The translations under genes were made by a program, and so were the position numbers. Positions 1-64,000 of a stretch of DNA of 64,000 bases are shown here, piece by piece; position 1 is the stretch's first letter; every line of letters begins with the position of its first letter. This stretch comes from Chitiniphilus eburneus. GTDB taxonomy: Bacteria > Pseudomonadota > Gammaproteobacteria > Burkholderiales > Chitinibacteraceae. The stretch is from NCBI RefSeq assembly GCF_005048205.1, contig NZ_SUMF01000001.1, positions 372,001-436,000 on the forward strand, given 5' to 3'. The notes beneath the pieces were generated by a model. The model worked only from the letters and a program-made list of their open reading frames with translations. It searched no databases and was not told the DNA's origin.

Positions 1-776
<776 letters not shown>

Positions 777-1856
777 TTACCGTCTCTCTTGCCGCCACAA
801 CAGCAGCAACGCAACCACCATGAACAGCAGCGTTGGAATAGACACGACCAGCGGTGGCGGCCAGTTGTTGAGCTGCCCCAGGTAGACCACCACCCGGTTG
901 AGGAAGTGGAATGCCAGGCCGGCCAGGATGCCGACAAACAGGTGAGCACCCACATTGGCGGAGCGACGTTGCGATTGAGCGAACGGCAGGGCGATCACCA
1001 TCATCGACAGACAGGCGAGCGGATAGAACAACTTGCCCCACAGCGCGAGTTCGTAACGGCTGGTCTGCTGCTTGTTGCGCTTGAGGTGGTCGATATAGCG
1101 GTACAGCGACTGTGCCGACATCTGGCCCGGCTCCACCAGCAGCACCGCCAGCATTTCCGGCGTGATCGAGGTCTTCCATTCCAGCTTGGCCGGTACGACC
1201 ACCTGCACGGCCTGCATGTCCTTGGCGAAGCGGGTTTCGCGCGGGCCGGTCAGTTCCCAGCGACCATTGCCCACGTAATGCCCTTCCAGACCCTCGATGA
1301 TGCGGTTCAGCGTCATCCCCTCGCCCAGTTCATAGATGCGCACGCCCAGTACGGTCAGGTCGGGCAGCATCTCCCCGATATTGACGATCTGCCGGTCATC
1401 CTTCACCCATACGCCGGAGCGGAACTCACCTACCAGCATCTTCTTGGTGGCCGATAGCCGATGCTGATTGGCCATGCGCTCGGCCTGCGGCACGATGAAC
1501 TCGCCCAGCGCCACCGTGGCCATGGCATAGGCGATGCCGGCCAGCAGCAGCCAGACCAGCAGGCGCAGCACCGACACGCCGGAGGAGCGCATCACGGTCA
1601 GCTCGGAATGCCCGGCCAGATTGGCCAGCGCAAAGATGGCGCCGATCAGCACCGCGATCGGCATCAGGTCATACGCATTGCCCGGCGTGCGCAGCAGCAC
1701 GAAGATCACCGCATCGGCCAGCCGATAACCGCCTTCACCCAGGTTGGACAGTTCGGCGATGAAGTCGAAAAAGGTATACAGCCCGAGCAACCCCAGCAGC
1801 GTGAACGCCACGAAGAGTGTCAGTTCCTTGAACAGATAGCGTGCCAGCAGGCTCAT
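777..1856 (-). CDS. lptG: LPS export ABC transporter permease LptG
   Basis: Inner-membrane permease that, with LptF and the LptB ATPase, extracts lipopolysaccharide and passes it to the LptC-LptA bridge. At 359 residues it has the family size, with membrane segments at about 10-35, 55-80 and 95-120 and a cluster near the C-terminus, flanking a periplasmic beta-rich domain. The N-terminus MSLLARYLFKEL is typical. Its ATG overlaps the lptF stop codon in an ATGA arrangement at 1853-1856, so the two are probably translationally coupled in one operon. Confidence 0.95.
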   Translation of the reverse strand: MSLLARYLFKELTLFVAFTLLGLLGLYTFFDFIAELSNLGEGGYRLADAVIFVLLRTPGNAYDLMPIAVLIGAIFALANLAGHSELTVMRSSGVSVLRLLVWLLLAGIAYAMATVALGEFIVPQAERMANQHRLSATKKMLVGEFRSGVWVKDDRQIVNIGEMLPDLTVLGVRIYELGEGMTLNRIIEGLEGHYVGNGRWELTGPRETRFAKDMQAVQVVVPAKLEWKTSITPEMLAVLLVEPGQMSAQSLYRYIDHLKRNKQQTSRYELALWGKLFYPLACLSMMVIALPFAQSQRRSANVGAHLFVGILAGLAFHFLNRVVVYLGQLNNWPPPLVVSIPTLLFMVVALLLLWRQERR

Positions 1857-2917
1857 TTGGCGGACCTCAGCCGGCTACGCCAGCGATACATCCACACCGT
1901 GATGCCGAGTGCCACCCCATGCAACGGCCACATGCCCAGCCACACCGGCACCTTGCCGGTTGCGATCCAGACCTGGCCCAGGTTGATGCAGTTGTAATAA
2001 AAGAAATACAGGAAGGCGGCGAACAACAGATTGAAGGCCCGCCCACCGCGCGGATTGAAGAACGCCATCGGCACCGCGGCCAGCGACAGGATCAGTGCCG
2101 AAATCGGCAGGCCCATCCGCCAGGCCAGCTCGGCCTGATGCTCCAGCGTGGGGCTGGCCCACAGCTCGGTACTCTGCATCGAACGGGTGGAGGTGCTGGT
2201 GGCGCTGCGCGTATCCTGCTCGACCAGCAGCGTGGCCTTCTGAAAGTTGAGGATTTCGTATTCCTCACTGCCAGGTGCCCCCGAATAGGCACGGCCATCG
2301 CCCAGCCACAGCCAGCGTTCGCCATCGGCGCCGAGCGTCAGCCCGCCTCGCTGCGCCAGAATCACCGAGGTCTTGTCCTCGCGACGAATCTGTACGAACA
2401 CATTGCTGCCAGTGGCGCCCTCGCCGAAGTTCTCGACGAAATAGACCCGATCCGAACCGGCGGATTCGCGAAACACGCCGGGGGCCACCTGCGTCACCTC
2501 CTGGCGCGACAGCGATTCCTTGCGGAACTCATCGCCCTTCTTCATCGCCCATGGCGAGACGAACAACGACAGCAGCGCGATCAGGATCATGATGGGGACG
2601 GCGAACTCCAGCACCGGCGCGATGAAGCTGCGCACCGAACGACCGCTGGCAAACCAGATGACCATTTCATTGTCGCGCCACATCCGCATCATCACCGACA
2701 ACACAGCGGCGAACAGCATCAGCGACAGCAGCGTCGGCAGGTAGCGGATGGAGGTAAACCCCATCATCGCCCACACCGCGCCGGACGCGAGCGAGCCGAC
2801 GGCGGCCTGGCCGAGGAAGCGGACAATCTGGGTCGTCATGACCAGCAGCAGCACCACGATGAACACGGCGAGCGCCACCCATGACATCTCATGGATCAGG
2901 CTTTTTCGAAAAAGCAT
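1853..2917 (-). CDS. lptF: LPS export ABC transporter permease LptF
   Basis: Partner permease of LptG in lipopolysaccharide extraction from the inner membrane. I chose the ATG at 2915-2917, giving MLFRKSLIHEM and 354 residues, because the family begins just before the first membrane segment. A longer frame from 2980 would add 21 residues that look unlike the family. Membrane helices lie near the N-terminus (about 13-35, 50-75 and 95-125) and again in the last 100 residues, with a periplasmic domain between. The gene is divergent from pepA. Confidence 0.94.
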   Translation of the reverse strand: MLFRKSLIHEMSWVALAVFIVVLLLVMTTQIVRFLGQAAVGSLASGAVWAMMGFTSIRYLPTLLSLMLFAAVLSVMMRMWRDNEMVIWFASGRSVRSFIAPVLEFAVPIMILIALLSLFVSPWAMKKGDEFRKESLSRQEVTQVAPGVFRESAGSDRVYFVENFGEGATGSNVFVQIRREDKTSVILAQRGGLTLGADGERWLWLGDGRAYSGAPGSEEYEILNFQKATLLVEQDTRSATSTSTRSMQSTELWASPTLEHQAELAWRMGLPISALILSLAAVPMAFFNPRGGRAFNLLFAAFLYFFYYNCINLGQVWIATGKVPVWLGMWPLHGVALGITVWMYRWRSRLRSAK

Positions 2918-3219
2918 GCGTTTTTGACTTATGCAGGGGGCTGGGAAATAATCGGGCGAACCCTGTAAGAACCTGTTCAAACCGCGCTGAGCGGTGGTTG
3001 TCCCGCAGTGGGATCGGATGCAAAAAACGCTCGTTCACGCCAAGCGACGACGGCCTTGCTTCCGTTTTCTTGCCGGGCATCCAGTTCGCCCAGACCTGAA
3101 CCGGCATCCAGACAAGCAGGCACACCCAAAACCGCATCGGCGTAGCCCTTTGCGCGCAGCATGCCCAGGCACTCCCGGGCTTTGCTGCGACACCCGGAAC
3201 AAGCCCCAGGAGATTCGCC
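2918..3219. other. Intergenic region between divergent lptF and pepA
   Basis: About 300 bp without a gene I can support. It must hold the divergent promoters of lptFG (minus) and the pepA operon (plus). A stretch near 3050-3200 is open on both strands; its minus-strand frame contains a CxxC-like pair, but codon third positions are mixed and no start or family match is evident, so I do not call it. Confidence 0.5.
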
Positions 3220-4713
3220 GTGGAATTTAGCATAAATCCAGTCAGCCCCGACAAAGCCACCGCCAACAGCCTGCTGGTGCCGGTGTTCGGGGACAAGCTG
3301 TCCAGTGGGCTGGAAAAGCTGGATCAGGCCACCGCGGGCGCGCTGAGCGCACTGCTGGCCGGGGGTGAACTGGCGGCCAAGGCCGGAAGCGTGCTGACCT
3401 CGCACGTGCCCCTGGCCGGCAGGCTGGTACGGGTGACCCTGCTGCAATGGGGCGAACAACCGCAAGCCGCGGATCTGCGCACGGCCGCCGCGGCCGGCGC
3501 ACGCGCGCTGCTGGCCGGCAAATCCACCGATGCCGATGTGTTGCTGGCCCTGCCCAAGGGCATCGATTCATCCGAAGTCATCGCCGCGCTGGCGCAGGCC
3601 GTCGTGGTCGAGCAATACCGTTTCGACGACTTCAAATCCAACCCCGATCCCCGCCCCGCGCTCACCCATGTGAATTTTGCGGTTGCCCGCAAATCCGACG
3701 TCGCCCTGGCCGAGGCGGGCCTGGCGCGCGGCGAAGCGGTCGGACACGGCATGAATCTGACGCGCCAGCTCGGCAATCTGCCGGCCAATGTCTGCACGCC
3801 GACCTACCTCGCCGAGGAGGCGCTGCGCCTGGGCAAGCAACAAGGCCTGAAAGTGCAGGTACTCGATCAGCCGGAGCTGGAAAAGCTGGGCATGGGTTCC
3901 TTCCTCGCGGTCGCCAAGGGCTCGGTGGAGCCGCCGAAGCTGATCGTGCTGGAATACCGCAACGGCAAGAAGGGCGCCAAGCCCGTGGTACTGGTCGGCA
4001 AGGGCATCACCTTCGACTCGGGCGGCATCTCGCTCAAGCCGGGCGAAGGCATGGACGAAATGAAATACGACATGTGCGGTGCCGCCACCGTACTGGGCAC
4101 GATGCAGGCCGCCGCGCAACTGGCCTTGCCGATCAACCTGGTCGGCGTGATCGCCACCTGCGAGAACATGCCGGCCGGTAATGCCAACAAACCGGGCGAC
4201 ATCATCAAGAGCATGGCCGGATTGAGCATCGAAGTCCTGAATACCGACGCCGAAGGCCGCCTGATCCTGTGCGATGCGCTGACCTACGCCGCGCGTTTCG
4301 AGCCGGAAACGGTGATCGATATCGCCACGCTGACCGGCGCCTGCATCATCGCGCTGGGCCATGTGGCCACCGGCCTCTATGCGAACGACGAAACCCTCGC
4401 CGACGAGCTGTTGCAGGCCGCCGATCACACCGGCGACAAGGCGTGGCGTCTGCCGTTGTGGGACGATTACCAGGAGCAGTTGAAATCCAACTTCGCCGAT
4501 CTGGCCAATATCGGCGGCCGGCCAGCCGGGTCGGTCACTGCGGCCTGCTTCCTGGCACGCTTCACCAAGGACTACCGCTGGGCGCACCTGGATATCGCGG
4601 GCACCGCCTGGAAATCCGGCGCTGCCAAGGGCGCCACGGGACGACCGGTGCCGCTGCTGGTCGAGTTCCTGTCCGGGCGCGCCCGACAGGGCAGCGCCAA
4701 GAAAACGAAATAA
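3220..4713 (+). CDS. pepA: Leucyl aminopeptidase (M17 family)
   Basis: Cytoplasmic two-metal aminopeptidase that removes N-terminal residues from peptides; relatives of PepA can also bind DNA. The 497 residues match the family. The C-terminal catalytic domain shows the metal and catalytic lysine motif VGKGITFDSGGISLK (lysine about 261) and the signature NTDAEGRLIL with catalytic arginine about 347. The start is preceded by the ribosome site CAGGAG and is followed by the expected N-terminal domain. It leads a plus-strand run with holC and an unknown gene, 5 bp before holC. Confidence 0.96.
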   Translation: MEFSINPVSPDKATANSLLVPVFGDKLSSGLEKLDQATAGALSALLAGGELAAKAGSVLTSHVPLAGRLVRVTLLQWGEQPQAADLRTAAAAGARALLAGKSTDADVLLALPKGIDSSEVIAALAQAVVVEQYRFDDFKSNPDPRPALTHVNFAVARKSDVALAEAGLARGEAVGHGMNLTRQLGNLPANVCTPTYLAEEALRLGKQQGLKVQVLDQPELEKLGMGSFLAVAKGSVEPPKLIVLEYRNGKKGAKPVVLVGKGITFDSGGISLKPGEGMDEMKYDMCGAATVLGTMQAAAQLALPINLVGVIATCENMPAGNANKPGDIIKSMAGLSIEVLNTDAEGRLILCDALTYAARFEPETVIDIATLTGACIIALGHVATGLYANDETLADELLQAADHTGDKAWRLPLWDDYQEQLKSNFADLANIGGRPAGSVTAACFLARFTKDYRWAHLDIAGTAWKSGAAKGATGRPVPLLVEFLSGRARQGSAKKTK

Positions 4714-4718
4714 ACAGG

Positions 4719-5162
4719 ATGGACGTTACCTTCTACTTCAACGTAAAACACCGCGAGCAGGCACTCTGCCAACTGGTCGGCAAGGCGCTGGCCCAGCGCC
4801 TGAGTGTCAATGTGCTCGCCGCCAGCGAGCGGGACGCGCACGGGCTGGACCGGCTGTTGTGGGAGGTACCGCAAACCGGCTTCTTGCCCCATTGCGCGGC
4901 GGATGACCCCCTCGTCGCGGTCACCCCCATCGTCGTCGATCATCGCGCGGCCCTGCTGCCGCAACGCCCCACCCTGTTCAACTGGACCGACGGTGTGCCA
5001 GAAGGCCACGCCCGCTATGAGCGTATCGTGGAAATCGTCGATCGCAGCGACGAGGCGCGCGAGCAGGCGCGCCTGCGCTGGCGGGGCTATGTCGCGGCCG
5101 GCATCACGCCCAAGGCCGTGGACATGCTCGAACTCGCAGCACAACGGCAGGCCTCGGCATGA
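4719..5162 (+). CDS. holC: DNA polymerase III chi subunit
   Basis: Chi subunit of the clamp-loader complex; it pairs with psi and contacts single-strand-binding protein during replication. The protein has 147 residues, the usual length, and starts MDVTFYFNVKHREQALCQL. The central segment GLDRLLWEVPQTGFLPH and the following pattern are typical of chi. The ATG at 4719 lies just after the pepA stop with a weak AGG site. The TGA overlaps the next ATG, so translation of the downstream gene is probably coupled. Confidence 0.92.
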   Translation: MDVTFYFNVKHREQALCQLVGKALAQRLSVNVLAASERDAHGLDRLLWEVPQTGFLPHCAADDPLVAVTPIVVDHRAALLPQRPTLFNWTDGVPEGHARYERIVEIVDRSDEAREQARLRWRGYVAAGITPKAVDMLELAAQRQASA

Positions 5163-6412
5163 CGGACCTGGACGACAGCGTCAGCCCGCTATTCAACAAG
5201 ATGGATGCCCTCATGGCGCGCCATCGCGGATCGAGCGCCAGCGGGCCGCAGGACGAACACATCCCCGTGCTGACCGATATCCTGGATGACGATATTCCGG
5301 TCCTGACCGAAGTGGTTGCGGCGGCGGCGCCCGCTCCCCAGCCAGCCCCGGCGGCGGATAATTCCGGGCTGATGTTCCACCCGGACGACTTCCTGCCTCC
5401 GCCTCGCGCACCTGTTCCACCACCGGTCGTCACGCCCGCCCCAGCCACCGCCGCGCCGGCCGTGTTCCTCGACCTGCCCTTGCTCGACCTCGATGCCTTG
5501 CTGACCGACCCGGCCCCCTTCGGGCCGGCTGAGGAAACCGCGATGCCGCAAGGGGCCGCACTGGAGGCGGACGTCGCCCCAGCGGAAACCGCCGAAACCG
5601 TCGATTACCCGACCCTGGTGTGGGAGGACGACGCCACGCCCGCACCAGAACCCTCGATCGCTGCCGCCCCGATCGAATCGTTCGAAGTGGATGAGGAAAT
5701 CACCGCCTCGCCTTCCGTCGCCGGATTCGAAGTCATTGAGCACGGCGACGAATACGCGTTTGATTTTCCGGAAGTTGCTGCTCAGGCCGAAGCGGAGCAC
5801 ACCGAGCCGGAACAGGTTCCCGCGCCCGCGAACCTCGCGCCATCGCAGCGCGAGTTCCAGACCGCCTCCATTCCCCCGGCGGATCGGGAAGCACCGTACA
5901 TCGCTCCTGTGCCGGATAGCCGGGCCATCGAAGCCGAACCGGTGCCGCAGGCGACGGCCCCCACCACCTGGACAGTACCGGCGCCGGCCGAAACGCCGGC
6001 CGAGGATCACTGGGCGTCCGCCGCCGACCTGCGGGTGGAACTGGCCGCCGAACCCGCCATCGAGTTCGATCTCAATGCTTTCATCGCCGCCCCCGCACCA
6101 GTCATGGCCCCCCCGCAAGCCCAGCCGGCGATCGAGCCACCACAACCCACGGAGCCGCCGCCCCCACCCAAGCTGGACGTGGCGACCATCGAGGAACTGA
6201 CTGCCGGCGTCGCCGCGCACCTAGCCGTGGATATCGCCATGGAAGTGGATCGCCTGTCGCGCCAGCATTTCAAGACATTGATGAGCACCCTGTACGCCGA
6301 AGCCGCCCATACCCTGGCCACGCAAATCGGTCATGAACTGGAAGCACGACTGGCACCGCGCGTCGCGGAGTTGGTACGTGACGAGTTGCGGCGGCGCCAG
6401 TTGCTCGATTGA
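5159..6412 (+). CDS. Pro/Ala-rich acidic protein, DUF2486-like
   Basis: Function unknown. The 417-residue protein has three parts. An N-terminal stretch to about 55 carries the repeated motif IPVLTDI/IPVLTEV, which resembles betaproteobacterial DUF2486 proteins. A long low-complexity middle, about 55-335, is rich in Pro, Ala and Glu. A predicted helical C-terminal segment of about 75 residues is charged and ends in RRRQLLD. There is no signal peptide or membrane segment. The holC-to-valS position is where I recall DUF2486 genes lying. The family link rests on the N-terminal motif and context; a search would settle it. Confidence 0.72.
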   Translation: MTDLDDSVSPLFNKMDALMARHRGSSASGPQDEHIPVLTDILDDDIPVLTEVVAAAAPAPQPAPAADNSGLMFHPDDFLPPPRAPVPPPVVTPAPATAAPAVFLDLPLLDLDALLTDPAPFGPAEETAMPQGAALEADVAPAETAETVDYPTLVWEDDATPAPEPSIAAAPIESFEVDEEITASPSVAGFEVIEHGDEYAFDFPEVAAQAEAEHTEPEQVPAPANLAPSQREFQTASIPPADREAPYIAPVPDSRAIEAEPVPQATAPTTWTVPAPAETPAEDHWASAADLRVELAAEPAIEFDLNAFIAAPAPVMAPPQAQPAIEPPQPTEPPPPPKLDVATIEELTAGVAAHLAVDIAMEVDRLSRQHFKTLMSTLYAEAAHTLATQIGHELEARLAPRVAELVRDELRRRQLLD

Positions 6413-6419
6413 TCGCATT

Positions 6420-6450
6420 GAAAAAGCCGGCATTCGCCGGCTTTTTTTTG
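6420..6450 (+). terminator. Rho-independent terminator after the pepA-holC run
   Basis: The inverted repeat GCCGGC-attc-GCCGGC, preceded by an A run and followed by eight T, lies a few bases after the stop at 6412. The A run makes it potentially active for the minus-strand operon that ends at 6466. Confidence 0.88.
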
Positions 6451-6465
6451 GTGGGTGGAAGTGAC

Positions 6466-6777
6466 TCACGCGCCTGCGGCGCGTGCCGCGCGGCGGCGGG
6501 CGAAGAACTGCCGGATCAACGTTGCCGCCTTCCACGCGCCAATGCCGATGGGAATCAGCCGGGAAAGCAGGTTCAGCTTGTTACCGGCAACCAGCCCGGC
6601 CACCAGGGTGAGCAACTTGGCAGGCTGGAACAGCCCCAGAAAACCGTCGCGTCCGCCCCGACGGAATGGCGCCCGAATGTCGTACAGGCTGGCGGACAGC
6701 TCGACACGGTGCAGTTCCGCTTCCAGTTGCAGCAGACGCTTGCGCGCCTCACGGTTACTTCTCGCGGCTTGGCTCAT
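6466..6777 (-). CDS. YqjK-like small membrane-associated protein
   Basis: A 103-residue protein starting MSQAARSNREARKRLL at the ATG 6775-6777, which overlaps the stop of the upstream yqjE-like gene in an ATGA arrangement. The first 35 residues are basic and helical. A hydrophobic stretch follows at about 50-85, and the tail is Arg/Ala-rich. Its position as third gene after YqjD- and YqjE-like proteins matches the yqjDEK order of enterobacteria, which is the main reason for the name; sequence similarity alone would be weak. Confidence 0.7.
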   Translation of the reverse strand: MSQAARSNREARKRLLQLEAELHRVELSASLYDIRAPFRRGGRDGFLGLFQPAKLLTLVAGLVAGNKLNLLSRLIPIGIGAWKAATLIRQFFARRRAARAAGA

Positions 6778-7145
6778 GACAGCAGGCGCTCCCGATCTCG
6801 ACGCAACTCTTCCATGGTGACGGCAAATGGCGTCGGCCCCCGGGCAAACCCGGCCCAGGCCATCCAGATCAATCCCGCGCCCAATGCCAGGAACACCACG
6901 CCTGCACCGGCCAGCACGGCAATGCGCCATTCGGCGGGCAGGGCCAGCACCAGCGCGCTGGCCAGCGCCACCAGGCACATCACCAGCAGTCCCGCGCCGA
7001 CAAAACCCAGCACGAGCGTTCGCAGCACGCGTTCCCGCGCTTCTTCCAGCTCGATGGCAAAGATGCCGAGGTGGGCATGCAGCAGCCCGATCAGGCTGGC
7101 AGCCAGCCGATGGAAAGGCCGAAAGGTATCTTTATATTCACTCAT
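6774..7145 (-). CDS. YqjE-like phage-holin-family membrane protein
   Basis: A 123-residue inner-membrane protein of the holin_3_6/YqjE family. An amphipathic N-terminal helix (about 10-40, including HLGIFAIELEEARER) precedes two close membrane segments at about 45-70 and 75-100, then a short charged tail. Despite the family name there is no prophage here. Its neighbours are YqjD-like and YqjK-like genes, a set known from stress-related membrane operons. The exact role is unknown. Confidence 0.83.
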   Translation of the reverse strand: MSEYKDTFRPFHRLAASLIGLLHAHLGIFAIELEEARERVLRTLVLGFVGAGLLVMCLVALASALVLALPAEWRIAVLAGAGVVFLALGAGLIWMAWAGFARGPTPFAVTMEELRRDRERLLS

Positions 7146-7234
7146 GAAAACCCGCTCGCGGCTCTGAGAATCGACTCCGATCCCCGCATCGGGGGCGCCG
7201 TTCCGGACGGAACGCCGCGTGCCCCGGCACGGAA

Positions 7235-7262
7235 CGATAAAACAGGCGGCTTGCGCCGCCCG
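7235..7262 (-). terminator. Hairpin with T run between yqjD-like and yqjE-like genes
   Basis: On the minus strand GGCGGC-GCAA-GCCGCC is followed by TGTTTTATC. It lies about 95 bp after the yqjD-like stop and 90 bp before the yqjE-like start. It may end or attenuate the yqjD transcript, so yqjD would be made in excess of the downstream genes. Confidence 0.6.
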
Positions 7263-7355
7263 TTCTGCTGAACACCGCGTTCACTCTCGATGATCTCCGG
7301 CAATCGCCGGGCGAAGCCGTTACCGACTCGCGCACACCGGTGTCCAGCGGGAGGA

Positions 7356-7667
7356 TCACCGACGCGACACCAGCAGGCCCAGCAGGAAGCCAACGCCTGC
7401 CGCCACACCCACCGAGGTCCAGGGGTTTTCATGAACGTATTCGTCGGTGGCCTTGGCCGCGACGCGTGCCTTGTCGGCGACCAGCTTCTCGGCTTCGATC
7501 AGCTTGGTCTTGGCAGCGGACAGGTTGGCGACGATCTTGTCGCGCAGCGCCTGGGCCTCTGCACCGCCCGCCTGGGTCACATCCTTGAGCATGGTTTCGG
7601 TATCGGAAATCACGGTACGCAGATCGTCGAGCAGTTCGTCCTGGTCGGCTTTCAGTTTTTCGCTCAT
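7356..7667 (-). CDS. ElaB/YqjD/DUF883-family membrane-anchored protein
   Basis: A 103-residue protein of the ElaB/YqjD family, which in E. coli are C-terminally anchored inner-membrane proteins that bind ribosomes in stationary phase. A long charged helix (about 1-75) precedes the family-type end NPWTSVGVAAGVGFLLGLL and two arginines. The ATG at 7665-7667 has an excellent ribosome site, AAGGAG, 7 bases upstream, so the longer frame is rejected. Ribosome binding here is inferred from the family. Confidence 0.88.
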   Translation of the reverse strand: MSEKLKADQDELLDDLRTVISDTETMLKDVTQAGGAEAQALRDKIVANLSAAKTKLIEAEKLVADKARVAAKATDEYVHENPWTSVGVAAGVGFLLGLLVSRR

Positions 7668-7851
7668 GGCCTTTCTCCTTGGTTGTGGATGTCGTGAAAC
7701 AAATCTGAACGATCGCGCCGTGAGGCGCACCTCTTACATCTTCGGAAAAAAAACCTCCAAAGCCCAGGCAAAGTAAATAGTGCATCCGACAACACGGCTG
7801 GTGCGATAGAAGCTGTCTGAGGCTAGCACCCCGGATTGGCTGGCTTGCCGG

Positions 7852-7857
7852 TATAAT
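7852..7857 (+). promoter_or_regulatory. Putative -10 box for valS
   Basis: A perfect TATAAT 36 bp before the valS ATG, in a locally AT-richer stretch. No convincing -35 hexamer lies 16-18 bp upstream, so an activator or weak -35 would be needed. The predicted leader is about 30 nt. Confidence 0.5.
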
Positions 7858-7893
7858 TTGCTGTTTTTCACCGAATTTCCGAACCCTTCCCCC

Positions 7894-10671
7894 ATGACCA
7901 CTGCCCTGGAACAACTCGCCAAGAGTTTCGAACCCGCCGCGATCGAAGCCGCCTGGTATCCGCGCTGGGAATCCGCGCATTACTTCAGCCCCAGCATGGA
8001 CGCGAGCGCACCGTCGTTCGCCATCCAGCTACCGCCGCCCAATGTGACCGGCACGCTGCACATGGGTCATGCCTTCAATCAGACCATCATGGACGGTCTG
8101 ACGCGTTATCACCGCATGCGCGGCGACAACACGCTGTGGTTGCCCGGTACCGATCACGCCGGGATCGCCACCCAGATCGTGGTGGAACGCCAGTTGGCCG
8201 GCCAGGGCATCTCTCGCCACGACATGGGGCGGCCCGCCTTCATCGAGAAAGTATGGGAATGGAAGCAGCAATCGGGCGATACCATCACCAGCCAGATGCG
8301 ACGCATGGGCGCGTCGGTCGACTGGGGCCGCGAATACTTCACGATGGACGACAAGATGTCGGGCACCGTGACCGAGGTGTTTGTCCGCCTGTATGAACAA
8401 GGCCTGATCTATCGCGGCAAGCGCCTGGTCAACTGGGACCCCTTGCTGGGTACCGCTGTTTCCGATCTGGAAGTGAACAGCGAAGAGGAAGACGGCCATC
8501 TCTGGCATATCCACTACCCGCTGGCGCAAGGCGAGGGTCACCTGACCGTGGCCACCACCCGTCCGGAAACCATGCTGGGCGACGTGGCCGTGATGGTCCA
8601 TCCGGAAGACGAACGCTATGCACACCTGATCGGCCAATCGGTGAAGCTGCCGCTATGCGACCGGGAGATTCCGATCATCGCCGACGATTACGTCGATCGC
8701 GAGTTCGGTACTGGCGTGGTGAAGGTCACCCCGGCGCACGATTTCAACGACTACGCGGTCGGTCAGCGCCATGACCTGCCGCAGATCGCCATCCTCACGC
8801 TGGATGCCAAGATCAACGATAACGCCCCGGCCGCCTATCGCGGCATGGACCGCTTCGCCGCCCGCAAGCAGATCGTCGCTGACCTGGAGGCTGGCGGTTT
8901 CCTCGCCGAGATCAAGAAACACAAGCTGATGGTGCCGCGCTGCGAACGCACCGGCCAGGTGATCGAGCCGATGCTCACCGATCAATGGTTCGTCGCGATG
9001 AGCAAGACCGACGAAACCGGCAAGAGCATCACGCAGAAAGCGCTGGAAGTCGTGGAAAACGGCGAAGTGCAGTTCGTGCCCGGAGACTGGGTGAACACCT
9101 ATTACGCGTGGCTGAAGAACATCCAGGACTGGTGCATCAGCCGTCAATTGTGGTGGGGCCACCAGATTCCGGCGTGGTACGACGACGAAGGCAACGTCTA
9201 CGTCGCCCGCGACGAAGCCGAGGCCAGTGCCAAGGCCGGCGGCCGCGCCCTCAAGCGCGACGATGACGTGCTCGATACCTGGTTCTCATCGGCACTGGTG
9301 CCGTTCTCCTCGCTGGGCTGGCCGCAGGAAACGCCGGAACTCAAGGCGTTCCTGCCATCCTCGGTACTGGTTACCGGCTACGACATCATCTTCTTCTGGG
9401 TCGCCCGGATGATCATGATGACCACGCACTTCACCGGCAAGGTACCGTTCAAGCATGTCTACGTGCATGGGCTGGTGCGGGACGGCGAAGGCAAGAAGAT
9501 GTCCAAGTCCGAGGGCAACGTGCTCGATCCGGTGGACCTGATCGACGGCATCGCGCTGGAACCCTTGCTGGAAAAACGCACGACCGGCCTGCGCCGCCCG
9601 GAAAAGGCGCCTCAGGTCGCGGCCAAAACGCAGAAGGAGTTCCCCGAAGGTATTCCGGCCTACGGCGTCGATGCGGTGCGCTTCACCTTCGCATCGCTGG
9701 CATCGCTGGGCCGCTCGATCAACTTCGACCAGAAACGCTGCGAAGGCTATCGCAACTTCTGCAACAAGCTGTGGAACGCCACGCGCTTCGTGCTGATGAA
9801 CGTGGAAGGCCGCGATTGCGGGCTGGAGGCTGGCGCCGAGCTGGATTACGGCTTTGCTGACCGCTGGATCATCGGTCGCCTTCAGGAGGCCGAAAAAGCC
9901 GTCACGCTGGCGCTCGACACCTTCCGTTTCGACCTGGCCGCGCAGGCCATCTACGAATTTGTCTGGAACGAGTACTGCGACTGGTACATCGAACTGGCCA
10001 AGGTTTCCACGCAACACGGCAGCGAGGCGCAGCAACGCGCCACCCGCCGCACCCTGATCCGCGTACTGGAAACCATCCTGCGCCTGACCCATCCGATCAT
10101 GCCCTTCATCACCGAGGAGCTGTGGCAGGTGGTCGCCCCGCTGGCAGGCAAGAAGGAGGTCGATTCGCTGATGGTGGCACGCTGGCCGCAAGCCGACGAG
10201 AGCAAGATCGATCCGGCTGCGACCGCGACGGTGGACGCATTGAAGGCACTGGCCTTCGCCGCGCGCAACCTGCGCGGCGAGATGGGCCTGTCGCCGGCAC
10301 AGAAAGTGCCGCTGTTCCTGGAAGGGCCGGCATCGCTGGCGCAGTTCAGCGCCTACCTGCTGCCGCTGGCCAAGCTGTCCGAGGTGCATGTGGTGGAACG
10401 CCTGCCCGAAGACGACGATGCCCCGGTCGCCATGGCCGGCAGCATCCGCCTGATGCTGAAGGTGGAAGTGGACAAGGCGGCGGAAGCTGCTCGCCTGTCC
10501 AAGGACATCGCCAGGACCGAGGAGGGTTTGTCCAAGATGCGCGCCAAGCTGGAAAAGCCCGGCTACATCGACAAGGCCCCCGCCCACCTGGTGGAAAAGG
10601 ATCGTGCCCAGGTGGCGGAACTGGAGGATCGCCTCGGCAAGCTGCAAGGCCAGTTGCAGAAACTGCGCTGA
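7894..10671 (+). CDS. valS: Valyl-tRNA synthetase
   Basis: Class I synthetase that charges tRNA-Val and edits mischarged threonine. The 925 residues fit the family. The HIGH motif appears as LHMGH at residues 55-59 and the KMSKS motif at 535-539. The editing domain lies between them (about 200-360). A tRNA-binding helical domain follows, and the last 60 residues form the valyl-specific C-terminal coiled coil ([20 protein letters not shown]). I chose the ATG at 7894 ([14 protein letters not shown]); a longer frame from 7858 overlaps the putative promoter. Confidence 0.97.
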
Positions 10672-10692
10672 GCAAGCGGTAGTTGAAGCAGA

Positions 10693-10719
10693 ACGGGCTG
10701 CCTGCGCAGCCCGTTTTTC
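10693..10719 (+). terminator. Terminator after valS
   Basis: CGGGCTGC-ctgc-GCAGCCCG followed by TTTTTC, 22 bp after the valS stop. Confidence 0.88.
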
Positions 10720-10758
10720 ATTACCGATGCACCATGCCGTCCGCGACGATCACGCGGC

Positions 10759-11265
10759 TCAAGGCAGCGAAACGCGCAGCCACAGATCCGGCGCGGCATG
10801 GGGCTTCCAGTTCAGCGCAACACCCGACGACACGTCGCGCCGCGCCTGGTAGGCCTGCCCTTCGTACCACACCCATTCACCCTTGCGGTAATGCTGGCCA
10901 CGCTCCCAGGCGCTGGGGCGCCAGCGGGGATCACGCATCCAGGGGCGGTCGTTGTCGCGATCGTCGTCCCAGCGATCCCTGTCATCCCTGCGATCGCCAT
11001 CGCGACGGTGGTCATCGTTCCAGTCGCCCCGATCCCCACGCCCACGGCCGACCGGCTCCCACAGCGACGGCGCCGCCTGCGGTGTCCAGCCCGCACCACG
11101 CCACGCGGTATGGCTTTGCAGCACCCGGTACGGCTTGCCATGGAACACCACCACTTCGCCGGTCCGGTACTCGCGGCCTTCGCGCCATTGTGGCGCCGCG
11201 GAAGATGGGCCAGCCAGCAACAGCGTGGCAAGGCCAAGCGCGGCAAGGGCGTGAAGTCTTTTCAT
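10759..11265 (-). CDS. Secreted protein with two chitin-binding (CBM5/12-like) modules
   Basis: A 168-residue protein with signal peptide about 1-23 (MKRLHALAALGLATLLLAG, cut after a SSAA-type site). It consists of two short modules with the CBM5/12 pattern W-x-x-G-x-x-Y-x-x-G, a middle YR/YQ and a final LW. The first is at about 26-72 and the second at about 120-168. The linker between them is packed with Asp and Arg. No catalytic domain is present. The modules resemble those of the neighbouring chitinase on the same strand, suggesting a chitin-binding helper or surface-display role. I chose the start that gives the signal peptide. Confidence 0.82.
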   Translation of the reverse strand: MKRLHALAALGLATLLLAGPSSAAPQWREGREYRTGEVVVFHGKPYRVLQSHTAWRGAGWTPQAAPSLWEPVGRGRGDRGDWNDDHRRDGDRRDDRDRWDDDRDNDRPWMRDPRWRPSAWERGQHYRKGEWVWYEGQAYQARRDVSSGVALNWKPHAAPDLWLRVSLP

Positions 11266-11522
11266 TGTCAGGTCTCCTTTCGATCGGCGAACACATCGCC
11301 CATGGCTTTCAATGGCTGGAACGCTTGCTGCGTTGACCATTGCGCGATTCATATCCGGCGGATGTGAACGGAACCACATCCATTCCGCGCGTCGTGGCGC
11401 ATTGCCTCGAGGGAAGGATGCCCCGCTTCCACAGCTACTGGGCAGTGAGCGCCGGCACACGCGGAGCCGGCTCACAGCCACGGCGTGAATAGGTCACAAC
11501 CCCTACCGTGGCCCCAATGAAA

Positions 11523-11550
11523 AACGGGCAAGCCCGAAGGCTTGCCCGTT
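11523..11550 (-). terminator. Terminator after the chitinase gene
   Basis: A perfect 12-bp stem AACGGGCAAGCC with a four-base loop, followed on the minus strand by a T run, 20 bp beyond the chitinase stop at 11570. It separates the chitinase transcript from the chitin-binding gene. Confidence 0.9.
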
Positions 11551-11569
11551 CAGTTACGTCGGCTCGGAA

Positions 11570-14329
11570 TTACTGGAGCTTGGCAACCGGCAGGTTCGGA
11601 TATTCCTGCTGTACCGCGTACTCCTTGCCACCCACCGTCACAACGTAGTTGGACGGGCCGGTAATCGGCAGGTAGTAGTTCAGGGCTACGTCGATGGTTG
11701 CACCCGGGGCAATGGCTTGCCAGCTCGGCAGCGTGAAGCCAGCCGTATGGAAGTCACCCTTGAAGCCGCCAACGTTCGCGCCGGTATGCTCGGAAGCAGT
11801 GACCTTCAGGCCGGTACCGGACTGATCGCTCATGTTGTTCGGTGCGGAGACCGGGTAGTTGAACTCGATCTTGGTGCCGCCCGGAATCGCAACGGTGCCC
11901 TTGTTGGTGATCTTCAGCTTGGGGTTGATCGGATAGTTCTGATCGCCCAGCTTGAAGTCGGTCACATCGAACTGGAGCTGAACCACTTCGCCCGGCATCA
12001 CGCGCTTGGCACGCTTGTTACCGTACGGGGTGGTGGCGCGGAAGTTCTGTGCCAGCAGACGGGTCATCGTGGCGCCAGGCACGTATTGGCCCTTGGTACC
12101 GTTCAGGTTGGTCTTGTTGGCATCCCAGTCGTAGTCACCAGCCATTTCCCAGAACATCGCACCGCCGATGCCGTTGGAGTTGATCCACTCGGCCTTGCGC
12201 TGGATGGAGGTCTCGTCTTCCGTCGAGATGAACACCTTCTTGCTGGCGTTCCACAGCCACGGCGCCACCAGGGTCGCGTCGTAGTTGCGGGCGTACGTAC
12301 CGGTCAGGTCGGCAGCAGCCAGACCGAACAGCGGCAGGTAGTCACCGGCGATACCCTTCTCCAGGTTCTTGGCGTGCCACATCGGGTTGGAACCTGCGCC
12401 CAGTTCACTGCCGGCGTCGTTCAGGTCATGCCAGATGTTGTCGATGCCGGAAGCACCGTTGCCGCAAGGCGGGGTCAGGCCCACGTCGCAGGTTTGCGAC
12501 GGCGCGGTGCCCCACAGACCGTTGTTGCCACCGGTCACGTTCTTCCAGCCACGGGTGTAGAACGGCAGACCCGCGTTGATACGGCCGGCCGGCACAGCGC
12601 CACGGAAGTAGCGATAGGCCCAGTCGGTGTTCAGGTAGCCGATGCCACCGTATTGCGAGGTGGAGTACACCGACCACTTGGCCAGCTCGGCATCCTTGCC
12701 GTCGTCGAACAGGGCGGCGTTCGGGCCGACGAACTCGTTCCAGGCGCCATGCAGGTCATACGTCATCATGTTGACGTAATCCAGGTACTTCACGGTCTGG
12801 TAGGTTTCCATGCCGCGCAGCAGGTAGCCCGACGACGGCGCTGCGATGGTCAGCATGTAGTAGCGGCCGTCCTGTGCGGAGGCGGCATCCAGCTTGGCAC
12901 GCAGCACCTTCATCAGTTCGCGGTAGGACGCTTGCAGGCCAGCCAGGCGCGGACCGGAAACAGCCCAATCCTTCGGGTTGCCGGCGTTGGCCATGGTGGT
13001 CGGATATTCGTAATCGATATCCACGCCATCGAAGCCGTACTTGCGCAGGAACGCCACCGAGGAATCGGCAAATGCGTTGATGCCGGCGGTGTTGATCGAG
13101 CCGTTGGCGTTGGTGGTCATGCTGTAGAAGCCACCCGAAGCCACGCGATTGCCATCGGCACCGAAGTAGCCACCGGTTTCAGCCCAGCCGCCCACCGACA
13201 CCAGCGTCTTCACGCCGGGGTGCAGCTTCTTGTACTTGTTCAGCAGGTTGAAGTGGCCCTTGTACGGCAGCGTCGGGTCCATTTCAGCGCCGGCTACGCC
13301 CGGCCATTCCATATCGGTGGATTCGTTCCCCGGAACGGTTTCGTTCACAGAGATCTTGTTGTTGCCATCGACGTGGGCGAACGCGTAGTTGATGTGGGAA
13401 ATGTCATTCCAGGGAATGTCATTGGCCAGATAGGACGGCAGGCCATTCCTGCCGGTACGCCAGTTGGTGAAGTAGCCGATGATGCGGCGCTTCAGGCCGT
13501 TGGCCAGCTTCTCGCGACCGTCCTGGTCGTAGGCCTGGCAGTACGGCACGTTGGCAACACCGGAGGGCTCCAGACCATCGGGGCGGCAATCGGTGCCCGG
13601 GATCGGGGTCGGCGTCGGGACAACCGGCGTCGGGGTCGGGGTGACGACCGGCGTCGGAGTCGGGGTCACGACCGGAGTCGGGGTCGGCGTCACAACCGGA
13701 GTCGGCGTCGGGGTCACGACAGGCGTCGGAGTCGGCGTCACGACCGGGGTCGGCGTCGGGGTCACGACAGGCGTCGGGGTCGGCGTCACAACCGGGGTCG
13801 GCGTCGGGGTGGTGCCACCACAGTTGCCCAGGTTCTTCCACACGCCCCAGTCACCGGACTGAGCCGGGTTGTCGCCTTGCGTCCACCACTTGGCTTCGTA
13901 GTTCACGCCATTGAGGGTCACACGGGAACCACCGGTGTAAACGCCGCTGGCATTCCAGGCCTGATAGCAGGTACCGGCCGGGGTCGGGGTGACCACGGGC
14001 GTCGGGGTCGGGGTGACCACCGAAGTCGGGGTCGGAGTGGGCGTGACGACGGGCGTCGGAGTCGGGGTCACGACCGGAGTGGGCGTCGGGGTGGGAGTAC
14101 CACCGGATGCGCCCAGGTCTTTCCACAGCGTGGGAGTGGAAGCCGGGTTCCAGTTCGCGCCAACATAGGCGGTGTGGGTGACCAGCGCTTGATACTCGTG
14201 GCCGCTATAGCTGACCGTGGTGCCGGCACTATAGGTGGTGCCTTCCTGCCAAGCCGGCGAGGCTGCCACGGCATACGCCGCAAACAGCGCAGCCGGAAGC
14301 AGCGCGAGTGACATTCGAGTCGACGACAT
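11570..14329 (-). CDS. Secreted multimodular GH18 chitinase
   Basis: Hydrolyses beta-1,4 links of chitin outside the cell. The 919 residues form signal peptide (about 1-23), a CBM5/12 module (about 25-75), a Thr-Pro linker, a second cysteine-containing CBM5/12-like module (about 118-170), a long Thr-Pro-Val linker, a GH18 barrel (about 260-720) and an Ig-like C-terminal domain (about 745-919). The catalytic DxxDxDxE motif is intact as DGVDIDYE with acid/base Glu441. The ATG at 14327-14329 has GGAG nine bases upstream. An ATG five codons earlier has its GAGG directly adjoining and is less likely. A putative promoter and terminator suggest a single-gene transcript. Confidence 0.95.
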   Translation of the reverse strand: MSSTRMSLALLPAALFAAYAVAASPAWQEGTTYSAGTTVSYSGHEYQALVTHTAYVGANWNPASTPTLWKDLGASGGTPTPTPTPVVTPTPTPVVTPTPTPTSVVTPTPTPVVTPTPAGTCYQAWNASGVYTGGSRVTLNGVNYEAKWWTQGDNPAQSGDWGVWKNLGNCGGTTPTPTPVVTPTPTPVVTPTPTPVVTPTPTPVVTPTPTPVVTPTPTPVVTPTPTPVVTPTPTPVVPTPTPIPGTDCRPDGLEPSGVANVPYCQAYDQDGREKLANGLKRRIIGYFTNWRTGRNGLPSYLANDIPWNDISHINYAFAHVDGNNKISVNETVPGNESTDMEWPGVAGAEMDPTLPYKGHFNLLNKYKKLHPGVKTLVSVGGWAETGGYFGADGNRVASGGFYSMTTNANGSINTAGINAFADSSVAFLRKYGFDGVDIDYEYPTTMANAGNPKDWAVSGPRLAGLQASYRELMKVLRAKLDAASAQDGRYYMLTIAAPSSGYLLRGMETYQTVKYLDYVNMMTYDLHGAWNEFVGPNAALFDDGKDAELAKWSVYSTSQYGGIGYLNTDWAYRYFRGAVPAGRINAGLPFYTRGWKNVTGGNNGLWGTAPSQTCDVGLTPPCGNGASGIDNIWHDLNDAGSELGAGSNPMWHAKNLEKGIAGDYLPLFGLAAADLTGTYARNYDATLVAPWLWNASKKVFISTEDETSIQRKAEWINSNGIGGAMFWEMAGDYDWDANKTNLNGTKGQYVPGATMTRLLAQNFRATTPYGNKRAKRVMPGEVVQLQFDVTDFKLGDQNYPINPKLKITNKGTVAIPGGTKIEFNYPVSAPNNMSDQSGTGLKVTASEHTGANVGGFKGDFHTAGFTLPSWQAIAPGATIDVALNYYLPITGPSNYVVTVGGKEYAVQQEYPNLPVAKLQ
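13617..13810 (-). repeat. 24-bp tandem repeats encoding the second chitinase linker
   Basis: About eight copies of a 24-bp unit encode the octapeptide TPTPTPVV in the linker before the GH18 domain. Copies differ mostly at third positions. Such linkers space binding and catalytic modules and can change length by slippage. Confidence 0.85.
13978..14100 (-). repeat. Shorter Thr-Pro linker repeats between the chitin-binding modules
   Basis: The same TPTPTPVV-type unit occurs here about four to five times, with one variant (TPTPTPTSVV). It encodes the linker between the two chitin-binding modules. Confidence 0.8.
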
Positions 14330-14404
14330 AAGGGGGTTCTCCATCCTCGTTAAGTAACTTTATTCGCGCGCTCTTCTTGGAAGTGCTGGGCTACGCGCGA
14401 GGGC

Positions 14405-14410
14405 GTTATA
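14405..14410 (-). promoter_or_regulatory. Putative -10 box for the chitinase gene
   Basis: The minus-strand hexamer TATAAC, 17 bp downstream of a weak -35-like TTTCAG, would start transcription about 70 nt before the chitinase ATG. The poor -35 fits an activated promoter, but this is inference. Confidence 0.35.
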
Positions 14411-14653
14411 TTCAAGTAAGAAACAGACTGAAACGCCCTGAATCGCGTTGAATCCGGAAGCCGGATTTCGGCGATGCCTCCGATTACCGACGACAGGTTC
14501 AACCTTGTCAACACCCCCTTGGCGGCGGGATGGGTGGTCTGATCCCTCATGTAGTAGCCATACCATCGATGCACTACGAAAAACCCCCACCCCCCGCTTC
14601 ATGCACCGCAACAGCACCTTGCAACCAGATTGAAAACAAAAGGGAAATTTCCG

Positions 14654-14719
14654 ATGAATACAGCAAATCCGCCAGAATCAGCGCCTGCTGATGTACCGAA
14701 ATGGTGCTGCGGGAAGTAG
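14654..14719 (+). CDS. Candidate 21-residue small ORF
   Basis: An ATG preceded by AGGGA eight bases upstream opens a 21-codon frame that encodes MNTANPPESAPADV followed by PKWCCGK and TAG. The ribosome site and the unusual Trp-Cys-Cys end make it worth noting. At this length an open frame arises easily by chance, and I recognise no family. The next gene on this strand starts 250 bp later. Confidence 0.25.
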   Translation: MNTANPPESAPADVPKWCCGK

Positions 14720-14969
14720 TTACCTGTGACACCACCACCATTCGTCTGCGATGACCGGGATGCATCACCGTGTAGCCCTGACCATGCCACTACCAACATT
14801 CCGTCTTATATTTTTTCAAATATCTTTCGCAATAATTGTTTATTAGTAATTTAATAGATACGGATCGGCCCGCTGCCAGCCTGGACAGCAACATGGCCAA
14901 TGCGGGTTTCGCACCTTGCCGGGCGGGGTGCGATCTGATAAAACCCGAGCGTTCTACTCGGAAATTCCC

Positions 14970-15587
14970 ATGCTGATCCGCAAGCTGTTCAAGTTCGAAA
15001 ACGCGCATATCGTGCGCAACTGTTCCAGCGACCGCTGCCGCCGCTCCATCCATGGCCATAGCTATAAGGTGGAGGTGCTGCTGGAGGCGCACGCGCTCGA
15101 TCACGGGCAGATGGTGTACGACTTCGGCTTGATGAAAGGCAGCATCCGCGACGTGATCGATGCGTTCGATCACGCGGTCTGCTTCTGGGATAAGGATGAC
15201 CCCGAGTACATCCGGCTGTGCCAGCAGTTTTCGGCCCGCTGGATCGCCTTGCCGGTATCGCCGTCGGCCGAGCAGTTCGCCCGGCTGTTCTTCGTCACGA
15301 TCGACGCGCTGTTGAAGCAGACGCAGATGCGCAATGGCGAGAGCGATGACGTGCGCCTGCACTCGGTGATCGCCCACGAAACCGATACCGGCTATGCGCA
15401 GGCATTCCGCGAGGATGCCTACAACCCCCGCATGGGCGAGATCCGCCTTGCCGAGATCGTGTTTTCCGAGCAGGTGAAGGCGGAGTGGCATGATCCGCGC
15501 ATGATGGAAAAACTGCTGGCGGGCGAGTGTTTCGTCAATCCGGAAGTGCTGTTGCAGGTACCCGTGCCCGGCGGCGAGTCGCGCTAG
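14970..15587 (+). CDS. 6-pyruvoyl-tetrahydropterin synthase / QueD-family protein
   Basis: Member of the tetrahydropterin synthase fold that includes QueD, which makes 6-carboxytetrahydropterin for queuosine synthesis. Zinc ligands appear as FENAH near residue 10 and IHGHSY near residue 29. A cysteine pair (NCSSDRC) stands where the catalytic cysteine sits. The segment MVYDFGLMKG and DHAVCFW follow the family pattern. At 205 residues it is much longer than typical QueD (about 120), with an insert in the middle and a C-terminal extension of about 45. Start MLIRKLFKFENAH is chosen by family fit. No queuosine neighbour is present. Confidence 0.8.
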   Translation: MLIRKLFKFENAHIVRNCSSDRCRRSIHGHSYKVEVLLEAHALDHGQMVYDFGLMKGSIRDVIDAFDHAVCFWDKDDPEYIRLCQQFSARWIALPVSPSAEQFARLFFVTIDALLKQTQMRNGESDDVRLHSVIAHETDTGYAQAFREDAYNPRMGEIRLAEIVFSEQVKAEWHDPRMMEKLLAGECFVNPEVLLQVPVPGGESR

Positions 15588-15618
15588 CGCGCATCGGCGG
15601 CGCCCTTCCTAACGCCGC

Positions 15619-16716
15619 CTACTCTTCCCACAGCCGGAAAACCGTCGCCAGCATCATCGCGATCGCGCCATACGGCCAGATATCCCCGACCAGTGCCGCC
15701 ATGCCGCTGAAATGCTGCAAATGGCCGTATTGCCAGCGGAACAGGCTCAGTGTGGCGGATAACTGCGGCGCCAGGGGCCATGCCCAGCTCACGCCCAGTG
15801 CCGCACCCAGCGACAACGCACCCAGCAACGCGCGCAAGCGCCGGTTCAGTCGCGCGCACACCGCCACCAGCAACAGCCCTGCCAGGGCGCCGATCACCAC
15901 GTTTTCGTTGATCCAGGCAAAGAACTCCGCGCGCTTGAGCATCATGCCGGCGAAGAGCAGCTTCAGCAGCAGCCCCACCGCCAGCGTGCCGAACATCGCC
16001 GGCACCACGTGCCGCTGGTGCCGCACCAGGATCGCGACGAACATCGCCAGCCCAAGCAGGTGCAGCGCCACGCCGCTACTTTCCAGCAGGTCGAGGAACA
16101 GGCGCGCATTGGCCATTGGCGACACGAAGGGCTGTGGCAAGGCCACCGCCTCCACCACCACCCCCAGGAAAGGCACCGAAGGATCGCACTGCGTGACGTA
16201 CCACAAGCCGACCCAGACCAACCCCCACTCGGAGATGGCGCTGGGTACCAGATAGTTGTGGCGGAACACCAGCCAGCGCCGCTGCCAGCTCCGGCTGCCG
16301 ATGAACAACGCGAGCGTGGCGCCGATGACCGCGCCCGCGCCATTGGCCAGGATGTCGAGGTTGGAGGCGACCCGATCAGGCAGGAACTGCTGGATGAACT
16401 CCACGCTCGCCGAAAGCCCCACGCCTCCGGCCACCGACAGCGGCCAGGCGAACCAGCGCCGACGCATCCATTGCACCAGCACCAGGCCGAGCGGCACGTA
16501 GGCCATCACGTTGGCGAAGTTATCGAAGAAGGTGAAGTAGTACGGCCGCGGGTAGCTGTAAAAAGCGAAGATGGGTTCGCCGTTGTAACGCCAGCCGGAG
16601 AACGGATAAAAACTGAGCAACAGGATGATCAGCAGGTAGCAGACCAGGAAGTAGCGGGAAACCCGCGACTGGGGAGTATGGCCGGCAAGATAGCTGACTG
16701 GAGGAAAGGAGCGCAT
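15619..16716 (-). CDS. VanZ-family membrane protein
   Basis: A 365-residue integral membrane protein with about nine or ten hydrophobic segments. The N-terminal half carries the VanZ pattern: FFDNFANVMAYVPLGLVL, then SVEFIQQFLPDRVASNLDIL and a glycine-rich helix. VanZ-like proteins are linked to glycopeptide tolerance and other envelope roles, but most have unknown function. It converges with the QueD-like gene; a small GC hairpin at 15596-15619 lies between the stops. Confidence 0.85.
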   Translation of the reverse strand: MRSFPPVSYLAGHTPQSRVSRYFLVCYLLIILLLSFYPFSGWRYNGEPIFAFYSYPRPYYFTFFDNFANVMAYVPLGLVLVQWMRRRWFAWPLSVAGGVGLSASVEFIQQFLPDRVASNLDILANGAGAVIGATLALFIGSRSWQRRWLVFRHNYLVPSAISEWGLVWVGLWYVTQCDPSVPFLGVVVEAVALPQPFVSPMANARLFLDLLESSGVALHLLGLAMFVAILVRHQRHVVPAMFGTLAVGLLLKLLFAGMMLKRAEFFAWINENVVIGALAGLLLVAVCARLNRRLRALLGALSLGAALGVSWAWPLAPQLSATLSLFRWQYGHLQHFSGMAALVGDIWPYGAIAMMLATVFRLWEE

Positions 16717-16789
16717 GGCCCAAACAATGAAACCGGCCGGGCTGGCCCGGCCTGTCTGCGATACCGGGCGCCACCCCGGCGGTGCGGCA

Positions 16790-16822
16790 ATCGCGCGACC
16801 GCCAGCGTGGCCGTCGCGCGAT
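16790..16822 (-). terminator. Hairpin after the potD run
   Basis: A perfect 10-bp stem ATCGCGCGAC/GTCGCGCGAT lies 8 bp beyond the stop of the last potD copy on the minus strand. There is no T run, so it may protect the mRNA end rather than terminate. Confidence 0.45.
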
Positions 16823-16829
16823 GCGGCGC

Positions 16830-17888
16830 TTACTTGGCAGTCTTCACCTCGGTCCAGAGGCGGTTCAGGTCACGCAGTTGCTTGCCTTCCAGTGCGTTGA
16901 GCTGCGGCAGCTTCTTCATGGCCTGGGCATCCGGGAACACGGCGCTGATCTTCTTGATGTCCGGTTGCACGAACTGCGCGGCAGCCGCGTTCGGGTTACC
17001 CGAGCCGATCATGTTGGTCAGCTCGGACGAATTCTTGCCGTCGAGCATGAAGTTGATGAAGCGGTGGGCCAGATCGGCACGCGGCGCGCCCTTCAGCACC
17101 ATCATGTTGTCCAGCGACAGCGTATTGCCTTCCTTCTGCAAACCGTAGGCGATGCCGAACGGGCGCTTGGCTGCCTTGGCGTCCTGGTTGGCCTGGAACA
17201 TGTCGTTGGAGTAGCCATGTGCCACCCAGATGTTGCCGACGGTGAGTTCCTTGATATAGCTCTGGGTATTGAAAGCAGCCCAGTACGGCTTGGCCTGCTT
17301 GATGGTCTCGGCAGCCTTCTTCCACTCGGCCGGGTTGGTCGAATTGGCGGAGAAGCCGTTGTACATCAGCGCGGCGGCGAACAGCTCGCGGCTATCGTCC
17401 AGTACGGTGACCTTGCCCTTCACCTTGGCCAGCACCTTGGGATCGAACAGGATCGCCCAGGACGTCGGGTCCAGGCCCAGTTCCTTGATCTTCTTGTCGT
17501 TGTATCCCACCAGGGTGGTGGTGAAGGCATAAGGGACCGAATACTGGTTGCCCTTGTCGAACTGGGTATTCAGGAATGCCGTGTTGACGTTCTTGAAATT
17601 GGGCAGCTTGGATTTATCCAGCGGCGCCACCATGCCCTGCTTCACCAGCGGCGGAATCGCAAAACCGGTGGGCACCACGATGTCGTAACCCTTGGCGCCG
17701 GCCGACAGCTTGGCCAGCATTTCTTCCATCGCGCCGTAGTAGTCCTGCACCACGCGGCACTTGCACTCCTTCTCGAAGCGCTTCACCGTTTCCGGCGCGA
17801 TATAGTTGTTCCAGTTGTAAACGTGCAGCACATCCTCGGCCTGGGCCAGGCCGGCGAACAACGACAGCGCCAGAAGCAGCTTCTTCAT
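16830..17888 (-). CDS. potD: Polyamine ABC transporter periplasmic binding protein (copy 1)
   Basis: Periplasmic receptor for spermidine or putrescine that feeds the PotABC transporter. The 352-residue protein has a signal peptide (MKKLLLALSLFAGLAQA, cleaved before EDVLHV). The opening HVYNWNNYI is the classic PotD/PotF start of the mature domain. It is the distal gene of potA-potB-potC-potD2-potD1. It closely resembles the adjacent copy over its full length, including SYIKELTVGNIWVAHGYSND, which points to tandem duplication with later divergence. Substrate cannot be assigned. Confidence 0.92.
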   Translation of the reverse strand: MKKLLLALSLFAGLAQAEDVLHVYNWNNYIAPETVKRFEKECKCRVVQDYYGAMEEMLAKLSAGAKGYDIVVPTGFAIPPLVKQGMVAPLDKSKLPNFKNVNTAFLNTQFDKGNQYSVPYAFTTTLVGYNDKKIKELGLDPTSWAILFDPKVLAKVKGKVTVLDDSRELFAAALMYNGFSANSTNPAEWKKAAETIKQAKPYWAAFNTQSYIKELTVGNIWVAHGYSNDMFQANQDAKAAKRPFGIAYGLQKEGNTLSLDNMMVLKGAPRADLAHRFINFMLDGKNSSELTNMIGSGNPNAAAAQFVQPDIKKISAVFPDAQAMKKLPQLNALEGKQLRDLNRLWTEVKTAK

Positions 17889-18020
17889 CTCTGTGGTATC
17901 CCCGGAAAGCGAATGAAAGGCACGGCTCGTGCCGCGAATCCGCGCGATTATGCCACGGTTTTTCCGGGTGTCAGTCCACGGTCTGCATGCGCTGTCGCAC
18001 CCGCGTCATAGCCTTTCGCA

Positions 18021-18051
18021 ATGCCCCGCCACGCGCACCGCGGCGGGGCAT
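18021..18051 (-). other. Stem-loop between the two potD copies
   Basis: A perfect 10-bp stem ATGCCCCGCC/GGCGGGGCAT with an 11-nt loop starts about 9 bp after the stop of the upstream potD copy. No T run follows. It could be a weak terminator or an mRNA stabiliser between the two receptor genes. Confidence 0.5.
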
Positions 18052-18059
18052 GTTCGTGG

Positions 18060-19118
18060 CTAGCGCCCCATCTTGATCTCGGTCCAGGCGCGATTCCAGG
18101 CCCGGCGAGTGGCCGCGTCCAGATCGGACAACTGCTCCAGCCGCGACGCAGTGACATGATCGGGGTTGATGACGGGAATCGCCAGCAGCGATTTGGCGAT
18201 GAATGGGCGCGCCGCGACGTTGGGGTTACCGGCGCCGATATTATTGGTGATCTCGGCCGCATTCTTGCCCTCCAGCATGAAGTCGATGAAGCGATGCGCC
18301 AGATCGGGACGCGGGGCGCGCTTGTGGATGACGAAGCTGTCGGCCGTCATGCCGTTACCCTCGCGCTGCAATGAATAGCCGATGGTGAATGGCCGCTTGG
18401 CGGCCTCGGCGTCCAGCTTGGCCTGGTACAGATCGTTGGAATACCCGAGCGCCACCCATATATTGCCCAGTGTGAGTTCCTTGATATAGCTCTGGCTGTT
18501 GAACGCGGCCCAGTACGGGCGCGCGGCGCGGATGGTGGCTACCGCCTGGCTCAGGTGCGCCGGATCGGTGGAGTTGGCCGAGTGCCCGTTGTAACGTAAC
18601 GCCGCCGCGATCACCTCGCGGGGATCGTCCAGCACCGTGACCTTGCCCTTGATCTTGGCCAGCACCTTGGGATCGAACACCACCGCCCAACTGGCGGCGT
18701 TGATGCCCAGCGCCTTCAGCCGGTTGGCGTTGTAGCCCACCAGCGTGACGGTAAAGTCGTACGGCACCGAATAGGTATTGCCGCGATCGAGCGCGGTATC
18801 GGTAAAGGCGGGGTCCAGGTGCTTGAAGTTGGGCAGCTTTTTCTTGTCCAGCGGTTGCAGCAGCCCCTGCTTGGCCAGCGGCGGGATGCCGTAGTTGGAC
18901 GGCCCGATCACGTCAAAGCCCTGCGCACCGCCGGTCAGCTTGGCCAGCGCCTCCTCCATCGAACCGAAGTAGCTCTCCTTCACCGTGCACTTGCAGCGTG
19001 CTTCGAAGCGCTTGATGGTTTCCGGCGAGACAGCGTTGTTCCAGTTGAACAGATGCAACACATCGTCGGCAAAGGCGGGGCTCGCGACCAACGCGAGCAG
19101 CAGCAACAGTTTCTTCAT
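18060..19118 (-). CDS. potD: Polyamine ABC transporter periplasmic binding protein (copy 2)
   Basis: Paralogue of the neighbouring potD, 352 residues, signal peptide MKKLLLLLALVASPAFA, mature start DDVLHLFNWNNAV. The ATG at 19116-19118 has GGAG upstream; a longer frame would add eight residues without a ribosome site. Much of the middle (PYWAAFNSQSYIKELTLGN) is shared with copy 1, whereas the N-terminal lobe (for example VIGPSNYGIPPLAKQG against VVPTGFAIPPLVKQG) differs more. The two receptors may give one transporter different polyamine preferences, which is inference. Confidence 0.92.
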   Translation of the reverse strand: MKKLLLLLALVASPAFADDVLHLFNWNNAVSPETIKRFEARCKCTVKESYFGSMEEALAKLTGGAQGFDVIGPSNYGIPPLAKQGLLQPLDKKKLPNFKHLDPAFTDTALDRGNTYSVPYDFTVTLVGYNANRLKALGINAASWAVVFDPKVLAKIKGKVTVLDDPREVIAAALRYNGHSANSTDPAHLSQAVATIRAARPYWAAFNSQSYIKELTLGNIWVALGYSNDLYQAKLDAEAAKRPFTIGYSLQREGNGMTADSFVIHKRAPRPDLAHRFIDFMLEGKNAAEITNNIGAGNPNVAARPFIAKSLLAIPVINPDHVTASRLEQLSDLDAATRRAWNRAWTEIKMGR

Positions 19119-19217
19119 GGCGGGGGGCTCCATCAAAAACAACGGCCAGCGGAAAGGCGCCGGCCGGTTGGATCGAAATTCACTCGCAACGAATTGCTTT
19201 CGTCCTACTCAATAAGC

Positions 19218-19307
19218 GAGCGCTCGTCCGGGGCCTCCTGGCCAGGCCCGCGACCGCAGACAGTACTTGATCGCGGAACAACATCAGGGAGCCCCGGACG
19301 AGCGCTC
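19218..19307 (-). repeat. 17-bp perfect inverted repeat with 56-bp spacer after potC
   Basis: The arms GAGCGCTCGTCCGGGGC (19218-19234) and its complement (19291-19307) enclose 56 bp. The right arm overlaps the potC stop codon. The structure lies inside the operon, between potC and potD copy 2. It could act as an mRNA processing or stabilising element like the palindromes between malE and malF in E. coli, or be a small mobile repeat. No second copy is seen in the window. Confidence 0.6.
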
Positions 19308-20085
19308 ATTCTGAGCGTAGGGCGGAGGGGGCTACCTTGCTCACAATCAGGATCAAGCTCAATGTCAGCAACATCAGCAGGCTGGAGATCGCGTTGACCT
19401 CGGGATTGAGCTTCATCGGCACCTTCACGCGGGAGTAGATCTCCAGCGGCAGGGTGTTGGAGCCGACGCCGGCAGTGAAGAACGAAATCACGAAGTCGTC
19501 GATCGACAGCGTGAACGCCATCAATGCACCGGCGATGATGCCGGGCATGATCAGCGGCAGCGTGATCGCGCGGAAGGCGGTGACCGGCCCCGCCCCCAGA
19601 TCGCGCGCGGCCTCGACCAGCGATTCGTCCATGCCTTGCAGGCGCGAGCGCACCACGATGGCCACAAAGCCGATGCAGAACGCGATATGCGACAGCGTGA
19701 TCGATACCAGCCCCAGCGTCATGTTCAGCATCACGAAGAAGATCAGCAGCGACACGCCCATCAGGATTTCGGGAATGGCGATCGGCGTGAGCACCAGCGC
19801 CGGCAATAGCCGCAACCGCCACTTGTACATGGCGAAGCCGGCCAGCGTGCCCAGCACGGTGGACACGACACAGGTGACCAGCCCGATCAGCAGCGTGTGC
19901 AGCGCGGCTTCGAGCATTACGTCGTCGTGCAGCAGCATCTGGTACCACTTGAAGGTGAAGCCCACCCACTCGGCGTTCAGCGCCGAATCGTTGAACGAGA
20001 ACACCACCACGATCGCCAGCGGCAGGTAAAGGAAGGCATAGACTAGGCTGGCCGCACCCCATACCCAGGAAGACACTTTTTTCAT
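19306..20085 (-). CDS. potC: Polyamine ABC transporter permease PotC
   Basis: Inner-membrane permease, 259 residues, about six membrane segments. The EAA loop that docks with the ATPase is seen as LVEAARDLGAGPVTAFRAIT followed by LPLIMPGI. The N-terminus and the sequence FSLNDSALNAEW-like region after the first helix are typical. Its ATG overlaps the potB stop in an ATGA arrangement. It forms the channel with PotB, energised by PotA and supplied by the two PotD proteins. Confidence 0.94.
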   Translation of the reverse strand: MKKVSSWVWGAASLVYAFLYLPLAIVVVFSFNDSALNAEWVGFTFKWYQMLLHDDVMLEAALHTLLIGLVTCVVSTVLGTLAGFAMYKWRLRLLPALVLTPIAIPEILMGVSLLIFFVMLNMTLGLVSITLSHIAFCIGFVAIVVRSRLQGMDESLVEAARDLGAGPVTAFRAITLPLIMPGIIAGALMAFTLSIDDFVISFFTAGVGSNTLPLEIYSRVKVPMKLNPEVNAISSLLMLLTLSLILIVSKVAPSALRSE

Positions 20086-21005
20086 CGCTTGTCCTTGCCC
20101 CGACTGCCCGCCCAGCCCGCCAGCGCGGCCAGCAGCAACACCGTCAACGTCAGCATGATCGACAGCACCGAGCCGAACGGCCAGTCGCGGCTATCCAGGT
20201 ACTGCTGCTTGATCAGGTTGCCGATCATCATGCTGTTGGTGCCCCCCAGCAAATCCGGGATGGCAAACATGCCGAGCGCGGGAATGAACACCAGCGCGGT
20301 GCCGGCCCAGACGCCCGGTAGCGACAGCGGCCATGTCACCTTCCAGAAACGCTGCCACGCATTGGCACCCAGATCCTGCGCAGCATCCAGCAGCGCCATA
20401 TCGTGCTTTTCCAGGTTGGCGTACAGCGGCAGCACCATGAATGGCAGGTGCACGTAGACCAGCCCGACGATCACGGCAAATTGCGAGAACAACAACGACA
20501 CCGGCTCGATGCCGACCAGCCCCAGCAGGTAGTTCAGTGAACGGCTGAAATAGCTTTGCGGCCCGAGGATGATCATCCAGGCATAGACACGGATCAGGAA
20601 GTTGCTCCAGAACGGCAGGATCACCAGCAACACCAGCAGATCGCGCGTTTTCTTCGGGCTGCGCGCGATCAGCCACGCCAGCGGGTACGCCAGCACGATG
20701 CAGATCACCGTGGTCAGGCCGGCGTACCAGAACGACTTCACGAACAGCTCGAAGTAGATCGGCTCTTCGAAAAAGCGCTGGAAGTTCTCCAGCGTGAGGA
20801 AATCGCGCCAGTTGCCGAAGTTGATCAGCAACTCGGTGGCGCCGGTATCCGGATTGGCGGCCGTCAGCGGCAGCAGGCCACCATAATCGCCGGGAAAACG
20901 AAACGCCGCGAACGCCATGATCAGCGACGGAATGGCGAAAAACAGCACCAGGTAAAGCAGCGGCGGCCCGGAGATCAGCCACTTGGCCAGGCTTTTCGAT
21001 TTCAT
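20082..21005 (-). CDS. potB: Polyamine ABC transporter permease PotB
   Basis: Permease partner of PotC, 307 residues from the ATG at 21003-21005, with AGAGG nine bases upstream; a TTG two codons earlier is less likely. Six membrane segments. A long periplasmic loop after the first helix contains a family-type insert (residues about 45-85). The EAA loop reads LLDAAQDLGANAWQRFWKVT. It overlaps potC by 4 bp and follows potA by 13 bp. Confidence 0.94.
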   Translation of the reverse strand: MKSKSLAKWLISGPPLLYLVLFFAIPSLIMAFAAFRFPGDYGGLLPLTAANPDTGATELLINFGNWRDFLTLENFQRFFEEPIYFELFVKSFWYAGLTTVICIVLAYPLAWLIARSPKKTRDLLVLLVILPFWSNFLIRVYAWMIILGPQSYFSRSLNYLLGLVGIEPVSLLFSQFAVIVGLVYVHLPFMVLPLYANLEKHDMALLDAAQDLGANAWQRFWKVTWPLSLPGVWAGTALVFIPALGMFAIPDLLGGTNSMMIGNLIKQQYLDSRDWPFGSVLSIMLTLTVLLLAALAGWAGSRGKDKR

Positions 21006-21018
21006 GCGCAAAGACCTC

Positions 21019-22107
21019 TCAAGCGAGGACGAAATGGCCGGCGTCGAAGCGCCAGGCCAGTTCCACCAGATCGTTGTCGTCGAAGAACTTGGCCTTGCCC
21101 GAACCGGAGTTGGGCAACATGGTCTCGACCAGCGTGCCGTTGTCCAGTTCGACGATGTAGATCGTCACATCGCCCAGGTACAGGCAGTCGTGCACCCGGC
21201 CCTTGAAGTGCACTTCGTCCACGCCGCCCTGCGGCAGGCTGGCGCCGAGCTTGATCTTCTCCGGGCGCAGCGTCAGCGTGCCCTTGCCACCCACCTGCGC
21301 GCCGGGCACCGGCAGCGCCTCGGCGGTACCGACCCCCTCGATCTCCACCTTCATCCGGCCGGGCTGCACGTCGGTAATGGTGGCGTCCAGCAGGTTGCAC
21401 TGGCCGATGAAGTCCGCGACGAAGCGGCTCTTGGGATAGCTGTAGATGGTTTCCGGCGCATCCAGTTGCTCCACCTGCCCCTGGCTCATCACCGCGATGC
21501 GGTGCGACAGCGCCAGCGCCTCGCCCTGATCGTGGGTGACATAGACAAAGGTGATGCCCACTTCCTTTTGCAGATTGATCAGTTCGATCTGCATCTGCTC
21601 GCGCAGCTTGGCGTCCAGTGCCGACAGCGGTTCGTCCAGCAGCAGCAGGCGCGGGCGGTTCACCAGCGCGCGGGCGATGGCCACGCGCTGACGTTGGCCG
21701 CCGGACAACTCGTGCGGATAGCGACGCGCGAACTGTTGCAGGCGCACATCCTCCAGCACTTCATCGACGCGCTTGGGCACCTCGGCGGCGGCGACACCGG
21801 CCATCTTCAGTGGAAAGGCAATGTTCTGCGCCACCGTCATGTGCGGAAACAGCGCATAGCTCTGGAAAACGGTATGCACCGGGCGCTTTTCCGGCGGCAC
21901 CCCGGCCATATTCTTGCCGTCGAGCAGGATCTCGCCCGAATCGGGCTGCTCGAAGCCGGCCAGCATCCGCAGCAACGTGGTCTTACCGCAGCCCGACGGC
22001 CCGAGCAGAGTGAAGAATTCGCCCGCCTCCACCGCCAGACTCACGTGGTTCACTGCGGTGAAGTCGCCAAAGGTTTTGACGACGTCGCGGATCTCGAGCA
22101 GCGCCAT
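21019..22107 (-). CDS. potA: Polyamine ABC transporter ATP-binding protein PotA
   Basis: Cytoplasmic ATPase of the polyamine importer, 362 residues. Walker A is GPSGCGKTT (about 36-44), the signature is LSGGQRQR, Walker B is LLLDEPLSALD, and the switch histidine is in VTHDQGEAL. A C-terminal TOBE domain (about 285-355) follows the nucleotide-binding domain. It is the first gene of the minus-strand operon; upstream 225 bp of GC-rich sequence separate it from the lipoprotein gene, and its promoter should be there. Confidence 0.95.
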   Translation of the reverse strand: MALLEIRDVVKTFGDFTAVNHVSLAVEAGEFFTLLGPSGCGKTTLLRMLAGFEQPDSGEILLDGKNMAGVPPEKRPVHTVFQSYALFPHMTVAQNIAFPLKMAGVAAAEVPKRVDEVLEDVRLQQFARRYPHELSGGQRQRVAIARALVNRPRLLLLDEPLSALDAKLREQMQIELINLQKEVGITFVYVTHDQGEALALSHRIAVMSQGQVEQLDAPETIYSYPKSRFVADFIGQCNLLDATITDVQPGRMKVEIEGVGTAEALPVPGAQVGGKGTLTLRPEKIKLGASLPQGGVDEVHFKGRVHDCLYLGDVTIYIVELDNGTLVETMLPNSGSGKAKFFDDNDLVELAWRFDAGHFVLA

Positions 22108-22332
22108 AGTTTTCCCCCGGGGTGGCAGGCCATGCCGCGCACCTGGAAATGGTCCAAAAAATGGGCGCTATTCTAGCCCCAAAAAGCGACCCGGGGGGCG
22201 GGCGTTTCCTTCAATGTCGCCAAGGGGTTGCGCACCAGCGCGACGGCCCATGCGGCGCCCGCGCCACGGCACCGGCATCGTACCTGCCCTGTGCAGCCCT
22301 CGCGCCACGCGGCCTGCCCCCGCCGGATCGGC

Positions 22333-23748
22333 TCAAAGCCGTGCCAGCCCCGCGCCGATCTCGTCGATGTCCCCATGTAGCCGCTCCCAGATGTGGGCTC
22401 GCGCGCGGTCGATCAATTCCTCGCGGCGATCCCAGTTGCCCTCGCTGCGGCGGCGATAGTTGGACGGTACTTCACCGGTGTAGTACTCCTCCACCCGACG
22501 CGAGCCTTCCGTTTCCGTCAGCGTATTGCGGTAGCGATATTGCCCGGTGGCATCGATGTCCAGCCGCAGCTCCAGCCAGTTTTCCGAAATCTCGCGCACC
22601 TTGTTGAAGCGATACAGCGTATACGCGTCATACCACTCGACGGTTCCATCCGGCTTGGTACGCTGCGCCCGCGATTTCACGTTTTCGCTCATCGCCGTCA
22701 CGGAACGGTCGTTACGACGTTCATCGTAGCGATCCTGCCAGCGCAGGTTCAGCTTCACATCGGCGGCGCCATCGTTCACCCAGCGCACATAGGACTGGCC
22801 CAGCCAGTTCTTCACGTCGTACTCCAGCCCCACATCGTCGCTGCGCAGCGCCACCGTCACCACGCCCCGGGCGCGCCAGGTTTCGGCCTGCGCCCGCGCA
22901 TCGTTCAGTTCACCGTACTTGGCATGGATGTCGTACGCACGCTGGAAATCGGCCGCCACCATACGATAGTCGCTCTTGAGCCGCGCGGTTTTCAGTACCT
23001 CTTTCGCCTGCTGGTACAGCCGACGCGATTCATCGCTGCGATAGATGCGGTCGTACTTGTCGTACAGCACCTGACTGTCCTTGTAGCTGCCGTAGGCGGC
23101 ATAGGCAGAGAGGGCCTCTCCCAGCTCCTCGCTCGCCAGGCGGTAGTTCTTGGCGGCGATGGCGTCCTTGCCACGCAGGTAGTGTTCCTCGGCAACCCCC
23201 TGCCAGTACAGTCGCGTATTGGTATCGCGCTGTTCGGCCGCATCCTTGTAGGCGTGGTATTTGAGCGCGTTGCCATAGGCCTGCGCCCGGGCAAGGAAAT
23301 CCTCCTTGCTGTGGATGGGGATTTCCTGCGCGCTCAGGTAGAACTGCTCCGCCACTTGCAGCGCCAGCCCTTCGACGGTGTACTTGCCGGTAAAGAACGC
23401 CACCTGTTCGTCGTAGAACTTGCCATCGAGCAACACGCGCAACTGCCATAGCGCATCCAGCGCGGCGATCCGGCCGGCCCGATCGGTCGATACCGTCTGC
23501 GCCAGCTCCGCTTCGTAGTGGGCCACCACGTTGCGCACGATCCCGAACAGCTTTTCGCTATCCGAGGCATCCGGCAGCGTGCCGCGTTGGTCGAGGTAGC
23601 TCACGGTCTTGCGCACGCTGTCGAGGTACCGTCCTTCGGAGTACGCGAGGGTGGCCTGCTGGACAGCACAGCCGACAAGCAGCCACAGCGCGCACAGGGC
23701 CAGGACAAAACCGCGGAACCGCAAACATCTGGTCAACATTCGATTCAC
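22333..23748 (-). CDS. Large lipoprotein of unknown function
   Basis: A 471-residue predicted lipoprotein: basic N-terminus, hydrophobic helix about 13-26, and lipobox LLVGC with the acylated cysteine about 27. The first two thirds look mainly helical with possible TPR-like pairs (for example NYRLASEELGEALSAYAAYG). The last third appears beta-rich, with a YxR-type pattern around DIDATGQYRYRNTLTETEG. I recognise no family. It is divergent from dgt with 113 bp between starts. The second residue after the cysteine is Val, which suggests outer-membrane sorting. Confidence 0.8.
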   Translation of the reverse strand: MNRMLTRCLRFRGFVLALCALWLLVGCAVQQATLAYSEGRYLDSVRKTVSYLDQRGTLPDASDSEKLFGIVRNVVAHYEAELAQTVSTDRAGRIAALDALWQLRVLLDGKFYDEQVAFFTGKYTVEGLALQVAEQFYLSAQEIPIHSKEDFLARAQAYGNALKYHAYKDAAEQRDTNTRLYWQGVAEEHYLRGKDAIAAKNYRLASEELGEALSAYAAYGSYKDSQVLYDKYDRIYRSDESRRLYQQAKEVLKTARLKSDYRMVAADFQRAYDIHAKYGELNDARAQAETWRARGVVTVALRSDDVGLEYDVKNWLGQSYVRWVNDGAADVKLNLRWQDRYDERRNDRSVTAMSENVKSRAQRTKPDGTVEWYDAYTLYRFNKVREISENWLELRLDIDATGQYRYRNTLTETEGSRRVEEYYTGEVPSNYRRRSEGNWDRREELIDRARAHIWERLHGDIDEIGAGLARL

Positions 23749-23861
23749 CTTGAAAAAACACGCGACAAAGGGGCCGCGCCGTGCCGAAAGGCGCGCCGTA
23801 TAATCCTTGCCTCACCATCGGGCGTCCACCCGCCCGATCAAAAACCATTGGAATACTCCGC

Positions 23862-25184
23862 ATGATGGACTGGAACCGGCTGCTCGCCGCTGACCGACTC
23901 GGCGCGCAGCGCGCCCCCGATGCCTCGCCCGAATCGGGTCGCAGCCACTTTCACAAGGATCACGACCGTATCGTGTTCTGCTCACCGTTTCGACGCATGG
24001 GCCGCAAGACACAAGTCCACCCGATGACGGAAAACGATCATGTCCACACGCGGTTGACACATTCGATCGAAGTGGCCTGCGTCGGCCGCAGCCTGGGGGT
24101 GCTGATCGGCGAGCGCCTGCGCGACCAGTTGCCCGCGCATATCGAGCCCTACGACCTGGGTGCCATCGTCCAGGCGGCGTGCCTGGCGCACGATATTGGC
24201 AACCCACCGTTCGGCCATGCCGGCGAATACGCGATCCGCGACTGGTTCCGCCGCCCCGAGCATGCCTACCTGATGCAGAACCTGACCGCCGACGAGCGCC
24301 GCGATCTGACCACCTACGAAGGCAATGCACAGGGCTTTCGCGTGATCACGCAACTGGAGAACCATCGCTTCGAAGGGGGCCTGCGCCTGACCTACGCCAC
24401 GCTGGGCGCCACGCTCAAATACCCGTGGACCAGCGAGCACGCGGCCAGCAAAGGCAAGTTCAGTTGCTACCAGTCGGAAAAAAAACTGCTGGAGGAAGTG
24501 GCTCGCGAGCTGGGGCTGCCACAACTGGCGCCGGGACGCTGGGCACGGCACCCGTTGTCCTATCTGATGGAAGCGGCCGACGACATCTGCTACGCCATCC
24601 TCGATCTGGAGGACGGTATCGAGATCGGCACATTGCCGTTCGAAGCGGTGGAGCCGGTGCTGATGAAGATCTGTGGCGGCGAGCGTGAACTGCTGGCGCT
24701 GGAGGTGGCGGCGGCGCCCTCGGTGCGACGCAAGATCTCGGTGCTGCGCGGCAAGGCCATCGATCGCTGCGTGCGCGATGTGGCCAGCACCTTCATCCAG
24801 CAATATCCCCGCCTGATGGAAGGCAGCTACCAGGGCGACCTGCTCAATGACTGCCCGGAAAGCATGCGGCATGGCATCAGCGACGCCAAGCAACTGGCAC
24901 GCGACCGCATCTTCAACGAACGCCGCAAGATCGAAATCGAGGTCGGCTCGTTCACCTGCCTGGACATCCTGCTCGACGCGTTCTGCAACGCCACCTACCA
25001 GTTGAAGGTCAGCCCGCAGATGCCGTTCCGCATGCAGCGGGTGCTGGACCTGATGGAATACAACGCGCCGCGCCGCGATTGGCCGCTCTACGAAACCTAC
25101 CGCCGCGTGCTCGATTTCATCGGCGGCATGACCGACAACTACGCCACCTATCTGGCGCAGCAGGTCGGCGGGATGGGGCGATGA
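23862..25184 (+). CDS. dgt: Deoxyguanosinetriphosphate triphosphohydrolase (HD family)
   Basis: Hydrolyses dGTP to deoxyguanosine and triphosphate, helping set dNTP pools. The 440 residues contain the HD-domain metal ligands in TRLTHSIEVACVGRSLG and CLAHDIGNPPFGHAGE. The start is the first of two adjacent ATGs (MMDWNRLL); the longer frame runs into the divergent promoter region. The C-terminal half fits the longer bacterial dGTPase-like subfamily. Its TGA overlaps an ATG that could begin the next gene. Confidence 0.9.
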   Translation: MMDWNRLLAADRLGAQRAPDASPESGRSHFHKDHDRIVFCSPFRRMGRKTQVHPMTENDHVHTRLTHSIEVACVGRSLGVLIGERLRDQLPAHIEPYDLGAIVQAACLAHDIGNPPFGHAGEYAIRDWFRRPEHAYLMQNLTADERRDLTTYEGNAQGFRVITQLENHRFEGGLRLTYATLGATLKYPWTSEHAASKGKFSCYQSEKKLLEEVARELGLPQLAPGRWARHPLSYLMEAADDICYAILDLEDGIEIGTLPFEAVEPVLMKICGGERELLALEVAAAPSVRRKISVLRGKAIDRCVRDVASTFIQQYPRLMEGSYQGDLLNDCPESMRHGISDAKQLARDRIFNERRKIEIEVGSFTCLDILLDAFCNATYQLKVSPQMPFRMQRVLDLMEYNAPRRDWPLYETYRRVLDFIGGMTDNYATYLAQQVGGMGR

Positions 25185-25225
25185 TGCGTTATGTCGCCGT
25201 TCGCCACGCGAAGGAGCCTCGCGGT

Positions 25226-25561
25226 TTGAAGCATCTGTTCTGGATTTCCGCCCTGATCGCGCTGACCGGCTGCGGTACGGTAGGAACCGTGGTCAGCGTC
25301 GGCGCCGCCACGGTGAGCGTGGCCAGCACGGCGGTCAATGTCGCGACCACCACCGCCGGCGTGGCCTGGGACGTGGGCAAGGCCACGGTACAAGGCGGGG
25401 CCACCGCCGCAGGCTGGGCAGTGGACGCGGCAAAGTCCGCGCCACCACCCGCAACCGCCACAGGCCCGGCCACCGCGCAGGCCGCCATCCAACCGCTGCC
25501 ACCGGCCGCCCCGGCGCAGCGGGAAAGCGAAGTGATCGTGGAACCGTTCTCGGGCGAATAA
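25226..25561 (+). CDS. Small Ala/Val-rich lipoprotein
   Basis: A predicted lipoprotein of 111 residues from a TTG start at 25226, which has AAGGAG nine bases upstream and gives an ideal signal (MKHLFWISALIALTGC). A start at the ATG 25181, overlapping the dgt stop, would add 15 charged residues and spoil the signal. The mature part has a Val/Thr/Ala-rich stretch with small alternating residues (about 20-60), then a Pro/Ala-rich tail ending in VIVEPFSGE. Family and function are not recognised. Confidence 0.72.
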   Translation: MKHLFWISALIALTGCGTVGTVVSVGAATVSVASTAVNVATTTAGVAWDVGKATVQGGATAAGWAVDAAKSAPPPATATGPATAQAAIQPLPPAAPAQRESEVIVEPFSGE

Positions 25562-25596
25562 AACGCCCCAGCCTGATTCCCAGGGCAATCGACCTA

Positions 25597-25862
25597 GGGC
25601 GAGTCAGCCAATGCATCGCGACAGCGTTCGGCGCAGTGCGGGATGCGGCGCAAGGCGCTGGACGCGTCGCGGTATGAATACCGTAAGCGGCCGGCGACAC
25701 CGAGCCGCGCCCGAAATGCGCCGAACCCGTAGGGCTAGGCCGAGAAAACACCATTCACTGTGTTGCACTCCTTGCCAATAACCGGGTATTGGCTGCGTCG
25801 GGCGCCTGGTGCCTGGTGCTTTGTCGGCCCAGCGCTGCCGCGATGCATTGGCTGACTCGCCC
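25597..25862 (-). mobile_element. 266-bp structured repeat element, copy A (MITE-like)
   Basis: The outer arms, extended to CTAGGGC, match at 32 of 33 positions (25594-25626 with 25833-25865). The 266-bp body from GGGC to GCCC is flanked by TA on both sides, as in TA-targeting elements. Inside are two further palindromes centred near 25676 (CGGTATGAATACCG) and 25784 (CCAATAACCGGGTATTGG). It is about 80% alike, by eye, to the element at 50715-50980 and of exactly equal length, in opposite orientation. There is no credible coding frame. It fills the gap between a small lipoprotein gene and a convergent pseudouridine synthase gene. Confidence 0.8.
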
Positions 25863-26590
25863 TAGAAGCGCTCGTACTGGCCCAGGTAGCGCCAGCCCCC
25901 CTCCGGCAGATCCCCCAGCGCCAGCCGGCCGACGCGGATACGCTTGTAGCTCGCCACGCCCAGGCCCACGCTGGCGCATAGCGCGGGAATCAATCCCGGC
26001 CGATATTCGCGCAGCAGCACCCGCAGTTGCCGATCGCTCTGCCGCGTCACCTTCAGCGGCCGGATCGTCTGCTCGCCGACTTCCCGCGTATGCCCCAGCA
26101 GGCTGGCTGTGTCGGCGCCTAGGTCTGCGGTCACCCACACCAGGAATTCCTGCTCGAAATCCTGCGCCTGGGCCAGGCGCTGTGCCAACCGCCCATCCTG
26201 TGTCAGCACCAGCAGGCCGCTGGCGTTGGGGTCCAGCGGCACCTCCACCTGCTGCCGTTGCACATGCTTTTTCAGGAAGCGGATATCGGAGCCACCCGCG
26301 TGCAATTGCTCCGGTCGCAATAGCGCGGACAAGCCCAGCATGTCGTCGGCATTCCAGCCGCGAACCCCCGCCGGCTTGTTCAGCAGCAGCGTGACGCGCT
26401 CGGGTGCGGCACTGGCCGTGGCGGGCAGGACAGCGATGTGCTGGGTCGGCGTTACGCGGCTGCCCAGCAGATCGACAGTGCGGCCATCGACCTGGACCCG
26501 CCCCTGCTCGATCAGTTCGTCGGCCTCGCGGCGCGAGCACAGACCCAGCTCCACCATACGCTTGGACAATCTCAGGGTTTCTTGCGTCAT
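25862..26590 (-). CDS. Divergent S4-domain pseudouridine synthase (RsuA/RluB/RluF family)
   Basis: A 242-residue protein with an N-terminal S4 RNA-binding domain ([20 protein letters not shown]) and a pseudouridine synthase domain. The catalytic segment reads [17 protein letters not shown]: the aspartate is kept, but the usual GRLD start is VPLD. The C-terminal basic motif, normally like [10 protein letters not shown], is REYRPGLIPAL here. It is clearly a paralogue of the RluF-like gene at 59187, with both motifs altered. Target base and activity are uncertain. Its TAG stop overlaps the end of the 266-bp element. Confidence 0.8.
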   Translation of the reverse strand: MTQETLRLSKRMVELGLCSRREADELIEQGRVQVDGRTVDLLGSRVTPTQHIAVLPATASAAPERVTLLLNKPAGVRGWNADDMLGLSALLRPEQLHAGGSDIRFLKKHVQRQQVEVPLDPNASGLLVLTQDGRLAQRLAQAQDFEQEFLVWVTADLGADTASLLGHTREVGEQTIRPLKVTRQSDRQLRVLLREYRPGLIPALCASVGLGVASYKRIRVGRLALGDLPEGGWRYLGQYERF

Positions 26591-26678
26591 GGTTTCCTCG
26601 CCAGATCAAGACAGAATCAAAAAGGTAGCCACCCCGGCGATAGCGCGGTGAGCGGCAAAATAGAGAAAGCGGACCCGG

Positions 26679-27368
26679 CTAGAACCGGAACAGCTCGCCG
26701 CCGTGCGCCTTGAGCCAGCCGCGCTGGCGGCGCCAGTCGGGGCAGACGCGCTCGACCAGCGCCCAGAAGCGCGGCGAATGGTTCAGTTCCGCCAGGTGCG
26801 CCAGTTCGTGGATCACCACGTAGTCGATCACCTCGGCCGGCGCCTGCATCAGCCGCCAGTTCAGGCGGATATCGCCCGTTGCCGAGCAACTGCCCCAGCG
26901 CCCGCGCGCGGAAGTGAGCAGCAGCCTGCGCGGCGTCAGCCCCATCCGCCCGGACCAGGTCTGCACTCTTTCCGCAAAGTAGCCCCGCGCGCTGCGTTGC
27001 AGGAACTGCGTCAGCGCCACCGGCAGCCGCGCGGCGTCCGGCGTGGACAGCCAGAGGCTGTCGTCGGTCAGGCGGGCGCGCGTGGCGCCCAGCTGCAGCA
27101 TGCGCGGCGCACCCAGCCACGACACGCAATCCCCCTCGGCCAGCGCCGGGGCCAACGCTACGGAAGGACGAGCTTGCAGGTGCTTGAGCACCCAGTCGAG
27201 CTTCAGCCGCAGTACGCGCTCGGCTTCCGCCAGCGGCGCCCGGGTGGGCAGTTGCACCACCAACCCGCGCGCATCGATGCGCAGGCCGATGGAGCGACGG
27301 CTGGAGCGGGTGATGGTGTATTCCAGCGTGCGCTCGGCCAGCTCCAGACGATGCGTGGCCGCGCTCAT
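26679..27368 (-). CDS. YgjP-like zinc metallopeptidase (DUF45/M48-like)
   Basis: A 229-residue cytoplasmic protein with the zinc motif HELAHLAELNHSPRFW; the third ligand is the downstream histidine. The N-terminal part (about 1-100) is beta-rich with a conserved-looking TRSSRRSIGLRI segment. Members related to E. coli YgjP are putative metal-dependent hydrolases whose substrate is not settled. It sits 4 bp after plsC on the same strand, so the two probably share a transcript. Confidence 0.88.
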   Translation of the reverse strand: MSAATHRLELAERTLEYTITRSSRRSIGLRIDARGLVVQLPTRAPLAEAERVLRLKLDWVLKHLQARPSVALAPALAEGDCVSWLGAPRMLQLGATRARLTDDSLWLSTPDAARLPVALTQFLQRSARGYFAERVQTWSGRMGLTPRRLLLTSARGRWGSCSATGDIRLNWRLMQAPAEVIDYVVIHELAHLAELNHSPRFWALVERVCPDWRRQRGWLKAHGGELFRF

Positions 27369-27372
27369 CGCC

Positions 27373-28107
27373 TTACCGCTGGTTGGCCGGGTGGCATGGC
27401 CCCTGGCCCGAAATCAGTTCCATCTCGTTCTCGATCCAGGTTTCCACCTTGTCGCCCAGTTCGGTGGGCGTGCCCTCGGCCGGGATCACCGGCCCGATCC
27501 GCACGGTGATGGTGCCCGGATGCTTGAGAAACGAATTACGCGGCCAGAATTCGCCCGCGTTCAGCGCCACCGGCACCACCGGGATACCCAGCGCCAGCGC
27601 CAGCCGCGCGCCGCCCTGCTTGTACTTGATGCGTTTCCCGGCCGGCACGCGGGTGCCCTCGGGAAAGATACAGATCCAGAAGCCCTTGGCCAACCGGTCG
27701 CGCCCCTGGCTCATCACCAGGCGTTGCGATTCCGAGCGGTTGCTGCGGTCGATGCCGATCGGCGACGACGCTTTCAATCCCCAGCCGAAGAACGGAATCT
27801 TGAACAGTTCGCGCTTCAGGACATAGACGAAGGGCGGGAAGATGACCGGCAATGCCATCGTTTCCCACGCCGACTGGTGCTTGGAGAGAATCATCGCCGG
27901 GCCAGCGGGGATGTGCTCCCGCCCTTCCACACGATATTTGACGCCGCAGGTGATGCGCACCCACTGCACCTGACTCCAGCACCAACCGCTGATGATGCGA
28001 AAGCGCAATACCGGGGGCAGCGGCAGGATCAACAGGCAAAGAACGGCATAGGGCGGCGTGATCACAATCAGGCCCAGCCAGTACAACGCAGAACGAATCC
28101 AGATCAT
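27373..28107 (-). CDS. plsC: 1-acyl-sn-glycerol-3-phosphate acyltransferase
   Basis: Makes phosphatidic acid from lysophosphatidic acid at the inner membrane. The 244 residues have hydrophobic segments at about 8-32, then the acyltransferase block KHQSAWETM (a common variant of the NHxxxxD motif, with Glu for Asp), a central GWGLKASSPIGIDR region, and FPEGTR for substrate binding. The order gmhB-plsC on one strand next to glyQS is familiar from betaproteobacteria. Confidence 0.92.
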   Translation of the reverse strand: MIWIRSALYWLGLIVITPPYAVLCLLILPLPPVLRFRIISGWCWSQVQWVRITCGVKYRVEGREHIPAGPAMILSKHQSAWETMALPVIFPPFVYVLKRELFKIPFFGWGLKASSPIGIDRSNRSESQRLVMSQGRDRLAKGFWICIFPEGTRVPAGKRIKYKQGGARLALALGIPVVPVALNAGEFWPRNSFLKHPGTITVRIGPVIPAEGTPTELGDKVETWIENEMELISGQGPCHPANQR

Positions 28108-28138
28108 CGGTGAAAAACCTATCTACGGTGAAGGACGC

Positions 28139-28723
28139 CTAGGCGGCGTCGCGCGCGGGTGCGTCGGGATGAGGGCGGTGCAGCAACCATTGGGCAACGG
28201 CGGCCAGGTTGTCGAACACCTGGGTACCCGCCGGCAGATCGCCTTTGGCCTCGGTTTTGGCGCCATTGCCGGTCCGTACCAGCAGTGGCTTGCCGCCGAC
28301 GGCGGACACCGCCTGCAAATCACGCAGGCTATCGCCGACCATCAGGCAATCGGCGGGCGCCACATGAAAACGCTTGGCGATATCGAGCACCATGCCCGGC
28401 AGCGGCTTGCGACAGGCGCAGCCGGCATCGGGCGCATGTGGACAGAAGAAGATGGCGTCGATGTGACCGCCAGACTCGGCGACCGAACGATGCAGCTTGG
28501 CGTGGATGGCATTCAGCGTGGCCATATCGAAGATGCCACGCCCGATCGCCGACTGGTTGGTCGCGACCACCAGCAGATACCCGGCACGCGACAATTCGCT
28601 CACCGCCTCCAGGCTACCGGGAATCGGTAGCCATTCGTCCGGCGACTTCACGAAATCGGGCCGATCCTCATTGATCACGCCATCGCGGTCGAGGATCAGC
28701 AGTTTGACGGCGGCCTCTTTCAT
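28139..28723 (-). CDS. gmhB: D-glycero-beta-D-manno-heptose 1,7-bisphosphate 7-phosphatase
   Basis: HAD-superfamily phosphatase of the LPS heptose pathway, 194 residues. Nucleophile motif LDRDGVINED near residues 11-20, motif II in VVATNQSAIGRG, and the zinc loop CPHAPDAGCACRKPLPGM that marks GmhB. The late motif GDSLRDLQA completes the active site. It overlaps the upstream gene's stop by 4 bp and precedes plsC by 31 bp. Confidence 0.93.
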   Translation of the reverse strand: MKEAAVKLLILDRDGVINEDRPDFVKSPDEWLPIPGSLEAVSELSRAGYLLVVATNQSAIGRGIFDMATLNAIHAKLHRSVAESGGHIDAIFFCPHAPDAGCACRKPLPGMVLDIAKRFHVAPADCLMVGDSLRDLQAVSAVGGKPLLVRTGNGAKTEAKGDLPAGTQVFDNLAAVAQWLLHRPHPDAPARDAA

Positions 28724-29190
28724 AACGCCTTTAATTCCTCTCTGACACTTTGGACGCAGACTTCCAGCAGAACCTCCGCGTGCTTCGCAATCAGCGGATG
28801 CTCGTTATGGCGCAGCCACCAACTCACCCTCGCCCGATTTTCCTGAATCCAGGTGGTATAAGCCCGCTGATCCGTCCATCCCCCGATCATCTCGGCCTTG
28901 GTCCGCTCGGCCCAAGGGCGAATCTCTCTGGCGCACTCGGTCGCCATCGCCGCCTTCAGCTCAGCCAATCCGAATCCCAGCTCCGATTCCGGCGCTTCCT
29001 TCGCTGGCGCTGGTGGGCTCATCACGTAGCCGGGCTGATAATCCGGCGACTCGCAGCGCAAATATTCGTTGACCGCTTCGTCGTACACGGCAACATCACC
29101 GAAAGCTTCATAGACCGGCTTCACGCACTCCTCGGCCAATGCCTGTGCCGCCAGCAATACCGCCGCGACACCCATACAGAAACGCATCAT
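28720..29190 (-). CDS. Small secreted protein of unknown function
   Basis: A 156-residue protein with signal peptide (MMRFCMGVAAVLLAAQALA, cleaved before EECVKP). The mature part has four cysteines, is mostly helical and acidic, and contains the Trp-rich stretch ARVSWWLRHNEHPL. The chosen ATG lies 2 bp past the glyS stop, with GGAG five bases upstream; a GTG two codons earlier overlaps glyS. No family is recognised. The gene lies in a tight run with glyS and gmhB. Confidence 0.72.
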   Translation of the reverse strand: MMRFCMGVAAVLLAAQALAEECVKPVYEAFGDVAVYDEAVNEYLRCESPDYQPGYVMSPPAPAKEAPESELGFGLAELKAAMATECAREIRPWAERTKAEMIGGWTDQRAYTTWIQENRARVSWWLRHNEHPLIAKHAEVLLEVCVQSVREELKAL

Positions 29191-29192
29191 CT

Positions 29193-31253
29193 TCACTCCG
29201 CCAGCAGCGACAGTTCCGCCACCCGGTTCATCAGCCCGGCCAGCGCATTCAACAGCGCCAGTCGGTTACCGCGTACCGCCAAGTCGTCGGCCATCACCAT
29301 CACACCGTCGAAGAAGGCATCCACCGGCGCCTTGAGCGCGGCCAGCGTCTTCAGCGCGCGGGTGTAGTCATGGTCGGCCAGTGCCTGTGTCACCGGGCTG
29401 GTGACATTTTGCAGCGCGTCGTACAGCGCCTTTTCCGCAGGCTCGGCGAACAGGGCGGCGTTCAGCGCCGGCAGGCCGCCTTCGACCTTTTTCAGGATGT
29501 TGCGGATACGCTTGTTGGCGGCGGCCAGCGCGGCGGCCTCGGGCAGCGCCTTAAACTCGGCCACGGCCGCGAGACGGCGCTCGATGTCGTCCAGGCGGGT
29601 CGGCTGCAATGCGAGCACGGCGTCGATGTCGGCCCCGGGGTAATCGGCGGCCAGGTAGTTTTTCAGGCGCTCCAGCATGAAGCCATACACACCTTCCACC
29701 GTGCCTGTGGCGATCACACCATTCGGAAACGGCGCCACGGTGGCGGTCAGCAGCGCGCGCAGGTCCAGCGGCCGGTTCAGCAGCATGCGCAGTACACCCA
29801 GCGCGGCGCGGCGCAAGCCGAATGGATCCTTGTCGCCGGTGGGAATCATGCCGATGCCCCAGATGCCGACGATGGCTTCCAGCTTGTCGGCCAGCGCGAC
29901 GGCGGTGGCGGTCGGCGTCGATGGCAGGCTGTCGCCGGCGAAGCGCGGGTGGTAGTGGCCTTCGATGGCATCGGCCACCTCAAACGGCTCACCATCCAGC
30001 CGGGCGTAGTAAGTACCCATCACGCCTTGCAATTCGGGGAACTCGCCAACCATGTCGGACAACAGGTCCGCCTTGGCCAGATAGGCGGCACGCTCGGCAT
30101 GGGCACGGCTGGCCCCCAGCACCGGGCCGATTTCGCCCGCGATCTTCACCAGGCGTTCGACGCGTTCGAGCTGGCTGCCGATCTTGTTGTGGTACACCAC
30201 GTTGTACAGGCCTGGCACGCGTGCTTCGAGGCGCTTTTTCTGGTCCTGCTCGTAGAAGAACTTGGCGTCGGACAGCCGCGCGCGCAACACACGGGCATTG
30301 CCTTCGACGATATGCACCGGGTCGGCGGTCTCCAGGTTGGAAACCAGCAGGAACCGGTTGGTCAGCTTGCCGGCGGCATCCAGCAGCGGGAAATACTTCT
30401 GGTTCTGCTGCATGGTGAGAATCAGGCATTCCTGCGGCACTTTCAGGAAGTCCGCCTCGAACTCGCCGACCAGCACCACCGGCCATTCCACCAGCGCGGT
30501 CACTTCGTTGAACAGCGCTTCGTCGGCGGCAATGGTGGCGCCCAGCCTGCCTGCCTCTTCCTTCAGTTTCTGATCGATCAGCGCGCGGCGGGCATCGAAG
30601 CTGGCCACCACCTTGCCGGTCTCGTACAGCGTGCGCGCATAGGACTCGGCATCGGTCAGGGTGATCTCGCCCTGCGACAGGAAGCGATGGCCACGCGTGA
30701 CGCGGCCCGATTGCAGGTGCAGCACGCCACCGGGGATGACATCGGCGCCGTGCAGCATCACTAGGCCGTGCACCGGGCGGATGAACTGACCGTCGCGGTC
30801 GCCCCAGCGCATCATCTTGGGTGCCGGCAGCTTGCGCAACGCGGCGTCCACCAGCCCGGACAACACTTCGGCCAGCGGCTGGCCCGGCTTCACCGAGCGG
30901 AACACGAACACATCCTGCTTGCCATCGGAGCCTTGTTCCAGCTCGGAAACCTGCACGCCGCAGCTGCGGGCGAAGCCGGCCAGCGCCGGGGTCGGCGCGC
31001 CATCCTTGAAGCCGGCTGCCACGGCAGGGCCGCGTCGCTCCACATGCTGGTCCGGCTGCACCGCCAGCACGCCGGACACAGTCACGGCCAGCCGGCGCGG
31101 GCTGGCGAAGGCATGGTGTTGCGCATCCTTGGCGACGAAACCCAGGCGGGCGAGTTCGTCGAAGATGGTCTGGGCGAACACGGCGCCCAGCTTGGGCAGC
31201 GCCTTCGGCGGCAGCTCTTCGGTCAACAGTTCGATCAGCAGAGTCTGGGACAT
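29193..31253 (-). CDS. glyS: Glycyl-tRNA synthetase beta subunit
   Basis: Beta subunit of the bacterial alpha2beta2 glycyl-tRNA synthetase; it carries tRNA-binding and HD-like domains. The 686 residues match the family and begin MSQTLLIELLTEELPPKALP, a highly characteristic start at 31251-31253. The C-terminal anticodon-binding region ends DFFDGVMVMADD-type then ALAGLMNRVAELSLLAE. It is separated from glyQ by a small lipoprotein gene, only 4 bp from glyS. Confidence 0.96.
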   Translation of the reverse strand: MSQTLLIELLTEELPPKALPKLGAVFAQTIFDELARLGFVAKDAQHHAFASPRRLAVTVSGVLAVQPDQHVERRGPAVAAGFKDGAPTPALAGFARSCGVQVSELEQGSDGKQDVFVFRSVKPGQPLAEVLSGLVDAALRKLPAPKMMRWGDRDGQFIRPVHGLVMLHGADVIPGGVLHLQSGRVTRGHRFLSQGEITLTDAESYARTLYETGKVVASFDARRALIDQKLKEEAGRLGATIAADEALFNEVTALVEWPVVLVGEFEADFLKVPQECLILTMQQNQKYFPLLDAAGKLTNRFLLVSNLETADPVHIVEGNARVLRARLSDAKFFYEQDQKKRLEARVPGLYNVVYHNKIGSQLERVERLVKIAGEIGPVLGASRAHAERAAYLAKADLLSDMVGEFPELQGVMGTYYARLDGEPFEVADAIEGHYHPRFAGDSLPSTPTATAVALADKLEAIVGIWGIGMIPTGDKDPFGLRRAALGVLRMLLNRPLDLRALLTATVAPFPNGVIATGTVEGVYGFMLERLKNYLAADYPGADIDAVLALQPTRLDDIERRLAAVAEFKALPEAAALAAANKRIRNILKKVEGGLPALNAALFAEPAEKALYDALQNVTSPVTQALADHDYTRALKTLAALKAPVDAFFDGVMVMADDLAVRGNRLALLNALAGLMNRVAELSLLAE

Positions 31254-31257
31254 GGGT

Positions 31258-31743
31258 TTACTCGTCGTCCTTGTCTTTTTGTGCGTCCTTGGCGGCCATG
31301 ATCTTGCAGACCTGGCGGATGAAATCGGCGCCAAAGGTATTGGGTTCGGGGGTCTGGAACTCCCACTGGTAGCCGGGCACGTCGTAACGGGCGATATCGC
31401 CGTCGTTCTCGTCGCGCAGCTCAGCAGCTGTCTCGGCCATGCGCCCGCTATTGCATTCGACGGCGAGGCGCGCGTACTTCCGGTTGAACACGCCCTTGGA
31501 GACGCCATCGACCTGCGGCTCGCGGAATTCCTGGCGCATCCAGACGTAGGTGTACAGATTGCTGCCGGAGCGGTCGTGGTGCGAAATCGACTTCACGTCG
31601 ACGAACACTTCGAAATCCGGCATCTCGCCATAGCTGCGCCAGTCGCCCTTGAACGGCACGGGCTCGGGGCCCCTGGCGCCATCCTCGTATTTCTTGCAGG
31701 CACACAGCGACAGCGCGAGGGCAAGGACGAGGACGGTCTTCAT
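31258..31743 (-). CDS. Lipoprotein with surface-adhesin-E-like domain
   Basis: A 161-residue predicted lipoprotein, signal MKTVLVLALALSLCAC with a lipobox cysteine at 14 or 16. The mature region shows a pattern like that of surface-adhesin protein E: a strand EVFVDVKSISH, then YTYVWMRQEF, a later LAVECNSGRM and a cysteine near the end (FIRQVCKI). The acidic tail is KDKDDE-like. It is inserted between glyQ (13 bp upstream) and glyS (4 bp downstream), so it is co-transcribed with them. The family call is by pattern only. Confidence 0.7.
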   Translation of the reverse strand: MKTVLVLALALSLCACKKYEDGARGPEPVPFKGDWRSYGEMPDFEVFVDVKSISHHDRSGSNLYTYVWMRQEFREPQVDGVSKGVFNRKYARLAVECNSGRMAETAAELRDENDGDIARYDVPGYQWEFQTPEPNTFGADFIRQVCKIMAAKDAQKDKDDE

Positions 31744-31756
31744 GGGGTGGCTCCGG

Positions 31757-32653
31757 TCAGGCCTGTGCCGGCTGGCACATCGGGAAGCCCAGGCGTTCGC
31801 GGCTTTCGTAATAGGCTTGCGCCACGCCGCGTGCCAGGGTGCGGATACGGCCGATGTAGGCGGCGCGTTCGGTGACCGAGATCGCCCCGCGCGCGTCGAG
31901 CAGGTTGAAGGTATGGGCAGCCTTCAGGATCATCTCGTAGCCCGGCAACGGCAGGCCCGCTTCCAGCAGCTTCTGCGCTTCGCCTTCGAAACTGTTGAAC
32001 AGGCTGAGCAGCAGCTCGACGTTGGAATGCTCGAAGTTGTAGGTGGATTGCTCCACCTCGTTCTGGTGGTAGATATCGCCGTAGGTCACTTTCTGGCCAT
32101 TGGGGAACTGCGTCCACACTAGGTCGTAGACGTTCTCCACGCCTTGCAGGTACATCGCCAGGCGTTCGGTGCCGTAGGTGATCTCGCCCAGCACCGGCTT
32201 GCAATCCAGGCCGCCGACCTGCTGGAAATAGGTGAACTGCGTGACTTCCATGCCGTTCAGCCACACTTCCCAACCCAGGCCCCAGGCACCGAGCGTGGGG
32301 TTTTCCCAATCGTCCTCGACGAAACGGATGTCATGCACGGTGGGATCGATGCCCAGTTCGCGCAGACTGCCCAGGTACAGATCCTGGATATTGTCCGGGC
32401 TGGGCTTGAGCACCACCTGGAATTGGTAGTAGTGCTGGAGGCGGTTGGGGTTCTCGCCGTAGCGGCCATCCTTGGGACGGCGGCTGGGCTGTACGTACGC
32501 GGCATTCCATGGCTCCGGGCCGATGGAACGCAGGAAGGTGGCGGTGTGGCTGGTGCCAGCCCCCATTTCCATGTCGTAGGGCTGCAACAAGGCACAACCC
32601 TGGCGGCCCCAGTAATTCTGGAGCGTGAGCAAGATTTCCTGGAAAGTCAGCAT
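31757..32653 (-). CDS. glyQ: Glycyl-tRNA synthetase alpha subunit
   Basis: Catalytic class II subunit of glycyl-tRNA synthetase, 298 residues. The start [20 protein letters not shown] is diagnostic, and the longer frame from 32743 is rejected for that reason. Conserved catalytic segments are [31 protein letters not shown] and [15 protein letters not shown]. It leads the run glyQ-lipoprotein-glyS-secreted protein-gmhB-plsC-ygjP. Confidence 0.97.
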
Positions 32654-33033
32654 CGTCTTCTTGGCTTCCAACCCCTGATTTCCCCGAGGTGCGGGTAAGA
32701 ACCTGTATGCGGTCTTGTCGCGGCAACGGCGGCCCTGACGCATGCCGCCGGCCGGCTGGTTAACCGATGATTCTACTTGCTTTTACCCGCAGCCCGCCAT
32801 TGACGCCCCCCGCCAGGTTCGGGTGCAACACAATAATTTGCACGGAGCGCGGGCCCGGAACCGTGGCTTCAAGCCGCACGCGGCATGGCGTCCGATCGCA
32901 GCACCGTAACGAGGCGAACACAGCATGACATCCAGCGTCAGCCGGGTTTAGGTTTCGAGTAGAATGGAGCGGTCCGCCGGAACCATCGCGGGCGCTGCCT
33001 TTCTACCTTTCTTCGCTCCGGCCCGCCGTCCTC
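32654..33033. other. Intergenic region between divergent glyQ and slt
   Basis: About 380 bp without a recognisable gene. It should contain both promoters. A small inverted repeat GTGCAA-9 bp-TTGCAC at 32823-32843, around the AT-rich core CACAATAAT, could be an operator, but nothing identifies a regulator. Confidence 0.4.
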
Positions 33034-34935
33034 ATGAAATCGTTCCTCGCCCTCGCCCTGTTGTCGCTCAGTTTCTCCGCCCAGGCCGCACTCGATCTGG
33101 ATGCGCTGCGGGAGGCGGTACGCAACCGCAGCCTGGCGCAACTCTCGGCGCTGGCCAACAGCGCCGTTGGCGATCCGCTGGAGATGTATCCGCGTTATCA
33201 CCTGCTGTCCGCACAACTGGCAAATACGCCGCCCGACGACGACATCCGGGCCTTCCTGAGCCGCTACGATGGCTCGCCGCTGGCCGACAAATTGCGCGGT
33301 GAATGGATTTCCTCGCTGGGCAAGCGCGGCAACTGGGATCAGTTGCTGGCCGAGTATCCCAAGCTGGACAGTCCCGGCACCGAAGCCGAATGCTATGCCG
33401 CACAAGCCGGATTGGCGCGCGGCCGCAATGCGGGCGCCCTGCAGGTCAAGCGATTGTGGGCCATCGGGCGGGCGCAGCCCGACGCCTGCGGTGCGGTGTT
33501 CGACTGGCTGTTCGCCAATGGCCAGCTCGGCACCGATGACACCTGGACACGCATTCGCGATGCGCTGAGCCGTAACAACACCGATTTCGCCCGCCAGATC
33601 GCGGCGCGCGTCGGCAGCCCGCCGGAACTCCAGAACAAATCGCTCGCGCAGGCCGCCGCCAATCCGGTGAAGGCATTGCTCGGCTATGGCAGCGCCGACC
33701 GCCGCGCATCGCGAGAGGCCGCGCTGTACGCCCTGTCGCGCCTGGCGCGCACCAACCCGGACGCCGCCGCGGCATGGCTGGAAAACCGTACCGACAACTG
33801 GCCGGCCGAAGATCGCCGCTACGGCTGGCTGCAAGTGGCCGAAACCGCCGCCAAGGCACGTCATGCCCAGGCCAGCGCCTGGTTCGGCAATGGCTTTCCC
33901 GCCATGACGCCGGCCGGCCGCGCCTGGTCGATCCGCGCCGCCCTGCGCGCCAAGGATATCAATGCCGTGCTCGCCCGCGTGGAGGCCCTGCCCGCGGAGG
34001 AAGCCGATGAGCCGGCCTGGCGCTACTGGAAGGCCCAGGCGCTCAAGGCCAGACAGCGCGAGGCCGAGGCCGAAGCCCTGCTGGCCAGTGTCGCCAGCAA
34101 TGACGATTTCTACGGTCTGCTGGCGCTCGGCGAACTGAAAACCCCCGTGGCCCTGAACCCATCACTACCCTATCGCCCCACCGAGCAGGAAATCGCCACG
34201 ATGCGCGCCCGGCCCGGCCTGACCCGCGCGCTGACCCTGCTGAACGGCGGCTGGCGCAACGAGGGCGTGCGCGAATGGAACTGGGGCCTGCGCGGCGCCA
34301 GCGAGCCGGAACTGATCGCCGCATCGATGCTGGCGCAGCGCGAAGGCTTCTATGACCGCTCGATCTATGCCGCCGAGCGCGCGAAGGGGTTTTCCGATAT
34401 CTCGCTGCGCTATCCGCTGCCGTTCCGCGGCGACATCGAACGCGAGGCACGCAGCAACGGCCTGGACCCGGCCTGGGTCTATGGCCTGATCCGCCAGGAA
34501 AGCCGCTTCATCACCGATGCCCGCTCCTCGGTCGGCGCCGGCGGGCTGATGCAATTGATGCCGGCAACCGCCAAATGGGTGGCGGGCAAGATGGGCGACA
34601 AGCGCTTCAACCCCGCCGACGTGCACCACGCCGAATCCAATCTACAGATGGGCACCTTCTATCTGCGCTACATCCTGGATCGGCTGGAATCGCACCCGGT
34701 GCTCGCCACCGCTGGCTACAACGCCGGCCCCGGCCGCGCGCGCGGCTGGCAGGAACCCGATTCCCTGGATGCGGCGATCTATATCGAGACGATCCCGTTC
34801 GACGAAACCCGGGATTACGTGAAGAAAGTGCTGGCGAACGCCCAGGTCTACCGCTATGCCTTCCCCAAGGCCCCGACGTTGCAGGAACGGCTGGCGCCGA
34901 TTCCGCCGCGAGGTGGCGTGGTGGACGCCCCCTGA
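33034..34935 (+). CDS. slt: Soluble lytic murein transglycosylase
   Basis: Periplasmic enzyme that cleaves peptidoglycan to 1,6-anhydromuropeptides. The 633 residues comprise signal peptide 1-19 (ending FSAQA), a long alpha-superhelical U/L region (about 20-450) and the C-terminal catalytic domain. Catalytic Glu489 is in GLIRQESRF, followed by GAGGLMQLMPATAKWV and AGYNAGPGRARGW. The length is typical of Slt70-like enzymes. A GC-rich hairpin follows the stop at about 34942-34984. Confidence 0.94.
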   Translation: MKSFLALALLSLSFSAQAALDLDALREAVRNRSLAQLSALANSAVGDPLEMYPRYHLLSAQLANTPPDDDIRAFLSRYDGSPLADKLRGEWISSLGKRGNWDQLLAEYPKLDSPGTEAECYAAQAGLARGRNAGALQVKRLWAIGRAQPDACGAVFDWLFANGQLGTDDTWTRIRDALSRNNTDFARQIAARVGSPPELQNKSLAQAAANPVKALLGYGSADRRASREAALYALSRLARTNPDAAAAWLENRTDNWPAEDRRYGWLQVAETAAKARHAQASAWFGNGFPAMTPAGRAWSIRAALRAKDINAVLARVEALPAEEADEPAWRYWKAQALKARQREAEAEALLASVASNDDFYGLLALGELKTPVALNPSLPYRPTEQEIATMRARPGLTRALTLLNGGWRNEGVREWNWGLRGASEPELIAASMLAQREGFYDRSIYAAERAKGFSDISLRYPLPFRGDIEREARSNGLDPAWVYGLIRQESRFITDARSSVGAGGLMQLMPATAKWVAGKMGDKRFNPADVHHAESNLQMGTFYLRYILDRLESHPVLATAGYNAGPGRARGWQEPDSLDAAIYIETIPFDETRDYVKKVLANAQVYRYAFPKAPTLQERLAPIPPRGGVVDAP

Positions 34936-35061
34936 CCTAACGCAAGGCCCTGCCCGGGGCAGCGGGGCTAAGCTAAGGCCCCTTGCGCACCGGCACATTT
35001 CGCGAATACGGGCACGCCACGATGGCGGCCAGCCGGGCGTTCAAATCTGCCGGAGGTCGCC

Positions 35062-36021
35062 ATGCCAGCACGCATATCCAATCGCGAACGCGCCATCCTG
35101 TTGATCGGAGGCAGCGGCTTCATCGGCAGCCGCATCGCGGCGCGCCTGGCCGGCGCCGGCCACCGCGTCACCGTTCCCACCCGCCGCGAAGCCAACGCCC
35201 GTGACCTGCTGCTGTTGCCGCAGCTGGACATCGCCATCGCCGACGTCCACCAGCCGGCGCAACTGGCGGCCCTGATGCGCGACCAGGATGTGGTCATCAA
35301 CCTGGTTGGCATCCTGCAAGGTCGCCCCGCCGCATTCCAGCGCGCGCATCTCGGGTTGACCGAAAAGATCCTCGATGCCTGCCATGCCACCAACGTGATG
35401 CGCTACCTGCACATGAGCGCGCTGGGCGCCGATCTGTTCGGGCCCTCGCACTACCTGCGCAGCAAGGGCGAGGCGGAAGCTCGCGTGCGCGCCAGCGAGC
35501 TGGACTGGACCATCTACCGCCCCTCGGTCGTGTTCGGCGAGGGTGACCGTTTTCTCAACCTGTTCGCCAGCATGCAGCGCACCTTGCCGGTGGTGCCGCT
35601 GGCCTGCGCCAAGGCGCGCTTCCAGCCGGTATGGGTGGGCGACGTGGCACGGGCCTTCGAACAGGGCGTACTGCGCGCAGACCTGATCGGCCAGTCGCTG
35701 AACCTGGTCGGGCCCCAGGTCTACACCCTGGCGGAGCTGGTGAAGCTGGCTGGCCAGTTGAGCGGACACCCCCGCCCCATCCTGCCGCTCGCCCATGGCA
35801 TCGCCCGCGTCGAAGCGGCCCTGATGGCGCTGCTGCCCAATCCGCCGCTATCGCGCGACAACCTGGATTCGATGCGCCACGACAGCGTCGATCCGGCGGG
35901 TTTTCCTGCGCAACTGGGCTTCGAGCCGGCATCGCTCGAAGCGGTGGCCCCAACCTACCTCAAGCCCGATCCGCGACTCTATCGCTGGCGGCACGAGGCG
36001 CACCATCCCGCGCAACGATGA
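35062..36021 (+). CDS. NDUFA9-like NAD(P)-binding protein (atypical SDR)
   Basis: A 319-residue extended short-chain-dehydrogenase-like protein. The Rossmann motif IGGSGFIGSRIAARL is at about 14-28, followed by NLVGIL and YLHMSALGAD. The tyrosine of the YxxxK motif is present as HYLRSKGEAE. Bacterial relatives of complex I subunit NDUFA9 have this layout, and they are thought to bind nucleotide or quinone-related ligands without a clear reaction. It is preceded by GGAGG and follows slt by about 125 bp. Confidence 0.82.
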   Translation: MPARISNRERAILLIGGSGFIGSRIAARLAGAGHRVTVPTRREANARDLLLLPQLDIAIADVHQPAQLAALMRDQDVVINLVGILQGRPAAFQRAHLGLTEKILDACHATNVMRYLHMSALGADLFGPSHYLRSKGEAEARVRASELDWTIYRPSVVFGEGDRFLNLFASMQRTLPVVPLACAKARFQPVWVGDVARAFEQGVLRADLIGQSLNLVGPQVYTLAELVKLAGQLSGHPRPILPLAHGIARVEAALMALLPNPPLSRDNLDSMRHDSVDPAGFPAQLGFEPASLEAVAPTYLKPDPRLYRWRHEAHHPAQR

Positions 36022-36138
36022 TTCCCTGCCCATCCAGGGCGGGCGTCATCACGTGAAGTTTCAAGTTTTCAAACTCGCCCTAGAATGGTTTCATGTTCCG
36101 CTAGGTCGATTCCCACCCCACCGCTGGAGTTCCACCGC

Positions 36139-36393
36139 ATGCAAATGATGCTCGGCAATCTGCCCCCCGATACCACGATCGACGACGTCCGTGAGTTGCT
36201 CGAATCGCTGGGGGTGCCCGGTGTAAGCGAAATCACCGTCTCCGCCGGCCTGGGCGAGCGCGCCAACGCGCTGGTCAAACTGGATGAAGCAGTGAGCAGT
36301 GCCGCCGTTTCCGCCATTTGTGGCCAGCTCAATGGTCACCACTGGAAAGGTCACGACATCACGGCCAGCCATACCAATCTGGGCTGGGGCTGA
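36139..36393 (+). CDS. Small RRM-like RNA-binding protein
   Basis: An 84-residue protein with the beta-alpha-beta pattern of an RNA recognition motif. MMLGNLPPDTTIDDVREL matches RNP2 and the first helix, and ANALVKLDEA matches the RNP1 strand, though RNP1 lacks its usual aromatics. The ATG at 36139 has GGAG nine bases upstream. Alternative frames starting at 36085 lack a ribosome site. Two hairpins follow. RNA binding is inferred from fold only. Confidence 0.72.
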   Translation: MQMMLGNLPPDTTIDDVRELLESLGVPGVSEITVSAGLGERANALVKLDEAVSSAAVSAICGQLNGHHWKGHDITASHTNLGWG

Positions 36394-36454
36394 CCCCCTC
36401 GGCCAACCGCCAGGAAGCTGAGCTTGGATTGGCAACCGATCGCCAATCCGCTGT

Positions 36455-36488
36455 GGGCCGGACATCGCAAGATGTTCCGGCCCTTCTG
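36455..36488 (+). terminator. Likely terminator after the RRM-like gene
   Basis: A strong stem GGGCCGGA-CATC/GATG-T-TCCGGCCC with a GCAA loop and one bulge, followed by only a short T pair. A second perfect 7-bp hairpin (GATTGGC/GCCAATC) lies just upstream at 36427-36448. Confidence 0.5.
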
Positions 36489-36556
36489 CCATCTTTCACT
36501 GTCGCCCATCGCAGCCCAGCGCTACGATGGCCTTTCTTCCACGATGGGGATACACG

Positions 36557-37549
36557 ATGCGCATTGCCGTATTCGACAGCAAACGATATGACCGTATCGC
36601 GCTGAACGACGCCAATCACGCCGGCCACGAGCTGGAGTTTTTCGACGACCGCCTCAACCGCACCACCGTGCCGCTGGCCGCAGGCTTCGACGTAGTGTGC
36701 CCCTTCGTCAACGACCGGGTCGATGAAGCCACCCTCACCGAATTGAAGCGCCTGGGCGTCGGCCATGTCGCACTGCGTAGCGCCGGCTACAACGGCGTGG
36801 ACATCGCGGCTGCCGCACGACTGGGCATCGTGGTCACCCGCGTGCCCGCCTATTCGCCCGAAGCCGTGGCGGAGCACGTGTTCGCGCTACTGCTGACGCT
36901 GGTGCGCAAGACCCATCGCGCGTTCAACCGCGTGCGCGACGCCAATTTCTCGCTCGACGGACTGGTCGGCTTCAACCTGCACGGCCGCACCTTCGGCGTG
37001 GTCGGCGCCGGCAAGATCGGCCGCGCCGCGCTCAACATCGCCAACGGTTTCGGCATGAAGTTGCTGGCCTACGATCGCAACCCCGATCCCGCCCTGGAAT
37101 CGCTCGGCTGCCGTTTCGTCTCGCTGCCCGAACTGTTGGCCCAGGCCGATATCGTCAGCCTGCACGCGCCATTGTTCCCCGAAACCCGCCACATGATCAG
37201 CGCCGACTCGCTGGCGACGATGAAACAAGGCGCCGTCATCATCAACACCAGCCGCGGCGGCCTGATCGACTCCAGCGCCCTGCTCGATGCGCTCAAGAGT
37301 GGCCAACTGGGTGGCGTGGGGCTGGACGTCTACGAATACGAGGAAGGCGTGTTTTTCGAAGACCTGTCCGGCTCGGCGGTGCAGGACGATGTTCTGGCGC
37401 GGCTGACCACCTTCCCCAATGTGGTGATCACCTCCCATCAGGGCTTCCTCACCGACGAAGCACTGGCCGCCATCGCCGGGACGGTGATGCAGAATGTGGC
37501 GGATTACGCTGCGGGCCAACCATTGGCCAATCAGGTCACACCATCGTAA
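36557..37549 (+). CDS. ldhA: D-lactate dehydrogenase (D-2-hydroxyacid dehydrogenase family)
   Basis: NADH-linked reduction of pyruvate to D-lactate in the cytoplasm, a fermentative step. The 330 residues begin MRIAVFDSKRYDR. The NAD motif is GVVGAGKIGRAAL (about 148-160). The substrate arginine lies in NTSRGGLIDSSALLDAL, and the acid/base histidine in TSHQGFLTDEAL near residue 296. The segment RVPAYSPEAVAEHVFAL is typical of LdhA. It stands alone with its own terminator. Confidence 0.92.
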   Translation: MRIAVFDSKRYDRIALNDANHAGHELEFFDDRLNRTTVPLAAGFDVVCPFVNDRVDEATLTELKRLGVGHVALRSAGYNGVDIAAAARLGIVVTRVPAYSPEAVAEHVFALLLTLVRKTHRAFNRVRDANFSLDGLVGFNLHGRTFGVVGAGKIGRAALNIANGFGMKLLAYDRNPDPALESLGCRFVSLPELLAQADIVSLHAPLFPETRHMISADSLATMKQGAVIINTSRGGLIDSSALLDALKSGQLGGVGLDVYEYEEGVFFEDLSGSAVQDDVLARLTTFPNVVITSHQGFLTDEALAAIAGTVMQNVADYAAGQPLANQVTPS

Positions 37550-37551
37550 AA

Positions 37552-37580
37552 AAAAGCCGGCGAAAACGCCGGCTTTTTTC
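37552..37580. terminator. Bidirectional terminator between ldhA and the convergent remnant
   Basis: AAAAAAGCCGGCG-aaaa-CGCCGGCTTTTTT with A and T runs on both sides. It can end ldhA on plus and transcripts arriving from the minus strand. Confidence 0.9.
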
Positions 37581-37605
37581 ATTCAGACCAAGGCTGGAGC
37601 CATGC

Positions 37606-37852
37606 TCAAGGGGTGGTGCCGACGTTGCCATAGGCAATGCCGTCCTTCACATAGCCGACCACGGTCTGCGCTTCGTCGCGACCGTACAGCAAAAGATCCG
37701 CTTGATCGGTTTGCCGCTCGGACGAGAGTTTGTAAATCCGGGAATCCTTGGTTTGCCACACTTCCTCGGTAGCGCTGAGTTTGAAGTCCGGATCCACGCT
37801 GTTCGCCGTGGTGGTGATCTTGGTGTGGCAAAAATGGCGATTCTTCAGCGCA
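37606..37852 (-). pseudogene. 5'-truncated remnant of an unknown gene
   Basis: The minus-strand frame ending at 37606 reads as a plausible protein of about 75 residues with balanced composition (SVDPDFKLSATEEVW, then ADLLLYGRDEAQTVVGYV and DGIAYGNVG). No ATG, GTG or TTG with a ribosome site opens it. Upstream the same frame runs into nonsense-like antisense of the AraC-type gene, whose TGA lies at 37845. The simplest reading is a gene whose 5' end was replaced by the AraC-type gene. A rare start near the AraC stop is possible. No family recognised. Confidence 0.4.
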
Positions 37853-38852
37853 ATCTGATGGGAATGCGCAGCTCTCCATCCAGTGCATGGCCAAGATCGC
37901 GGAACAGGTTGAGATGAGGGCGGCACGCATCGGTGATCCAGCGCTGCTGCCGCTCTAGCCACTCGCTGTACAGCCAGCGGAAAGGCGCGCCAGCCCCCCG
38001 ATACCGCAGGCACAGGTAATAGCCGGAAGGCAGCGAGTCGGTAAGCCAGCCCGGTGGTCGCTGGCTAATGGCGGAGACGCCCCACTCGTATATGCATTCG
38101 TCCCCGGTGACGAAACCGGGGTCTTCGCGCGTGATGGCACACCACAGCGGCGCCTGCTCGGTGGCCGGCAGGGTATGGGCGAGCATTTTCCAGTACGCCT
38201 CGGCCTTGGTGCCCCAGACACCGAAACTGCGCGCCAGCCAGACCGGCTGGGCCGCGCAGTAACGAACCTGTGCCGTGACGGCGACGTTCGGTTTGTTCAG
38301 TTCCAGCGACGCCATCAGCGATTCGTCGCTGACATCGTCCGGGTCGCTGTCGTGCAGGCGGCGCCAGCGCTCCTGGATATCGAGGTGGAAATCGAGCCAG
38401 GCGCCCGCCCGCCAGCAGCGAGGCGCGAAGCCGAACGTCTGCTTGAAATTGCGCGAAAAAACACTGTCGGACGCAAAGCCGATTTCATGGGCGATCTGCA
38501 GCAGTGGTGTCCGTTCATGCCGCACCCGCAACGCGGCACGAAGCAGGCGGCGGCGTCTCAGGTAATCGATCGGGGTGCGGCCGGTCAGGTCGGCAAACAC
38601 CCGCTCGAAATGATGCCGTGAATAACATCCCTGGCGCGCCAGATCGTCCAGCCGCCAGGGATGGGCCAGTTGTTGTTCGAGCAGACGCGAAACCGTCAGC
38701 AGGCGATGTTGGCCGGGGTCGAGATCCACGAGCAAGGCATCCAAAAAAGAAGGGGGTTGGCAAAAACTGCCGGGAAACAACATTGCCATAGGCAGGACGG
38801 GCAAACCCTGATCCAGATCCTGCCAAGCCAGGCAAAATTCGATTCGTACCAT
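37845..38852 (-). CDS. AraC-family regulator with C-terminal GyrI-like domain
   Basis: A transcription regulator of about 335 residues. The AraC double helix-turn-helix lies in the N-terminal half (about 55-155: LEQQLAHPWRLDDLARQGCYS through FASDSVFSRNFKQTFGFAP). A GyrI/SOUL-like effector-binding domain follows (about 200-335), giving the Rob-like order DNA-binding first, ligand-binding second. The start is uncertain: ATG at 38852 is used, while TTG 38885 and ATG 38792 are alternatives and none has a clear ribosome site. Upstream sequence is AT-rich. The ligand is unknown. Confidence 0.85.
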   Translation of the reverse strand: MVRIEFCLAWQDLDQGLPVLPMAMLFPGSFCQPPSFLDALLVDLDPGQHRLLTVSRLLEQQLAHPWRLDDLARQGCYSRHHFERVFADLTGRTPIDYLRRRRLLRAALRVRHERTPLLQIAHEIGFASDSVFSRNFKQTFGFAPRCWRAGAWLDFHLDIQERWRRLHDSDPDDVSDESLMASLELNKPNVAVTAQVRYCAAQPVWLARSFGVWGTKAEAYWKMLAHTLPATEQAPLWCAITREDPGFVTGDECIYEWGVSAISQRPPGWLTDSLPSGYYLCLRYRGAGAPFRWLYSEWLERQQRWITDACRPHLNLFRDLGHALDGELRIPIRLR

Positions 38853-39062
38853 CAACACATCAATGGCATTGTTGACTACAACCAAAGCAAATATTCAAAA
38901 GAGCACACGTAAGAAAAAGCAGCGAATCATGCCATAGCAATTGCGGTTGGGGTGAAGCCAGCCCTTCTGCGCCGGCCCCACCCGCTGGCCCCGGGAAATC
39001 GCCATCTCCCATCCGGGCCGGATCGCTTATAGTCCCAGGCGTTGCCCATTCATCCCTGTGTC

Positions 39063-41297
39063 ATGACTCCATCCCGCGCCCATCGCTGGCTGCCGTTGGT
39101 TCCCGGTCTGCTCGCTGCGTTGTTCACGCTGGCGTTTTCCGGCTACCTGCTGCTGGCACGCGGTGAGGCGGCGGAGCAGCGCGCGGCGACGATGGAACAG
39201 GATCTGCTCTGGCAGAAGCAGGCCATCGAGCAGCAGATGAATGTGGATCGCGACGCGGTGCTGGGGCTGGCCGCCACGCTGGCGGGCGCGGATTTCGGTT
39301 CGCCGGTGTTCCAGGCGCGCGCACTGTCGTTGCTGCAGACCAGTCCGGAGATCGTCGGCCTGTCGGTGCAGGACGGCCGTGGTCAGGTGGAATGGCATTC
39401 CTCGCAGGCGTCGCAATGGGCATTGCCTTATCGCGGCGACCCCGGCTGGGGCGAGCTGTGGGTGTCGCATGGGCAGCCGCGTGTCCAGTACGCCGTTGCC
39501 ACCCCCGACCGCCGCCGCATGGTGGTGATCGTGCTGGCGCTGGATCGGCTGCTGCAACAGCAGGTGCCATGGTGGATCGCCCAACGCTACCAGATGACGC
39601 TGTATGGGCCGGGGTATGTGCCGCTGGCCTCCAAGTACCAGCGGCAGCTCGATCTGGCAGGCGAGATCGGCCATATCAACCTGACCGAACCGCCACTGGG
39701 CCTGTCGCTGAAGGCCGAGGTCTACCAGACGCGCGCCCGCCCGGTGACGCTGGCGCTGCCCTGGGTGCTGTTCGGCCTGGCACTGGCGATGCTGGCTTCG
39801 ACCTGGGCGCTGGGGCGGGTGATGCGGGTACGCGAGGTGGCGGAGATCCGCCTGCGCGCCGAAACCGCCTTGCGCAAGGCCATGGAGGATTCGCTGGTCA
39901 CCGGTCTGCGCGCCATGGACAAGCATGGGCGCATCCTTTACGTGAACCGCGCCTTCTGCGAGATGGTGGGTTATCGCGCCGAGGAACTGATCGGTCACCA
40001 TCCACCCATGCCTTACTGGCCCGCCGAGGAACTCGAGCGTTGCGAAGCGGTGTTCGACGCCATCCTCGCCGGGCGGCTCGACCCCAATGGCTTCGCGGTG
40101 CGCTTCATGCGCCGCAATGGCGAACGCTTCGACGTGCGGGTCTATGCGTCGCGGCTGATCGATGGCGAAGGCGAACACATCGGCTGGATGGGGTCGATGT
40201 ACGACATCACCGAAATCCGCCGCGAGCGTGAGGCGCTGCAAGCATCGCACGAGCGCTTCGTCACCGTGATGAACGGGCTGGATGCCGCCGTGGCGGTCAG
40301 CGACGCGCAGACCGGCGAACTGCTGATGAGCAACCAGTTGTTCGATCGCGCCTTCGGCCTGCCCGACTGGCGCGGCCGTTGCTGCATCCTGCCCTTCCTG
40401 CCCCGGCGCACCGAGCCGCCGGTGGATGCGGAGTGGTACGACGGCTTTCGCCAGAACTGGTACCAGGTGAAAAGCCGGCAAAGCGTGTGGGTGGACGGCA
40501 GCGCGGTCTGGCTGGAAATCGCCACCGACATCACCGCGCTGAAGACCGCCGCCGAGCGCGAGCGGCGTCAGAACGAAACGCTGCAACAGACCGCGCGCCT
40601 GATCAGCATGGGCGAGATGGCGTCCAGCCTGGCACACGAACTGAACCAGCCGCTGGGCGCCATCGCCAGCTATGCCAGCGGCTGCCGCAATATCCTGGCC
40701 GCGCCCGCGCCCAATCTCACCCAGCTCGACCAAGCCATCGACAAGATGGCGGAACAGGCCAAGCGCGCCGGGCACATCATTCGCGGCATCCGCGAGTTCG
40801 TGCAGCGTCGTGCGCCGCATCGCAAGCGTTGCGACATCGGTACACTGCTGGATACGGTGCTCGGCCTGCTCGGTCATGAGATCGTCCGGCGCGGCGTGGA
40901 TGTCTCGATCGCCCAGGCCGAGGCACTGCCGCCGCTGTATGCCGACGCGGTGATGCTGGAGCAGGTGCTGTTCAACCTGATCAAGAACGCGCTGGAAGCC
41001 ATGGACAACGCCGCGCCCGATCGTCGCCAGCTCGCCATCTCGCTCACCCGCCACAACGGTGCGCTGAAGGTGGTCATCGCCGATCGCGGCACTGGCATCG
41101 CGCCGGAACAACTGGAACAATTGTTCAAGCCTTTCTTCACCACCAAGGACGCCGGCATGGGCATGGGGCTGAACATCTGCCGTTCCATCATCGAACACCA
41201 TCATGGCCGGCTCTGGGCCGAAGCCAACCCCGGCGGCGGCTGCCGCTTCGTCTTTACCGTACCGTTCAGTGAGGAGACCGACGCACATGAACCCTAA
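39063..41297 (+). CDS. Membrane sensor histidine kinase with PAS domains
   Basis: A 744-residue two-component sensor. Membrane helices at about 12-32 and 228-250 frame a periplasmic sensing region. A cytoplasmic PAS domain (about 275-390, containing HGRILYVNRAFCEMVGY) and a second PAS-like segment (about 395-495) follow. The kinase core has phosphoacceptor His525 in SSLAHELNQPLGAIASY, an N box NLIKNALEAM and G boxes DRGTGIAP and GMGMGLNICRS. Its family resembles DctB/FixL/TtrS kinases. It overlaps the response regulator gene by 11 bp. The signal is unknown. Confidence 0.92.
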   Translation: MTPSRAHRWLPLVPGLLAALFTLAFSGYLLLARGEAAEQRAATMEQDLLWQKQAIEQQMNVDRDAVLGLAATLAGADFGSPVFQARALSLLQTSPEIVGLSVQDGRGQVEWHSSQASQWALPYRGDPGWGELWVSHGQPRVQYAVATPDRRRMVVIVLALDRLLQQQVPWWIAQRYQMTLYGPGYVPLASKYQRQLDLAGEIGHINLTEPPLGLSLKAEVYQTRARPVTLALPWVLFGLALAMLASTWALGRVMRVREVAEIRLRAETALRKAMEDSLVTGLRAMDKHGRILYVNRAFCEMVGYRAEELIGHHPPMPYWPAEELERCEAVFDAILAGRLDPNGFAVRFMRRNGERFDVRVYASRLIDGEGEHIGWMGSMYDITEIRREREALQASHERFVTVMNGLDAAVAVSDAQTGELLMSNQLFDRAFGLPDWRGRCCILPFLPRRTEPPVDAEWYDGFRQNWYQVKSRQSVWVDGSAVWLEIATDITALKTAAERERRQNETLQQTARLISMGEMASSLAHELNQPLGAIASYASGCRNILAAPAPNLTQLDQAIDKMAEQAKRAGHIIRGIREFVQRRAPHRKRCDIGTLLDTVLGLLGHEIVRRGVDVSIAQAEALPPLYADAVMLEQVLFNLIKNALEAMDNAAPDRRQLAISLTRHNGALKVVIADRGTGIAPEQLEQLFKPFFTTKDAGMGMGLNICRSIIEHHHGRLWAEANPGGGCRFVFTVPFSEETDAHEP

Positions 41298-41904
41298 CCG
41301 AAGGATCGCCATCGTCGATGACGACGATGCCCTGCGCGATGCGCTGGTATGGCTGTTTTCCACGCGCAATCACGAGGCCCAGGCCTTTGCCAGCGCCGAG
41401 GCGTTGCTGGCCGACTACAGCCCCGATCGCTTCGGTTGCCTGTTGCTGGACGTGCGCATGCCCGGCATGGGCGGCATCGAACTCTTCGCGCGGCTCAAGG
41501 AATACACCTATGTTCCACCGGTGATCTTCCTGACCGGCCACGGCGATGTGCCGATGGCGGTCTCGGCATTGAAAGGCGGCGCGGCCGACTTCGTGGAAAA
41601 GCCATTCAACGACAACGACATCGTCGATCTGGTCGAAAAGGCGCTGGCCGACGATGCCACCCATCGCGACGCCTGGCACGCCCGCAGCCAGGTGGAAGGC
41701 CGGCTGGCCGCGCTGACACCGCGCGAGCGCGAGGTGATGAAGCTGATCCTCACCGGCCGCCTGAACAAGCAGATCGCCGACGATCTGTCGATCTCGATGA
41801 AGACGGTGGAAGTGCACCGCGCGCGCATCCTCGAAAAAATGCACGTGAAAACGGCCATGGAGCTGGCGGCGCTGCTGCGCGATGCTGGCGTGGAGGCGCA
41901 GTAA
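41287..41904 (+). CDS. FixJ/NarL-type response regulator
   Basis: A 205-residue regulator paired with the kinase just upstream. The receiver domain (about 1-120) has the acidic pocket VDDDDA, phosphoacceptor Asp55 in LLLDVRMPG, and a switch Thr plus Lys in FLTGHGD and VEKPF. The LuxR-type helix-turn-helix is at about 138-200 (LTPREREVMKLILTG through MKTVEVHRARILEKM). The gene start inside the kinase end implies coupled translation. Targets are not evident nearby. Confidence 0.93.
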   Translation: MNPNRRIAIVDDDDALRDALVWLFSTRNHEAQAFASAEALLADYSPDRFGCLLLDVRMPGMGGIELFARLKEYTYVPPVIFLTGHGDVPMAVSALKGGAADFVEKPFNDNDIVDLVEKALADDATHRDAWHARSQVEGRLAALTPREREVMKLILTGRLNKQIADDLSISMKTVEVHRARILEKMHVKTAMELAALLRDAGVEAQ

Positions 41905-41979
41905 CCGGCACAGTGACCCGCTCGCGAACCAGTCTGCGCCGCTATCGTCGAACAGGGCATGTTGTCACCGGAGCATCGC

Positions 41980-42345
41980 ATGGCACTGAACTGGCTGGCC
42001 GCCATTCCCTGGGCGGTATTGATCGAGAACGCGCCCCGCATCCTGGACGCGAGCAAGAAGCTGTTCAAGCGCACCCAGGCCATGCCGCCGCCTCCGCCGG
42101 CCGAGATCGAGATCAACCCGGCCGCCGGCACCGAAGCTCGCCTCGCCACGCTGGAAATGGTGGTCGAGGAAAACCGTCGCGAGCTACGCGAGCTGCATAC
42201 GCGCCAACAGGAAAGCGCGCGGCTGATCGAGGAGCTGGCGCAGCAGAACGCCCAGCTCACCTTGCGCCTGCGCCGGCAATATCGACAGTTGCTGGTGACC
42301 GGCGTGGTATTGCTGGGCGTGCTGCTGTATCTCGCGCTACGTTGA
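41980..42345 (+). CDS. Coiled-coil protein with C-terminal membrane anchor
   Basis: A 121-residue protein: a Trp-containing N-terminal helix (MALNWLAAIPWAVLIENAP), a Pro-rich link, a coiled coil at about 48-98 (ATLEMVVEENRRELREL onward) and a tail anchor VVLLGVLLYLAL at the very end. The ATG at 41980 has GGAG six bases upstream, so the ATG at 41959 is rejected. Related small proteins occur in betaproteobacteria with no known role; none is recognised with certainty. Confidence 0.75.
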   Translation: MALNWLAAIPWAVLIENAPRILDASKKLFKRTQAMPPPPPAEIEINPAAGTEARLATLEMVVEENRRELRELHTRQQESARLIEELAQQNAQLTLRLRRQYRQLLVTGVVLLGVLLYLALR

Positions 42346-42405
42346 GCCCCCTGTTCCACCCCGCGCCACCGGGCGCCTTTCGCTTTTCAAGGTTTTGAAT
42401 CCGCA

Positions 42406-43161
42406 ATGCTGATGTTGATTTCCCCGGCCAAGACGCTGGACTACACCACCGAACTTCCCACCGATCGCCACTGCCAGCCCGCTTACCTCAAGCAGTCCAC
42501 CACCCTGGTCGGGCTGCTGCGCAAACAATCGCCCGCCGAGCTGGCGGCGCTGATGCATATCTCCGACCCGCTGGCGGTGCTGAACGTCGGCCGCTTTCAC
42601 CACTGGAAGAAGCCGTTCACCCCGGACAATGCCCGCGCGGCGGTGTTCGCCTTCAAGGGCGATGTCTATGAAGGGCTGGATGCGTATTCGCTGGACGACG
42701 CGCATTTCGATTACCTGGCGTCGCATCTGCGCATTCTTTCCGGCCTGTATGGCCTGTTGACGCCATTCGACCTGATCCAGCCCTACCGTCTCGAAATGGG
42801 CACCCGGCTGAACAACCCACTCGGCACGGATCTGTACGCCTGGTGGGGTGACACGCTGGCGCGCGCGGTGAACAAGCTGAAACCCGGCATCGTGGTCAAT
42901 CTGGCCAGCGAGGAGTACTTCAAATCGGTGGGTACCGCCCGGCTCAAGGCGCGGCTGATCACCCCGGTATTCGAAGACTTCAAGAACGGGCAGTACAAGA
43001 TCATCAGCTTCCATGCCAAGCGGGCGCGGGGCCTGATGGTGCGCTACGCGGCGCTGCATGGCATCACCGATCCGGAAGCGCTCAAGGCATTCGATCTGGA
43101 AGACTATGCCTATGCCGAGACGGCCAGCGGGCCGGATCGCTGGGTGTTCCGCCGCGCCTGA
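42406..43161 (+). CDS. yaaA: Peroxide stress protein YaaA
   Basis: A 251-residue protein of the YaaA/DUF328 family, which in E. coli limits free iron damage during hydrogen peroxide stress. The N-terminus MLMLISPAKTLDYTTELP is diagnostic. Further conserved parts are FKGDVYEGLDAYSLD, LRILSGLYGLLTPFDLIQPYRLEMG and the C-terminal ISFHAKRARGLM. The length is typical. It lies alone with wrbA 210 bp downstream on the same strand, another redox-linked gene. Confidence 0.95.
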   Translation: MLMLISPAKTLDYTTELPTDRHCQPAYLKQSTTLVGLLRKQSPAELAALMHISDPLAVLNVGRFHHWKKPFTPDNARAAVFAFKGDVYEGLDAYSLDDAHFDYLASHLRILSGLYGLLTPFDLIQPYRLEMGTRLNNPLGTDLYAWWGDTLARAVNKLKPGIVVNLASEEYFKSVGTARLKARLITPVFEDFKNGQYKIISFHAKRARGLMVRYAALHGITDPEALKAFDLEDYAYAETASGPDRWVFRRA

Positions 43162-43370
43162 CCCACCGCGCCATTCGCAGCGAATCGGATCGGCATGCTC
43201 CGCCCCGCCACAGCAAGGGTGAGTCGCTTTTGCGCGGTAGACGCCTTCCCGGGGGCTTGCCGATGGCTGCCCCACCTTCACTACCCCTCCACGTAAATCG
43301 CACTGAGCTATAACCAAGGTCGCTCCGCCCGTCCTGGGCATCGATCGATGGTTACTCCAAGGAGGTTCGC

Positions 43371-43988
43371 ATGGCAACGAAAGTGCAAGTGGTGTTCTAC
43401 AGCATGTACGGCCACATCTATCACATGGCAGAGGCAGTGGCCGAAGGCGCGCGTGAGGCCGGCGCCGAGGTGAGCGTGCTGCAGGTACCCGAGCTGGTGC
43501 CGCCCGAAGTGCTGGAAAAAAGCGGCGCCACCGCCAGCCGCGCGTCGTTCGCGCATGTGCCGGTCGCCACGGTGGACAAGCTGGTAGAGGCGGATGCCAT
43601 CATCTTCGGCACCCCGACCCGCTTTGGCAACATGTGCGCGCAGATGCGCAACTTCCTGGATCAGACCGGCGGGCTGTGGGCCAAGGGTGCGCTGATCGGC
43701 AAGGTGGGCAGTGTGTTCACCAGCACCGCCACCCAGCACGGCGGGCAGGAAACCACGCTGACCAGCTTCCACACCACGCTGCTGCATCATGGCCTCGTCA
43801 TCGTCGGCGTGCCGTATTCCGAAGCGCGCCAGATGACGCTGGCGGAGATCAGCGGCGGCAGCCCCTATGGCGCCTCCACGCTGACCGGCGGCGATGGTGC
43901 ACGGCAACCTTCGGAAAACGAGCTGGCCATCGCCCGCTTCCAGGGCAAACACGTCGCCGGCATCGCGGCCAAGCTGGCCCAGCGCTGA
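43371..43988 (+). CDS. wrbA: NAD(P)H:quinone oxidoreductase WrbA
   Basis: FMN-dependent two-electron quinone reductase, 205 residues. The flavodoxin-like FMN loop is [15 protein letters not shown] at about 9-23. [21 protein letters not shown] and [13 protein letters not shown] bind flavin and NAD(P)H. A strong ribosome site AAGGAGG lies 6 bases before the ATG. It is followed by a bidirectional terminator shared with the convergent EAL/HDOD gene. Confidence 0.95.
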
Positions 43989-44003
43989 GCGGATGGCGTC
44001 GGC

Positions 44004-44034
44004 AAAAAAGCCAGGCGAATGCCTGGCTTTTTTT
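44004..44034. terminator. Bidirectional terminator between wrbA and the EAL/HDOD gene
   Basis: AAAAAAGCCAGGC-gaat-GCCTGGCTTTTTTT, usable from both strands, between stops at 43988 and 44050. Confidence 0.92.
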
Positions 44035-44049
44035 GTGCGGCCGCGCCCC

Positions 44050-45312
44050 TCAATCGGCGGGGCGTCCCATGTCGGTGGCCCATTGCATGGCCTCCACCTG
44101 CATGCGGTTGATCGCCGACAGATCCAGCTCCGGTTCGGTCGCCATCCATTGCCGTACCGCGATCACATCGCCGTCCTCCGCCGCCACCGTCAGCGCCAGC
44201 CAGTGGCCCAGCCGGCTGACTTGCGGGTCTCCCAGCAGGGCCGCCTGCACGTCGATGCTCAGGTTCAGCTCGGGCAACAATTCCACCAGCGGTCGATCGA
44301 ACAACACGTCCAGCAACGACAGCAACCCCACCAGAAATGCTTTGTCCGCCAGCTTCCGCTGCCCGGGCACCAGCGTTTGCGCCAACCGCTCCATGAAACG
44401 GCCGCGGCAGACCACGGTATAGAGCAGCACATCGCCGCTATCGTGGTTACCGGCCTGGGCGAACATCAGAATCTGCAACCAGCGGAACAACTGGCGCAAC
44501 CCCAGCAGCGTGATCGCATGCCGCACGCTGGCAATGCGCACCGGCAACCCGCACGCCACCGAATTCACCAGCTTGATCAGGCCCAGCGCCAGGTTGGGCG
44601 CATGCTTGAAGGCCAGTTCCAGCTCTTCGATGTCGGCATCCTGCTGCAACAGGCCCAGCAACGACAACAACTGCGCCTGCGCCGGGTTGAGGCGGCGGCC
44701 GGACAGGATGGTGGGCCGGGCGAAGTGATATCCCTGGAACAGATCGAAACCCAGATCGCTGCAATGACGTTGCATTTCCGGGTTGGCGACCTTCTCCGCC
44801 AGAAGCTGGATCGGCCGGTTGTGCATGCGCTCGGTAACATGGCGCAGCTTATGGACCAGCGGCATCAGTTCGTCGAACGGCACCAGCATCACATCCACCT
44901 TGATCACATCGATCAGCGACAGCAGCGGCAGATGTGCCGGCTCCAGCGCGACCAGATCGTCCAGCGCCAGCCGATAGCCCAATGCATGCAGTTCGGCGCA
45001 ACGCCGGTACAGCGCCTCGTTCAGCTCGATGGTTTCCAGCAGCTCCAGCACCACGCGGTCAGCCGGCAGCAGCTCGATCATCTCGGAGAACAGCAGTTCA
45101 TCATTCACGTTGATGAAAGCGGCCCGGCCTTGCAGCGCGCCCGCCAGGCCCAGATCGGTGAAGGTGTGGTTGATGACTGACGCGCTGGCCGCCAGGTCGT
45201 CGGTGACCTGGGCGTGATCGCCGGTCCCGTCGCGGAACAGCAACTCGTAGGCGACCAGTTGCCGCTGCCGGTTGATGATGGGTTGCCGTCCCAGGAAGAA
45301 CAAATCTTCCAT
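44050..45312 (-). CDS. EAL and HDOD domain signalling protein
   Basis: A 420-residue cytoplasmic protein starting MEDLFFLGRQPIINRQRQLV. The N-terminal half (about 1-210) is an EAL-like domain in which the signature motif is YELLFR rather than EAL, so cyclic-di-GMP hydrolysis is doubtful. The C-terminal half (about 220-410) is an HDOD domain (NPAQAQLLSLLGLLQQD, RHAITLLGLRQLFRWLQI). Family relatives regulate motility and surface behaviour. It is the third minus-strand gene after LysR and a zinc-ribbon membrane protein. Confidence 0.9.
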   Translation of the reverse strand: MEDLFFLGRQPIINRQRQLVAYELLFRDGTGDHAQVTDDLAASASVINHTFTDLGLAGALQGRAAFINVNDELLFSEMIELLPADRVVLELLETIELNEALYRRCAELHALGYRLALDDLVALEPAHLPLLSLIDVIKVDVMLVPFDELMPLVHKLRHVTERMHNRPIQLLAEKVANPEMQRHCSDLGFDLFQGYHFARPTILSGRRLNPAQAQLLSLLGLLQQDADIEELELAFKHAPNLALGLIKLVNSVACGLPVRIASVRHAITLLGLRQLFRWLQILMFAQAGNHDSGDVLLYTVVCRGRFMERLAQTLVPGQRKLADKAFLVGLLSLLDVLFDRPLVELLPELNLSIDVQAALLGDPQVSRLGHWLALTVAAEDGDVIAVRQWMATEPELDLSAINRMQVEAMQWATDMGRPAD

Positions 45313-45410
45313 ATCGATGCCCCGCGCAAAAGACCAATACCAGTCTAGGGGGTAAGCTCCTGCTTTGAGGCACGATCCGCTCTGCGTAGCCGGAACAACG
45401 CAATGGCCCG

Positions 45411-45710
45411 CTATTTGGAGGGTGCATTTCCCAGATCGCAATGCGGGCAGCGATCGTAGCGGGTATAGCAATCGGTGGGACAGAACTCGGTTTCCCGCCC
45501 GCAACCGGCGCAGCGCCCATCACGATGCAGCCAGGTCTGTACGCCAAGCCGGAAGCGTTGCACCCCCACCACCACGCACGGCAATACGCACAAGCCGGCC
45601 CACAGCGCCGTGCCACCCTGCATTGAAGCGGCAACGACAGCCAGCGCCCCGGACACCAGCAACGCCGCGCCGCCTTCGCTGAACCGATGAAGCGCTTGCC
45701 GGGTGGTCAT
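45411..45710 (-). CDS. Small membrane protein with cysteine zinc-ribbon tail
   Basis: A 99-residue protein with two hydrophobic stretches (about 15-30 and 33-50) then a cytoplasmic-looking tail. The tail carries six cysteines: CAGCGRETEFC, then CYTRYDRCPHC, an apparent zinc ribbon. The ATG lies 8 bp after the LysR stop on the same strand, suggesting co-expression. Family and role are unknown. Confidence 0.65.
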   Translation of the reverse strand: MTTRQALHRFSEGGAALLVSGALAVVAASMQGGTALWAGLCVLPCVVVGVQRFRLGVQTWLHRDGRCAGCGRETEFCPTDCYTRYDRCPHCDLGNAPSK

Positions 45711-45718
45711 GCCATGCC

Positions 45719-46780
45719 TCAGCGGTAGACCGGATAAAAGCTGGTCAGCCGTGGATAGCTGCGCGGCTCGTGCGATGGCCGGGCCTGGGCTTCCACCGGC
45801 AGTGGCCGCATCTGTGGCAGCGATTGCAGGCGGGAGGACGCCGCCACCGCCCAGACATCACGGCGCGCCTCGAATTCGGCTTTCAGCCCGCCGCACAGTG
45901 CATTGCGCATCCAGATATGCGCGGGATCGTGATGCCGTCGCGCATGCCAGTACAGCGACAACGATATCTGTGGCAGATCGAACGGCAGCGGCACCACCTT
46001 GAGGCCACGCCGCGCTTCCGCCGCACGCAATACCAGCTCCGGCGCGGTAAGCAGCATGTCGCTTTCGCTCAGCAGATCGAATGCCGCTGCGTATTGCGAC
46101 AGTTGCAGGTTCACCCGCCGTTCGCGGCCCAGCGCGCTCAGCCGGGCATCGACCATCTGGCCCAGTTCCTGCCCCAGGCGCAGTTGCAATTGCGACGCGG
46201 CGCAATAGGCATCCAGCGACAGCTCGCCGTCGCGCAGCGCGGGGTGATCGACGCGCAATGCGCACATCACGCGATCGCGACAGACCAGCCGCTGGTAGAC
46301 ATCCGCCGGGGCATCGAACGCCAGCCCGAGCGCCAGGTCCGGCCCATCGTCGGACATCGCCTCCAGGATATGTGCCTCCCAGGGAACGATCTCCAGCTCA
46401 AACTGCGGCGCTTCATACAGCAGGGTACCCAGCACCGCCGGCAACAGCGCGTGTTCGGCACTGCCGGCACAGGCAATGCGGTAGCGGGCACGGGCAGTGG
46501 CGGGACAGAAATCCTCCGGCACCACCAGTTGGTCGATCTGGCGCAGGATGGTGGACAACGGCGCGCGTAGTGCTTCGGCGCGCGGCGTGGGCGCCAGCTT
46601 GTTGGCGGCGCGCACGAATAGCGGATCGTCGAACGCTTCGCGCAGCCGCGCCAGCGAGCGGCTCATTGCCGACTGCGTCACCCCGAGCGTTTCGGCGGCG
46701 CGGGTGACGCTGCCGTGCGTCAGCAGTGCGTGCAGGCTCAACAGCAGGTTGAGATCGAGTTGGTGCGTGGCCAGCATCAT
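45719..46780 (-). CDS. LysR-family transcription regulator
   Basis: A 353-residue regulator. The N-terminal helix-turn-helix (about 8-66: LNLLLSLHALLTHGSVTRAAE through SAMSRSLARLREAF) is of the NodD/LeuO-like subgroup. The effector-binding domain covers about 90-300, with an extended C-terminal tail. GGAGG five bases before the ATG at 46778-46780 fixes the start. It is divergent from the sugar ABC operon, 743 bp away, so it is a candidate but unproven regulator of that operon. Confidence 0.9.
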   Translation of the reverse strand: MMLATHQLDLNLLLSLHALLTHGSVTRAAETLGVTQSAMSRSLARLREAFDDPLFVRAANKLAPTPRAEALRAPLSTILRQIDQLVVPEDFCPATARARYRIACAGSAEHALLPAVLGTLLYEAPQFELEIVPWEAHILEAMSDDGPDLALGLAFDAPADVYQRLVCRDRVMCALRVDHPALRDGELSLDAYCAASQLQLRLGQELGQMVDARLSALGRERRVNLQLSQYAAAFDLLSESDMLLTAPELVLRAAEARRGLKVVPLPFDLPQISLSLYWHARRHHDPAHIWMRNALCGGLKAEFEARRDVWAVAASSRLQSLPQMRPLPVEAQARPSHEPRSYPRLTSFYPVYR

Positions 46781-47523
46781 TGTTCCCTCCGGTACCACCG
46801 CCTGCGTACCGCGTCGCTTCGAGGTGGCCCCTCGCGCGCGGCCGGTCGGCCTGTGGCGAATACTTGTAGTCGTGCTTTTTTCAATACATTAAACGCTTTA
46901 TGACAAGCGGGCATAGCACCTGCCCATGCGTCTCGCGCATGACCGGCATGCACAGCACGCCTCAGGCCGCGCCGCTGTTGGCGTTGCCCGTGCTCCGGCG
47001 GTGTGGCGCCAATAACCGTCACGACAATCTGAGTCAAACCGAAGGCCACGCTGCATCGCACCATCGGCCCGCCCCATGCCACCGACCGTCCGGCGCCGTG
47101 ATGTAGCTCTCCCCCACGGACTACACCACCGGTTTTGCCTTGCTTGTCCCAGGCAATCGGCACTGCGGCGATGAACGGCACATCCGCAGTCTGGCGACGC
47201 CATCCTCCCGGCACATGCCTGCGGCGCATCCCCGACATGCGCCATCAAGGCTGTGAGCTGCCGGAACACTGCGTTTAAATGAATCCGCTCCCGCCAATCT
47301 GGGCACTTCCATCTTCTTGTCCGCCCCGCTGCATGCGGGGCTTTTTTTTTTGCCGCGCCATGCGGGGGACGCATGACAGGCATGCGCCGCCAACGGTTCC
47401 GCCCGGCCAAAGGTCGCCCGTAGATTGAAAAACAAGCCGCCACGACGCGACCGGCACCCCGGCGCAGCGGCTCGCCAGGCCGGCCGCGCCGCGACCGGGG
47501 GCACCCAACAGGAGAGAGGAACG
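46781..47523. other. Long intergenic region between LysR gene and sugar ABC operon
   Basis: About 740 bp with no supported gene. Near 46875-46915 lies an AT-rich patch (TTTTTTCAATACATTAAACG) likely to hold the LysR promoter. A strong terminator stands at 47322-47352 on plus. Between them I see only short random frames. The stretch may carry a small RNA or a long leader. Confidence 0.45.
47322..47352 (+). terminator. Orphan terminator 170 bp before the sugar-binding gene
   Basis: GCCCCGC-tgcat-GCGGGGC followed by ten T. No plus-strand gene lies in the 540 bp upstream, so it must end a non-coding transcript or attenuate a leader of the ABC operon. Confidence 0.85.
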
Positions 47524-48780
47524 ATGAAGCACACCCTGATCGCCGCAATGGTCGGCGCGCTGCTCGCCAGCGGCGGCGCCCATGCCGAAAAGGTCAAGAT
47601 CGAGTTCTGGACCATGAGCATGAAGCCCCGCTTCGATGCTTACTTCGAAGACGTGGTCAAGCGCTACGAAGCCCAGAACCCCGATGTGGACGTGGTGTGG
47701 ACCGATTTACCCTGGGACGTGATCCGTTCCAAGTTCACCGCCGCGGTCGCAGCCGGCCAGCCGCCGGCCCTGGCCAACATGAACGTGCAATGGGCCTACG
47801 ACTACGCGGTATCCGGCGCGATCCAGCCGATCGATGCGCTGCTGGGCAAGGATCGCGGCATGTACACCGCCGGCGCACTGGCCGATGTGACCTGGAAGGG
47901 CAAGACCTACGCCTTTCCCTGGTACAACTCGGCCGACATCATGGCGGTGAACGTCACCATCTTCAAAAAGGCCGGCCTGGACCCCAACAAGCCGATCCGC
48001 AACCTGTCCGAGCAACTGAAGATGGCGACGCAGATCCGGCAAAAGGCGGGCGTCGCCGGCTTGGCGCCCCGCCTGGGCCGGGTGGAAAGCGTTTTCCTCG
48101 GCGAGGGCCTGCCGGTGCTGGAGAACGGCAAAGCGGTGTTCAACTCGCCCAAGCATGTGGCGTTGCTGCGCGAATTCGCCACCGCCTACAAGGCCGGCGC
48201 GCTGCTCAAGGACAACCTGTTCGCCGAGGACAACTTCCAGGTATCGATCGCCGCCTATAACGGCGGCCGCCTGGGCATCCTGGAAACCACGCCCACCGCG
48301 CTGACCCGCGTGCGCGACGACGCCAAGGACATCTATGCCGTGACGCTGGCGCAGCCGGTGCCGCCCGGCGCCACCGGCGTGGTCAAGGGCGGCTGGCTGA
48401 TGGACTTCGTCGTGCCCAAGGGCGTCGATGCAAAGTTGCTGCCGCAGGTGGGCACGTTCGCCAAGTTCCTGACCAACGACGCCAACCAGTTGGCATTCTC
48501 CAAGGCCACTGGCGGCACCTACCCGTCGGTGAAACAGGCCGCGCTCGATCCGTTCTTCCAGGATGTACCGGCCAATGCGGGGGCCGTGGAAAACGCCCGG
48601 GCCATCGGCGCGCGCAACCTGGAGAACGTGCGCACGCTGGCGATCCTGGGGATCGACGACCCGGCCCCCTTGCTGCGCCGCCTGCGCGAGGAAACCGAAG
48701 CCGCCGTCACTGGCCGCAAGGATCCCAAGGCAGCGATGGACGCCGCCGTGACGTTCTGGAATGCGCAACTGAAGAAGTGA
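47524..48780 (+). CDS. Sugar ABC transporter substrate-binding protein (copy 1)
   Basis: Periplasmic solute-binding protein of family 1 (MalE/UgpB type), 418 residues. Signal peptide about 1-21 (ending GGAHA), mature start EKVKIEFWTMSMKPRF. Sugar-stacking aromatics are likely in NVQWAYDYA, FPWYNSAD and VVKGGWLMDF. The start has AGGAGAGAGG upstream. It heads the operon with two permeases and an ATPase. It is a close paralogue of the protein at 52399. The substrate is unknown; oligosaccharides from chitin are only a contextual guess. Confidence 0.9.
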   Translation: MKHTLIAAMVGALLASGGAHAEKVKIEFWTMSMKPRFDAYFEDVVKRYEAQNPDVDVVWTDLPWDVIRSKFTAAVAAGQPPALANMNVQWAYDYAVSGAIQPIDALLGKDRGMYTAGALADVTWKGKTYAFPWYNSADIMAVNVTIFKKAGLDPNKPIRNLSEQLKMATQIRQKAGVAGLAPRLGRVESVFLGEGLPVLENGKAVFNSPKHVALLREFATAYKAGALLKDNLFAEDNFQVSIAAYNGGRLGILETTPTALTRVRDDAKDIYAVTLAQPVPPGATGVVKGGWLMDFVVPKGVDAKLLPQVGTFAKFLTNDANQLAFSKATGGTYPSVKQAALDPFFQDVPANAGAVENARAIGARNLENVRTLAILGIDDPAPLLRRLREETEAAVTGRKDPKAAMDAAVTFWNAQLKK

Positions 48781-48793
48781 TCCACGCGGGCCA

Positions 48794-48811
48794 CCCGGGC
48801 TTGCGCCCGGG
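48794..48811 (+). other. GC hairpin between binding protein and first permease gene
   Basis: CCCGGGC-TTGC-GCCCGGG follows the binding-protein stop by 13 bp, with more GC pairing around it. As in other binding-protein operons such hairpins can stabilise the upstream mRNA and lower permease expression; that role is inference. Confidence 0.5.
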
Positions 48812-48851
48812 GCGGCCCGCCGGGGCACCGCCCCGCCACAGCGAGACCCTC

Positions 48852-49730
48852 ATGGATAAGAACGCCCTGACCCGGGACGTGCGCGCCTACCTGTTCCTGG
48901 CGCCCGCGCTCATCGTGCTGTTCCTGTTTTCCTTCTGGCCGGTGGGGCTGGGCGCGCTGCTCGCCTTTACCCGGGTGGATATCTTCAACCTGGCTGGTTC
49001 GCAATGGGTGGGGCTGGACAACTTCCGCACCCTGTTCGACGACCCGGTCTTTCTCGGCAGTATCCGCAACACGCTGCTCTACCTGCTGGTGGTGCCGTTG
49101 ATCCAGGTGGCCGCGCTGGCGCTGGCCGTGCTGGTCAATACGCAGCTACCGGCGATCCGGCTGTTCCGCACCGCGTTCTTCGTGCCCGTGGTCACCTCGG
49201 TATCGGTGGTCGGCATCATGTGGGGCTGGATGTACAACGAGGACGGCATGCTCAACCAGGTACTGGCCTGGCTGCGGCTGATCGATGCCCCGGTCGGCTG
49301 GCTGTCGGACGAACGCTTTGCGTTGTTTTCCGTCATGTTCGTCACCTTCTGGCGCGGGCTGGGCTACTACATGGTGCTGTACCTGGCCGGCCTCCAGGCA
49401 ATGCCGCAGGAAGTGGAAGAGGCTGCGCTGCTCGATGGCGCCAATCGCTGGCAGCGTTTCTGGCGCATCACCGTGCCGATGCTGCGCCCGACCATCCTGC
49501 TGTGCACGCTGCTCTCCACACTGGCCGCGATGAAGGCGTTCGAGGAGGTGGTGGTGATGACCGGTGGCGGCCCCATCGGCAGCACCTACACGCTGGCGTT
49601 CTATGCCTACGACATGGGTTTCCGCGCCTTCGATTTCAGCCGCGCACTGGCCGCCAGTCTGGTGGTATCGCTGATCGGCTTCGTACTGGCGTGGTTCAAC
49701 TTCCGCTTCTTCCGACCCGATTCCCGGTAG
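48852..49730 (+). CDS. Sugar ABC transporter permease (MalF/UgpA type)
   Basis: Inner-membrane permease of 292 residues with six hydrophobic segments (first about 12-35). The EAA loop for contact with the ATPase is EEAALLDGANRWQRFWRIT followed by VPMLRPT. The start MDKNALTRDVRAYLFL at 48852 is chosen over the longer frame because the family begins close to the first helix. It pairs with the permease at 49860. Confidence 0.92.
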   Translation: MDKNALTRDVRAYLFLAPALIVLFLFSFWPVGLGALLAFTRVDIFNLAGSQWVGLDNFRTLFDDPVFLGSIRNTLLYLLVVPLIQVAALALAVLVNTQLPAIRLFRTAFFVPVVTSVSVVGIMWGWMYNEDGMLNQVLAWLRLIDAPVGWLSDERFALFSVMFVTFWRGLGYYMVLYLAGLQAMPQEVEEAALLDGANRWQRFWRITVPMLRPTILLCTLLSTLAAMKAFEEVVVMTGGGPIGSTYTLAFYAYDMGFRAFDFSRALAASLVVSLIGFVLAWFNFRFFRPDSR

Positions 49731-49859
49731 TGCCGCCATGGACCCAAGACTTCTGGCCAGGGCGCATCCGTGGCCCGCAATCGGGCGGCCGCTCCCTCTT
49801 TCCCCACCGCGCCCGCTCGTGCCCGCCGGGCCATCGATAACCGCCGCTGGAGGCACCCC

Positions 49860-50681
49860 ATGTTGAAACGCATCCTGCTGAACTGGACGCCGCGCTATAC
49901 CTTGCTGGCGCTGGTCGGCCTGTTCACCACCTTTCCCTTTCTCTGGACACTGTCCACCGCGCTGGGCGACGGCGGCAACATCTACGCCTTTCCGCCGCAG
50001 ATGCTGCCCACCGAACCCACGCTGGCCCACGTGGAAGAAGCGCGCCGCGTGATCCCGCTGGATCGCTTTTTCTGGAATTCGGTGTGGATTTCCGCCTGGA
50101 CCGTGTTCGGCACGCTGCTGATCTCCAGCCTGGCCGGTTACGCGCTGGCGGTGATGAAGTTCCGTGGCAGCAAGTGGGTGTTCCTCGCGGTACTGACCAC
50201 GCTGATCCTGCCGTCGGAACTCAACTTCATCGTCAACTTCATCACCGTGACGCAGTTGAAGCTGACCAACACGCATACCGGCGTGGTGCTGCCGCTGCTC
50301 GCCAACGCCTTTGGCATCTTCCTGCTCAAGCAGGCGTTCGAGGAAATCCCCGCCGAGATCCTGGATGCCGCGCGCATCGACGGCGCGGGCGAGTGGCAGT
50401 TGTTCCTGCGCGTGGCGTTGCCATTGGCGATGCCGTCGCTGGCCGCGCTGGGCATCTTCACCCTGGTCGCCACCTGGAATGCCTACATCTGGCCGGCGGT
50501 GGTACTGCAAACACCCGACGAGTACCCGCTGGCGGTGGGCGTGCTCTACCTGTCCGGCACTTTCGCCGCCAAGACGCGCGTCATCGCCGCCGGCACGGTA
50601 CTGACCATCCTGCCGGTGCTGATCCTGTTCCTGCTGGCGCAGCGCTACTTCATGCGCGGCCTGGACGGCGCTGTGAAGTAG
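49860..50681 (+). CDS. Sugar ABC transporter permease (MalG/UgpE type)
   Basis: Second permease, 273 residues, with six membrane segments and the EAA loop LDAARIDGAGEWQLFLRVAL. The ATG at 49860 follows CTGGAGG nine bases upstream. The stop codon TAG at 50679-50681 coincides with the left edge of a 32-bp palindrome (TA plus the first G), which suggests the element inserted at the stop codon. Confidence 0.92.
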   Translation: MLKRILLNWTPRYTLLALVGLFTTFPFLWTLSTALGDGGNIYAFPPQMLPTEPTLAHVEEARRVIPLDRFFWNSVWISAWTVFGTLLISSLAGYALAVMKFRGSKWVFLAVLTTLILPSELNFIVNFITVTQLKLTNTHTGVVLPLLANAFGIFLLKQAFEEIPAEILDAARIDGAGEWQLFLRVALPLAMPSLAALGIFTLVATWNAYIWPAVVLQTPDEYPLAVGVLYLSGTFAAKTRVIAAGTVLTILPVLILFLLAQRYFMRGLDGAVK

Positions 50682-50712
50682 GGCGTGTCGTCACCTGTAT
50701 CACGACAAGCCC
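50681..50712. mobile_element. 32-bp mini-palindrome flanked by TA, beside copy B
   Basis: Runs from GGGCGTGTCGTCAC to the complementary-like GTGATACGACAAGCCC-type end (arms 14 bp with two mismatches) and is flanked by TA at 50679-50680 and 50713-50714. Its arms match the ends of the 266-bp elements. It looks like two element ends joined with the interior lost. Confidence 0.55.
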
Positions 50713-50714
50713 TA

Positions 50715-50980
50715 GGGCATGTCATCAAATGTTTCGCGACAGCGCTGGGCCGAAAAAACACCAGCCACCAGGCGCATGACGCAGGCAATAACCGGTTATT
50801 GGCAAGGAGTGCAACGCAGTGGATGGTGTTTTTTCGGCCCAGCCCTGCGGGTTTGGGGCATTTCGGGCGCCGCGCGACGTCGCAGGCCGCTTGCGGTATC
50901 CATACCGCAGCGCGCCCAGCGCCTGGCACGGCATCCCGAACTGCACCGAACGCTGTCGTGAAACATCTGATGACACGCCC
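50715..50980 (+). mobile_element. 266-bp structured repeat element, copy B (MITE-like)
   Basis: Terminal inverted repeats of about 31 bp (from GGGCATGTCATCA to the complement of GGGCGTGTCATCA; 3 mismatches). Left flank is TA, right flank TG. Inside, 50744-50843 is a concentric palindrome: a perfect 19-bp arm GCTGGGCCGAAAAAACACC and, at its centre, the perfect 16-bp CAATAACCGGTTATTG. A second palindrome is centred at 50900 (TGCGGTATCCATACCGCA). The whole is homologous to copy A, of the same length, in opposite orientation. It separates the second permease gene from the ATPase gene. Confidence 0.82.
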
Positions 50981-51017
50981 TGACCACCCGCGAACAAAAA
51001 ACCCAAGGAGCCAGAAC

Positions 51018-52112
<1,095 letters not shown>

Positions 52113-52305
52113 GCATCGCCGCCGCAAAACTTACGAACAAACGTGCGCCCGTACACGACGAGCGGCCGGGTGGCCGCCCGCGGGAATGGCGCACTGCGGC
52201 ACCCAGGACAAAACAGGATAAATCCGCTTCTCATAAAATCTTACGAATCATCAAGTTAGCCCGTCAAAATTCTGGCCCTGCCGCGGGTTGCGTGGCACAA
52301 TCCCG

Positions 52306-52350
52306 CCGCTTCCGCTCCGGCCGTCCTGACGGCACGGGCTGCGGAAGCGG
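52306..52350 (+). promoter_or_regulatory. Nested stem-loop in the leader of the second binding-protein gene
   Basis: Outer arms CCGCTTCCGC/GCGGAAGCGG (perfect, 10 bp) enclose an inner perfect hairpin GCCGTC-ct-GACGGC, 49 bp before the ATG. No T run follows. It may be a leader structure, a processed 5' end or a weak end for the upstream transcript. Confidence 0.45.
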
Positions 52351-52398
52351 GCTCTCGCCCAGCCCGCCCCTGCCCAGTTCGCCTATAAGGAGTTGTCC

Positions 52399-53667
52399 AT
52401 GAAACCGGCCCTCGCGGTGCTGCTCACCGGCGCCTTGTGCGTCAGCACGCTCGCCCACGCGGAAAAAATCCGTATCGAATTCTGGACGATGAGCCTCAAG
52501 CCCAAGTTCGACAGCTATTTCCAGAAGATCGAAAAAGACTACGAGCGCGCTAACCCCAACGTCGATATCGTCTGGGTGGACCACCCATGGGACAAGATCA
52601 TGCCGCGCCTGCACGGGGCCATTGCCGCCGCACAGCCGCCCGCGCTGGCCAACCTGAACGTGGAATGGGCCTACGACCTGGCGCAACGCCGCTCCATCGT
52701 CCCGGTGGACAAGCTGATGGGCGCCGACCGCGCCATGTATATGCCCGGCGCGCTGGCCGACGTGACCTGGGAAGGCAAGACCTACGCCTTCCCCTGGTAC
52801 AACGGCGTGAGCGTGCTGGCCGTCAATGCCGATCTGTTCCGCCGCGCGGGGCTCGATCCCGACAAACCGATCCGCACGCTGGACGAGCAGCTGGCCGCCG
52901 CCAAGCAGATTGCCGAAAAGACCGGTGTGGCCGGGCTGGCGCCCGAACTGGGCCTGCCGGTACGTATCTTCATGGCCGAAGGCCTGCCGCTGGTGGAAAA
53001 GAACCGCGCCGTGTTCAATTCGCCCGCCCACGTGGCGCTGCTGGAAAAATACGTGCTGGCCTACAAGAGCAAGGCGCTGATCCACGACAAGGCCGCACTG
53101 TTCGGCGAAGACAACTTCCAGGCCGCCATCGCCGCCTACAACGCTGGCAAGCTGGCCATGCTGGAAACCGCGCCCACCGGCCTGGCCCGTGTGCGCGACG
53201 ACGGCAAGGCCGTCTATGCCAAGACCCGCGTGCTGCCGGCGCCGCAAGGCCCCACCGGCGTGGTCAAGGGTGGCTGGCTGTTCGACTTCGTGGTGCCCAA
53301 GGGCGTCGATCCGAAGGCGCTGCCGGAAGTGGCCAAGTTCGCCAAGTACCTGACCAACGACGCCAACCAGTTGGCGTTCTCCAAGGCCACCGGTGGCACC
53401 TATCCGTCCGCGACCAAGGCTGCGTTCGATCCCTACTTCCAGCAACTGCCCGCCAACGCCGGTGCGGTGGAAAACGCACGCGCCATCGGCGCGCGTAACC
53501 TGGCCAACGTGCGGACGCTGACGCTGCTGGGTATCGACGACACCGAGCCGCTGTACCGCAAGCTGCGCGAGGAAGTGGAGTCGGCCGTCACCGGCCGCAA
53601 GACCGCCAAGGCGGCGTTGGATGCCGCCGTCGTGTTCTGGAACGACAAGCTGTCCAAAGCACGCTAG
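52399..53667 (+). CDS. Sugar ABC transporter substrate-binding protein (copy 2)
   Basis: Paralogue of the protein at 47524 over its full length, 422 residues. Signal peptide ends STLAHA, mature start EKIRIEFWTMSLKPKF. The shared blocks include VVKGGWLFDFVVPKGVD and TNDANQLAFSKATGGTYPS. Differences cluster in the ligand-facing parts (FPWYNGVSVL against FPWYNSADIM). AAGGAG is six bases before the ATG. It is separated from the ATPase gene by about 285 bp, so it may have its own promoter. One transporter may use two receptors. Confidence 0.9.
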   Translation: MKPALAVLLTGALCVSTLAHAEKIRIEFWTMSLKPKFDSYFQKIEKDYERANPNVDIVWVDHPWDKIMPRLHGAIAAAQPPALANLNVEWAYDLAQRRSIVPVDKLMGADRAMYMPGALADVTWEGKTYAFPWYNGVSVLAVNADLFRRAGLDPDKPIRTLDEQLAAAKQIAEKTGVAGLAPELGLPVRIFMAEGLPLVEKNRAVFNSPAHVALLEKYVLAYKSKALIHDKAALFGEDNFQAAIAAYNAGKLAMLETAPTGLARVRDDGKAVYAKTRVLPAPQGPTGVVKGGWLFDFVVPKGVDPKALPEVAKFAKYLTNDANQLAFSKATGGTYPSATKAAFDPYFQQLPANAGAVENARAIGARNLANVRTLTLLGIDDTEPLYRKLREEVESAVTGRKTAKAALDAAVVFWNDKLSKAR

Positions 53668-53698
53668 GCGCCGCTCGAACCCGCGCACCTCGATGCCG

Positions 53699-53726
53699 AC
53701 CGCCCTGGCCTGACCGGGCGGTTTGC
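53699..53726 (+). terminator. Terminator after the second sugar-binding gene
   Basis: ACCGCCC-9/10 nt loop-GGGCGGT followed by TTGCTTT, 31 bp after the stop. Confidence 0.7.
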
Positions 53727-53901
53727 TTTCGCGGGGGACCGGCAACCACACACTTTTTTCCACGCGCCGGGGCATGTCGAACCGCCTGTGCGGCGAAGCC
53801 GCCAGGCGGCACTCATCGCCGCCCGGCGCATAACGAGTACAATCAAGGCAACGGCCGCACGTTACAGACGCGGCCTTTTCTTTTACAGACAAGGAACCGG
53901 C

Positions 53902-54630
53902 ATGGCCATCACCGTCAACGGCGTCGCGATCAGCGAGGCCGAAATCAACGAAGCAGTCGAACAAGCCAACGACGCGCCCGGCGCGCGTGATGCGATCACC
54001 CAGGAACTGATCCTGCGTGAGCTGCTGACCCAGCAGGCCCGCAAGGAAGGCATCACCAACCCGGACGCCGACGCCGCCATCGGCGAATTGCTGGAAGCCA
54101 ACATCAAGGTGGAAGCACCCAGCGAAGCCGATTGCCGCAGCTTCTACGAAGAAAACCCGCAGAGCTTCGTGCGCGGCGAGCAAGTGGAAGCCGCCCACAT
54201 CCTGTTCGCGGTGGAAGACGCCACCTCGGCCGGCCTGGTACGCGCCCGCGCCGAAGGCGTGCTGGCAGAAGTAAAGGCGGAGCCGTACAAGTTCGCCGCC
54301 GTGGCGCGCGAGCAATCGGCCTGCCCGTCGGGCAAGCAGGGTGGCGAGCTGGGCCGTTTCGGTCGCGGCCAGATGGTGCCGGAGTTCGAAGCCGCCGCAT
54401 TCTCGCTGAAGGAAGGCGAAGTCAGCCCGGAACTGGTGGAAACCCAGTTCGGCTTCCATATCATCAAGGCCGGCGCCAAGCATGGCGGCGAAAAGGTGAC
54501 CTTCGAGGAAGCGCATGAGCGCCTGGCCGGTTTCCTGACCGAAATGGCCAACCGCCGCGCCATGAACGAATACCTCACCCGCCTGGTGGGCGAGGCTAAG
54601 GTGGAAGGCTATACGCTGCCGACGCCCTGA
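53902..54630 (+). CDS. Parvulin-type peptidyl-prolyl isomerase
   Basis: A 242-residue protein with a PpiC rotamase domain at about 88-195 ([13 protein letters not shown], then [21 protein letters not shown] and [12 protein letters not shown]). An N-terminal helical region of about 85 residues resembles the SurA/NifM-like chaperone part. The start [15 protein letters not shown] follows AAGGAA, and no signal peptide is present, so it appears cytoplasmic. Clients are unknown. Confidence 0.88.
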
Positions 54631-54653
54631 TCGCCGGACCAGCCACAGCGCCG

Positions 54654-54683
54654 ATCCCGCCGCAGCGATGCGGCGGGATTTTT
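54654..54683 (+). terminator. Terminator after the parvulin gene
   Basis: A perfect 11-bp stem ATCCCGCCGCA-gcga-TGCGGCGGGAT followed by TTTTC. Confidence 0.9.
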
Positions 54684-54781
54684 CGTTTCCGGGGTGGCGC
54701 AATGGGCAGCCTCGGCCATTGAAACCCGCGCCGTCGCCCACATCTTTTTGATAAACCGTTCCAAGCCTGCCCCGGATCCTC

Positions 54782-55471
54782 ATGCCCACCTCGTCGCTCC
54801 CCGAATCCGAACGCCTGCCCGCAGCCGGCGCCGACGCCCTGTCCGCGCTGGCCGATCCCACCCTTGCCGATCGCGTGGCCAGCGCCCGTTTACCGACGCG
54901 GCATGGTGAGTTCATGTCGCATGTCTACCGCTCGCGGCTGGATGGCGTGGAGCATGTGGCGCTGACGCTGGGCGATCTGGAGGGCCAGGAAGGCGTGCTG
55001 GTGCGCCTGCACTCGGAATGCCTGACCGGCGACATTTTCGGCTCGCTGCGTTGCGACTGCGGCGAACAACTCGAACTGGCACTGCATCGCATCCAGGACG
55101 AAGGACGCGGTGTATTGCTGTACCTGCGCGGCCAGGAAGGGCGCGGCATCGGCATCACACATAAAATCCGCGCCTACGCCTTGCAGGACCAGGGGCTGGA
55201 CACGGTGCAGGCCAACGAAGCGCAGGGCCTGCCGGTGGATGCGCGCAGCTACGAAGCCGCCGCCTTCATCCTACGCGACCTGGGCCTGTGCTCGGTGCGC
55301 CTGATGAGCAACAATCCGCGCAAGATCGCCGCGCTGGAAGCCGCCGGCCTGCCGGTGCTGCAACGCGAAGCGCACGAGATCGCCGCCAACGCCGAAAACC
55401 GCCGCTACCTCGTCACCAAGCGCCAGAAGCTGGGCCATCTGCTGGAACTCCCGCGCCGCACTGGCGACTGA
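54782..55471 (+). CDS. ribA: GTP cyclohydrolase II
   Basis: First committed step of riboflavin synthesis, opening GTP. The 229 residues have the zinc cysteines C80, C91 and C93 in [19 protein letters not shown] and the catalytic region [13 protein letters not shown]. The first 35 residues are a short extension beyond the core. [16 protein letters not shown] is typical near the C-terminus. It is followed by moaA, another GTP-consuming enzyme, 158 bp downstream. Confidence 0.95.
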
Positions 55472-55629
55472 GCGGGAGCGCCGCCCTCGCCATCGCCGTA
55501 TAGTGAGGGAAGTTTCCATCGCCGTTCCGCCCGCAGCGTGCCCCGCGCGGTGCGCCGCCTTCGGGCCGGCGATGCGCTGCCGCCGCGTTGGCCCGTCCAC
55601 TCGTCGAGACGGGATCGAGGAACCCAGCC

Positions 55630-56631
55630 ATGCCCGATACCGCTACCCGCCCCCCCGCCTTGATCGACCGCTACGGCCGTCGGGTAAGCTACCTGCGCGT
55701 ATCGGTCACCGATCGCTGCGACCTGCGCTGTGCCTACTGCCTGCCCCAGGGTTTCCACGGCTACCAGGAGCCGGCGCACTGGCTGACCTTCGATGAGCTG
55801 ACACGGCTGGTGGGCGCCTTTGTCCGCCTGGGGGTGGGGCGCGTACGGTTGACCGGTGGCGAACCGCTGCTGCGGCGCGACCTGCCCCGGCTGGCGCAGC
55901 GGCTGAAAGCGTTACCCGGCCTGGCCGACCTTTCGCTGTCCACCAATGGAACCCAGCTCGACCGCCACGCCCACGCACTGAAGCAGGCGGGAGTCGATCG
56001 CATCAACGTCAGCCTGGATTCGCTGGATCGTGCCTGCGTCACCGATATCACCGGCCGCGACACGCTCGCCGCGGTCATGGCCGGCCTGGGCGCCGCCCGC
56101 GCTGCGGGGCTGTCACCCATCAAGCTCAACATGGTGGCGCTCCAGGGCGTGAACGATCACGAGATCGAACGCATGGCCGAGTTCTGTTTCGCCCACGGTT
56201 TCATCCTGCGCCTGATCGAAACCATGCCGATGGGCCACACCGGGCGCGATGCGCGCCACCTGGACCTGGCGCCCGTGCGCGAGCGACTGGTGGCACGCTT
56301 CGGCCTGGAGCCCGAAGCGCTGGAGCTGGGCGGCGGCCCGGCACGCTACTGGCGCACCGCCGACGGGGACGGCCGTATCGGCTTCATCACCCCGATCTCG
56401 CAGCATTTCTGTGCAAGCTGCAACCGCGTGCGGCTGGCCGTGGATGGCACGCTCTACCTCTGCCTGGGCCAGGAGGACAAATTCGAGTTCCGCCCCTTGC
56501 TGCGCGGCGGAGCCAGCGACGCCGAACTGGCCGACGCCATCCACCATGCACTGCAACGGAAGCCCGAGCGCCACGAATTCCGTGAAGCGCCCGACCGCAT
56601 CGTGCGCTTCATGTCGCAGACCGGAGGCTGA
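55630..56631 (+). CDS. moaA: GTP 3',8-cyclase MoaA
   Basis: Radical SAM enzyme that, with MoaC, turns GTP into cyclic pyranopterin for molybdenum cofactor. The 333 residues hold the SAM-cluster cysteines C30, C34 and C37 in VTDRCDLRCAYC and the C-terminal cluster in FCASCNRVRLAVDG with a further cysteine in LYLCLGQ. RLTGGEPLLR and the glycine-rich start region are conserved. The ATG at 55630 follows GAGG. It starts a run with moeA and the mobA-moaC fusion. I see no recognisable Moco riboswitch upstream. Confidence 0.95.
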   Translation: MPDTATRPPALIDRYGRRVSYLRVSVTDRCDLRCAYCLPQGFHGYQEPAHWLTFDELTRLVGAFVRLGVGRVRLTGGEPLLRRDLPRLAQRLKALPGLADLSLSTNGTQLDRHAHALKQAGVDRINVSLDSLDRACVTDITGRDTLAAVMAGLGAARAAGLSPIKLNMVALQGVNDHEIERMAEFCFAHGFILRLIETMPMGHTGRDARHLDLAPVRERLVARFGLEPEALELGGGPARYWRTADGDGRIGFITPISQHFCASCNRVRLAVDGTLYLCLGQEDKFEFRPLLRGGASDAELADAIHHALQRKPERHEFREAPDRIVRFMSQTGG

Positions 56632-56680
56632 TCATGCGCCGGTTGCCCATCTGTTTTCCGACTTCACCTCTGGATCGCCC

Positions 56681-57868
56681 ATGCTGACCGTAGACCTGGC
56701 CCTGGAACAATTGCTGGCTGCCGCCCGCCCGCTGACCGATTGCGAAACGGTGCCGCTCACCGCCGCGCGCGGGCGAGTCCTCGCCACACCGCTGACCTCG
56801 TCCATCGACGTGCCCGCCTTCGACAACAGTGCCATGGATGGCTACGCCCTGCATGTGCCGGACTTCGCCGCGCCCCCCGTCGAGTATCCGCTGACACAGC
56901 GCATCGCCGCTGGCGAGGTCGGCATCCCGCTCGCCCCCGGCCAGGCCGCGCGCATCCTCACCGGTGCGCCCATTCCGCCGGGCGCCAACGCCGTGGCAAT
57001 GCAGGAGGACTGCATCGCCGGCGCGGAAACGGTGCACGTCAACGTGCCGCCACGGCGCGGCCAGAACATCCGCCTGGCTGGTGAAGACGTCGCGCGCGAC
57101 CACGTGGTACTCGCCACCGGCCTGCGGCTGCGCGCCGCCGAACTGGGCCTGGCCGCCGCAATCGGCGTTCCCGCGCTCAGTGTGCTGCGCCCCTTGCGTG
57201 TGGCCTTGCTCTGCACCGGCAACGAACTGGTCGAGCCCGGTACGCCGCTCACGCCCGGCAAGATCTACAACAGCAACCGCTACATGCTGCGCGCGTTGCT
57301 GGAAGACCTGGGCTGCATCGTGACCGACTACGGCATCGTGGCCGACGAGCTGGACCTGACCACTCGGTTGCTGGCCGAAGCGGCACAGGACAACGACGTG
57401 GTGATCTCCACCGGCGGCGTCTCGGTGGGTGAGGAGGATCACGTACGTGCCGCCTTGCAGACGCACGAATGGCTGGCGCTCTGGAAGATCGCCATGAAGC
57501 CGGGCAAGCCTTTCGCGTTCGGCCGCATCGGCGAGGCGGATTTCATCGGCCTGCCCGGCAACCCGGTTTCCAGCTTCGCCACCTTCGTGCTGCTGGTACG
57601 TCCGTTCCTGCTGGCCCGCCTGGGCGTATACGAAACCCTGCCGCACCTGTGGCTGCCGGCTGGCTTTTCCCGCAACCGGGCCATTCCGCGACGGGAGTTC
57701 CTCCGCGTACGCATCGAACACGGCCTGGCCGTGCCTTATCCCAACCAGAGTTCGGGCGTGCTGACCTCGGTGGTCTGGGCGGATGCCTTCGCCGTGGTGC
57801 CGGAACACAGCGTGCTGGTGGAAGGCGACCCGGTACGCATCTTCCAGTTGTCGCTGCTCGACCACTGA
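56681..57868 (+). CDS. moeA: Molybdopterin molybdenumtransferase MoeA
   Basis: Inserts molybdate into adenylated molybdopterin. The 395 residues contain NSAMDGYAL (about 45-53), ILTGAPIPPGANAV, the GNELVEPG segment and the GVSVGEEDHV region with GLPGNPVSSF. The ATG at 56681 is chosen to match the family; a much longer frame is a shadow of moaA. It is 49 bp after moaA and 149 bp before the fusion gene, with a GC hairpin between. Confidence 0.95.
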   Translation: MLTVDLALEQLLAAARPLTDCETVPLTAARGRVLATPLTSSIDVPAFDNSAMDGYALHVPDFAAPPVEYPLTQRIAAGEVGIPLAPGQAARILTGAPIPPGANAVAMQEDCIAGAETVHVNVPPRRGQNIRLAGEDVARDHVVLATGLRLRAAELGLAAAIGVPALSVLRPLRVALLCTGNELVEPGTPLTPGKIYNSNRYMLRALLEDLGCIVTDYGIVADELDLTTRLLAEAAQDNDVVISTGGVSVGEEDHVRAALQTHEWLALWKIAMKPGKPFAFGRIGEADFIGLPGNPVSSFATFVLLVRPFLLARLGVYETLPHLWLPAGFSRNRAIPRREFLRVRIEHGLAVPYPNQSSGVLTSVVWADAFAVVPEHSVLVEGDPVRIFQLSLLDH

Positions 57869-57877
57869 TCGCCCGAC

Positions 57878-57900
57878 GCGGCGCCACCAGTAGGCGCCGC
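57878..57900 (+). other. GC hairpin after moeA
   Basis: A perfect 8-bp stem GCGGCGCC-accagta-GGCGCCGC just after the moeA stop, without a T run. Confidence 0.5.
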
Positions 57901-58017
57901 GCAGCGGTTATGGACGGTGGCGCATCTATGATTACCGCATAGACGGGGCGGTTGGCCCCAGGTGGCAATCATCGAGAAGCGGGCCGCCACCGAAGCGGCC
58001 CGACAGTGGGGGTTGAT

Positions 58018-59088
58018 ATGAAGATCGATGCCGTCATCCTTGCCGGGGGGCGCGGCCTGCGCATGGGCGGCGAGGACAAGGGGATGATCCGGCTGGCGGA
58101 TCGCCCGCTGGTGCTGTGGGCCATCGAAGCCCTGCAACGCCAGACGCTGCCACTCGACCACATCCTGCTGTCGGCCAATCGCAACCTGGCCGAATACGCC
58201 CGCTTCGGGCATCCCGTGTTGCACGACATCTACGACGACTACCCCGGCCCGCTCGCCGGCATCCACACCGCCCTGCTCGCCTCGCCCGCCGAGTACCTGC
58301 TGGTGATGCCGTGCGACGTTCCGTTCCTGCCACCGGATTTCGCCGAGCGGCTCCATCGCGGTCTGACGGAGGCCAACACACCCGCCGCGGTGGCACAAAG
58401 CGAGAACGGCCGGGTGCACCCGACACTGTGCCTGTTGCGACGCGGCGTACTGCTGTCGCTGATGGAGCGCCTGGGCTGCGGTGGCAACCGTGGGCTGGGC
58501 GACTGGCTGGTGACACTGGCGCCGGCCTACGTCGAATTCCCCGACACCGCCTTTGCCAACCTGAACACGGCCGAAGATCTGGACAACGCCGAGCGCTACC
58601 TGGACACCTCCGGGCAATACCTGACCCACTTCGACACGGCCGGCAACGCGCGCATGGTCGATGTCGGCGCCAAGGAGGAAACCGTGCGCATCGCACGTGC
58701 CGAGGGCCGCCTGTATGCCGATGCCCGGACCATCTCGCTGATCCGTTCCGGCGGGAACAAGAAAGGCGACGTGCTGGGCGTGGCACGCGTGGCCGCCATC
58801 ATGGGTGCCAAACAGACCGCCGACCTGATACCGCTGTGTCATCCGCTGCCGCTGACACGGCTGGAGGTGACATTCAATGTCACCGACGACAGCGTACGTT
58901 GCGAAGCGATCGTCGAAACGCTGGCCCGCACCGGCGTGGAGATGGAGGCGCTCACCGCCGTCGGCATCGCCTTGCTCACGGTCTACGACATGTGCAAGGC
59001 CGTGGACAAAGCAATGCGCATCGACGGTATCCGCCTGCTGGAAAAGCAGGGTGGACGCTCGGGGCACTGGCAGGCGCCACAATCCTGA
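58018..59088 (+). CDS. MobA-MoaC fusion: molybdenum cofactor guanylyltransferase plus cyclic pyranopterin synthase
   Basis: A single 356-residue protein joining two cofactor enzymes. Residues 1 to about 195 are MobA, with the nucleotide loop [15 protein letters not shown] and [12 protein letters not shown]. Residues about 202-356 are Moa[20 protein letters not shown], then [35 protein letters not shown], and the catalytic end [16 protein letters not shown]. MoaC acts at the second step and MobA at the last, so the fusion links early and late steps. The frame is continuous with no stop between. It is 149 bp after moeA and its start follows GTTGGGGG-like sequence. Confidence 0.9.
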
Positions 59089-59186
59089 TCCCCCTGCGCC
59101 GGCCCCGGCGCCCGGCCACCGGGTTTGGTCGGGCCAGCGTTCGCCTGTAGACTTCCACACCTGAGCAACCGTCCCTCCCCCGCAGC

Positions 59187-59918
59187 ATGGAACCCGTCCG
59201 ACTTTCCAAACGCATGGCCGAACTGGGCCTGTGCTCCCGGCGCGAAGCCGATGAATACATCGCCAAGGGCTGGGTACGCGTCGATGGCGTGGTGGTGGAC
59301 GTGCTCGGCAGCAAGGTGCTGCCGACACAGCGCATCGAACTCCAGCGCCAGGCCCAGGCGGCCCAGGCACAGCGCGTGACCATCCTGATCAACAAGCCCG
59401 TGGGCTATGTCTCCGGCCAGGCCGAAAAGGGCTACGAGCCGGCGGTGGTGCTGATCAAGCCGGACAACCTGTGGGCCGGCGACAAGAGCGGCCTGCGCTT
59501 CTCGCGCGATCACCTGCAAGGGCTGGCGCCCGCCGGACGGCTGGATATCGATTCGGTGGGCCTGCTGGTGCTGACCCAGGACGGCCGGGTGGCCAAGACA
59601 CTGATCGGCGAGGATTCCGACGTCGAGAAGGAATATCTGGTCCGCGTGACCGGCCGCCTTCCGCCCGACGGGCTCGCGCTGCTCAACCATGGCCTGTCGC
59701 TGGATGGCGAGCGCCTCAAACCCGCCCGGGTCGAGTGGCAGAACAACGATCAGTTACGCTTCATCCTGAAGGAAGGCAAGAAGCGCCAGATCCGCCGCAT
59801 GTGCGAGCAGGTGGGCCTGCGCGTGGTCGGCCTCAAGCGCATCCGCATCGGTCGCATCACCCTCGGCGAACTGCCGCAGGGTAAGTGGCGCTATCTGCGC
59901 TCGGACGAACGCTTTTGA
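59187..59918 (+). CDS. rluF: 23S rRNA pseudouridine synthase, RluF-like
   Basis: Makes a pseudouridine in 23S rRNA, by family near position 2604. The 243 residues have an S4 domain ([19 protein letters not shown]), the catalytic motif [17 protein letters not shown] with the aspartate near 119, and the basic [20 protein letters not shown]. The C-terminus [12 protein letters not shown] is conserved. The gene at 25862 is its divergent paralogue. It follows the Moco run by about 100 bp. Confidence 0.9.
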
Positions 59919-59935
59919 GGACCTGGGTGCTCGTT

Positions 59936-60348
59936 CCAACCCACATTGGTATTCAGAGGATTGCCAGGCCCCCGGCAAAGCCGGGCGCGCACCTGAAAAT
60001 GAGTGCCGGCAGCGGTCCCCCCTGTTCCATTCCTGCTCCCCCCGCCCTCGCCGCCGCGAGGAAGCCTCGCTTCGCTCGAAAAACTGGGATGCACGCGCCA
60101 ACCCAGATCGGTATTCAAGGGATTGCCAGGCCCCGGGCAAAGCCGGGCGCGCATCTGAAAATGAGTGCCAGCACCGGTCCCTCCTGTTCCATTCCTGCTC
60201 CCCCCGCCCTCGCCGCCGCGAGGGAGCCTCGCTTCGCTCGAAAAACTGGGATGCACGCGCCAACCCAGATCGGTATTCAAGGGATTGCCAGGCCCCCGGC
60301 AAAGCAGGAGACACACCTGAAAATGAGTGCCAGCACCGGTTCCCCCCG
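59936..60348. repeat. 162-bp tandem repeats, two full and one partial copy
   Basis: Copies start at 59936, 60098 and 60260, exactly 162 bp apart; the third is cut after about 89 bp. By eye copies 1 and 2 are more than 90% alike. Because 162 is a multiple of three, frames on both strands stay open and give spurious repetitive proteins (about 187 and 186 residues) with no start signals or family. I therefore call it non-coding. It lies between rluF and tlyA; no copy is seen elsewhere in the window. Confidence 0.85.
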
Positions 60349-60447
60349 TTCCCCTGTGAGCAGCGCTCGCTTCAATCGCAACTTGCGCTCAGCTATGGCG
60401 GTAAGGCCAACGGCCTTATCTACCCCCATTGCGAGAGGAACCCACTG

Positions 60448-61206
60448 ATGTCGCGCGCCGATGTGCTGTTGGTCGAATTGGGCCTGGCCGCCTCGCGCAC
60501 CGCGGCGCAAGCGATGATCGCGGCCGGAAGGGTGACGGCGGAAGGCAAGCCGGTGAGCAAGCCCAGCCAGAAGCTCGATGCTGGCATGCACATCGACCTG
60601 GCAGCCGATGACGCGGATCGCTTCGTTTCGCGCGGTGGGCTGAAACTGGCGGGCGCGCTGGCGCATTGCGGGCTGGACGCGCGCGGCTGGCTGGCGCTGG
60701 ATATCGGGCAATCCACCGGCGGCTTTACCGATTGCCTGTTGCAGGCCGGCGCGCGCCGGGTACTGGGGCTGGAGGTCGGCCACGGTCAGTTGCATCCGCG
60801 CCTGGCAAGCGATACCAGGGTGACCACGCTGGAAGGCATCAACGTGCGGCATGTGCTGCCGACTGACCTGGCGCCCTATCTGGACGAGCGGGTCGATGCC
60901 ATCGTCGGCGATGTATCGTTCATTTCGCTGACGTTGGTCCTGCCCGCGCTGGCCGCACTACTGCCGGAGGGCGGCAGGCTGCTGTTCCTGGTGAAGCCAC
61001 AGTTCGAAGTGGGGCCACAGGCGCTGGGCAAGGGTGGCATCGTGCGCAACGCCGCCCTGTATCCTCAGGTGGAAGCACGAATCCGTGCCGCCGCCGAAAC
61101 AGCAGGCTTCGAGGTTCTGGACTACTTCGACAGCCCGATCACCGGCGGCGATGGCAACCGGGAGTTCTTCATCCACGGCGTGAGGCGCCTCGCAGCCGAG
61201 GCGTAA
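60448..61206 (+). CDS. tlyA: TlyA-family rRNA 2'-O-methyltransferase / hemolysin A-like
   Basis: A 252-residue SAM-dependent RNA methyltransferase with an S4 domain (about 1-60: SRADVLLVELGLAASRTAAQ) and a RrmJ-type core. SAM motif LDIGQSTGGFTDCLLQAGA is at about 83-100, with IVGDVSFISLTLV and VKPQFEVG as catalytic-region motifs. Mycobacterial TlyA modifies both rRNAs; the target here is inferred. It is convergent with the ligase gene; a hairpin GGCCGC-ttcac-GCGGCC follows the stop. Confidence 0.92.
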   Translation: MSRADVLLVELGLAASRTAAQAMIAAGRVTAEGKPVSKPSQKLDAGMHIDLAADDADRFVSRGGLKLAGALAHCGLDARGWLALDIGQSTGGFTDCLLQAGARRVLGLEVGHGQLHPRLASDTRVTTLEGINVRHVLPTDLAPYLDERVDAIVGDVSFISLTLVLPALAALLPEGGRLLFLVKPQFEVGPQALGKGGIVRNAALYPQVEARIRAAAETAGFEVLDYFDSPITGGDGNREFFIHGVRRLAAEA

Positions 61207-61242
61207 GGCCGCTTCACGCGGCCACCGCCGGTTCCCACGTGC

Positions 61243-62985
61243 TTAACGCAGCGGCTGCTTCAGTGTCGCGAAGAATGCCTTCGCCTGCTCCACTTCCTGC
61301 AACATCGCCGCCACCGCCGGTACATTCTGGTAAGGCAGCGGCATCTGCCCGAACCAGTCCAGGTTGGCCGGATAGGCGTACACCGCCTCGTGCATCAGCC
61401 GACGCGCCTCGGCCTCTTCGCCGCGCAAGGCGTGCAACAGCGCTGCCTTGCCCAGTTGCGCCGGGTAAGGACGCACGCGATTGAGCGGGTCCAGCACCGA
61501 CAGCTTCCAGTCGATCTCGCTCTGGTTCGCCACCACGTAGTTCGATAACGCAAAGTCGGCGTAGAAGTCGGTCAGTGGATGTCGGCGCATCGCTTCTAGC
61601 CGCAGGATCTGCTGCATGCTTTCGGTCGGGCTCTTCGAAGGCGTCATCAGCGGCCAGATCAGCATGTACGACTGCACACCGACGAAGGTCAGCGCCAGGC
61701 CCAGCGCACCGAACACCACCGATACGGCGCGCGCCGCGCTGTCCGGCAGGCGCCACGAGGGGGCCGCATCGTAGAAGACGACGCAGAACAGGACGAACGG
61801 CCCGAGGTAATGGAAATACCACAGCGGGTATTCCACCAGGCTGTGCAGCAACGACACCGACAACAACGCCGCGCCCAGCCAGACCACCGGCGAATCCGGT
61901 CGGCGCCATAGTCCGACCACGCCCGCCACCAGCCCGGACAACACGCAGAGCGCGCCAACGACGCCGGTTTCGGCCAGCAGGTTGAGCAGCGAATTATGGC
62001 TATGGGTGAACAGCTTGCTTTCCATCACCCGTGCCAGCTCCGGCGCATCGTGCAGCGACACGCTATAGGCCGGGTAGCTGCCCCAGCCCACGCCGAGCAG
62101 CGGATGTGCCAGGAAGGCGAGCCACGCTTTGTGCCACTCCGCCAGCCGGCGGGCGCCGTTGGAGCCGAGCCGTTCCAGCGCGGTCGGTACATTGTGATCC
62201 TGGCCGATCAGCAGCGCGATCAGGTCGTTGAGCAGCGGTGTGAACACTTGGCCCGCCAGCATCGCCAGCGCCGCGCCGAGCAGATAGCGTCCGAAGCGAC
62301 GGGTTTCCTCGTCGCGCACACGCCAGCCCGCCAGCCCGCCCAGCACCAGCCATGCGCCGGCATAGAGCAGCACCGAGCGCGAACCACACCACGCCAGCGA
62401 AATGACCAGCCATGTGGTCATCGTCCAGAACACCCAGCGGGGCACTTGCCGACGCGCGCCCAGCCATGCTGTGCCGGCCAGGCCCCACGCCAGGTAATGC
62501 CCGTACATATTGGCCTGGCCGATGGTGCCGTATACCCGGCCGCTGCCGGAAAGCAGCTTGTCCACCACTTGCGGCAACGCCATGCCGGAGTTGATGAGCG
62601 TTCCCATCAGCAGACCCCAGGCCAGCGCGTCCAGCAGCGGCATCCAGCCATACGCGTCCTTCGCACGCGCCAGCGCCAGCACCGAGAGCGCGCCCACCAC
62701 CAGATAGGCGATGGGAATCAACCGGAGCGACCAGTAGGGCGTATCCAGCACCACGCATTGCAGGCCGATCACCATCGCCAGCGTCAGCCAGGGCCAGGCC
62801 ATCCACGGCACGGGAGCACGCTTGCCGTCGCGCGGCAACGCCAGTGCGGCCAGCACCAGCAAGGCGCTCAGGCCAAAGGCGGCCACTTCGGACGGGAAGA
62901 CGGCATTGGGCGAATACTTGTAGGGAATCGCAAACGGCAGCGAGACCAGCAGCACCAGCAAAACCTGGAAGATACGCAGTGGCAT
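61243..62985 (-). CDS. PglL-type O-oligosaccharyltransferase (Wzy/O-antigen ligase family)
   Basis: A 580-residue polytopic membrane protein with about ten or more hydrophobic segments. The N-terminal half resembles the PglL_A part and the region LLGVGWGSYPAY with HSHNSLLNLLAETGVVGALCVL is the Wzy_C core. The C-terminal 150 residues are soluble and periplasmic-looking (LVNEWRRHP-like helical stretch LEAMRRHPLTDFYADFALSN). The family transfers lipid-linked glycans to proteins (PglL) or to lipid A. No pilin is nearby, so the acceptor is open. It follows tatC by about 100 bp. Confidence 0.85.
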   Translation of the reverse strand: MPLRIFQVLLVLLVSLPFAIPYKYSPNAVFPSEVAAFGLSALLVLAALALPRDGKRAPVPWMAWPWLTLAMVIGLQCVVLDTPYWSLRLIPIAYLVVGALSVLALARAKDAYGWMPLLDALAWGLLMGTLINSGMALPQVVDKLLSGSGRVYGTIGQANMYGHYLAWGLAGTAWLGARRQVPRWVFWTMTTWLVISLAWCGSRSVLLYAGAWLVLGGLAGWRVRDEETRRFGRYLLGAALAMLAGQVFTPLLNDLIALLIGQDHNVPTALERLGSNGARRLAEWHKAWLAFLAHPLLGVGWGSYPAYSVSLHDAPELARVMESKLFTHSHNSLLNLLAETGVVGALCVLSGLVAGVVGLWRRPDSPVVWLGAALLSVSLLHSLVEYPLWYFHYLGPFVLFCVVFYDAAPSWRLPDSAARAVSVVFGALGLALTFVGVQSYMLIWPLMTPSKSPTESMQQILRLEAMRRHPLTDFYADFALSNYVVANQSEIDWKLSVLDPLNRVRPYPAQLGKAALLHALRGEEAEARRLMHEAVYAYPANLDWFGQMPLPYQNVPAVAAMLQEVEQAKAFFATLKQPLR

Positions 62986-63088
62986 GAACAGATGCCCTGG
63001 AGGGAAAACGCGCAGTGTAACGGGCCGTGCGGGGCTTGCCTGTAACCGCTTGCTGTATGCGGCGCCTCGCCCCTGAGCCCGCTTCGCG

Positions 63089-63823
63089 TCAGGCCTGCCC
63101 GCCCAGCGGTGCGCGGCGCCCCACCCATCTGGCAACCACGCAGCCCAGTTCGAACAGCAGGCACAGCGGGATTGCCAGCATGCATTGCGACAGCACATCG
63201 GGCGGGGTGACCACGGCGGCGACGATGAAGGCGCCAACGATCACGTATGGGCGCCATTCGCGCAGCTTCTCGACGGTGACCACGCCCAGATGCACCAGCA
63301 CCACCACCGCCACCGGCACTTCGAAGGTGAAGCCGAAGGCAACGAACATGCCCAGCACGAAATCCAGGTATTCGCCGGAGTCGGGCAGCCATTGCATCGA
63401 CGCCGGCACCACGCCGGCGATGAAATGGAACACCGTGCCGAAGACAAAGAAATAGGCAAACGCCATGCCCAGCAGGAACAGCAGCGTGCTCGACACCACC
63501 AGCGGCACCACCAGCCGCTTTTCGTGCGCGTAGAGGCCGGGCGCGACAAAGGCCCAGATCTGATACAGCGTGTGCGGCAACGTCAGGACAAACGCCGCCA
63601 TTGCCGCGATCTTCACCTGAAGCAGGAATGGCGAGGCGATACCGATCGATACCAGCTTCTGGTTGGGCAGCACGCTGGCGAGCGGCGCCACCAGCAGGTC
63701 ATAAAGCTGGCCCGAAAAATAGAAGCAGGCAAAAAAGGCGGCAAGGAACACCAGTGCCGTGCGGACCAGCCGGGTACGCAACTCCAGCAGGTGGACCAGC
63801 AGCGGTTGCAGGTCGGCGCTCAT
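63089..63823 (-). CDS. tatC: Twin-arginine translocase subunit TatC
   Basis: Core receptor of the Tat system that exports folded proteins. The 244 residues start MSADLQPLLVHLLELRTRLV, the typical cytoplasmic helix, with six membrane segments and the conserved FVAPGLYAHEKR after the second. The F-G-FTFEVP motif is seen as GFTFEVPVAVVVL. Its ATG overlaps the tatB stop. Confidence 0.95.
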   Translation of the reverse strand: MSADLQPLLVHLLELRTRLVRTALVFLAAFFACFYFSGQLYDLLVAPLASVLPNQKLVSIGIASPFLLQVKIAAMAAFVLTLPHTLYQIWAFVAPGLYAHEKRLVVPLVVSSTLLFLLGMAFAYFFVFGTVFHFIAGVVPASMQWLPDSGEYLDFVLGMFVAFGFTFEVPVAVVVLVHLGVVTVEKLREWRPYVIVGAFIVAAVVTPPDVLSQCMLAIPLCLLFELGCVVARWVGRRAPLGGQA

Positions 63824-64000
63824 CGGCGGTCCCTCTCCGGCCCGGCCGGGGGCGCAGGATCAGCGAACAAGTCGAGTTGCCGCTCATCGCGCTCGGGGGC
63901 GTCAATGGCCGGTTCGGCCTGCCCGGCGGGCGGCGGAACGGGTAGCGGTGGGGAAACGGCGGACACCTGGGGCGCGGGTGCCGGGGTGGGCGGCGCCTGT
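63820..64000 (-). CDS. tatB: TatB C-terminal end, cut by window edge
   Basis: The last 59 residues of a reading frame ending at 63820: Pro/Ala-rich, ending ERQLDLFADPAPPAGPERDRR, overlapping the tatC ATG. The N-terminal membrane helix is outside the window. Identity as TatB rests on position before tatC and on the Pro-rich tail typical of TatB. Confidence 0.75.
   Translation of the reverse strand, partial: QAPPTPAPAPQVSAVSPPLPVPPPAGQAEPAIDAPERDERQLDLFADPAPPAGPERDRR

Follow-up and report, generated by a model that had tools for sequence, protein, structure and literature searches.

A predicted secreted protein with two chitin-binding modules and an Asp/Arg-rich spacer encoded beside valS in Chitiniphilus

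Main finding

A small gene lying convergent to valS in the window (the whole stretch of 64,000 nucleotides analysed) encodes a 168-aa protein. Most probably, this protein is secreted and, having no enzymatic activity, binds chitin bivalently through two modules kept apart by an extended charged spacer, as an accessory to chitin breakdown; a probability of roughly two in three is given to this reading. It is favoured because the protein has only CBM_5_12 domains and a spacer predicted to be disordered, because the spacer composition is conserved and the modules display dN below dS, and also because a GH18 chitinase lies on the side of the gene away from valS in five genomes out of eight and the secretomes of relatives hold CBM5/12-only proteins. 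Against it stand the g10 homologues, which have neither a recognised chitinase nearby nor the NW-P Trp, the weakness of the structure model, and the single 9-mer shared upstream of the gene and the chitinase.

Specialised chitin degraders secrete proteins that bind chitin without known enzyme activity, and a small conserved protein encoded near valS offers a clean test object for the contribution of a non-catalytic tandem binder to chitin breakdown. Its single strongly variable part is the spacer, so that a function of charged spacers beyond keeping modules apart can be probed as well. If the protein only binds, it would be a useful small chitin tag and otherwise an ordinary case.

The gene and its product

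Positions 10759-11265 were correctly delimited by the earlier note, which left the strand unstated. They are read on the minus strand and translate into 168 aa from an ATG at 11265 preceded by the ribosome-binding site AAAGGAG. The features of the locus are the following.

7858..10671, plus strand: valS, convergent downstream neighbour (named by sequence motif)
10759..11265, minus strand: ORF with two CBM5/12 modules and no catalytic domain (translation, Pfam PF02839, orthologues in 8 of 43 family genomes)
10762..10908, minus strand: CBM5/12 module 2, residues 120-168, with the GEWVW strand (Pfam, homologue alignment, model)
10909..10947, minus strand: RPWxRxPxWRP segment flanking module 2, residues 107-119 (nine-homologue alignment)
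10948..11052, minus strand: Asp/Arg spacer proper, residues 72-106, predicted disordered (composition, homologue alignment, structure model)
11053..11190, minus strand: CBM5/12 module 1, residues 26-71 (Pfam 26-70, phmmer alignment to 1ED7)
11194..11265, minus strand: signal peptide, about residues 1-24 (sequence, boundary judged by eye)
11518..11551, minus strand: hairpin and T run just past the chitinase stop, candidate terminator (RNA fold)
11570..14344, minus strand: GH18 chitinase with two CBM5/12 and a ChiC domain, Thr-Pro-Val linkers (Pfam)

Pfam detects CBM_5_12 (PF02839) alone, in two stretches (E 6e-21), with a score of 74.6 bits for a cut-off of 26.2, which places the protein within the curated profile; no further Pfam domain appears at E<=1 and the NCBIfam scan gives no match. 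Residues 1-24 resemble, by eye, a Sec signal peptide with no lipobox Cys. As the signal peptide, the two modules and a 48-residue spacer fill the 168 residues, no room is left for an enzyme. By Pfam, NCBIfam and eye, the layout is that of a catalysis-free stand-alone chitin-binding protein (predicted signal peptide plus CBM only), which agrees with what had been read from the sequence at the outset. The marks of a CBP21-like AA10 LPMO are missing, since Pfam finds no LPMO domain and the mature protein starts near APQW, not with His. Long antisense ORFs run over the small gene (10798-11367, plus strand) and over the chitinase (11717-14311, plus strand); they are probably by-products of GC-rich Asp/Arg and Thr-Pro-Val codons and not genes.

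Trp60 of module 1 aligns in phmmer with the Trp of AGWEP in 1ED7, the chitin-binding domain of chitinase A1, a residue that we take to bind chitin. In module 2, Trp131 and Trp133 of GEWVW are kept in all nine homologues, and Trp153, the counterpart of Trp60, in six, the column being devoid of Trp in the three g10 sequences. At this NW-P position, two of them (G036 and G037) carry a Trp one residue earlier and G038 has none; given this lack in g10, the binding mode of module 2 may differ in some homologues. Module dN ranges from 0.02 to 0.25 against a dS of 0.26-2.57, with dN lower than dS in 7 of the 7 homologue pairs compared, and by this measure the modules are under purifying selection.

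The best of five AlphaFold models, obtained from a two-sequence input, has a mean pLDDT of 67.9 (34-48 for the others) and displays two small strand modules separated by a spacer mostly below pLDDT 50. Foldseek gives good matches to 4TX8, the N-terminal module of a Chromobacterium violaceum chitinase, and to 1ED7 from Bacillus circulans chitinase A1, the latter with a TM by target of 0.78, as expected of a small stranded module on this middling-confidence model. Both structures have the same fold and the conserved Trp but, unlike the 168-aa protein, belong to chitinases with a catalytic domain. The first-ranked hits are tandem-module Vibrio deacetylases superposing with an rmsd of about 13, and thus their module arrangement differs from that of the 168-aa protein.

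The chitinase lies upstream of the small gene on the same strand and comprises 924 aa, with the Thr-Pro-Val linkers already noticed in the earlier note. Folding of the RNA from 11495 to 11569 yields -33.4 kcal/mol (z -3.2), and the hairpin at 11518..11551 is probably the chitinase terminator; a consensus promoter/terminator scan found nothing there and called no terminator. Since a hairpin and a T run follow the chitinase stop, the small gene is probably transcribed separately, from a promoter of its own. Only one 9-mer is common to the upstream regions of both genes. The source genome is closely related to that of Chitiniphilus shinanonensis, in which the corresponding locus (L001/L033, NZ_KB895335.1) holds an orthologue 80% identical over the alignment, with the same neighbours.

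The charged spacer

From the end of module 1 to the first Trp of module 2, the spacer spans residues 72-119, that is, 48 residues, close to the 45 or so first estimated. It contains 15 Asp, 14 Arg, 5 Gly and 4 Trp with no Glu, Lys or Thr, for a charged fraction of 0.60, a net charge per residue of -0.02 and a kappa of 0.07. When the window's 231 six-frame ORFs of 100 aa or more are compared, the highest Asp plus Arg count (23 of 30 residues) and the best-balanced Asp/Arg content over 30 residues (at least 11 of each, 6 for the runner-up) both fall in this ORF, from which it follows that the spacer does not reflect background composition. The Asp:Glu ratio is 61:69 in the neighbouring valS. The spacer DNA includes a weak 9-base tandem repeat at 10967-10995 (3.2 copies, 75% matches, score 37).

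The region is predicted to be disordered, with AlphaFold pLDDT under 50 at residues 75-96 and 98-100, and the RPWxRxPxWRP segment that follows is conserved among the homologues of g1 and g6. As Asp favours helices poorly, a rigid helix of the Glu/Arg type is unlikely for the spacer. The claim that such a charged spacer is unusual holds within the genome, as none of the CBM5/12 ORFs compared (eight in one set, plus another set) carries one, the other linkers being Thr/Pro-rich, short or of no comparable kind.

Homologues and their spacers

Of the 43 family genomes, 8 gave matches at E<=1e-18; they belong to 3 of the 11 genera. Eleven rows passed this threshold, including two not counted as orthologues, namely a single module of a 425-aa frame (L031, in G016) and an 87-aa single-module ORF (L030, in G036). 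The nine homologues are stand-alone proteins of 166-187 aa, with starts chosen by eye (GTG in G036 and G037), and occur in G000, G014, G013 (two, in tandem), G015, G016, G036, G037 and G038. Pfam recognises two CBM_5_12 stretches in the six scanned (G000, G014, both of G013, G016 and G038), and the two-module layout of G015, G036 and G037 was judged by alignment. Fusion of homologues to catalytic domains, which according to the earlier note would make the gene a fragment, is found in none of the nine, all short stand-alone ORFs.

In every genome bearing the gene (8/8), valS is near and convergent. It is directly adjacent in g1; in G037 and G038, some 600 bases separate it from the gene, and a further small gene between the two is possible; the interval holds an 87-aa ORF in G036 and two genes in g6. 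This 87-aa ORF (L037:10031-10294, plus strand) encodes a single-CBM5/12 protein with a short Asp/Arg-rich tail. On the other side, a GH18 chitinase is found in g1 and g6 (5/8 genomes), and none was recognised in the 20-kb stretches around the g10 homologues (3/8 genomes). In G013, homologue b, a 344-aa protein with two CBM5/12 and homologue a lie in this order between the chitinase and valS. In g6, two other genes separate the chitinase from a b-like homologue, after which come a relative of the 344-aa protein, one further gene and valS. These orders fit an old tandem pair with differing losses; the module tree, in which 3 of the 8 inner branches have good support, is compatible with a G013 duplication before or after the g1/g6 split. 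A second CBM-only protein stands beside the homologue in G013, G015 and G016 (L034:9407-10441, minus; L035:9859-10893, plus; L036:9436-10656, plus), being detected at E<=1e-25 in three of the 43 genomes of the family, and combines two CBM5/12 with a proline-rich N-terminal region and a C-terminal region without assigned identity.

No plasmid homologue was found at E<=1e-10. In a wider search of 399 genomes drawn evenly from the order, with at most 9 first-look candidates scored per genome, at least 15 genomes matched at 1e-13. All full-length rows belong to genus g1, and the three matches beyond the family (G117, G197 and G313) are single modules in frames of 441-689 aa.

The nine spacers measure 48-67 residues, with a charged fraction of 0.34-0.62 and a net charge per residue of -0.12 to +0.09. 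In all of them, Asp and Arg greatly outnumber Glu and Lys, there is hardly any Thr or Ser, and 3-5 Trp and 0-5 Tyr are present. The charge patterning is not conserved while the composition stays, kappa going from 0.07 in the 168-aa protein to 0.51 in a same-genus homologue. Near-neutral net charge alone is weak evidence, because some 30 charged residues give a chance spread of about 0.1; the remarkable feature is the preference for Asp rather than Glu and for Arg rather than Lys.

The spacers differ in sequence from one lineage to another. In g1, the three 'a' spacers mix Asp and Arg with a slightly negative net charge and evolve fast (35-70% identity, in a gappy alignment with saturated synonymous sites). 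In the G013a spacer, 14 acidic residues follow one another without a break, and that of C. shinanonensis has two DDDD runs, the longest acidic runs being of 3 residues in the 168-aa protein and 2 in g6 and g10. The g10 spacers consist of YDDGQY-H/R-PDPR units in varying number. The g6 spacers (charged fraction 0.35-0.38) share RRYYDxxGHDTGQWRGPxGYPGDPGYR with that of G013b. Between G013b and G016, the spacer is 86% identical (dN 0.09, 8 gapped columns) and the modules 83% and 78%. The spacer of the 'b' homologues (L034:10565-11191, minus; L035:9299-9799, plus; L036:9053-9553, plus) is thus conserved between genera as much as the modules, which is unusual for a linker; it may have a structure or take part in binding.

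Proposed role and alternatives

In the preferred reading, each of the two CBM5/12 modules would attach to crystalline chitin, and an extended, water-loving and roughly neutral spacer, the Asp/Arg chain, would keep them apart. Thus separated, the modules could bind at once to neighbouring chains or fibrils, and the bound protein would assist the chitinolytic machinery by holding or loosening the surface or by bridging fibrils. All steps beyond the domain content are inferred: export via Sec and then out of the cell, attachment to chitin, its capture by both modules at once and any effect on chitin breakdown. As far as the available part of a study on a two-domain LPMO goes, charged residues and prolines promote extended linkers, and linker length mattered more than composition (PMC10598543).

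The earlier note had proposed that the spacer might cause self-association or surface retention. Self-association through charge or Arg-aromatic contacts would form on chitin a layer retaining enzymes or sugars near the cell, and the Trp and Tyr that accompany Arg and Asp in the nine spacers make up a composition compatible with weak multivalent contacts. Nevertheless, the unconserved patterning (kappa 0.07 here against 0.51 in the same genus) and the lower charged fraction of g6 make it unlikely; a kappa that varies under a steady composition fits an extended spacer equally well or better, and the homologue sequences argue against self-association by conserved charge blocks. Retention on chitin would be explained better by the two modules themselves than by the charged spacer. 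It seems doubtful that the charged, aromatic-bearing spacer is the working part, giving a weakly cross-linked layer on chitin, or a grip on calcified chitin where Asp runs are long; such a layer would keep the secreted chitinases, and what they release, near the cell. A tether, with modules gripping chitin and the spacer gripping the outer membrane or a surface protein, would suit an Arg-rich spacer in a protein without an anchor of its own, but it is improbable for a spacer near neutrality, slightly negative in the three g1 Asp/Arg homologues, in which no anchoring motif is seen.

Binding of calcium or carbonate mineral by an Asp-rich spacer, directing the protein to calcified chitin such as crustacean shell, would account for the acidic runs of G013a and C. 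shinanonensis; acidic runs do not exceed 3 residues in the 168-aa protein or 2 in g6 and g10, and Arg balances the charge, so that this explanation is very improbable. Hardly any credence is given to a decayed or truncated chitinase or a functionless ORF. The genome does contain 51 CBM5/12 matches at E<=1, but the gene has a ribosome-binding site and modules with dN lower than dS, and its orthologues stand alone in 8 of 43 genomes, in each case close to valS and convergent with it; all this speaks against such an origin, and a chitinase fragment was rejected on the same grounds. A hidden enzyme has the precedent of CBP21-type chitin-binding proteins, which later proved to be LPMOs; it is scarcely conceivable here, as both folded parts are small CBM5/12 modules of about 45 residues, outside which there are just the signal peptide and a spacer with predicted disorder.

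Related proteins

The CBM-only kind of protein is known. In Huang et al. 2012, as relayed in part by PMC7641034, ChiF of C. shinanonensis has only two chitin-binding domains and no catalytic domain. It is a CBM-only protein of the same genus but lies among clustered GH18 chitinases (contig C4), whereas the valS-linked gene is on contig C1, and the 168-aa protein was rejected as a ChiF orthologue on position and architecture. The gene at the ChiF place (L032:13181-14893, plus strand) encodes a 570-aa protein in which Pfam recognises three CBM5/12 and which also has Thr-Pro linkers and an additional C-terminal region; its identity with ChiF is deduced from its place, not from the ChiF sequence. 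Residues 219-570 are 89% identical in C. shinanonensis. Both this gene (G000:C4) and G014:C12:96273-97943 associate three CBM5/12 with a C-terminal region of about 250 aa that carries HETGH and matches nothing in Pfam or NCBIfam. Judging from this motif, ChiF, described as non-catalytic, may be a chitin-targeted metalloprotease.

In the available portion of PMC8802321, Andreprevotia ripae has 27 CBM-containing proteins without a function tied directly to chitin conversion, several of them detected and chitin-induced. Appendix Table A2 of PMC10455584, among the parts available, gives for Jeongeupia wiesaeckerbachi signal-peptide proteins with CBM5 or CBM12 only, some of them extracellular. From these portions, the proteins of both species resemble the 168-aa protein in combining a signal peptide with CBM5/12, in occurring outside the cell and, for some, in being chitin-induced, whereas those of A. 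ripae mostly carry other domains or long regions of unassigned kind (PMC8802321, PMC10455584). The same portions of these two papers make no mention of a charged spacer and offer no one-to-one match to the valS-linked gene. In the literature searched, mostly outside subscription journals, neither a charged Asp/Arg spacer joining chitin-binding modules nor the valS-linked family came up, and the Asp/Arg-spacer variant appears to be undescribed.

Pairs of CBM5/12 modules with a signal peptide and nothing else also exist in related genera (L054:9667-10062, minus, and L055:9673-10068, plus, 131 aa; L057:1644-2066, minus, 140 aa), but their spacer is of roughly ten residues and is not Asp/Arg-rich. 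A stop codon between the modules in g7 genomes was rejected on reading the DNA, each having one intact 131-aa ORF.

Finally, a multi-copy family of the source genome is located near contig ends (L015:661-1551, plus; L016:512-1408, minus; L018:1435-2328, plus; L019:853-1749, minus; L020:511-1404, minus). Pfam above cut-off sees only the modules in the one copy scanned; the two CBM5/12 are near-identical between copies, and after them come a stretch of DADQDGVRDD type and a C-terminus that varies.

Follow-up and report, generated by a model that had tools for sequence, protein, structure and literature searches.

The analysed window is a stretch of 64,000 nucleotides of the Chitiniphilus eburneus genome (genome G000 of our set; 4.34 Mb, 94 contigs), in which we examined two copies of a 266-bp element, called here copy A and copy B. 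Copy A adjoins a gene whose product was read from its translation as pseudouridine-synthase-like. Copy B separates the permease and ATPase genes of an apparent single operon, and these two genes are flanked by two similar genes for sugar-type ABC substrate-binding proteins (47425-48780 and 52393-53667). The features are as follows, a slash marking an element boundary:

25595-25596, no strand: TA, left target-site copy of copy A (CTA/GGGC); single TA at the orthologous site of genome G002
25597-25862, plus strand: copy A, 266-bp element, P1 first on this strand
25597-25625, plus strand: copy A outer stem, left arm, of which the outermost ~17 bp are the lineage-variable part
25626-25726, plus strand: copy A hairpin P1, tip CGGTATGAATACCG at 25670-25683
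25726-25734, plus strand: copy A mini hairpin CCC-GTA-GGG
25734-25833, plus strand: copy A hairpin P2, inverted homologue of P1, tip CAATAACCGGGTATTG at 25776-25791
25834-25862, plus strand: copy A outer stem, right arm
25863-25864, no strand: TA, right target-site copy of copy A (GCCC/TAG)
25862-26590, minus strand: pseudouridine-synthase-like gene; copy A is inserted at its TAG stop codon, which TA and the terminal G of the element rebuild; same last codon in the orthologue of G002
50681-50712, no strand: 32-bp end-to-end derivative, adjoining copy B with one TA common to both and lying within the TAG stop of the ABC permease gene upstream; the permease genes of G001 and G002 end GTGAAGTAG and GTGAAGTAA
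50715-50980, minus strand: copy B, 266-bp element
50715-50743, minus strand: copy B outer stem, P2-side arm
50744-50843, minus strand: copy B hairpin P2, perfect 19-bp arms (R2 match, E=1.6e-23)
50843-50851, minus strand: copy B mini hairpin CCC-GCA-GGG
50851-50951, minus strand: copy B hairpin P1
50952-50980, minus strand: copy B outer stem, P1-side arm

Direct comparison of the two copies showed that each is exactly 266 bp long and that they lie in opposite orientation, as stated in the initial annotation of this DNA; they are 84% identical without gaps. That annotation had also described terminal inverted repeats of about 31 bp with one common centre, two inner palindromes with centres of their own and an interior devoid of genes. 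In agreement with this description, the outer arms measured ~29-31 bp, P1 and P2, the inner hairpins, each have their own centre, and the element contains chance open reading frames only and no conserved gene. The perfect 19-bp arms reported for the inner palindrome of copy B, which is P2, were found again (GCTGGGCCGAAAAAACACC and GGTGTTTTTTCGGCCCAGC, with the concentric CAATAACCGGTTATTG). Copy B is flanked by TA on its left and by a decayed TG on its right. The folding check that had been proposed gave, for the element as DNA, -99.3 kcal/mol compared to -62.1 kcal/mol (sd 3.8) for dinucleotide shuffles, a value well below the controls (z = -9.85). The predicted three-way junction held as far as the foldable outer stem and the two hairpins are concerned, but not in its number of arms. 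A tiny hairpin, CCC-NNN-GGG, lies between P1 and P2 besides the two main hairpins, and the extruded junction would thus have four arms.

A DNA search detected at least 40 copies in the window genome, and at least 46 near-full-length copies (250-275 bp) were counted once further loci had been collected, so that the further copies anticipated by the initial annotation are clearly present. The end sequences of the family occur 137 times in this genome, against once for a reversed-pattern control. Element copies coincide with assembly breaks, several contigs ending inside a copy. The exact core pattern matched one named genome only, that of C. shinanonensis DSM 23277.

In the window genome the elements end TA/GGGC...GCCC/TA within YTAR sites; 35 of the 46 near-full-length copies have an intact TA on both sides, and the YTAR context was found at 26 of 27 testable insertion sites. 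At orthologous loci of the same-genus genomes G002 and G001 the element is absent and a single TA is present, for copy A and for others; the empty G002 site of copy A reads CCTAAAACC, compared to CCTA-element-TAGAAGC when occupied. These empty sites indicate that the elements are mobile, and recent activity is suggested by G024, which holds 12 near-identical copies. As the element begins with G, TA and this G together yield TAG again after insertion into a stop codon. In junction-spanning comparisons within gene ends, the codon that received the insertion proved to be the native last codon of the gene at copy A, at loci L003 and L020, and at the 32-bp neighbour of copy B. A direct preference for stop codons was rejected, as open reading frames stop at 17 of 27 insertion sites and just as often at other YTAR sites of the same flanks (17 of 33, p=0.44); insertions at stop codons thus merely reflect where YTAR occurs. 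At position 1005 of locus L202 (G009), an autonomous IS5-family insertion sequence (IS) also lies exactly at a TAG stop, a 301-aa open reading frame ending at the first base of the IS.

About 15 short forms with both ends were recovered from the window genome (32, 50, 57, 57, 74, 91, 98, 102, 158, 166, 166, 168 and 231 bp, and others). Nearly all differ from one another, several were apparently joined at microhomologies, and full-length copies outnumber them. Several element copies lie next to members of a further repeat family (CGCGAACCAACGCATCCC...TTTGAATGTCGATTCGCCC and variants), as seen in the flanks at L010 and L012.

Of 60 other genomes that were searched, 20 contained the elements, almost all of these genomes belonging to the same family. 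The ends are genus-specific: GGGCGTGTCRTC in genus g1, GGGCCTGTTAACACTTATT in g6, GGGTCTGTTGACGTTTCA in g7, GGTTCTGTTGACGTTRG in g9 and GGGCCTGTCGTCATGAG in g8. ISs were located by transposase search and their ends were then compared with those of the elements. In g7, the element end GGGTCTGTTGACGTTTCA is the 18-bp terminal repeat of TA-flanked ISs of 857-858 bp in the sister genomes G034 (12 copies) and G064; these 18 bp are identical, whereas the interiors are unrelated. In g6, element and IS ends differ at 1 of the first 19 bases. An IS remnant of G016 has the end GGGCCTGTTAACACTAATT, and ISs of G009, with GGTGGTGTCGTCAC ends, have GTGTCGTCAC in common, in register, with the window elements. 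The proteins of the matching ISs belong to the IS5 family (NF033580, PF13340/PF01609) and their transposases to transpos_IS5_3 (NCBIfam, E=5e-78; NF033580, 262 bits at L204). Their open reading frames are split in the G016 and G009 ISs and single in the G034 IS, two frameshifted ORFs being a trait of the IS427 group. It should be noted that in G034 the twelve ISs (L204, L208, L210, L221) are apparently identical at 857 bp, and that no 266-bp element was detected in that genome.

The relation to IS427/IS5-type elements that had been suggested from the first reading is borne out by these ISs, which carry transpos_IS5_3, measure ~840-860 bp and duplicate TA in YTAR. The other parentage suggested at that time, an IS630-type, mariner-like MITE with a TA target, would account for the TA duplication and for the preference for CTAG. 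Against it, no DDE_3 transposase was found in the window genome, and the matching ends belong to IS5_3 elements and not to any IS630-type one; an IS630 parent was therefore rejected, and we regard this origin as highly improbable. The parent transposase with the same ends, which the initial annotation proposed to look for, was found in relatives but not in the window genome, where profile searches (including PF01609, PF13340 and NF033580) revealed no IS5_3, DUF4096, DDE_Tnp_1 or DDE_3 transposase. With these three profiles negative, and with most unpaired ends inspected and found to be truncated copies, a parent IS inside this genome was rejected; mobilisation in trans by a resident enzyme is accordingly deduced from the related genomes. 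No IS5-type transposase of the matching kind was found in G002 or G026, and the only complete IS of such a type found in G024 has ends unlike those of its elements. The elements have the properties of bacterial MITEs, namely a length of 266 bp (below 500 bp), no transposase gene, terminal inverted repeats, a target duplication and ends shared with an IS. The many copies, the empty sites and the identity of ends in addition uphold the MITE family first proposed, and mobility through an IS5-type transposase acting in trans appears well supported by the sequences compared.

The elements of a second subfamily end in GARCCTGTTCAYGATCT-like sequences and are flanked by TNA duplications of 3 bp, matching TNA flanks being present at 14 elements. 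This subfamily resembles in this respect the IS1031 group of the IS5 family, which produces a 3-bp TNA duplication. No autonomous parent of the TNA-flanked subfamily was seen among the fetched loci.

MITEs are usually defined by the ends that they have in common with a parent, and their interiors drift. Here the pattern is reversed. Comparison of TA-type elements from different genera gave 55% identity for the outer 17 bp and 72% for the core. Of 124 elements of either type, 109 measure 264-267 bp, and compensatory change was found in 70 of 92 predicted pairs, both arms changing together. A tree of the cores separates the TA-type elements from the TNA-type ones at 99% SH-aLRT with 4 label changes, some of the labels being doubtful. 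Because of this separation, the idea that elements freely exchange ends of one type for the other was rejected, and the switch appears rare and old; the split must also be old because each group spans several genera. For the two end subtypes within the window genome, 10 changes were needed on a poorly resolved tree.

The search was extended with covariance models of one hairpin that exclude the element ends, using a P2 model for the order (read here as Burkholderiales sensu GTDB) and a broader model for the class (read as Gammaproteobacteria). The P2 model matched in 69 of 300 genomes of the order, from 38 of 134 genera (E <= 1e-5), and the broader model in 82 of 369 genomes of the class, from 65 of 272 genera (E <= 1e-6). 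In the window, the broader model retrieved the two elements only, each also weakly on the other strand, the next-best match having E = 0.45. At 18 of 19 class-level loci, 16-20 of 20 outer-arm bases match at the expected distance, compared to 11-13 in shuffled controls. Most of 43 aligned class-wide elements measure 263-269 bp. Their outer arms are 39% identical between elements and 91% Watson-Crick paired within elements, and several copies from one genome carry the same or similar ends. The homology of P1 and P2, which looked weak in Chitinibacteraceae, is clear class-wide: P1 is the inverted homologue of P2, with z > 2 in 33 of 43 elements for the inverted comparison and in 4 for the direct one (mean z 4.4 and 0.7, respectively). 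Across many families of a single class, interior, fold and the 266-bp length have been more durable than the ends, and this class-wide core with replaced ends is the main surprise beyond the initial annotation.

A structured RNA, either a 3' UTR stabiliser or a small RNA, could be selected for its fold and use mobility as a mere means of spread; this would agree with the very strong conserved fold and its covariation, and with copies often lying directly at gene ends, where they would be transcribed. Within genomes, P1 variants also show a G-U excess (43 G-U and 19 A-C), which could reflect single-strand folding of that strand. By contrast, G-U and A-C variants are balanced in the outer stem (14:15 within genomes, 38:35 class-wide), the pattern expected of selection on DNA, and P2 has no G-U excess within genomes (16:20). 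Class-wide, P1 and P2 each contain more G-U, which the predicted structure itself favours. Element orientation relative to genes is mixed, a covariance-model search found no Rfam family match at the gathering threshold, and no promoter-like site was found in 50640-51040. On these grounds we consider selection for an RNA unlikely.

Palindromes are prone to template switching and arm-to-arm conversion, and the paired changes observed here may have been created by template-switch repair. Such processes could maintain paired changes and fold in a neutral palindromic MITE whose core has no function. The concerted changes of the ends, for which the outer 17 bp show 32 variant types with compensation and 31 without, and the microhomology deletions of the short derivatives are in line with such neutrality. 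It leaves unexplained, however, the sequence-specific motifs (AAGGCG..., GCGTTG..., CTCCTTG and CGCCTTG) and the length of 263-269 bp across families, and we hold it to be a possible but rather doubtful account.

The explanation that we consider probable is that the elements are MITEs mobilised in trans by an IS427-like transposase of the IS5 family, that their core acts in cis and that their ends are replaced; they are best read as an ancient MITE superfamily whose core would function in its own spread. A transposase encoded elsewhere would cut at the ~18-bp terminal repeats, and the element would be inserted at TA inside YTAR. The ~230-bp core, composed of two inverted homologous hairpins and the mini hairpin at a fixed total length, would aid spread or maintenance in cis, for instance through extrusion as a four-way junction or binding of a host factor. 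When the available transposase changes, lineages would take up new end sequences, both ends together, either by gradual co-evolution with the transposase or by capture of new ends. The cis role is suggested by the conserved sequence and constant length of the core and by the poor success of shortened derivatives; full-length copies outnumbering diverse short forms is what would be expected if the core aids spread. More tentatively, the core and not the ends may be the heritable unit. It would then be an ancient noncoding mobile cassette, a fixed-length inverted dimer of one hairpin, persisting across Gammaproteobacteria by repeatedly acquiring the ends of available IS5-superfamily transposases and recognised by a conserved host or transposition factor.

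Regarding known systems, IS711 is placed in the IS427 group of the IS5 family, with IS6501 of Brucella and ISs of Paracoccus; these ISs measure ~840-865 bp, with a 2-bp TA duplication at YTAR and 13-21 bp terminal repeats. TA duplication at YTAR was described for IS711 of Brucella (PMC3163539), and 2-bp duplications with a typical length of ~850 bp for IS427-group ISs (PMC3281130). The Chitinibacteraceae ISs found here have ends in common with the elements, whereas the elements encode nothing and have nothing in common with an IS beyond the terminal ~18 bp; they are therefore not simple internal deletions of an IS. MITEPsy1 of Pseudomonas syringae, an IS5-related element of 100 bp that targets CTAG/YTAA and transposes in vivo (PMC3189936), is likewise gene-less with IS5-type ends and a similar target, but it makes a 4-bp duplication, occurs in few species, and no conserved core combined with variable ends has been reported for it. 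Correia elements, QMITE, Chunjie and further bacterial MITEs (reviewed in PMC10969869) are alike in size class, high copy number, hairpin formation and size derivatives arising by deletion; those families have been described one genus or species at a time, on the basis of their ends, whereas the present family is defined by its core across a class. BIMEs, which are paired REPs, likewise join a hairpin unit to its inverted copy within a single element. REPs, however, are 20-40 nt long with GTAG/CGTC tags (PMC3733652) and have neither TA duplication nor long terminal repeats, and membership of REP/BIME was rejected because the units found here measure ~100 nt and lie within a 266-bp element flanked by TA. 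No description matching the element family was found in the literature searched, so that, within Rfam and this literature, we agree with the initial annotation that it matches no named family. The family is common and unannotated in the collections searched, and at gene ends it may affect transcripts. Whether bacterial MITEs have functional cores, and whether the transposase changes within a MITE lineage, are questions open to test.

Copy B used as query gave no match in plasmids and phages, nor did one distant-type query in phages and one query in E. coli genomes. Among five distant-type queries of plasmids, two had no match and three gave partial matches only, in a few plasmids. Partial core relatives (H4, H5 and H6) lie in unannotated stretches of Azotobacter, Citrobacter and Pseudomonas aeruginosa plasmids.
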